Virus record (IMG/VR): IMGVR_UViG_3300044960_000664
Span: 1 to 25,201 of that record
DNA: 25,201 nt
Reading direction: 5' to 3' (one strand)
Source of the DNA: a virus
Made by a program: the position numbers and the translations under genes. The notes below the pieces were generated by a model. The model saw only the letters and a program-made list of their open reading frames with translations. It was not told where the DNA came from and did no database searches. Below, one piece after another: positions 1 to 25,201 of this stretch. Within the stretch, counting starts at the first letter, position 1, and each line of letters opens with the position of its first letter.

Positions 1-137
1 CGGCGGGTCTTGTCGATGTCCCACTGGCCGTCCGGCTCGCGCACGATGCGCCCGGCACTTTCGGCCTTGCGCAGCGCGGTCTCGGTGATGCCGATGCGGC
101 GCGCCGCCTCACGCGTCGAGGGGGTCAGCTCGGGCAT
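1..137 (-). CDS. Partial HTH protein, probable phage small terminase subunit
   Basis: An open frame starts at an ATG (135-137) and runs off the left edge, giving about 45 residues. It opens MPELTPSTREAARRIG and continues ITETALRKAESAGRI, which reads as a short helix-turn-helix followed by a wing (REPDGQWDIDKTR). This arrangement matches the N-terminal DNA-binding part of Nu1-like small terminase subunits, which recognise the packaging site and load the large terminase. Related phage proteins are sometimes only labelled as elements of external origin. The position at the downstream end of a leftward early phage operon fits a start of the packaging genes. Another HTH regulator is possible because the oligomerisation and terminase-contact parts lie outside the window. 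Confidence 0.6.
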   Translation of the reverse strand, partial: MPELTPSTREAARRIGITETALRKAESAGRIVREPDGQWDIDKTR

Positions 138-160
138 GGCGGCGACTCGGGCTCCGGGCG

Positions 161-183
161 CCCATCGCGGCCTGCCGCGATCC
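161..183. repeat. GC-rich hairpin, copy 1 of a repeated stem
   Basis: The arms ATCGCGGC (164-171) and GCCGCGAT (174-181) form an 8-bp stem with a 2-base loop, about 26 bases upstream of the ATG at 137. The same arms occur at 5761-5778, again just upstream of a leftward gene. It could be a terminator or a protein-binding palindrome; no T-run follows on the minus strand. Confidence 0.55.
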
Positions 184-298
184 TCCGCCGCGCGCGGTGA
201 TGGACGAGGATGCTGCTGGCGAGGGTGGAGAGGCGGATGGGACGATGCGCCGATCACACCGCCACCCGCGATCGGCAAGCGGCGGTGCGGTCAGGCGA

Positions 299-520
299 TC
301 AGGACGGGCGACGGTCGAGATGCTGATGGATCACGCGCTGGATGACGTCCTCGTCGGTCTCGCCGGGCAGGCGCATCGCATCGATGCGCTCCCAGGTGTC
401 CTGTTCGATCGGCACCAGCCAGGTGCCGTCGGCCTGGCGCTTCCCGGTCGGGCGGAACGTGCCGATCGCCAGGCTGGCGAGTGCGGTATAGGTCGCGTCG
501 GTCATGCGGATCAGCGGCAT
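299..520 (-). CDS. Hypothetical 73-aa protein
   Basis: The protein starts MPLIRMTDATYTALASLA and ends IHQHLDRRPS. The ATG at 520 is preferred over longer reading because GGAGG lies 7 bases upstream and the extra residues are unlike protein. The sequence is a compact mix: a start that resembles a ribbon-helix-helix opening (IRMTDATYTALASLA), a beta-like stretch (GTWLVPIEQDTWERI) and a C-terminal helix (ETDEDVIQRVIHQHL). This could be a small DNA-binding or regulatory protein, but no known family is recognised with certainty. It sits alone behind promoter-like element A (565-594) and ahead of the probable terminase gene. Confidence 0.7.
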   Translation of the reverse strand: MPLIRMTDATYTALASLAIGTFRPTGKRQADGTWLVPIEQDTWERIDAMRLPGETDEDVIQRVIHQHLDRRPS

Positions 521-564
521 ACGGGCCTCCATCACGGCGAGGGCCATTCCCCGCCGTGACGGAC

Positions 565-594
565 CCTTCGCGCTGGGGCGGCGCGCAGCCAAGT
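565..594 (-). promoter_or_regulatory. Promoter-like element, copy A
   Basis: On the minus strand TTGGCT (589-594) is followed after 18 bases by AAGGGT (565-570), 44 bases before the ATG at 520. The same layout with TTGGCT-N18-AATGGT occurs at 2123-2152 and 2926-2955. The flanking bases are also shared, most closely with copy B. A sigma-70-like promoter or an operator shared by three transcription units is the likely meaning. Confidence 0.5.
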
Positions 595-678
595 TGAGTG
601 CGCGATCATAACATTGCGTTCTCGCCGAACGCAGCACCGCCGCCCGCGCTGTGCGAGCGGCGGTGTGGGAGCGGAGGA

Positions 679-882
679 TCAGGCCTCGGGCGGCGTGAAG
701 GTGAACTCCGCCTGGCCGACGCGGTTGCCGTCGCTGTCGTGCAGCGGGCGCGGCCAGGCGCCGGCGAAGCCGAGCCGGTCGAGATCCGCAGCGAGGGCGC
801 GCAGGATGCGCGCGATCTCCGCGGTCGGGCAGTTCTGGAAAGCCGGCCCCGAGGTGCGGATGCGCACGACGAACGCGCTCAT
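679..882 (-). CDS. Hypothetical 67-aa protein
   Basis: The protein opens MSAFVVRIRTSGPAFQNC and ends QAEFTFTPPEA. The start at 882 lies 11 bases after the stop of the DUF3489 gene, so the two are probably cotranscribed. The predicted layout is a beta strand, a helix (AEIARILRALAADLDRLG) and two further strands. Small phage proteins with this strand-helix-strand layout are common among early genes of alphaproteobacterial prophages. I can assign no function. No membrane segment, signal peptide or metal motif is present. Confidence 0.7.
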   Translation of the reverse strand: MSAFVVRIRTSGPAFQNCPTAEIARILRALAADLDRLGFAGAWPRPLHDSDGNRVGQAEFTFTPPEA

Positions 883-893
883 TGTCCGCGACC

Positions 894-1733
894 TCAACCG
901 GCGACCCGATACACGGAGTACGACCCCTTCGCGCCCTCCTTGTTGGGTCCGACCTGGCGCACCCGCTCGACCACCTCGACGGTGATGCCCTTGCGCTTCA
1001 GCCCGGCGAGGAAGCCGCGCACGGTGTGCGACTGCCATCCGGTGGCGTCGATGATCTGGGCGATCGTCGCGCCCTCGGCACGGCGCAGCAGGGCGAGCAC
1101 CGCCTCCTGCTTCGTGCCCGCGCGCGGCGCGCGCGGTGCGCCGGGCTCGCGACGGGTGCGCGCGGCGCCGGCGAGGGCGACACGCAGCGCCTCCATCGGC
1201 CCTTCCAGGGCGGCGACGATATCCGTCTCGCGGTTCCCCTCGTCGTTCCACGCGTCCAGCACCGCCTGGGCGGCGGCACGCAGGGTGCCCCGCGTTGGCG
1301 CCGTCGTGGCCGCACGGTGCGCCGTCGCGTCCCCCGCGGGGTTGGTCGCGCCGGCGGCGTCTTCCGCGCCCGTCGGCGCCGTGTGGGCGTCGTCCGGCGG
1401 GTTGTTGTCCGGGCCCTCGATCAGGAAGGGATCGACGCCCACGCGCACGTCCTTCGGCACATCCTCGCCGTAGGGTGATTCGTCATCGACGCCGATCGCG
1501 GCGAGCCCGGACGGCGTGATCGCATACTCGGTCAGCCCGAGTTCCGTCTTCACCTGCAGCACCTCGGGGTCCGGCGAGACGCCGGTCAGTTCGGCGAGCA
1601 GGCCGCGCTTCACCAGCGCGGCGCACACCTTCTGCAGCGATGCGCCGGGCAGGCGCTTGTGCTTCGTCACCAGCTTGTCCTCGCGCGCCGCCGCGGCGTT
1701 CAGGACCAGCAGGTGGGTGTCGGAGAGGGTCAT
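894..1733 (-). CDS. DUF3489 domain protein
   Basis: The 279-aa protein has two parts. The N-terminal third (MTLSDTHLLVLNAAAARED...) looks like a winged-helix fold with a leucine-rich recognition region. A low-complexity acidic and alanine-rich linker follows. The last 75 residues carry the DUF3489 pattern: TKQEAVLALLRRAEGATI, then DATGWQSHTVRGFLAGLKRK, then GSYSVYRVAG. DUF3489 resembles a winged helix and is frequent in alphaproteobacterial prophages and integrative elements, so DNA binding is likely, though its target is unknown. The ATG at 1733 has AGGAG about 10 bases upstream, which rules out the longer frame. That Shine-Dalgarno lies in the arm of a strong nested hairpin (1738-1791). Confidence 0.85.
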   Translation of the reverse strand: MTLSDTHLLVLNAAAAREDKLVTKHKRLPGASLQKVCAALVKRGLLAELTGVSPDPEVLQVKTELGLTEYAITPSGLAAIGVDDESPYGEDVPKDVRVGVDPFLIEGPDNNPPDDAHTAPTGAEDAAGATNPAGDATAHRAATTAPTRGTLRAAAQAVLDAWNDEGNRETDIVAALEGPMEALRVALAGAARTRREPGAPRAPRAGTKQEAVLALLRRAEGATIAQIIDATGWQSHTVRGFLAGLKRKGITVEVVERVRQVGPNKEGAKGSYSVYRVAG

Positions 1734-1737
1734 CGTT

Positions 1738-1791
1738 CGGGGCTCCTGTTCGGGGAGCGGCCCCATGCCGCCCCTACTGCCCCGAGCCCCG
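1738..1791 (-). promoter_or_regulatory. Nested hairpin in the DUF3489 gene leader
   Basis: The outer arms CGGGGCTC (1738-1745) and GAGCCCCG (1784-1791) pair perfectly. Inside them GGGG pairs with CCCC, and GCGGC (1757-1761) pairs with GCCGC (1767-1771). The outer arm contains or abuts the AGGAG ribosome binding site of the gene at 1733. The structure could end transcription of the upstream gene or mask the ribosome binding site. Confidence 0.45.
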
Positions 1792-1833
1792 GCGGGCGGC
1801 ACCCGCGCAGGGCGGTGGTCGAGGAGGCGTGCG

Positions 1834-2079
1834 CTACTCGGCGTACTCGCCGCGGCGGTGGTAGGCGTCGGTGATGTCGCGCAGGCGGGCGTTCCAGTCC
1901 TTCAGCATCTCGGCGTGCTCCCAGAGCACCGCCTCGGGATCCGCGCCGAAGTGATCCGCGCCCATCGCCTGCAACTCGGCGACCAGGGCGTCGAACTCGG
2001 TCTTCGCCGCCATGAAGGCCTCGAGGCTCCGTTGCTGGTTGGCGGCTTCGCGGGCTTCCTGCTTCTCGGTCCGGGTCAT
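1834..2079 (-). CDS. Hypothetical 81-aa helical protein
   Basis: The protein opens MTRTEKQEAREAANQQRSLE and is strongly helical and charged, with heptad-like spacing through AFMAAKTEFDALVAELQAMG. A short loop follows, then a second helix (VLWEHAEMLKDWNARLRDIT). The start at 2079 has GGAGA 6 bases upstream. A longer frame to 2163 lacks a ribosome binding site and its extra residues look non-coding. It is the first gene after promoter-like copy B and is followed by the DUF3489 gene across the hairpin. A coiled-coil role such as protein binding is possible, but I do not recognise the family. Confidence 0.7.
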   Translation of the reverse strand: MTRTEKQEAREAANQQRSLEAFMAAKTEFDALVAELQAMGADHFGADPEAVLWEHAEMLKDWNARLRDITDAYHRRGEYAE

Positions 2080-2122
2080 CGTCGTCTCCGTCTGGCGGGG
2101 GCCATTCCCCTGCGCGTGACGG

Positions 2123-2152
2123 ACCATTCGCGCTGGCGCGCACACGAGCCAA
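2123..2152 (-). promoter_or_regulatory. Promoter-like element, copy B
   Basis: On the minus strand TTGGCT (2147-2152) and AATGGT (2123-2128) are separated by 18 bases, 43 bases before the ATG at 2079. Around 35 flanking bases are nearly identical to copy A, including a GGGGAATGGCCC block between the -10-like box and the gene. Confidence 0.5.
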
Positions 2153-2182
2153 GCGGAAGGCACGATCCGATGATTGCGATGA

Positions 2183-2365
2183 TCAGGCGGCGTTGATCAC
2201 ATCATGATCGGCGCCGCGCATGGCCGCGACGTCGGCGAAGGCCCGGTCGCTGTCCTCGTAGCGGCTGGGGATACCCGCGGCGGGGCCGTGGTCGACCTCC
2301 TGGTCGATCCCCCACACCCAGCCGTCCCGGACCGGCTGCAACTCGATCGTGTAGGTCGCGATCAT
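2183..2365 (-). CDS. Hypothetical 60-aa protein sharing a C-terminal peptide with the methyltransferase
   Basis: The protein opens MIATYTIELQPVRDGWVWG, reads as a three-strand sheet, and ends with a helix. Its last 20 or so residues (DRAFADVAAMRGADHDVI) closely match the tail of the ParB-methyltransferase fusion encoded at 2980-4263, and the DNA matches at 48 of 54 positions. The ATG at 2365 has a G-rich ribosome binding site (GAGGGGGA). It begins 14 bases before the end of the 59-aa gene is passed, so the two are closely packed. The N-terminal part resembles small HicB-like or antitoxin-like folds only weakly; no function is claimed. Confidence 0.7.
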   Translation of the reverse strand: MIATYTIELQPVRDGWVWGIDQEVDHGPAAGIPSRYEDSDRAFADVAAMRGADHDVINAA

Positions 2366-2379
2366 CGTCGTCGTCCCCC

Positions 2380-2559
2380 TCAGTCGGCGAACTCGCGGAC
2401 CAGGCGCCAGTCCTCCGGCGGCGCCTGCCGCCCGAGCCGCCACGCGGCCAGGCACCGGTAGCCGGCGTCCATCACCGCCCGGTCGCCGGCATCGCGCGCC
2501 CGCGCGATCACCTCGCGCGTGAGCCCCGCGCGGAGCGTCTGGTGGTGGATCGCGATCAT
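2380..2559 (-). CDS. Hypothetical 59-aa protein
   Basis: This short frame runs from an ATG at 2557-2559 to a TGA at 2380-2382. It opens MIAIHHQTLRAGLTREV, continues with a helix (IARARDAGDRAVMDAGYRCL) and ends DWRLVREFAD. A strong GGAGGGG ribosome binding site sits 5-7 bases before the ATG. The gene starts 14 bases after the end of the 108-aa gene, and the next gene follows 14 bases after its own stop, so it is part of the same tight operon. The sequence is mostly helical and basic at the N-terminus. I recognise no family. Its size places it below common length cut-offs. Confidence 0.7.
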   Translation of the reverse strand: MIAIHHQTLRAGLTREVIARARDAGDRAVMDAGYRCLAAWRLGRQAPPEDWRLVREFAD

Positions 2560-2572
2560 CGCCCCCCTCCGC

Positions 2573-2899
2573 TCAGCGCTGCGCCGGCGCCTCGGCCAGC
2601 CTGAGGCGCACCGCCATCGGGCAGCGCTGCGCCTGCGCCTCGGCCAGGCTGAGGTGCACCGTCACCGGGCGATGCTGCGCCCGCCGCGTGATCTGGCGCG
2701 CAGGGCGGGCGTGGTAGATCACGGTGTCGCCCTCGATGCCGGCGATCCGGCAGATCCGCCCGCGCGCCTTGATCTGCGTCGGGATCTCGAGCGTCGCGCA
2801 GAGCCGCCCGAGGGTCACGAAATCGATCTTGCCGTCCGCGGTGCGCGGCGTCGTGGGCGTGCTGGTCGTGGTCTGCGGGCTCGTGTCGGTGTCGGTCAT
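2573..2899 (-). CDS. Hypothetical 108-aa protein with a duplicated C-terminal segment
   Basis: The protein opens MTDTDTSPQTTTSTPTTPRT, a threonine- and proline-rich leader. A core of about 55 residues (KIDFVTLGRLCATLEI, GRICRIAGIEGDTVIYHARP) suggests a small beta-barrel-like fold. The last third contains two copies of a 16-residue unit with the pattern LxLAEAxAQRCPM, encoded by a 48-bp tandem duplication (2574-2621 and 2622-2669). The start has GGAGG 7 bases upstream. Promoter-like copy C lies 26 bases ahead. No function can be assigned; nucleic-acid binding is a guess from composition only. Confidence 0.7.
   Translation of the reverse strand: MTDTDTSPQTTTSTPTTPRTADGKIDFVTLGRLCATLEIPTQIKARGRICRIAGIEGDTVIYHARPARQITRRAQHRPVTVHLSLAEAQAQRCPMAVRLRLAEAPAQR
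2574..2669 (-). repeat. In-frame 48-bp tandem duplication
   Basis: Copies at 2574-2621 and 2622-2669 match at about 43 of 48 positions. The unit length is a multiple of three, so the reading frame of the 108-aa gene is kept and 16 residues are repeated at its C-terminus. Confidence 0.75.
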
Positions 2900-2925
2900 G
2901 GCACCCTCCGTGCGGTTGGTGCGCG

Positions 2926-2955
2926 ACCATTCGCGCTGGGCCGCGCCCGAGCCAA
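2926..2955 (-). promoter_or_regulatory. Promoter-like element, copy C
   Basis: On the minus strand TTGGCT (2950-2955) and AATGGT (2926-2931) are 18 bases apart, 26 bases before the ATG at 2899. The spacer shares the CCAGCGCG block with copies A and B. The element follows directly on the tail of the methyltransferase gene, as copy B follows the gene with the matching tail. Confidence 0.5.
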
Positions 2956-2979
2956 GCGCGCCACGCGCTCATGCCATTG

Positions 2980-4263
2980 CTATGTTCGCAGGGTTTCGAT
3001 CACATCATGATCGGCGCCGCGCACGGCTGCGATGGCCGCGAAGGTCCGGTCCTCGTCCGCCAGCACGGCAGCCTCGCCCGTGGCCTCCTGCCAGCGCTGC
3101 ACCGCGACGTCGCAGTAGCCGGGATCGATGTCCATCGCGAAGCAGGTTCGCCCGATCGTCTCGGCGGCGATGATGGTGCTGCCGCTGCCACAGAACGGCT
3201 CGTACACCGCGTCCCCAGGCCGGCTGTTGTTCAGCATCGGCCGGCGCATGCACTCGACCGGCTTCTGCGTGCCGTGCACGGTGGCGAGATCCTCGGCGCC
3301 ATTGCCGATCGACCACAGCGTGGTCTGGTCGCGCGCGCCCTGCCAGTGCCCGGTCGCGCCCTTGCGCACCGCGTAGAGGCAAGGCTCATGCTGCCAGTGG
3401 TAGTCGCCGCGACCCAGCACCAGCCGCGGCTTGGCCCAGACGATCTGGCTGCGCACCGCGAAGCCGGCCGCCTCGAGGCTCTCGATGACGGTGCGCGCGT
3501 GCACCCCCGCGTGCCACACATACGCGACGTCACCGGGGAACAGCGCCCAGGCCTCGCGCCAGTCGGCCCGGTGGTCGTTGGCGACACGGCCGGTGCGCAG
3601 CGTCGCCGAGACGCCCGCCTCGTTGCGCCAGGACGGGTTGTAGTCCACCCCGTAGGGCGGGTCCGTGACCATCAGATGCGGCTGCACGCCAGCCAGCAGG
3701 CGGTCGACGTCGGCGGGATTGGTGGCGTCGCCGCAGAGCAGGCGATGCCGCCCGAGCAACCAGAGATCGCCGGGCCGTGTCACCGGAGTGGCCGGCGGCT
3801 CCGGCGCTGGCGCATCGAGATCGTCCTGCGCGAAGTCGCCCGCAGCCTCCGCCGCGGCGAGCAGGCGGTCGAGCTCCATGCCGGAGAAGCCGAGCACGTC
3901 GAGATCGACCACCGCCTCGTCGCGGATGCGCGCGATCTCGGCGGCGAGCAGGCTCTCGTCCCAGCCGGAGTTGAGCGCGATCTGGTTGTCGGCGAGGCGG
4001 AGTGCGCGCGCCTGTGCGGGCGAGAGATGCCCCAGCCGCAGCGCCGGCACGGTGGTGAGGCCAAGCTGCTGCGCCGCCATCACCCGGCCATGGCCGGCGA
4101 TCAGCACGCCCTCGGCATCGACCAGCACCGGATTGACGAAGCCGAACTCGGCGATCGAGGCCGCGATCTGCGCCACCTGCTGGGCCGAATGCGTGCGCGC
4201 GTTCTCCGCGTAGGGCAGCACCCGGTCGAGCGGGATCGTCTCGATCCGCAGATCAGGCCGCAT
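2980..4263 (-). CDS. ParB-like nuclease domain / DNA methyltransferase fusion (DPPY type)
   Basis: The 427-aa protein joins a ParB N-terminal domain (residues 5-90, with NARTHS at 21-26 and GHGR at 57-60) to a beta-class DNA methyltransferase. The methyltransferase has the catalytic DPPY at 201-204 and the AdoMet-binding FCGSG at 357-361, in the catalytic-first order of the beta class. DPPY is typical of N6-adenine methylation, so adenine is the likely target base; the recognition sequence cannot be read. A VTRPGDLWLLG linker joins the domains. The start at 4263 overlaps the end of the upstream paralogue by 11 bases and has GAGG upstream. No matching restriction gene is seen, so it is probably a solitary phage methyltransferase protecting the DNA or tuning expression. 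The last 20 residues match those of the 60-aa protein at 2183-2365. Confidence 0.92.
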   Translation of the reverse strand: MRPDLRIETIPLDRVLPYAENARTHSAQQVAQIAASIAEFGFVNPVLVDAEGVLIAGHGRVMAAQQLGLTTVPALRLGHLSPAQARALRLADNQIALNSGWDESLLAAEIARIRDEAVVDLDVLGFSGMELDRLLAAAEAAGDFAQDDLDAPAPEPPATPVTRPGDLWLLGRHRLLCGDATNPADVDRLLAGVQPHLMVTDPPYGVDYNPSWRNEAGVSATLRTGRVANDHRADWREAWALFPGDVAYVWHAGVHARTVIESLEAAGFAVRSQIVWAKPRLVLGRGDYHWQHEPCLYAVRKGATGHWQGARDQTTLWSIGNGAEDLATVHGTQKPVECMRRPMLNNSRPGDAVYEPFCGSGSTIIAAETIGRTCFAMDIDPGYCDVAVQRWQEATGEAAVLADEDRTFAAIAAVRGADHDVIETLRT

Positions 4264-5710
4264 CGGCCAGAGCCTCGGCGCGCTCCGCCGCCACCGCGTC
4301 GTAGCCGCGGCCATCGCCGGCGAGCATGACCGGCAGGTCGGGATGCAGCATGCGCCAGCGCGCGATCGCGAGATCGACGTACTGCGGCGCGAGCTCGATC
4401 GCCCGCACGCGGCGCCCTGTCCGCTGCCCCGCGAGGAGCGTCGTGCCCGAGCCGGAGAACGGCTCGAACACCACGTCGCCCTCATCGGTGTACGCACGCA
4501 TCAGGAACTCCGGCAGCGCCACCGGGAACACTGCCGGGTGCTCGGTCTCGATCCCGCGTGCCTTGTGCCGGGTGATGCGCAGCACGCTGTCGGGGATGCG
4601 CATCTCCTGCACCGGCAGGCCGGCATGCGTGTAGGGCTTCACTGTGCCATCGGCATCGCGCAGGCCGCTGCCCTTGTTCGGCGTGCCGGCCCACTTGCAG
4701 GGCACGATCTTGTTCGCCTGCCGCGCCGTGCGGTTGAGGTGGAACACCAGCTCGAAGGCCGGTGCGAGCCGGCCGTTCCAGTCGCCCGGCAGGCCCGGCC
4801 CCTGGTCCCACGCATAAAGCGCGAAACGGCGCCAGCCCTGCGCGCGCATCCACTCGAGCCACCCGCGCCAGTACGGCACCCACTCGCCGTCGCGGTGGAT
4901 CAGGCCCAGGTTCACCATCACCTGGGCGTCCTCGGCCATGGCGGTTGGCAGGTGGCGGAACACGCCCTGCATGAGCGCGTCCCAGTCCGAGACGCCCCCG
5001 GTGGTGTAGTCGCGCTGGCTGCCATAGGGCGGCGAGGTGAACAGCAGCGCGGCACGCTCGTCGGCCATCACGCGCGCCACGTTCGCAGCGTCCGTGCTGT
5101 CGCCGCACAGCAGCCGGTGCTCGCCGAGCAGCCAGAGATCGCCCGGCCGCGTCACGGCCTGCCGCGGCGCCTCCGGCTCGGCGTCCGCCGGGTCAGGCTC
5201 GGTGTCGTCCGCGGCATGCGCGGCGCTGGCCGTGTTCCCGGACGCGCCGTCGGGCTGCTCCTCCGCCGGCGCGGCTTCCACCGCCGCGTCCGCCGCCGCG
5301 AGGATGTCGTCGAGCTCCGCGGCCGAGAAGCCGAGCGCCGCAGCGTCGATCTCCGCCGCCTGCACCGCGGCCAGCGCATCGCGCAGCAGCGCCTGGTCCC
5401 AGGTCGCGTTCTCGGCGATGCGGTTGTCGGCGAGCCGCAGCGCCTCCTTCTGCGCCGCCGAGAGATGCTTGAGCACGATCACCGGCACCCGCTCGATGCC
5501 GAGTGCGACCGCCGCCTCGAGGCGGCCGTGCCCCGCGATCAGCACGCCCTGCTCGTCGACCAGCAGCGGGTTGGTGAAGCCGAAGGCCAGCATGCTGGCC
5601 TTGATCTGCTCGATCTGCGCCGCGCTGTGCACCCGTGCATTGCCGGGATGCGCACGCAGCTCCGCCACCGGGCGCAGCACGATCTTCGCTGCCATCCAGG
5701 GGAGCTGCAT
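4253..5710 (-). CDS. ParB-like nuclease domain / DNA methyltransferase fusion (SPPY type)
   Basis: The 485-aa protein has the same plan as its downstream neighbour: a ParB N-terminal domain with NARVHS and GHGR (60-63), an alanine- and acid-rich linker (about 140-185), the shared VTRPGDLWLLG block, then a beta-class methyltransferase. The catalytic motif is SPPY (226-229) and the AdoMet motif is FSGSG (418-422). SPPY is more typical of N4-cytosine enzymes, so this protein may modify a different base. The start is uncertain. I chose the ATG at 5710, which has GGATGG upstream; 5695 and 5719 are alternatives. The gene lies just downstream of the iteron-like and palindromic region at 5735-5876 and is translationally coupled to the next gene. 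Confidence 0.9.
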   Translation of the reverse strand: MQLPWMAAKIVLRPVAELRAHPGNARVHSAAQIEQIKASMLAFGFTNPLLVDEQGVLIAGHGRLEAAVALGIERVPVIVLKHLSAAQKEALRLADNRIAENATWDQALLRDALAAVQAAEIDAAALGFSAAELDDILAAADAAVEAAPAEEQPDGASGNTASAAHAADDTEPDPADAEPEAPRQAVTRPGDLWLLGEHRLLCGDSTDAANVARVMADERAALLFTSPPYGSQRDYTTGGVSDWDALMQGVFRHLPTAMAEDAQVMVNLGLIHRDGEWVPYWRGWLEWMRAQGWRRFALYAWDQGPGLPGDWNGRLAPAFELVFHLNRTARQANKIVPCKWAGTPNKGSGLRDADGTVKPYTHAGLPVQEMRIPDSVLRITRHKARGIETEHPAVFPVALPEFLMRAYTDEGDVVFEPFSGSGTTLLAGQRTGRRVRAIELAPQYVDLAIARWRMLHPDLPVMLAGDGRGYDAVAAERAEALADAA

Positions 5711-5734
5711 CGGCACCATCCAGGCTGTAGGGAG

Positions 5735-5876
5735 TGCGAACCAGGTGCGAAACGGGTCCCATCGCGGCAAGCCGCGATGGGGTCCCGCCATGGCGGCCGC
5801 GGGTGCGAACCATGCGGCCTATGGTTCGCAGCCAACCGATTGAGATCACGCGGGAAAAGTGCGAACTGCGAACCAT
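5735..5876. repeat. Iteron-like cluster of TGCGAA(C) repeats
   Basis: TGCGAA occurs at 5735, 5745, 5804, 5860 and 5867 in direct orientation and at 5825-5830 inverted. Copies at 5804-5813 and 5821-5830 form a perfect 10-bp inverted repeat of TGCGAACCAT with a 7-base loop, and the full TGCGAACCAT recurs at 5867-5876. Such clustering in a non-coding gap suggests binding sites for a replication initiator or a regulator of the methyltransferase operon. Confidence 0.55.
5758..5781. repeat. Near-perfect palindrome, copy 2 of the repeated stem
   Basis: Arms of 11 bases (5758-5768 and 5771-5781) pair perfectly around a 2-base loop. The inner arms ATCGCGGC and GCCGCGAT are identical to those at 164-181. 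It lies 48 bases upstream of the ATG at 5710, between two TGCGAA repeats. Confidence 0.6.
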
Positions 5877-6156
5877 ATTTTCAGCCTGGCGCTAGGCCGG
5901 TCCGGGGCGCCCGCCCCCGGCATAAGGAACGGCGCCAGAAGGAACCATGTTTTCTGCGGACTAGCGAGCCGTCCGTTGCGATATCGTCTCTCGCCGTTCG
6001 TTCCGTGCTCCGAAGTGTCCAAGGTTTCTGCGGCTTTCCGAGATCCGGTCGTTTCCGCTCCAACACGCGGGACTACGCTCACCCGAGTCCCGCACCCGAT
6101 CCGATGGCCCGCAGGCACAACATCACCGAGTAGCGACAGAGTACGAGATGTGAGTT
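5877..6156. other. Non-coding gap with lower GC
   Basis: This part of the gap between the genes ending at 6157 and starting at 5710 has no convincing gene on either strand. Open frames here lack ribosome binding sites and look compositionally random. GC content is visibly lower than in the flanking genes. Together with the repeats at 5735-5876 it makes a gap of about 450 bases, the largest in the replication block, and is the natural place for a promoter or origin. No clear -35/-10 pair was found. Confidence 0.5.
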
Positions 6157-6741
6157 TCACTCGACAACACGACATTCTTTCGCTCCGCTTCCTTCTTCTG
6201 CGCACGTGACGCGACGCGCGAGTCCGTAGTGCGCGGCGAGCACGGCGAGGGCTGCGACGAGCATGCCCTGCGCCTGCGAGGTGGGCACGGGCCGACCGCC
6301 CCAGCCCTGGCGCATCGCCCACTCCCGCACCGAGGTCTCGCAGCCGACCACGTGCCACACGCAGGAGCCGGCCGGGCTGCCGGCGCCGCCCAGCGCCGCC
6401 AGGGCACGTGCGACGCGCTGGCGTGCCGCGGCCTGGTGCTCGGTGACGCTGTCGCCGGTGCTGCCGGGCAGGCGGATCAGCGAGCGGGCGCGCAAGGGAT
6501 CGAGTGAGGCGAGCCGGAACTGGGTGCGGAAGATCGAGCCGGCCTCGTGCATCTCCGCCGTGATCGTCGCGTTGGCCAGCATCTGGCCGAGCGTGTCGAT
6601 CGCGCGCCGCACGGCGACGGGCGTTCCCGTATCCGGATCGGCAATCCTCTGCGGCGCGCTCACCGCGCCGTGCTGCAGCCGCCACGTCGTCGGCTCGTCG
6701 AGCCGCGGCGGGCGGGCGGCCTGCTTCCCCTTACGCGCCAT
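6157..6741 (-). CDS. Phage protein resembling DUF6456
   Basis: The 194-aa protein opens with a basic leader (MARKGKQAARPPRLDEPTTW). Its core includes the patterns ITAEMHEAGSIFRTQFRLAS and SVREWAMRQGWGG, then a helix ending LVAALAVLAAHYGLA. These resemble what I recall of DUF6456 proteins, which occur in alphaproteobacterial genomes and phages and have no established biochemical role. The ATG at 6741 has GGAGG 7 bases upstream and overlaps the stop of the preceding 72-aa gene by 11 bases. It is the last gene before the repeat-rich gap at 5711-6156. A replication or DNA-binding accessory role is inferred from context only. Confidence 0.7.
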   Translation of the reverse strand: MARKGKQAARPPRLDEPTTWRLQHGAVSAPQRIADPDTGTPVAVRRAIDTLGQMLANATITAEMHEAGSIFRTQFRLASLDPLRARSLIRLPGSTGDSVTEHQAAARQRVARALAALGGAGSPAGSCVWHVVGCETSVREWAMRQGWGGRPVPTSQAQGMLVAALAVLAAHYGLARRVTCAEEGSGAKECRVVE

Positions 6742-6949
6742 GACGGCCTCCGCGCGCGCCCCAGCGCTTCGTCGCCTCGTTGACCAGCGCCTGGCGCAGC
6801 CAGGGATCCGTGACGTCGTCGATCGCGAGCGAGACCACGCCCTGCTCGCGCCAAACGCGGCGACGCAGCGCGTCGAGGTCCGCCGACGTGGTGGGGCTCG
6901 TCGCGCGATGCAGGCAGGAGCGCGGCGGCATCGGAGAGCCGGGGAGCAT
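6731..6949 (-). CDS. Hypothetical 72-aa protein
   Basis: The protein opens MLPGSPMPPRSCLHRAT and contains a helical core (LDALRRRVWREQGVVSLAID, then DPWLRQALVNEATKRWGARG). Its ATG overlaps the stop of the RuvC-like gene by one base (TGATG), and its own end overlaps the next gene by 11 bases. Translational coupling on both sides supports it as a real gene. The core pattern, in which a tryptophan-arginine helix is followed by DVTDPWLRQALV, is seen in small phage replication-block proteins of alphaproteobacteria, but I know of no assigned function. Confidence 0.7.
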   Translation of the reverse strand: MLPGSPMPPRSCLHRATSPTTSADLDALRRRVWREQGVVSLAIDDVTDPWLRQALVNEATKRWGARGGRHGA

Positions 6950-7494
6950 CAGGCGTGCCCTCCCTGGCCCTCGGTGGCCCAGAGCAGCAGCGCGATCGCG
7001 TCCGCCTCATTGTCGTCGGCAGGAGCGAAACCGCGTGCGCGGATCGCTGCGATCATCGCTGCCTTGTCGGCGTTTCCCTTGCCGGTGGCGAAGCGCTTGA
7101 TCGTGCCGACCGGGACGCCCTCGTAGGGCACGCCACGCTGCTCGCACCACGCGGTGAGGAGGCCCAGGAAACCGCCATAGATGTGTCCGGCGTCGGTTCC
7201 CGCATGGGCTCGCACTTCCTCGAACACGACGCGCTGCAAGCCGTGGGCGAGCCAGGCCATCTCGCCGAGCCAGTGGTGGAAGCGCAGGTAGCGCATGCCC
7301 CCGCCCTCGAACCGGCTCGGCTTGAAGGTCATGCTGCCGGAGGTGATGCCGCCGTCGCGGGAGCGCAGCGCCCAGCCGGTGGTGGTGCCGAGGTCGAGGG
7401 CGAGCACGGCGCGGTGTGCGAGTGCCAGCGGCAGCGGGATCGGAGCGCCGCCGCTTGCGTCGGGCGCGGGCGGAGTCAGAGTCGCGAGAGCCAT
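6949..7494 (-). CDS. RuvC-like Holliday junction resolvase
   Basis: The 181-aa protein has the RNase H-like fold of phage RuvC-type resolvases, which cut four-way DNA junctions made during recombination and replication. The first strand carries the catalytic Asp in LALDLGTTTGWAL (D34). A second acidic site lies in VVFEEVRAH (E92/E93), and the C-terminal acidic cluster is DDNEADA (D161, E163, D165). The K-rich stretch TIKRFATGKGNADKAAM before it is typical of the family. The ATG at 7494 has GGAG about 7 bases upstream. It follows the primase gene across the inverted-repeat gap and is coupled to the next gene. It would resolve junctions left by the Sak4-type recombinase. Confidence 0.85.
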   Translation of the reverse strand: MALATLTPPAPDASGGAPIPLPLALAHRAVLALDLGTTTGWALRSRDGGITSGSMTFKPSRFEGGGMRYLRFHHWLGEMAWLAHGLQRVVFEEVRAHAGTDAGHIYGGFLGLLTAWCEQRGVPYEGVPVGTIKRFATGKGNADKAAMIAAIRARGFAPADDNEADAIALLLWATEGQGGHA

Positions 7495-7623
7495 GATGGT
7501 CTCCGAGAGGGGATCGTGGTGGTGAGGGCGGCGACGGCGCGGTTCTTGGCGGAGCTCGCCGTCGCTGCCCGGCTACGGGCGGAGGGGCGGCGACGGGGGG
7601 CCGGTGGGCCATGTCGTCGTTCT

Positions 7624-7720
7624 GGTGACGCAACTGACACAGGCTCCGGAAATACCCGTTCGCGCGCGCGCGCGTGCGCGCGTGACGGTGATTACGAAGG
7701 ACTGTGTCAGTTGCGTCACC
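7624..7720. repeat. Perfect 19-bp inverted repeat around an alternating CG tract
   Basis: The arm ggtgacgcaactgacacag (7624-7642) is exactly complementary to 7702-7720, with 59 bases between. The interior holds a run of about 25 alternating purine-pyrimidine bases (mostly CG and TG, about 7661-7685), which is able to adopt Z-DNA. It lies between the primase-helicase and resolvase genes. A small open frame across it (7573-7755) is probably not a gene. Candidate roles are a replication origin, a terminator or a protein-binding site. Confidence 0.8.
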
Positions 7721-7768
7721 GTAAGGAGGCACCGTGCCCGGTACGTGTTGCTCATGGCTGCCTGCCGC

Positions 7769-10132
7769 TCAGAACTGCATGGGGTCTGAAGGGGCGATCG
7801 GTGCTCGGACGCGCAAGCCTCGGAAGGCCCGCGCTGCCTTTTCCCGGTCGCGCTCGAAGTTCCGGTTCAGCAGGCTGTCCGAGAACCGCCGTACCGATCC
7901 GACGTATTCGCCGTTGGCCTCGGCCCAGGCCTTCCAGCTTGCGAACAGCGTCGCCGTAGTCTCGACGTGGCTCGCGACACGCTCGCAGCACTCCTCGATC
8001 CAGCGCCCAAGCGCATCCTCGGCCTCGAAGTACTCGTCGGTCGCGGCGAGGACGGTGGCCGGCGGCTTCAGCCCGCCGCGCTGCCACTCGAGGCAGCCCT
8101 GCAACGCCCAGGCGAGGATGCCGTCACGCTCGGCGAGCAGCCGCTCGGGCAGGCGCTTGTCGCGCTGGGCCGGCGGGATGGTGACGGTGAACGGCACCAT
8201 GTGCAGCCGCCGCCGCATCGCTTCGTCGACGTTGCGGATCGACGGCTTGTGGTTGCCCGCGACCAGCAGCTTGAACTGGGGGACGAACTCGAAGAAGTCC
8301 TGGCGCATGAACCGGGCGGTGATGCGGTCGCCGCCGGTGAGCGCCTTCAGCTTGCTCTCCGCCCAGCGGCTGCCCTGCTCGGTCTCGATCGAGGTGACGA
8401 TGCGCGCACCACGCAGCCCGGCCATGTCGGTCGGATGGCGCTCACCGTGGGTCGCCATGAACATGTCCATCGGCGCGACGGTGGCGTAGTCGCCGACGAT
8501 CGCGGTGATGGTGTTCAGGAACACCGACTTGCCGTTGGCGCCGGTGCCGTAGAGGAAGAACAGCGCGTGCTCGGTGGTGACGCCGGTCAGGCTGTAGCCG
8601 ACGACGCGGCGCAGGTAGGCCTGGAGATCCGCGTCTCCGCCCGTGACCTGGGCGAGGAAGGTGAGCCAGGCCGGGCACGCGCCCTGGGGCGCTGCCGTGG
8701 TGAGCTTGGTCATGTGGAGAGCACGGTCGTGCGGGCCGAGCGTGCCGCTGCGCAGATCGACCACCCCGGCCGGCGTGTTCAGCAGCCAGGGGTCGCGATC
8801 CCACACCTCGGCGGTGGTGGCGTGGCGGCGATCGGCGCGCGCGAGCCGCTCCACCGCGGCGACGGTCGAGGCTTGCGAGAGCCTGGTGCGGACCTTGGCG
8901 TTGTTGGCGCGATTGGCGGCGGCACGGCAGACGCCCCGGGCGAGATCGAAGGCGCGCAGCGTGCCCTCGCGCTCCCACCGCACCCCCGTCCAGGTGAGCC
9001 AGGCGCCCCAGACCGCGACGTGGCGCCAGTCGTCACCATGGAGCTCGCTGAACTCGGCCGCCAGCGCATCCTCGGTGAAGCCGACCGGCAGGACGTGATC
9101 GTCCCCGGCCTGCGGCCTGGGATCGTCCCCGCCGCCTTCGGTGTGATTGGCTGCGTCGCGCTGCCAGAGCCGCTCCGCCTCCTGGCGCAGCCGATCCTCG
9201 GGCCAGGGCGGATCGATGCGCGCTGCGTTGTAGTCGCGGATCTCCTGCCATGCCTGGGCGGGTGTGGCGTGCCCTTCGCGGCAACGCCGGATCCAGTAGC
9301 CGATGATGCGCGACAGCGCCTCGAACCGCGTCACGCCGTCGGCGCCGCCCTCACGCACGCGCTGACCGAACAGCTCGGTGACGTCGCCGCGCGGCGGGCC
9401 CGCACCATTGAAGTCGAAGGGATGGGCGGCCGTGTCCGTCGCGACCTCGCTGCCGATCCCCGGCAGCGGCGGCATCGCCATCACGGCTTCGGCGAACTCG
9501 GTCAGGTCATGATCGCGCGGACGCGAGTCGAGGATGGTGACCGGCCGGGTGGCACCCCCTTTCGCGTATACCGAACCCGCCACACGGATCGGCTGATGCG
9601 CGGAGCGGAACGCCGGATCGCCGCCGACCTTCACCGCGATCGCGTGACGGAGCCGGCACAGCGTCACCAGGTCATCGCCGCTCGCCGGCTCGGTCAGCCG
9701 CCAATAGAGGTGCCGCTTGGCCTGGCCGTCTTCGGTCACCCCGCCAGAGGCGACCTCGAGCGTCGGCGCGCCGAGATGCCGCACCAGGTGCGCGCGCTTG
9801 GCGGCGATGTCGCCGTGGTCGAGGTCGACCAGCACCACCTGCATCTGGGCGACGTCTTCGGCACTCGCCTGGCCCGGTCCGCCGACCGTGCCGGGGATGA
9901 CGTAGAGCGCCATCCCGGCCTCGGCGGCCCAGCGCGCCTGCACCGTGAGCTTCGCCGCCAGATCGGCATCGGCCGGCAGGAAGGGTGTGTGCGGCGGCCG
10001 GTCCGGCCCGCCTTTCTCCCCCAGCGCACGGACCGCCACCCAGCCCTCGCACCAGCCGAACACGACCTCGGCATAGGTCGCGATCATCTCCGCATTGGGC
10101 GCGGCGGTGTGCTCGCTCGCCGATGCGCTCAC
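7769..10132 (-). CDS. Phage primase-helicase (AEP-like primase plus D5/SF3 helicase)
   Basis: The 787-aa protein starts at a GTG (10132) that overlaps the stop of the nuclease gene by four bases, with GAGG upstream; an ATG at 10087 is possible but has no spaced ribosome binding site. The N-terminal half resembles archaeo-eukaryotic primases such as RepB-like domains: a catalytic DLD pair (D103, D105 in LVDLDHGD) and a histidine in KRHLYWRL (about 141). The C-terminal half is an SF3 helicase of the P4/D5 type. It has Walker A GTGANGKS (529-536), an acidic Walker B-like strand (RIVTSIETEQG, 577-587), a sensor segment LLVAGNHKPSIRN (622-634) and an arginine-rich finger region (RRRLHMVPF). It would open the duplex and prime phage DNA replication. 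The central linker (330-350) is acidic and glycine-rich. Confidence 0.9.
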   Translation of the reverse strand: MSASASEHTAAPNAEMIATYAEVVFGWCEGWVAVRALGEKGGPDRPPHTPFLPADADLAAKLTVQARWAAEAGMALYVIPGTVGGPGQASAEDVAQMQVVLVDLDHGDIAAKRAHLVRHLGAPTLEVASGGVTEDGQAKRHLYWRLTEPASGDDLVTLCRLRHAIAVKVGGDPAFRSAHQPIRVAGSVYAKGGATRPVTILDSRPRDHDLTEFAEAVMAMPPLPGIGSEVATDTAAHPFDFNGAGPPRGDVTELFGQRVREGGADGVTRFEALSRIIGYWIRRCREGHATPAQAWQEIRDYNAARIDPPWPEDRLRQEAERLWQRDAANHTEGGGDDPRPQAGDDHVLPVGFTEDALAAEFSELHGDDWRHVAVWGAWLTWTGVRWEREGTLRAFDLARGVCRAAANRANNAKVRTRLSQASTVAAVERLARADRRHATTAEVWDRDPWLLNTPAGVVDLRSGTLGPHDRALHMTKLTTAAPQGACPAWLTFLAQVTGGDADLQAYLRRVVGYSLTGVTTEHALFFLYGTGANGKSVFLNTITAIVGDYATVAPMDMFMATHGERHPTDMAGLRGARIVTSIETEQGSRWAESKLKALTGGDRITARFMRQDFFEFVPQFKLLVAGNHKPSIRNVDEAMRRRLHMVPFTVTIPPAQRDKRLPERLLAERDGILAWALQGCLEWQRGGLKPPATVLAATDEYFEAEDALGRWIEECCERVASHVETTATLFASWKAWAEANGEYVGSVRRFSDSLLNRNFERDREKAARAFRGLRVRAPIAPSDPMQF

Positions 10133-10890
10133 GACCAGCACCTCAGGCGCCAGGCGCAATACGCGCACTCGGGGTGGCCCGGCTCCGCGGCGACCCGGGG
10201 CAGCACCTCGCCGGCGTCGCAGGCCTGCAGGATGCGCACCCCCTTGTCGCTGATCGCCTGCGCCAGCGCCGCGTCGAACGGCACGAGCTCGTGGTGCAGC
10301 TCGCTCGTGTCCTTGTTCACCGCGGTGAACAGGGCGGGCGCATCCGTGAGGCCCATGTAGGCCTGATAGAGGGCGACCTGCGCCGCGTAGATCGGCTTCG
10401 CCGCCGCCACGCCCCGCCGCGCGATCTCCTTCCAGTTGCGGGCGTTTGCCGACTTGCACTCCCAAAGCGCCGGCACCACGACGATGCCCTGCGCCGCAGC
10501 GGGGGCGGCCACCACCACACCGTCGATGTGCCCCTGGATGCGCCCGCCGGCGACCGAGAAGCCGAACTGCTCGCCGGCGCGGTTGCGCGTGCGGATGTCG
10601 AACCCGGCGCGCCGCAGCCAGCCGATCGCCAGGTCCTCGAACACATGCCCGATCGCGAAGGTGCGGAGCGTCTGCCCCGAGAACTGCGCGCCGGGATCAC
10701 ACGGCACGTCCAGGAACTCGTACTGCAGGCGGCGGGCGCAGGGATCGCCCAGACGCGACCCGCCGAGATACGCCCGTCGCGGCTGCTCGCCGTTCACCGT
10801 GACCAGCGCCGCGTCGATCAGCCCGTTGATCACCTCGCCAGCCGTTGGGGCCTTCGGGCGGTGGTTGAAGTCGAGGGGGGCGTCCGTCAT
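10129..10890 (-). CDS. Cas4/RecB-like PD-(D/E)XK nuclease with iron-sulfur cysteines
   Basis: The 253-aa protein shows the nuclease motifs in order: an acidic residue in GHIDGVV (D123), ECK (E144, K146) and QVALYQAY (Q171, Y175). One cysteine near the start (C51 in GDPCARRLQYEFL) and three at the end (C242, C245, C251 in ECAYCAWRLRCW) match the four-cysteine 4Fe-4S arrangement of Cas4 and AddB nucleases. No cas1, cas2 or CRISPR array is nearby, so a role as a phage recombination exonuclease acting with the Sak4-type ATPase is more likely than CRISPR adaptation. The start at 10890 overlaps the previous stop (TGATG) and the end overlaps the primase start. Confidence 0.85.
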   Translation of the reverse strand: MTDAPLDFNHRPKAPTAGEVINGLIDAALVTVNGEQPRRAYLGGSRLGDPCARRLQYEFLDVPCDPGAQFSGQTLRTFAIGHVFEDLAIGWLRRAGFDIRTRNRAGEQFGFSVAGGRIQGHIDGVVVAAPAAAQGIVVVPALWECKSANARNWKEIARRGVAAAKPIYAAQVALYQAYMGLTDAPALFTAVNKDTSELHHELVPFDAALAQAISDKGVRILQACDAGEVLPRVAAEPGHPECAYCAWRLRCWS

Positions 10891-11264
10891 CAGAACGGCA
10901 CCTCCGGCACGTCCGGCTTGACGCTCGCGCGCATCGCGTCCTGGAAGGCGCCGACCGCCACCTCGGCGAGTGTCAGCACCTGCTGCTCGGAGAGGACGTT
11001 CAGCGGCGTAGTCCAGCCGATCTCGGCCATCACCTCCGCCATGGCGCGCATCGCCGCACGCAGCGCGGCGCGCTCCTGCTCGGTCAGATCAACCATGCCG
11101 ACCGACCGCTCCGCCGAGCGCGACCAGAAGTCCTGACAGGTGATGGAGCAGAACCAAGCCCACCGCCGCGGCGGCCTCGACGGCATCCGGTCGAACCAGC
11201 CAAAGCCACGCGCCCGGCGGCGACAGACGGCGCAGAGCACGGAGGGCGCGGGAGCGAGCGGCAT
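10890..11264 (-). CDS. Zinc-finger protein, DUF6511-like
   Basis: The 124-aa protein opens MPLAPAPSVLCAVCRRRARG. A CxxC pair (LCAVC) and a second Cys pair in WFCSITCQDFW make a likely four-cysteine zinc site in the first 45 residues. The rest is helical (MVDLTEQERAALRAAMRAMA, then LSEQQVLTLAEVAVGAFQDAM). This matches what I recall of DUF6511, a phage family of unknown role found next to replication nucleases. I chose the ATG at 11264 with GGAG 10 bases upstream; a TTG at 11270 is an alternative start. It is coupled to the nuclease gene by TGATG. Confidence 0.8.
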   Translation of the reverse strand: MPLAPAPSVLCAVCRRRARGFGWFDRMPSRPPRRWAWFCSITCQDFWSRSAERSVGMVDLTEQERAALRAAMRAMAEVMAEIGWTTPLNVLSEQQVLTLAEVAVGAFQDAMRASVKPDVPEVPF

Positions 11265-11279
11265 CGCCAAGCAGCTCCG

Positions 11280-12965
11280 TCATGCCGCCCTCCGCAGGCC
11301 GTTCGGGAACACCGCGGCGATGATCTGCGGCCGGTTCCAGAGGAAGTTCAGCCGGCAGTTCGCGGCGTACTTCGACAACCCGAAGTCGAGCGCCGGATCG
11401 GCGTCACCGGCGCGCGCGAGCAGTTCGCGCTGCCGCGGGCTCGCCGGGTGGTTCAGCCACAACCGGCTCTTGGTGGCGGCAGCCCCGGTCTCGGCCTGGC
11501 GGAGGAAGTCGTCGGCATCGGCCAGGACCTGTGCGTGCTCGCCGACGCCGAGATGACGCAGCCTCCCCTGGCGCAGCTTGCCGACCGCGTGCCAATGCTC
11601 GCCGTCGAAGAACACGCCGGCCCAGGCGTCGAAGCCCGAGGCCATCATCGCGTGGCCGTCGCCATGCATGTCCCACCAGCGGAACGGCGAGCGGTCCAGG
11701 ATGTCGACCTCGCTCAGGGCGAAGCTCTGCAGCGGGCGCTTCTCGCGGATCTTGCGCTGCCAGACGTGCCCGCAGAACGGACAGGCGATCGTGCCGAGCG
11801 GCACTTCCGCCTCGCAGGACGGGCAGGTCTTGTAGGGGGCCTGCCCCGGCTCGGGCTCGTCCTCCTCGGCGAGCGTGCCGTCGTGCTCGATCGAGCCATG
11901 CCGGAGTGCGGCACCGGCGAAGTCGAGGACGATGCAGTCGGTCTTGATGACGCTCGGGAAGCGCTCGGGGTCGACCTTGCGCAGGCCCCGCCCGATCGCC
12001 TGCACGAAGGTGCCCCGGTGCAGCATCGGCCGCAGCACGACGATGCAGCCGACCGGCTGGCTGTCGAAGCCCTCGGTCAGCACCATGCAGTTGGTGATCA
12101 CCTGCACCTCGCCGCGATCGAACCGGGCCAGCAGATCCGCCCGCTCCCTGGCCGGCATCTCGCCGGTCACGGTCTCGGCGGTGATCCCCGCGGCCCGGAA
12201 GGCGGCGGCGACCGCTTCGGCGTGCGCGACCGTGGCGCAGAAGGCGATCGTGCGCCGGTCGGCCGCACGCTCGCGCCAGTGCTCGACCACCGCCTCGTTG
12301 AGCACCGCACGGTTCAGCACCTTCGCCGCAGCGTCCATATCGAAGTCGCTGCCCGCGGCACCGACGCGATCGAGGTCGTCGGCGATGCCGAGGTCGATCG
12401 TGAAGGTGCGCGGCGGCACCAGGATGCCCTGGCCGATCAGCGCCGAGATCGGCAGGTGGTAGGCGATGTTGGAGAAGGTGCGGCGCAGGCTGCGGCCATC
12501 GCCGCGCTCCGGCGTCGCGGACAGACCGAGCAGCTTCACGTCCGGATTGGCCGCACGCGCCTCGGCGATGATCGCCTGGTAGCTGTCGGCCGCGGCGCGG
12601 TGGCACTCGTCGATGACGAGATGCGAGATCGTGCCCATCCGCGCGCGGCGCGCCGCACGGGCCAGCGTCTGCACGCTGCCGAAGATGACCTGGCCCGACC
12701 AGTCATCACGCTCGGCCTTGACCACCGAAGCCGGCAGTCCGGCCACCCGGCCGATGGCGCCGCGGTTCTGCTCGATCAGCTCGTCGGTGTGCTGCAACAC
12801 GAGGAAGCGCGCATCGTGCTGCGCTGCCGCCTCCTCGCCGATGAAGAACCCGGCGACCGCGGTCTTGCCGGCACCCACGGGCAGCGCGACGAGCGTATTG
12901 CCGTGCGCCGCCGTCTTGCTGCGGGCGGCGTCCACGGCCGCCCGCTGGTAGTCGCGCGGGATCAT
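11280..12965 (-). CDS. SF2 DNA/RNA helicase with C-terminal zinc finger
   Basis: The 561-aa protein has the superfamily 2 motifs in order: Walker A GAGKT (31-35), DECH (119-122), LSATPERGDG (148-157), a second RecA-like domain with VITNCMVLTEGFDSQP (289-304) and motif VI QAIGRGLRK (322-330). A four-cysteine zinc finger follows (C381, C384, C395, C398). The last 150 residues (FRWWDMHGDGHAM..., then the tail ending FPNGLRRAA) are specific to phage helicases of this group. It would remodel DNA during phage replication or recombination. The start at 12965 has GGAGG 8 bases upstream and lies 14 bases after the preceding stop, which discards a longer frame running into the upstream gene. Confidence 0.9.
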   Translation of the reverse strand: MIPRDYQRAAVDAARSKTAAHGNTLVALPVGAGKTAVAGFFIGEEAAAQHDARFLVLQHTDELIEQNRGAIGRVAGLPASVVKAERDDWSGQVIFGSVQTLARAARRARMGTISHLVIDECHRAAADSYQAIIAEARAANPDVKLLGLSATPERGDGRSLRRTFSNIAYHLPISALIGQGILVPPRTFTIDLGIADDLDRVGAAGSDFDMDAAAKVLNRAVLNEAVVEHWRERAADRRTIAFCATVAHAEAVAAAFRAAGITAETVTGEMPARERADLLARFDRGEVQVITNCMVLTEGFDSQPVGCIVVLRPMLHRGTFVQAIGRGLRKVDPERFPSVIKTDCIVLDFAGAALRHGSIEHDGTLAEEDEPEPGQAPYKTCPSCEAEVPLGTIACPFCGHVWQRKIREKRPLQSFALSEVDILDRSPFRWWDMHGDGHAMMASGFDAWAGVFFDGEHWHAVGKLRQGRLRHLGVGEHAQVLADADDFLRQAETGAAATKSRLWLNHPASPRQRELLARAGDADPALDFGLSKYAANCRLNFLWNRPQIIAAVFPNGLRRAA

Positions 12966-12979
12966 GGTCTGCCTCCCGC

Positions 12980-13603
12980 TCAGCGCGCCCAGAACGGCGC
13001 GCCGTTGCCCGCCGGTGCCGGCTGCGCAGGGGCCGCCCAGGGCGGCGCGGCGCTCGCCACCGGTGCGGTGCCGGGCAGGGACGGCTGCGGCGTCACCCCC
13101 ATCAGGCGGGCGTACTCGGCGTGGTCGGGCCCGATCGCCGCGGCGATGACGTTGCGCGGCTCGTCGCGCTCGCCCTTGTCCTTCTCGACGCCGATGCGGG
13201 CGAGGAACTCGATGCCGTTGAGGTCGCCATAGCCGCGGATCGTGCGCGCGGCGCGTGCGTGATCGGAGGTGTCCTTGGCGGCGACGCCGCGCGCACTCTC
13301 GAGGATGCCACGGATCAGCGAGCGGCCGCGATTGGCGTAGGTGTCGTCGCCCTGGCCTCCCTTGCCGCGCAGGCCAATGCGCGTGAAGAGGCGCCGCTTC
13401 GCATGCGGACCATCCAGGATCACCGCCTCGGTGTTGAGGTACTGCGCCTCGCTGGTGCGGCTCTGCGTCACCCACCCCTCGGGCCCAATACCGCCGGGCC
13501 GGATGGTGAGCCGGACCTTGACCAGCGTGCCGGCGGGGATCAGTTCGAATGCGTTCTGCTGCGGCTCGGCGCCATTGAAGTCGTGCATGAAGCTGCCGGA
13601 CAT
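12980..13603 (-). CDS. Probable phage single-strand DNA-binding protein
   Basis: The 207-aa protein opens MSGSFMHDFNGAEPQQNAFE and continues LIPAGTLVKVRLTIRPGG, an opening like that of DUF669-type phage proteins, which have been proposed as OB-fold single-strand-binding proteins. A beta-rich core follows (TEAVILDGPHAKRRLFTRIG). The tail from about residue 165 is rich in proline and alanine and ends in aromatic and basic residues (GNGAPFWAR), a disordered tail of the kind single-strand-binding proteins use for partner contact. It lies directly after the Sak4-type recombinase and before the helicase, the usual place for such a partner. The start at 13603 has GGAGG upstream. The family link is by pattern and context, not certain. 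Confidence 0.65.
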   Translation of the reverse strand: MSGSFMHDFNGAEPQQNAFELIPAGTLVKVRLTIRPGGIGPEGWVTQSRTSEAQYLNTEAVILDGPHAKRRLFTRIGLRGKGGQGDDTYANRGRSLIRGILESARGVAAKDTSDHARAARTIRGYGDLNGIEFLARIGVEKDKGERDEPRNVIAAAIGPDHAEYARLMGVTPQPSLPGTAPVASAAPPWAAPAQPAPAGNGAPFWAR

Positions 13604-13606
13604 GGC

Positions 13607-14515
13607 TCAGCCCTCCTGCGTCGTCGGGGTGTTGGGCACGGGTTCGGCGGCAGGCAGGGCCACCTGGAACGTCGTGGGCGGCGGCGCCGCGGCGGGCTGG
13701 CGGATCTTCTCCATCAGCCGGCCGAGATGCGGCTCCTCGATCGTCGCGAGCCGGCCGCTGCGATCCTTCGCCGGGAACCCGAACGGGTTCAGCGTGGTGC
13801 AGACGAAGGCGCGATACGGCTGCCCCTTCTCGGTGCGCAGCTCGGCGAGCGTGATCAGCTCGTCCACCACCCCGGGCAGCTCGAGTGAGGTCTTCGCTCC
13901 CTCGATCTGCAGCGCGAAGAACGGCCGGTTGAAGTCGTCGAGCTTCTTGTCGAGGATTCCAACCAGCCAGACGTTGCGGTCAGGCACGTGCTGGAGGTGC
14001 GTGACCCAGGCGATCATCTCCTGCCCGAGCAGCCCGTAGGCGCCGCGCAGATCCGGCTTGCCGCTGCGGTCCGAGGTCGCCTGCGGCTGGCCCTTGCACC
14101 ACTGCAGGCAGAGGCGCGAGGCCACCGTGATCGAGTCGACGAAGTAGGTGCGGTACTTCGCGAGCTGCGCCGTGCCGCCGAACGCCTCGCAGACCCGCGC
14201 ATAGTGCGCCGCGCCGTAGGGCTGGTCGTCGCGCATCGCCGGGTTCGGCCCGCCGATCCAGCAGGCGATGTCGCGGGCGAGCTCCCAATCGCGCACCCGC
14301 ACCTCGTCACCCGGCCAGCCGGCGACCGCGAGCTCGCCGGCCTCGAGGTTCACGAACAGCGTGCTCGCCGGATCGAGCGTCCAGAGCTGCGAGGTCTTGC
14401 CGATCCCCGAGGGACCGGCGAGCACGCCCTTGATCCCCCGCCGCTCGGCAAGCCGCTCGTCGGCAGAGATGATCCGCAACCGACCAGGCGGCATCTGCAT
14501 GAAGGACGCGCTCAC
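13607..14515 (-). CDS. RecA-like AAA ATPase, Sak4-type recombinase
   Basis: The 302-aa protein has Walker A GPSGIGKTS (34-42) followed by a strand ending in VNLEAGELA, and Walker B YFVDSIT (124-130, D127). The C-terminal part carries the LPGVVDELITLAEL and ATIEEPHLGRLMEKIRQ blocks common to phage NTP-binding proteins of the Sak4/AAA_24 group. Those proteins anneal single strands with the help of a single-strand-binding protein. The GTG start at 14515 overlaps the previous stop by four bases and has GGAGG 8 bases upstream; an ATG at 14500 has none. The proline- and alanine-rich last 30 residues may be a flexible tail. Confidence 0.85.
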   Translation of the reverse strand: MSASFMQMPPGRLRIISADERLAERRGIKGVLAGPSGIGKTSQLWTLDPASTLFVNLEAGELAVAGWPGDEVRVRDWELARDIACWIGGPNPAMRDDQPYGAAHYARVCEAFGGTAQLAKYRTYFVDSITVASRLCLQWCKGQPQATSDRSGKPDLRGAYGLLGQEMIAWVTHLQHVPDRNVWLVGILDKKLDDFNRPFFALQIEGAKTSLELPGVVDELITLAELRTEKGQPYRAFVCTTLNPFGFPAKDRSGRLATIEEPHLGRLMEKIRQPAAAPPPTTFQVALPAAEPVPNTPTTQEG

Positions 14516-14811
14516 CGGCCGCCCTCCTCGATGCGCAGCGCCGCCTCGACCGCGTGCTCGCTGCCCAGACCACCAGCGCGGCGGGCGCGATCGTGCAGAC
14601 GACGCAGCGCATCGACCTTGACGTAGAGCGCCGAGGCTTCGTCGTTCAGCGCAACGATGGCGAGCGCGATGTCGTCGACCGTCGCGTCGGTCAGCAGCTT
14701 CGTGACCGCGTGGCCGAACTCGTCGAGCGTGGTTGTGGTGATGGTATCGGGCAGCGCCGACATCCCGTAGGACCGACGCAGCTGATCGAGGGGCGGGGTG
14801 GATCCGAACAT
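14512..14811 (-). CDS. Hypothetical 99-aa helical protein
   Basis: The protein opens MFGSTPPLDQLRRSYGMSAL and ends AVEAALRIEEGGR. After a short polar region, it is predicted to be helical throughout (TLDEFGHAVTKLLTD, then DDIALAIVALNDEASALYVK, then VDALRRLHDRARR). The ATG at 14811 has AGGAG about 10 bases upstream; a second ATG at 14763 lacks one. The stop overlaps the GTG of the ATPase gene, so the two are coupled. It may be a small partner of the recombination module, but I recognise no family. Confidence 0.7.
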   Translation of the reverse strand: MFGSTPPLDQLRRSYGMSALPDTITTTTLDEFGHAVTKLLTDATVDDIALAIVALNDEASALYVKVDALRRLHDRARRAGGLGSEHAVEAALRIEEGGR

Positions 14812-14932
14812 CACGGGCGGGACTCCTGTCGTCACGCTCCGCTGTCGTCGCTGGTGGTACTGCCGGGCCCCGACGCGGCGGAGCGACCGTCCTGGTGTTT
14901 CCGCCTCGCGGCGGTGTTGCATTCCCAGGAAG

Positions 14933-14952
14933 ACCCGGCAGCAAAGCCGGGT
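14933..14952 (-). terminator. Hairpin after the excisionase-type gene
   Basis: The arms acccggc (14933-14939) and gccgggt (14946-14952) form a 7-bp stem with a 6-base loop, 4 bases after the TGA of the gene ending at 14957. On the minus strand TCTTCC follows, not a clean T-run, so it may be a weak or factor-dependent terminator or an attenuator. Confidence 0.4.
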
Positions 14953-14956
14953 GTGA

Positions 14957-15169
14957 TCAGGCGGCGGCGGGAGCCTTCGCGTCGGCCACCGCACCGTCGC
15001 GCAGCTGCGCCGCCTCGTACGCCTCGATATCCTCGACGCGATACGCGACGCGGCCGCCGATCTTCAGGTACCGCGGGCCCTGGCCGAGCCAGCGCCAGCG
15101 CTCCAACGTGCGCGGCGAGATGCACCAGCGCCGCGCCAACTCGGTCTGATTCAGGTGCCGGGGAGTCAT
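14957..15169 (-). CDS. Excisionase-type / AlpA-like HTH protein
   Basis: The 70-aa protein opens MTPRHLNQTELARRWCISPR and continues TLERWRWLGQGPRYLKIGGR, then VAYRVEDIEAYEA. This is the winged helix of MerR-like excisionases and AlpA regulators: a first helix with LNQTELARRW, a recognition helix with SPRTLERWR and a wing that includes GPRYLKIGGRVAYR. Such proteins bend DNA at attachment sites or activate early operons. The ATG at 15169 has GAGGAAG upstream, and this ribosome binding site lies in one arm of an inverted repeat (15176-15209). It is the first gene of the leftward replication block and so may be its activator. The alanine-rich tail is probably flexible. Confidence 0.8.
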   Translation of the reverse strand: MTPRHLNQTELARRWCISPRTLERWRWLGQGPRYLKIGGRVAYRVEDIEAYEAAQLRDGAVADAKAPAAA

Positions 15170-15175
15170 CGCTAT

Positions 15176-15209
15176 CTTCCTCGCGCCGTGTCGAATGGCT
15201 GCGAGGAAG
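15176..15209 (-). promoter_or_regulatory. Inverted repeat covering the ribosome binding site of the excisionase-type gene
   Basis: CTTCCTCGC (15176-15184) is exactly complementary to GCGAGGAAG (15201-15209), a 9-bp stem with a 16-base loop. On the minus-strand RNA the arm nearest the gene contains the GAGGAAG ribosome binding site, 7 bases before the ATG. It could act as an RNA hairpin that hides the start site or as an operator. The rest of 15170-15271 holds no gene; a repeated TTTTCTGCC motif occurs in it. Confidence 0.55.
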
Positions 15210-15271
15210 GTCGCGTCAGGGGAGGCAGAAAACCGAGCCGGCGATCGGCAGAAGAACAGGCAGAAAATCGG

Positions 15272-16204
15272 CTAGGGCTCGAAACCCCAGAGGCCGCCGT
15301 CGGTCTTCAGAAACGGCGACAGCCGTGCCCACTTCGCCTTGCCGAAGAAGGTCTGGAGGCTGGGCTGGTGCGTCAGCTCGCGTGCGCGGAGGCGCGTACC
15401 GGCATAGAAGGCATCTACGAGCTGTTTGATGACCTCCCTCTGCGCGTCGCTTCGGAAGTGGATCGGGTCGCCGCCATTGATCGAAAGCTTGGTGCCATCG
15501 GGAGATAGAACCAGCGGCCCCGCGGTGACGGGCGGCACGCCGCGGAGCCGGGCCTCGAGGATGTCGGGGCTGACGGCGAGGCCGTCCGGCGCAGCCAGCA
15601 CATCGCGCAGCGCCACCACCGTGGCGCCACGGATCTCGACCTCAGCTGCGCGGGAAGGCCGCGCGCTGGTGAGGATCACGCGCAGCCGGTTGTGCGGTCG
15701 CGCACGCGCGGCTTCCGCTACTTGCCGCAACACCGAAGGATCGCCGAGGCGCCGGGCGAACCAGAGCGGCACGCGCACGGGGCGCCGGCCGAGGCGCACC
15801 TCGCCGATCTCCCACAGCACCCCATTGACGAGGGGAAAGGCCGCCCGGTTGCTCGGGCGATCCAGTCCTTCGGCCATGGCATCGAGCATCACCGCAGCAT
15901 CGACCCGATACCGAACCAGCCGCTCCTGGGGCACCGGTGCCAGGCCGACCGCGGGACTGAAATAGGCGAAACCCCCATGCCCCTCGGACCAGATCAGGGA
16001 AACCGGCGTGTCCTCGTGATCGGCCTGGGATGCGCTGACGTCCTCATGACCATGCGGCACGAGCAGGCCGGCCGCCGCCAGCACCGCCGCCGACCGGGGA
16101 GACAGCTCGGCGGCAGCGCCGGACAGGATCGGCTCCCTGAGCTCCAACACCTGGAGCAGCAGGTCCACCGCCTCGGCATCGAGCGGCGGCCGGCGATCAG
16201 ACAT
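15272..16204 (-). CDS. Uncharacterised 310-aa protein, partner of the 388-aa protein
   Basis: I do not recognise a function. The start at 16204 overlaps the stop of the upstream gene by 8 bases, so the two are made together. The first 50 residues are helical and leucine-rich (AEAVDLLLQVLELREPILSG) and could be a winged helix. A beta-rich centre includes HGGFAYFSPAVGLAPVP (about 76-92). A stretch like a small alpha/beta fold follows: RLRVILTSARPSR, then GATVVALRDVLAA (about 173-205). The end (FRSDAQREVIKQLVDAFYAG... and KWARLSPFLKTDGGLWGFEP) looks like a second winged helix of the kind found in regulatory or effector proteins. No catalytic motif is seen. It is the last gene of the XRE/ImmA cluster. 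Confidence 0.75.
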   Translation of the reverse strand: MSDRRPPLDAEAVDLLLQVLELREPILSGAAAELSPRSAAVLAAAGLLVPHGHEDVSASQADHEDTPVSLIWSEGHGGFAYFSPAVGLAPVPQERLVRYRVDAAVMLDAMAEGLDRPSNRAAFPLVNGVLWEIGEVRLGRRPVRVPLWFARRLGDPSVLRQVAEAARARPHNRLRVILTSARPSRAAEVEIRGATVVALRDVLAAPDGLAVSPDILEARLRGVPPVTAGPLVLSPDGTKLSINGGDPIHFRSDAQREVIKQLVDAFYAGTRLRARELTHQPSLQTFFGKAKWARLSPFLKTDGGLWGFEP

Positions 16205-17363
16205 CCCGAAGCAAGCCCCAGCGGCGGAGATACTTCTCCCCGATGATGCGCTCCCGCTCGGTGCGGTCCTTGAGATCGCAGCCCTTGGGCATGGTGATGG
16301 TGACCGGCAGGGTACGGCCGCCACGGCTCCCCGGTACCGCGCGGAACTTGATGGTCAGCCGCACCGCGGTGATCGCGTAACCTTCGATCCCCTGCGTCTG
16401 GTCCTTGAGGCGGTCCGCGACCAACTGCCAGATCGTGCTATCGGCGCCGCGCATGCATTCGAGGGTGATGCGCTCGCGCTGCGTCTCGTAGGGCATCAGT
16501 TTCATCATGGTGACGCGCACCGAGTCGATGCCGTCCACGAGGTCGGTCGGGAAGTCGAACGTCTGCCGCAGTCCGTCGAGGCGGAACTGGCGGATGGGCA
16601 GCCGCTCGCCCTGGAACGCCGTGCCGAGGAGATGCTCCGCGAACAGGCGGACCAGCGTCTCCCGCGTCTCCCGCGCCGCCGCCACCACCTCGATCGCGCC
16701 CGTCGCCGGCTCGTAGGTCAGGGCCGCCTCGACCACCGGCCTGTGGGGGCGGCGGGAGAGCCGGCCATCGACGAATTCGAGCACGTCGCCCGCCCGCCCC
16801 TCGCGATAGACGGCGGCCTGGACGAGCGTTGCATCCGGCCCTTCGAGCATGGGCCGGGAGCGATCACAGATCTCGACCTCGACATTGGCGCTGCCGAATC
16901 GCTCCGCGACGGCCTGCCCGAAGCGGCCAATCGCGGCAGCGTCGCGCGCGACGGTGAGCGCACGCTGGCTCAGGAAGCCGTCCCACATGCGGCCGAATCG
17001 CTTGTCGTCGGCGAAGCGCACCTCCTCGGCGTGGCGGAAGGCGGCGGAAGCATTCAGGAACACCCAGAGGGCGCGGGCATGCCCGTTCTCCAGGGCGTCG
17101 AGGCGGTCGTGCTCGCCACAGACCGCGTAGAGAGCCGCCTGCCCGGGCTCGTCGGCCATGGCGCCGACCCGCTCGGCATCGTTCAAGACACGCAGGCGAT
17201 CGGCGTCGTCCATGTCGTCGACGGCGCGCAGCAGCGGCGCGACGATGTCGTTGGCGGGGCCCTCCCAGGCGATGTCCTGCGGAAGTTCCGCGTCGATGAA
17301 GTCGAAGTAGGCGCGGAGCGACGCGGGCGGTGTCCTCCGGATGAAGTCGGCGACCGTGGGCAT
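16197..17363 (-). CDS. Uncharacterised 388-aa protein of the XRE/ImmA cluster
   Basis: I do not recognise a function, but the composition and clean frame show a real gene. The N-terminal 130 residues are helical, with a conserved-looking block (RLRVLNDAERVGAMADE, then ALENGHARALWVFLNAS, then FGRMWDGFLS). The centre is beta-rich: VQAAVYREGRAGDVLEFVDG, then RPHRPVVEAALTYEPATGAI (about 181-224). The end is a block GGRTLPVTITMPKGCDLKD followed by RERIIGEKYLRRWGL (about 348-384). I recall similar proteins beside ImmA-like peptidases in other proteobacteria, always unnamed. The ATG at 17363 has AAAGG about 8 bases upstream. Two palindromes (17403-17422 and 17457-17474) precede it. It could be a substrate or effector controlled by the upstream peptidase. 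Confidence 0.8.
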   Translation of the reverse strand: MPTVADFIRRTPPASLRAYFDFIDAELPQDIAWEGPANDIVAPLLRAVDDMDDADRLRVLNDAERVGAMADEPGQAALYAVCGEHDRLDALENGHARALWVFLNASAAFRHAEEVRFADDKRFGRMWDGFLSQRALTVARDAAAIGRFGQAVAERFGSANVEVEICDRSRPMLEGPDATLVQAAVYREGRAGDVLEFVDGRLSRRPHRPVVEAALTYEPATGAIEVVAAARETRETLVRLFAEHLLGTAFQGERLPIRQFRLDGLRQTFDFPTDLVDGIDSVRVTMMKLMPYETQRERITLECMRGADSTIWQLVADRLKDQTQGIEGYAITAVRLTIKFRAVPGSRGGRTLPVTITMPKGCDLKDRTERERIIGEKYLRRWGLLRDV

Positions 17364-17402
17364 GGGGGATGCCTTTCGCTGATGTACACGCCAGCCCGGC
17401 GC

Positions 17403-17422
17403 CGGCGATCCGCTAATCGCCG
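17403..17422. promoter_or_regulatory. Palindrome upstream of the 388-aa gene
   Basis: CGGCGAT (17403-17409) pairs exactly with ATCGCCG (17416-17422) across 6 bases, about 40 bases upstream of the ATG at 17363. It lies where a leftward promoter or operator would be expected, so XRE binding is possible. Confidence 0.4.
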
Positions 17423-17456
17423 TATCAGACGCACGCGAGGGAGCGCAAGGGAAAAT

Positions 17457-17474
17457 CTACGCTGAGTAGCGTAG
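17457..17474 (-). terminator. Hairpin after the ImmA-type gene
   Basis: CTACGCT (17457-17463) and AGCGTAG (17468-17474) form a 7-bp stem with a 4-base loop, 12 bases after the stop of the ImmA-type gene. On the minus strand ATTTTCCC follows, so a rho-independent terminator is likely. An operator palindrome is the alternative, since it precedes the 388-aa gene. Confidence 0.5.
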
Positions 17475-17486
17475 TAATCGCATCCC

Positions 17487-18206
17487 TCAGCCGAACAGCG
17501 ACGGCGGGACCTGCCGATCCGTCAGGAATCCGAGCTTCAGCAGGCGGATCCGGGCCGCGTCCATGGAAACCTGAAACGCCTCGGTCACGAGCACCTGCAT
17601 CTCGCGGGCCTCGGGGGAATCGACATGGACGGCTGCATGAAAGCCGCGCGCCGCGCAGAAGTCAGACACCCGCTGCCGGAGGGCTGGGGCCGGCATTAGG
17701 AACGCGCCGCTGGCGTAACCAGCCTGCCACTCCATCCAGTCCACCTCCCTGGCGTCAAGGATCGTGTCGCGCTTGCAGACCACCTTCGCGTCCGACGGCC
17801 GACGCGCAAAGAGCGCGCTTGGAGCGAACAGGTCGGCGAACAGCATACGGTGGAAATGCGCGTGACCGAGCTCATGCGCGAGCGTCGTCCGCAACCTGTT
17901 CTCGCGCCGCTCGTCGGTCGCCAGACGCTCGGAGATCGAGATCCTGGGGGCGATGTCGGGGAAGAACTCCGTCATGCCCTCGACGTCGGGTCCTTCCGCG
18001 GAGAGGTCCGCGTACTGATCCACGTCTGAGCAGTGCTGCTCGACCAGAATGGTGAGGTCATTCGTGCTCAGCGGAAACGCGACCTTGCCACGGCGTGCGC
18101 GCAGGAACCGCCCGACGATCGCCTCGCATTCCTGGTCCAGTTCCTGCTGGGTGTAGTACGGACGCTGCGGGAAGCGTCCGCCGCGGTCAGCAACCCATTT
18201 AACCAT
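17487..18206 (-). CDS. ImmA/IrrE family metallopeptidase
   Basis: The 239-aa protein has the zinc-binding HELGH motif (111-115, in TLAHELGHAHFH) and a downstream glutamate in WMEWQAGYASGAFLMP (E159), the third ligand arrangement of ImmA/IrrE proteins. ImmA-type peptidases cleave the XRE repressor encoded beside them and so release integrative elements or stress genes; IrrE acts similarly on DdrO. The start MVKWVADRGGRFPQRPYY at 18206 is the usual family opening, has GAGG upstream, and lies 16 bases after the stop of the XRE gene. The pairing predicts that the XRE protein at 18223-18546 is its substrate. A hairpin follows its stop, yet the two uncharacterised genes continue on the same strand. 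Confidence 0.88.
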   Translation of the reverse strand: MVKWVADRGGRFPQRPYYTQQELDQECEAIVGRFLRARRGKVAFPLSTNDLTILVEQHCSDVDQYADLSAEGPDVEGMTEFFPDIAPRISISERLATDERRENRLRTTLAHELGHAHFHRMLFADLFAPSALFARRPSDAKVVCKRDTILDAREVDWMEWQAGYASGAFLMPAPALRQRVSDFCAARGFHAAVHVDSPEAREMQVLVTEAFQVSMDAARIRLLKLGFLTDRQVPPSLFG

Positions 18207-18222
18207 CCGGCCTCGTCTCCGA

Positions 18223-18546
18223 TCACGACAGGCTCTTCCGGAAAGCACGGAACGCCTGCGCTACCTTGGCAGGATCGCGCGCCTTGCGCCGCATCTCGTC
18301 CGGGATCTTCCCGGCCAGGAAGAACAGGTACCCATCTTCGGTGCCGAGAGCCTTCTCGAACTGTCGGATCAGATGGTCCGATGTCGGGCTCCGGCGGTCG
18401 TGCTCGATGTCGTTGAGGTACTGCGGCGAGATCTGACCCGTGCCGTCGTCCTTGTCTATGGCAGCGGCGAGATCCTTCTGACTGATCCCCTTGGCCTTCC
18501 TGGCCTCCGAGATCGCCCTGCCAAGGGTCATGATGCGCGTTGTCAT
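18223..18546 (-). CDS. XRE-family HTH repressor
   Basis: The 107-aa protein opens MTTRIMTLGRAISEARKAKG. The HTH follows: GISQKDLAAAIDKDDG, then QISPQYLNDIEHDRRSPTSD (about 20-60). The C-terminal region is helical (LIRQFEKALGTEDGYLFFLA, then KVAQAFRAFRKSL) and would hold the site cut by a partner peptidase. It is the first gene of the leftward cluster and is followed 16 bases later by the ImmA-type gene. It probably represses its own promoter and perhaps the divergent integrase operon, across the non-coding gap at 18547-18834. The start at 18546 has only a weak ribosome binding site; an ATG at 18531 is an alternative. Confidence 0.88.
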   Translation of the reverse strand: MTTRIMTLGRAISEARKAKGISQKDLAAAIDKDDGTGQISPQYLNDIEHDRRSPTSDHLIRQFEKALGTEDGYLFFLAGKIPDEMRRKARDPAKVAQAFRAFRKSLS

Positions 18547-18834
18547 GGTGTGCTCATTGCCGTTCGTCCCAGTCGTTGGTTCTTCGCTGTTTCGCGTAGT
18601 CTGCGCGCTCCGCGCCGGTCAAGCCAGGTCCGCAGGACGACCGCACCTCGGCGGCTCTCGGGGGGGTGGGCTGCCGGTTCCATCGCGTGATGCCAGCGCC
18701 GAGTCGGGCGGAGGAGGTCCATCGAACCTGACCGGTACGACTGCGCAGATCTTCCTTTGTTGTCGCGCGGTTTCGCTAACCGACGGATTTGATTGGCTTT
18801 TCTCCGTCGCGTCATCGAGCTTGGCGGCCCTGCG
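18547..18834. other. Divergent non-coding gap between repressor and integration operons
   Basis: This gap separates the leftward XRE gene from the rightward 66-aa gene and must hold both promoters. Open frames here have no ribosome binding sites. Near the XRE start the minus strand holds two GCGAA repeats (in GCGAAACAGCGAAG, about 18584-18597), which could be operator half-sites. I found no convincing -35/-10 pair. Confidence 0.4.
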
Positions 18835-19035
18835 ATGCCAAGCGTCGAGCGCAACATCTACCTCCCACCCCACCTGCGCGAGGTGTGTCAGATCCTGGCG
18901 CGTGGGATCGTGCGGCTCAGGAGCCGCAGCATCGCCGCGATCGGCGCTGAGCCTCGGGAGTGCGGAGAGAGTTCGCTACCCGCGACTCCCCGCCAGCGCC
19001 GTCATGCGAACCCCGGAGACACGGAGGACGCATGA
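18835..19035 (+). CDS. Small 66-aa protein of the integration module
   Basis: The protein opens MPSVERNIYLPPHLREVCQI and continues LARGIVRLRSRSIAA, ending in a polar tail. I recall similar small proteins (LPPHLREVCEILARG..., with a GESSL...GHA tail) directly ahead of DUF2924 and recombinase genes in other alphaproteobacterial elements, and both parts are present here (GESSLPATPRQRRHANPGD). Its stop overlaps the DUF2924 ATG (ATGA), so it belongs to that operon. The role is unknown. No strong ribosome binding site is seen before the ATG, so a longer start at 18793 remains possible. Confidence 0.65.
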   Translation: MPSVERNIYLPPHLREVCQILARGIVRLRSRSIAAIGAEPRECGESSLPATPRQRRHANPGDTEDA

Positions 19036-19538
19036 CGAAACGATCGACGACCCGGGTGCCGGCGGCTGAAGCGCAGGGACCGACGTTCCCCGCCATCCCG
19101 CCCACGCAGGTGCTGCCGCGGCTCGCTGCGCTTCAGACGGCATCCACGCCGGTGCTGAAGCAGCAATGGCGCGAGCTGTTCGGCAAGGAGCCGCCGGCCT
19201 TCAACCGCGCCTACCTGCAGAGCCGGCTCGCCTACCGCATCCAGGAACTGGCCTATGGCGGCCTCAAGCCCGAGACGCGCGCGCGCCTCGAGGCGCTCGG
19301 TGAGCAACTCGACGGCGGCAACGTGGTGCTGCGGCGGATCAGGGCCGACAGCCGCCCGCTGCCTGGCACGCGGCTCGTGCGGGAGTACGGCGGGGTGCAG
19401 CACGTCGTGACCGTGCGGCCTGACGACTTCGAGTACGAGGGCCGCCGCTACGCCTCGCTCTCCGCGATCGCACGCCACATCACCGGCACGCGGTGGAATG
19501 GCTGGTCCTTCTTCGGACTGAAGGGCAGGTCGTCGTGA
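19032..19538 (+). CDS. DUF2924 domain protein
   Basis: The 168-aa protein shows the DUF2924 pattern: LKQQWRELFGKEPPAFNRAY, then LQSRLAYRIQELAYGGLKPE, then the block PGTRLVREYGGVQHVVTVRP, and an ending with GRRYASLSAIARHITGTRWN followed by GWSFFGL. The family occurs directly ahead of serine recombinases in alphaproteobacterial prophages and islands and is thought to help recombination or DNA binding, without direct proof known to me. The ATG at 19032 has GGAGG 5 bases upstream. Its stop overlaps the recombinase start by four bases (GTGA), so the two are made together. Confidence 0.9.
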   Translation: MTKRSTTRVPAAEAQGPTFPAIPPTQVLPRLAALQTASTPVLKQQWRELFGKEPPAFNRAYLQSRLAYRIQELAYGGLKPETRARLEALGEQLDGGNVVLRRIRADSRPLPGTRLVREYGGVQHVVTVRPDDFEYEGRRYASLSAIARHITGTRWNGWSFFGLKGRSS

Positions 19539-20869
19539 GCCGCCGCACGCTCCCCGACCTGCCGATGTCGGTTACCCGCAAGCGCTGCGCGGTCTACACC
19601 CGCAAGAGCACGGACGAGGGTCTGGAGAAGGAGTTCAACACCCTCGATGCGCAGCGCGAGGCCTGCGAGGCCTACATCGCCAGCCAGCGCGCCGAGGGCT
19701 GGACCCTGGTGCCCGACCGCTACGACGACGGCGGGTTCTCCGGCGGCTCGCTCGACCGTCCCGCGTTGAAGCGCCTGCTCGCCGACATCGAGCGCGGCCT
19801 CGTGGACGTGGTGGTGGTCTACAAGATCGACCGGCTCTCGCGCTCGCTGATGGACTTCGCCAGGCTGGTCGAGGTGTTCGACGCCCACGAGGTCACCTTC
19901 GTCTCGGTGACGCAGTCGTTCAACACGACGACCAGCATGGGGCGTCTGACGCTGAACATCCTGCTCAGCTTCGCCCAGTTCGAGCGCGAGGTGATCGGCG
20001 AACGCATCCGGGACAAGGTCGCGGCCTCGAAGGCGAGGGGCATGTGGATGGGCGGCAAGGTGCCGCTCGGCTACGACGTGCGCGATCGGAAGCTGGTGGT
20101 GAACACGGCCGAGGCTGCCCGGGTGCGGCGTGTGTTCGAACTCTTCGCCGAGACCGGCTCGGGCATCGAGACCGTGCGCCGGTGCCGCGCCGAGGGGATC
20201 ACCACCAGGAGCGGCCGCCCGATCGACAAGGGCGACCTCTACAAGATCCTGCACCTGCGCACCTACGTCGGCGAGATCGCGCATCGCGGCAACGTCTATC
20301 TCGGCGAGCACGCGGCGATTGTCTCGCGCGCGCTCTGGGATCGCGTGCACGCGCTCCTGCAGGTGAGTCCGCGCACCCGGGCGCAGGCGAACCGGCCGCA
20401 GAGCCCGGCGCTGCTGAAGGGGCTGATCTTCGGCACCGACGGCCGCGCGCTCTCGCCGACGCACAGCCGGAAGAACGGCCGGCTCTACCGCTACTACGTC
20501 GCCCAGCGCGCCCTGAAGGGCGAGGCGGATGACGCCATCGTCCGGCGCGTCTCGGCCGGGGAGATCGAGGCGGCGGTGATGACGCAGTTGCGCGCCCTGT
20601 TGCGCCAGCCGGAGGTGGTGGTCGGGACGTGGATCGCGGCGCAGGCCGAGGATCCCGACGTGACAGAAGCCGACGTGCGCGAGGCGCTCGCGCGGCTCGA
20701 GCCGCTGTGGGACAAGCTGTTCCCCGCCGAGCAGCAGCGCATCGTCCGCTCCCTGGTCGAGCGCGTCACGGTCGGACTGGACGGCGCGGAGATCCGGCTT
20801 CGGATCGAGGGGCTGGCCAGCCTGGTGCGCGAGCTCGGGCTGGTCGGTGCCGAGAGGGCGGCTGCGTGA
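19535..20869 (+). CDS. Large serine recombinase (integrase/resolvase family)
   Basis: The 444-aa protein has the resolvase catalytic domain at about 17-165: the nucleophile Ser25 in VYTRKST, then a DGGFSGGSLDRPALKRLL block, IDRLSRS (98-104) and FAQFERE (146-152). A recombinase domain follows (about 175-290) with the usual WMGGKVPLGYDV start. The third part, GLIFGTDGRALSPTHSRKNG then RLYRYYV, is a zinc-ribbon-like region that lacks the usual cysteines, as in other recombinases of this subgroup. A helical end (about 375-430) would be the coiled coil. It would integrate and excise the element between attachment sites. The GTG at 19535 overlaps the DUF2924 stop; an ATG at 19565 is an alternative. 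No attachment core could be identified. Confidence 0.93.
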   Translation: MSRRTLPDLPMSVTRKRCAVYTRKSTDEGLEKEFNTLDAQREACEAYIASQRAEGWTLVPDRYDDGGFSGGSLDRPALKRLLADIERGLVDVVVVYKIDRLSRSLMDFARLVEVFDAHEVTFVSVTQSFNTTTSMGRLTLNILLSFAQFEREVIGERIRDKVAASKARGMWMGGKVPLGYDVRDRKLVVNTAEAARVRRVFELFAETGSGIETVRRCRAEGITTRSGRPIDKGDLYKILHLRTYVGEIAHRGNVYLGEHAAIVSRALWDRVHALLQVSPRTRAQANRPQSPALLKGLIFGTDGRALSPTHSRKNGRLYRYYVAQRALKGEADDAIVRRVSAGEIEAAVMTQLRALLRQPEVVVGTWIAAQAEDPDVTEADVREALARLEPLWDKLFPAEQQRIVRSLVERVTVGLDGAEIRLRIEGLASLVRELGLVGAERAAA

Positions 20870-21276
20870 CCGCGCCCACGCACATCACCGTCCGGGTGCC
20901 GCTCCGGATCCGCCGCCGGCCCGGGCGCAAGACGGTGGTTACGCCGGTGGTGGACGGGCTGCCGGCACCCGCGACGACGCGTGCCGATCCGGCGCTGCTG
21001 AAGGCGCTCGCCCGCGCGTTCCGCTACCAGCGCCTGCTCGATGACGGGCGGTACGCCTCGATCAGCGAGATGGCGGCGGCGGAGAAGCTCGACCGCGGCT
21101 ACCTCGGCCGGCTGCTGCAACTCACCCTGCTCGCGCCCGACATCGTCGAGGCGATCGTCGAGGGGCGGCAGGCGGACGGGGTCACGCTGCCGCGGCTGTT
21201 GGAGCCAGTCTCTAGATGGGAGGACCAGCGGACGAACCTGTCCAAGGGCCTCGCCCCGCTGTGGTACAATTCATGA
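20866..21276 (+). CDS. HTH protein of the integration module
   Basis: The 136-aa protein starts at a GTG that overlaps the recombinase stop (GTGA), with GAGAGGG upstream. The N-terminus is basic (HITVRVPLRIRRRPGRKTVV). The core resembles a ParB/KorB-like HTH: RYASISEMAAAEKLDRGYLG, then RLLQLTLLAPDIVEAIVEGR. Proteins of this type regularly follow serine recombinases in alphaproteobacterial elements and may act in directionality or regulation. From memory, relatives end soon after the WEEQR-like block, whereas here a different tail follows WEDQR ([14 protein letters not shown]). This suggests the end was replaced when the downstream cargo was acquired. Confidence 0.8.
   Translation: MTAPTHITVRVPLRIRRRPGRKTVVTPVVDGLPAPATTRADPALLKALARAFRYQRLLDDGRYASISEMAAAEKLDRGYLGRLLQLTLLAPDIVEAIVEGRQADGVTLPRLLEPVSRWEDQRTNLSKGLAPLWYNS
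21262..21269 (+). promoter_or_regulatory. Extended -10 box ahead of the cargo genes
   Basis: TGGTACAAT (about 21261-21269) fits an extended -10 element inside the 3' end of the HTH gene. The -35 region is weak. It would give the membrane protein/MBL pair its own transcript, starting about 7 bases downstream and best suited to a translation start at 21327. Confidence 0.35.
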
Positions 21277-21995
21277 ACAGGGGTCTTCCCGATTCGGAGC
21301 CCGGCAAGCGGACGGCACCAAGGGTGATGCGAGGCTACTTTCCCCTTACGGACTTCGATTTCTGGGCGTTCCTGACGAGCGGCGCGGTGCTGCTGGCGGC
21401 GGCCGATAGGGTGCTTGGCCTCGGCTGGCTGGACCGTGAGAACTGGACGGTTGTGCAGCTTGGTGTTGCAGTTGCCGTGGCCTACGTGACTGGGCATGTG
21501 ATCGCGGAAGCTGCGTCGCGCCTTCTCGAAGGTGCATTGGTCCATCGCCTACTCGGCACGCCGGCCACTCACCTCCTTTCCGGCCAGCCAGATCGCCCTG
21601 CCGGCCGCTGGCTCTACTCCGGCTACTTCAAGCCAGTTGCACCGGAACTGCGCGTCCGCATAGAACGCCGGGCCGCCCGCGAAGACCCACCGATGGAACG
21701 GGACGCCATCTATGCAAGCGCTTACGTCCTTGCGCGACGCGACCAGCTCGCGTCCGGGCGGCTCGCTGTGTTCCAAAACCAGTACAGCATGTGCCGCAAC
21801 GTCTCCCTGGCGTGCCTCTTGGCGGCGCCGGCACTCGCGATCGGTGGCACCCATACCGGCCGGACCGCAGACTTGTGGTGGGCGGCGGCGGCGCTTGTGG
21901 TGGCTGCCGTGATGCTGATCCGCTTCCTCAATTACTACCGCCTCTTCTCTGTAGAGGTGCTGAACACCTACGCCAGCGGCGCAGGAGCCTCATGA
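21273..21995 (+). CDS. Four-helix membrane protein, unknown function
   Basis: The 240-aa protein has four likely membrane segments: about residues 31-51 ([20 protein letters not shown]), 59-79 ([20 protein letters not shown]), 178-193 ([16 protein letters not shown]) and 204-222 ([18 protein letters not shown]). A charged loop of about 100 residues between helices 2 and 3 would be soluble ([20 protein letters not shown]). I know of no family name. The ATG at 21273 overlaps the preceding stop but has no ribosome binding site; an ATG at 21327 ([15 protein letters not shown]) follows AAGGG and may be the true start. The stop overlaps the MBL start, so the two are a coupled pair. Base composition is less GC-rich than in the integration genes, which fits an acquired cargo. 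Confidence 0.75.
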
Positions 21996-22673
21996 TGCTC
22001 AAGGTCTTTGATGTCGGGCACGGCCAGAGCATCCTGTTCATCACTCCCAACGGGCGTGTTGTGCTGATCGACTGCGCACATCACCCCGTTACCGGTTGGC
22101 ACCCCACTCAGGCGCTCAGTGCCATGGGCATCCGGCACGTGGACGCGCTGGTGGTTTCCAACTTCGACGAAGATCACGCACGCGGCCTGCGACAGCTCTA
22201 TGCGCGCGGCATCTCGCACGGCCCAATCTGGACCAACTGGCGGGTTACTCCAGCAGACATTCGTCGCATCAAGAACGACCTCGGCGACGGGATCGAGACC
22301 TTGCTTTGCGCGCTTGATCACGGATGGGGCAGCACCTGCGGTGCGCCTGACGCACCCTGGCTCGGCTGCCACATCTTTCGCACCTGGGCTCTGTCGCAAT
22401 CGGACTACTGGCCATATGACGCCGACACCAATGCCCTCAGCGTCGTCACTGAGATAAAGGTCTCTGGGGTCGGCATCATGATCGGGGGCGACATGCCGGC
22501 ATCGGGCTGGCGCCTTCTCTTGCGCTACCCCCGAGTTCCGAACTGCCGTGGCGACGACCGACATTTTTGTCGCATCCCACCACGGCCGGGAGGACGGTTG
22601 CTGCGACGACCTTTTCGTCACCGGCTGGCGCCCGCGCGTGGTGATCATGTCGGACCAACGGCAGGGGCACTGA
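21992..22673 (+). pseudogene. MBL-fold hydrolase, frameshifted and truncated by an IS
   Basis: The frame opens [20 protein letters not shown], typical of ComEC-like MBL proteins, and continues to [11 protein letters not shown]. There the usual first metal-binding histidine of the SHxDxDH motif is an asparagine, while the DEDH part remains. At a run of five C (22528-22532) the reading frame breaks: without one C the protein continues [20 protein letters not shown], restoring the conserved SHHG motif, and runs on to [15 protein letters not shown]. The stop TGA (22671-22673) is the first three bases of the IS3-family element, so the C-terminal part is lost. The product, if made, would be a hydrolase partner of the membrane protein. 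The gene is probably inactive here. The frameshift could be a sequencing error. Confidence 0.8.
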
Positions 22674-22733
22674 CCTGCCCCCTGCCTGATCCCTCGATTT
22701 GGGTGAGAGTCCGTCCCCAGCAGGAGATGGACG

Positions 22734-22997
22734 ATGAAGAAGAGCAGGTTCAGCGAGGCCCAGATGATTGGGGTGCTGCGGGAGCAGGAGGCTGGTGCGG
22801 CGACGGAGGATGTCTGTCGCCGGCACGGCATCAGCCAGCAGACGTTCTACCGTTGGAAATCGAAGTACGGGGGCATGGAGGTATCGGACGCGCAGAAGCT
22901 GAAGGCGCTGGAGGACGAGAACCGGCGTCTGAAGAAGCTGCTGGCGGAATCGATGCTGGATGTCTCGGCGTTGAAGGACCTGCTGGGAAAAAACTGA
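22734..22997 (+). CDS. IS3-family transposase OrfA
   Basis: The 87-aa protein opens [20 protein letters not shown] and contains the HTH ([20 protein letters not shown]), followed by a leucine-zipper stretch ([20 protein letters not shown]). This is the DNA-binding part of IS407-group transposases. GGAG lies 6-8 bases before the ATG. The gene ends just after the slippery heptamer AAAAAAC (22988-22994). A -1 slip there joins it to OrfB to make the active transposase, as in other IS3 elements. On its own OrfA normally acts as a regulator of transposition. Confidence 0.93.
22988..22994 (+). promoter_or_regulatory. Slippery heptamer for -1 frameshifting
   Basis: AAAAAAC is in the phase A AAA AAC relative to orfA, directly before its TGA. 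A -1 slip continues as [12 protein letters not shown] in the orfB frame, giving the OrfAB fusion. Confidence 0.85.
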
Positions 22998-23908
22998 GGA
23001 CGCCCGCGGCACGCCGGGCTGCGGCGCTGCGCCTGATGGCGGAGCGCGGGTATTCGCAGCGGCGTGCCTGCGGGCTGCTCGAGGTTGACCCCAAGACGGT
23101 GCGGCGGGAGCCGGTGCCGGGCGATGGCGAACTGCGTGCTCGGCTGCGCGAACTCGCGGCCGAGCGTCGGCGGTTCGGCTATCGGCGGCTGGGTATTCTG
23201 CTGCGGCGCGAGGGCGTGGCGATGAACAAGAAGAAGCTCTACCGGATCTACCGTGAAGAGGGTCTGTCGGTTCGTCGCCGCCGTGGCCGCAAGCGGGCGA
23301 CGGGCACCCGCGCGCCGTTGGCCTTGGCGCAGGGACCGAACCAGCGCTGGTCGCTGGACTTTGTTTCCGATGCGCTGAGCTGGGGCCGTCGCATCCGCAT
23401 TCTGTGCATCGTCGACGACTTCACACGCGAGGGCCTGGCGCTGGTGGTGGACACCTCGATCAGCGGGCGACGCCTGGTGCGCGAGTTGGAAGCGCTGATC
23501 GTCCATCGTGGGCGCCCCGCGGTGATCGTCAGCGACAACGGCACGGAGATGACCTGCCGCGCTGTGCTCGAATGGTGCAACCGCAACGGCGTGGCGTGGC
23601 ACTACATCCCGCCCGGCAAGCCGCAGCAGAACGGGTTCGTGGAATCCTTCAACGGCAAGCTGCGGGACGAGTGCCTGAACGAGGAGGTCTTTGCCAACCT
23701 GGCCGAGGCCCGAACTGTCATCGAACGCTGGCGGCTGGACTACAACCTGAACCGGCCACACTCGGCGCATGGCGGGCTGACCCCGGATGCCGCACGCCGC
23801 CGCCACGCGGAAGCGGCCGGGCGGCTGCGCTACCTCTACGGCTCCGCCGCCCGGCCGCTCCAGCCAGCACAGATTTTCGGCTACAACCCCGGCGGGCTCT
23901 CACAATGA
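22994..23908 (+). CDS. IS3-family transposase OrfB (made as an OrfAB fusion)
   Basis: The frame of about 304 residues carries the rve/DDE integrase core: D in [11 protein letters not shown] in [12 protein letters not shown] and E in [17 protein letters not shown]. An N-terminal HTH_21-like part precedes it (RYGYRRL-type block read here as [16 protein letters not shown]). It has no good start of its own, which fits synthesis by frameshifting from orfA; the first internal ATG is at 23036. The frame is intact to its stop, 6 bases before the IS5-family element begins, so the protein could still be functional even though the right end of the IS is not visible. Confidence 0.92.
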
Positions 23909-23914
23909 ACGCGG

Positions 23915-25200
23915 GGACGCCTCGAAAAACCGCTGGTGTCGGCGCGGGCTGAGGTGATTCGCTGACGTCCTGGGCGATGGAGGCGGCGATGGCGGGTCAG
24001 GCGGGTTTGTTCGACGCGGATGAGCGGCTTCACGCTCTGTCAGCGGCGGGCGATCCGCTGGAGCGTCTGCGCGCGGTGGTGGAGTTCGAGGCGTTCCGCG
24101 CGGAACTGGAGGCGGCTTTGCCACGGGCGGACCGCAGCCGTGGCGGCCGGCCGCCCTACGACGCGGTACTGATGTTCCGCATCCTGGTGCTTCAGGCGCT
24201 GTACACGCTCTCGGACGAGCAGACCGAGTACCAGTTGCGCGACCGGCTGAGCTTCATGCGTTTCGCAGGCCTGGCGCTGCACGATCCGGTGCCGGACGCG
24301 AAGACGATCTGGCTGTATCGCGAGCATCTGACGCGCGCGGGGGCGCTGTCGCGGCTGTTCGCGCGGTTCGACGCGGTGCTGGCCGAGCGTGGTTTCCTCG
24401 CGATGGGCGGGCAGATCGTCGACGCCACGGTGGTCGAGGCCCGGCGGCCGCGTCTGACGAAGGACGAGAAGGCGACGCTGCGCGCGGGCGGCACGCCCGA
24501 GGGCTGGTCCAAGGCGCGGGAACGGCAGATCGATCGCGATGGCCGCTGGACCATCAGGCGCGGCCGCAAGCCGCCGCCGACGGCGGGGGCCGAGCGCCGC
24601 GCTGGCGAGATCGCGGTGCCGGTGTTCGGCTACAAGAACCACCTCGGCATCGATCGTGCGCACGGCTTCATCCGCCGCTTCGTGGTGACGCATGCGGCGC
24701 GGCACGATGGCAGCCAGCTCGGCGCGGTGCTGGATCCGGGGAACACCGGCAGCGGCGTCTGGGCGGATACCGCCTATCGCAGCAAGGCCAACCTCGATGC
24801 GCTCGAGCGCCGCGGGCTCAGGCCGGAGTTCCAGCGCGCCAAGCCGCGCGGTCGGCCGATGCCCACGCACATCGCGCGAGGCAACGCGACCCGCGCCCGG
24901 GTGCGCAGCCTCGTCGAGCACGTCTTCGCCACCGAGAAGCGCCGCATGGGTCTGGTCGTGCGCAGCATTGGCCTGGTCCGCGCAACCGCGCGCATCACGC
25001 TCGCCAACCTCGCCTACAACATGCGCCGCCTGGTCTGGATCGAGGGGAGAGCCGCGCCCGCTTGATCGGGCCTCGCCTCAGAAACGCCGCGTAGCCCCTG
25101 CCGAAGAGCCCCGCAGAGGCTCAAAGCCGGCACTCCCGCCCGCGCGGCCGCCCTCAACGGGCCTCAGCAGCATCCAGACTGCCGGTTATTCGAGGTGTCC
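23915..25200 (+). mobile_element. IS5-family insertion sequence
   Basis: The left end ggacgcctcgaaaaaccg (23915-23932) matches the complement of 25183-25200 at 16 of 18 positions. These terminal inverted repeats enclose one transposase gene, with a total length of 1286 bp, normal for the family. The right end falls one base before the window edge, so a target-site duplication cannot be checked. Confidence 0.87.
23989..25065 (+). CDS. IS5-family transposase
   Basis: The 358-aa protein opens MAGQAGLFDADERLHALSAA and carries the N-terminal IS5 domain (PPYDAVLMFRILVLQALYTL, then LSDEQTEYQLRDRLSFMRF). The DDE catalytic residues are D145 in GQIVDATVVEA, D260 in VWADTAYRS and E310 in LVEHVFATEKRRMG. 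The end is helical and basic. The start at 23989 has GGAGG 7 bases upstream; an ATG at 23977 lacks one. The gene is full length and the element has both inverted repeats, so it is probably able to transpose. The region 25066-25200 holds only the IS end. Confidence 0.93.
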   Translation: MAGQAGLFDADERLHALSAAGDPLERLRAVVEFEAFRAELEAALPRADRSRGGRPPYDAVLMFRILVLQALYTLSDEQTEYQLRDRLSFMRFAGLALHDPVPDAKTIWLYREHLTRAGALSRLFARFDAVLAERGFLAMGGQIVDATVVEARRPRLTKDEKATLRAGGTPEGWSKARERQIDRDGRWTIRRGRKPPPTAGAERRAGEIAVPVFGYKNHLGIDRAHGFIRRFVVTHAARHDGSQLGAVLDPGNTGSGVWADTAYRSKANLDALERRGLRPEFQRAKPRGRPMPTHIARGNATRARVRSLVEHVFATEKRRMGLVVRSIGLVRATARITLANLAYNMRRLVWIEGRAAPA

Positions 25201-25201
25201 G

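Follow-up and report, generated by a model that had tools for sequence, protein, structure and literature searches.

A 93-bp dyad-symmetric site just past the stop codon of a primase-helicase gene most likely corresponds to the replication origin of the phage that carries it (we put the probability at roughly 0.83), and would be read by the phage's own SF3 primase-helicase. It lies in a 25,201-nucleotide stretch of viral DNA, hereafter the window (positions 1 to 25,201 of the IMG/VR record IMGVR_UViG_3300044960_000664). A preliminary description had proposed that the site was bound by a dimeric protein, formed a cruciform or was the replication origin. The origin and protein-site part of this proposal gained support, as the short direct repeats (iterons) of the site co-vary with the recognition helix of the primase-helicase, whereas a cruciform may represent an added function, although neither pairing nor covariation extends past position 17 of the unit.

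The site contains a perfect 19-bp inverted repeat, whose arms are 59 bases apart, as initially described, and read GGTGACGCAACTGACACAG on the + strand in one arm and on the - strand in the other (Table 1). No other perfect inverted repeat of the window with a span ≤300 is as long. In 100 sequences simulated from the window with a first-order Markov model, inverted repeats did not exceed 15 bp, in agreement with the early claim that such a match is far above chance. When up to 3 mismatches were allowed, the arm motif was still found in the window at this site only. The long alternating tract noticed between the arms is indeed the longest alternating purine-pyrimidine run of the window (24 bp). 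Each 19-bp arm is composed of two 9-bp direct repeats, here TGACGCAAC and TGACACAG, and the whole site consists of four iterons facing inward, with their outer ends 93 bp apart. Because of this arm structure, it is more natural to treat the 93-bp stretch as the unit, ordered as iteron pair, AT-rich/CCGT flank, alternating core, flank and inverted iteron pair. Its location between the primase-helicase and resolvase genes was also correctly described: on the - strand, the primase-helicase (stop at 7769) is followed by the site and by a RuvC-like resolvase (start at 7494). Approximately 50 bp separate the primase stop from the beginning of the site, and likewise in relatives.

The primase-helicase has 764 amino acids when counted from position 10063, with an open frame that continues to 10465. 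Replication proteins of pRN1-type origins have an archaeo-eukaryotic (prim-pol) primase domain; here, the N-terminal part has no Pfam primase domain, and the corresponding PHROG label is DNA primase / DNA polymerase-primase. The AlphaFold2 model of its C-terminal region displays a helix-helix-helix-strand-wing-strand succession (pLDDT about 70-90), corresponding to the winged-helix region listed in Table 1. More than 1000 named phage records contain a relative of the helicase region of this protein. Elsewhere in the window, two adjacent - strand frames (2980-4497 and 4253-5791) look by eye like a ParB-like domain linked with a DNA methyltransferase, a serine recombinase/integrase occupies positions 19493-20869 (+), and transposase-like frames are found towards the right end (22734-23908 and 23977-25065, both +).

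Table 1. Positions of the putative origin, its parts and neighbouring genes in the window, and of related features in other loci (L numbers denote loci).
Feature	Coordinates	Strand	Remarks
Whole dyad-symmetric unit, putative origin	7626..7718	.	93 bp; the window's sole paired-iteron scan match
Arm nearest the primase stop	7702..7720	-	Iterons TGACGCAAC = 7710-7718 and TGACACAG(T) = 7701-7709
Other arm	7624..7642	+	Iterons TGACGCAAC = 7626-7634 and TGACACAGG = 7635-7643
Alternating purine-pyrimidine core, mostly CG, potential Z-DNA	7661..7684	.	24 bp
Inner flank, primase side: TAAT (AT-rich) and CCGT	7685..7694	-	CGT invariant in 54/54 93-bp sites
Mirror inner flank: ACGG and TATTT (AT-rich)	7650..7659	-	
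SF3 (D5-type) primase-helicase, proposed initiator	7769..10063	-	D5_N 9e-31; DUF5906 7e-11; phrog_6088 DNA primase 1e-152
C-terminal winged-helix region, putative origin-binding domain	7802..8014	-	About residues 684-754 of the primase-helicase; AlphaFold2
Codon of primase residue 725 (Arg here)	7889..7891	-	Start of predicted recognition helix; co-varies with iteron position 6 (C here)
RuvC-like Holliday junction resolvase	6949..7494	-	phrog_159 1e-30; downstream of the site
Resolvase-winged helix fusions in relatives	L040:3455-4309; L050:7162-8046; L059:3593-4444; L063:3017-3868; L064:4035-4889; L067:7174-8028		
pRN1 origin as inverted 9-bp iteron pairs	L160 5084-5183		
pRN2 origin as inverted 9-bp iteron pairs	L161 61-157		
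pHEN7 origin as inverted 9-bp iteron pairs	L162 ~4688-4783		

The exact arm was also present in other viral contigs, paired at equal spacing in five of them. A search with the primase yielded 80 viral and 51 genome loci, with hosts mostly belonging to the Acetobacteraceae, Rhodobacteraceae and other Alphaproteobacteria but also to the Burkholderiales and relatives. The initial reading had been made dependent on finding the repeat at the equivalent place in relatives, and it was present in most of the close ones. Most relatives found through the primase carried an inverted repeat just past the primase stop, with differing arm sequences (TGACAGATC TGACAG, TGACGCAGA TGACGC, TGGCGGATG TGGCGG, TGCCGGATG TGCCGG, TGACGGATG TGACGG, and others). 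Both the position and the architecture of the site were kept in prophages of Alpha- and Betaproteobacteria and in viral contigs. Of 66 unique sites, 54 had an outer span of exactly 93 bp. A Rhodobacter prophage with a primase 46% identical showed three CCTAACCGA iterons per arm at the equivalent place. All four iterons of a site change together; the tandem iterons within an arm had the same base at position 3 in 66/66 sites and at position 6 in 64/66. The site stays with the primase whether the downstream gene is RuvC-like, RusA-like or other.

Inverted 9-bp iteron pairs, with other iteron sequences, were likewise found downstream of the SF3 primase in Acidithiobacillus phage AcaML1, Bordetella phage BPP-1, Arthrobacter phage Peas and the mycobacteriophages Milly and Angelica, and in 0 of 20 matched shuffles for each of these phages. 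The scan covered 16 named SF3 primases, and no such site was found beside 11 of them, mostly more distant. There was one paired-iteron site per record, at the primase, in the window, in BPP-1 and Peas, and in the 50 kb scanned of both AcaML1 and Milly. Over the window, the phage records scanned and the longer prophage loci, a period of 9 gave 30 clusters, against 8, 10, 2 and 0 for the control periods 7, 8, 10 and 11, respectively. The GC-skew switch that had been suggested as a check was uninformative, with skew extremes away from the site in BPP-1, AcaML1, Peas, Milly and the window.

Several relatives exhibited variants of the site. In an Acetobacteraceae clade with GSIKRFSQTL-type primase ends (L020, L023-L028, L036, L091-L095, L098, L099, L101 and L118), the arms are degenerate and the alternating core persists. 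Two loci (L049 and L108) carry, within the first 190 bp past the primase stop, a duplication of ~43 bp inside the site, with an outer span of 136 instead of 93 bp, and constitute a natural spacing variant. In Angelica (L141, 4404-4641), CAGCACAGA/TAGCACAGA iterons are more densely arrayed, in both orientations, between the primase and a RusA-like resolvase gene, seemingly as an enlarged form of the same origin.

The central part of the site is also conserved. The alternating run had a median length of 22.5 bp in the 66 unique sites versus 6.4 bp in shuffles, at a nearly constant offset. Between close pairs of sites (which are not independent of one another), transitions represented 0.86 of the changes in the core versus 0.45 in the adjoining flanks, and alternation is preserved because core changes are mostly transitions. 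A core was also present in AcaML1, Peas and the Rhodobacter prophage, and a shorter one in BPP-1, and the AT-rich blocks and CCGT/ACGG motifs are placed symmetrically beside it. The core is the least explained part of the site; it could hypothetically adopt the Z-DNA form and serve as a torsional buffer or opening aid.

Co-variation points to what reads the site. Using 56 full primases, we compared iteron distance with the distance of each 40-residue primase segment, with the remainder of the protein controlled for. Segment 721-760 stood out (partial r 0.57), with 0.24 for the overlapping segment and values between -0.32 and 0.22 for all others; the C-terminal winged helix is the only segment of the primase that tracks the iteron sequence. 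Resolvase segments tracked the iterons weakly, with a best partial r of 0.32 for the first 40 residues, which lie closest to the site. A site tied to the resolvase was rejected on the basis of this weak tracking and of its occurrence beside RusA-type and other genes. Two relatives (L012 and L013) have primases 94-95% identical overall to that of the window but differ from it in both the C-terminus and the iterons, which are L016-like in the two cases.

At the level of individual positions, residue 725 of the primase and position 6 of the iteron formed the top pair among 440 x 15 combinations, with a rule observed in 71/71 cases: Arg with C (21/21) and Lys with G (50/50). On a helicase tree, built leaving out the last 75 residues, each of these two positions changed ~10 times, although only five independent pairs were on well-supported branches; the tree of the winged-helix region itself retained only 2 well-supported independent pairs. 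A holdout set assembled afterwards comprised 65 new combinations, of which 61 followed the rule (45 of 49 when counted by distinct domain). The R-C/K-G rule is therefore strong but not absolute, with 4 exceptions among the 65 holdout sites. In the AlphaFold2 model, the recognition helix of the C-terminal domain starts at residue 725, and residues 738-741, the ones that track iteron position 3, are located at the wing. Linkage contributes to such a correlation, because the gene segment for the winged helix lies next to the site and the two are exchanged as one cassette. However, the same rule was found in domains from Alpha- and Betaproteobacteria that differ widely in sequence, which counts against linkage alone. 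These comparisons strongly suggest that the winged helix of the primase-helicase binds the iterons.

Six relatives encode RuvC-like resolvases whose N-terminal part is another copy of the primase winged helix (Table 1). Fold prediction was good for this winged helix (pLDDT about 70-90, residues 31-110) and poor for the rest of the protein, and the contact residues of the L040 fusion match those of the primase (KRFS...GFEKF). This suggests that, in fusion-bearing relatives, the resolvase may be aimed at the origin.

These features can be accommodated in a mechanism of initiation. The C-terminal winged helix of the primase-helicase would bind the 9-bp iterons directly, the two tandem iterons of one arm seating subunits in one orientation and the far inverted pair seating others in the opposite orientation. 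Two helicase rings could then assemble face to face as a double hexamer, at a distance fixed by the 93-bp unit. The alternating core between the rings, possibly in the Z-DNA form, would absorb or concentrate superhelical strain, the short AT-rich blocks on its sides would melt, and the rings would unwind the DNA while the primase domain starts synthesis both ways.

Among the closest known counterparts is the origin of the archaeal plasmid pRN1, a 100-bp unit located 54 bp after orf904 that comprises a 21-bp stem and a 58-nt loop and is required for replication (PMC4234260; PMC3869888). As in pRN1, the inverted-repeat unit of ~100 bp found here lies immediately 3' of a primase/SF3-helicase/winged-helix gene, with similar dimensions (stem/loop of 21/58 in pRN1 and 19/59 here, outer iteron spans of 94 and 93 bp), and the replication protein has an SF3 helicase and a predicted C-terminal winged helix. 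In contrast with the AT-rich loop of pRN1, the site described here has a conserved alternating purine-pyrimidine core. The pRN1 origin was stated to be without iteron structure (PMC4234260) and was published as a stem-loop, whereas the arms here are 9-bp iterons with a co-varying recognition helix. Nevertheless, the pRN1 arm (TGTCCATAG TGTCCA) can be read as 9-bp repeats (shuffle p 0.001), and those of pRN2 (GGACCGATA GGACAG, p 0.03) and pHEN7 (TGTCACCAC TGTCAC, p 0.0004) also fit 9-bp iterons, arranged in inverted pairs over spans close to that seen here; in pDL10 and pSSVx we found no clear 9-bp iterons. Every 3-bp deletion tested in the pRN1 loop abolished transformants, whereas substitutions were tolerated (PMC4234260; PMC3869888), as would be expected under a fixed-spacing rule. 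A similar stem-loop was reported in Bordetella phage BIP-1, and primase-SF3-winged-helix proteins were proposed to assemble at such structures (PMC4234260); our iteron scan independently recovered the BPP-1 site, counterpart of the published BIP-1/BPP-1 stem-loop. The replication protein of pRN1 showed no specific origin binding in vitro (PMC4234260), which counts against the origin reading here.

Several short direct repeats at a single locus next to the initiator gene are also characteristic of origins of the SaPI kind. SaPI Rep is reported to bind, via its C-terminal domain and presumably as two hexamers, an iteron origin placed immediately 3' of the rep gene, and the SCCmec Cch2/putative ori pair shows the same arrangement of iterons and initiator helicase gene (PMC7581432). 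The helicases and iterons of SaPI and SCCmec are different from those studied here, and we found no inverted-pair geometry of a fixed 93 bp described for them (PMC7581432).

Satellite phage P4 uses separate ori and crr sites, unlike the one site per record found here. Also unlike the P4 alpha protein, the primase-helicase of the window had no Toprim match in Pfam. In sequence-profile and fold comparisons, its helicase matched ASFV C962R (8iqi), poxvirus D5/E5 and 7ola ('DNA primase'), and we know of no origin organised as here for any of them. The tail of C962R is reported to resemble the origin-binding domain of P4 (PMC10516667). P4 alpha has a Toprim-type primase (PMC4234260) and, as cited in PMC4234260 and PMC10516667, is a primase-helicase with a C-terminal winged-helix domain that binds repeats at the origin; such a C-terminal domain is putatively shared by the protein studied here.

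The alternative that fares best, and which is compatible with an origin, is a cruciform or hairpin, alone or added to iteron binding, in which the arms pair within a strand, so that either 59 nt are exposed as a loop where priming could occur or a four-way junction is formed on which the neighbouring RuvC-like resolvase could act. Folding of the strand is favourable (z -7.8), the arm pairs co-vary position by position, including linker position 9 (0.91 paired versus 0.40 in the shuffle), and the resolvase sometimes carries the primase's winged helix. Moreover, in pRN1 a one-sided, stem-breaking change was lethal and a symmetric change restored replication (PMC4234260; PMC3869888). However, pairing and covariation end at position 17, the inner flanks pairing no better than chance; the tandem iterons within an arm change in concert, which hairpin pairing does not require; and mismatched arms exist (e.g., in L021). 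We consequently regard a role for such a structure as possible but rather unlikely. An extended cruciform over the whole unit was rejected, as no covariation was seen between the inner flanks.

Winged-helix proteins are often regulators, and the site might be only an operator where the primase-helicase or the fused resolvase binds the iterons and controls the resolvase operon by looping or roadblock, with replication starting elsewhere. The site does lie between two co-directional genes, and co-variation indicates who binds, not for which purpose. Even so, this is improbable: we found no sigma-70-like promoter at the site, which keeps its place by the primase although the downstream gene varies, and the equivalent pRN1 region is needed in cis for replication even when relocated on the plasmid (PMC4234260). 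A multi-site operator or phage-wide regulon was discarded in view of the single occurrence of the arm motif in the window and of one iteron-pair site per record.

An RNA element in the primase-resolvase transcript, such as a terminator or a processing or stability hairpin, is very improbable. A 19-bp stem could form in RNA, and the sole overlapping Rfam match was a hairpin, MIR4371 (window 7615-7731, +; E 5e-6), but its 35.7 bits fall below the gathering score of 110 and we rejected it as a long-hairpin artefact. Against such an element, no T run or intrinsic terminator (G+C-rich stem, short loop, T run) was detected at 7400-7900, mismatches in the arms are not biased towards wobble pairs (A-C 18 and G-T 13 of 42), and the iteron sequence tracks a DNA-binding domain. 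Least credible of all is that the site encodes the 5' end of the resolvase gene, the repeats being a repetitive peptide (VTQLTQ...VTRARARART): although 9 bp equal three codons and many relatives have an open frame through the site into the resolvase, the three codon positions diverge to the same degree (0.142, 0.126 and 0.134), a lack of signal that bears out the early doubt about the small frame across the site, the frame of the window stops at 7573, before the resolvase, and the architecture recurs amid quite different surroundings (AcaML1, BPP-1, Peas).

As far as the literature consulted shows, the origin proposed here is of a known kind (pRN1/SaPI/P4-like), with the fixed-spacing iteron dyad, the recognition residues and the alternating core as new details. 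More tentatively, and at somewhat less than even odds, these sites might together form an origin class that is widespread among primase-SF3-helicase replicons, ranging from plasmids of Sulfolobus to phages of actinobacteria and proteobacteria. Its defining feature would be inverted 9-bp iteron pairs, commonly spanning ~93 bp. In many of the phages, a Z-DNA-prone core would replace a plain AT-rich module for absorbing torsion or opening the DNA, and specificity would stem from a few winged-helix residues that change with the iterons. The 'stem-loop' origin of pRN1 and its intolerance to 3-bp loop deletions would be explained as a fixed-spacing iteron dyad. Replication origins are unannotated in most phages, and the site pattern would offer a simple rule to find them beside a very common gene. 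The more than 100 distinct initiator-origin pairs, with their stepwise change of DNA specificity, would make up a natural data set, and the conserved alternating core may provide a clean test for a role of Z-DNA in replication initiation.
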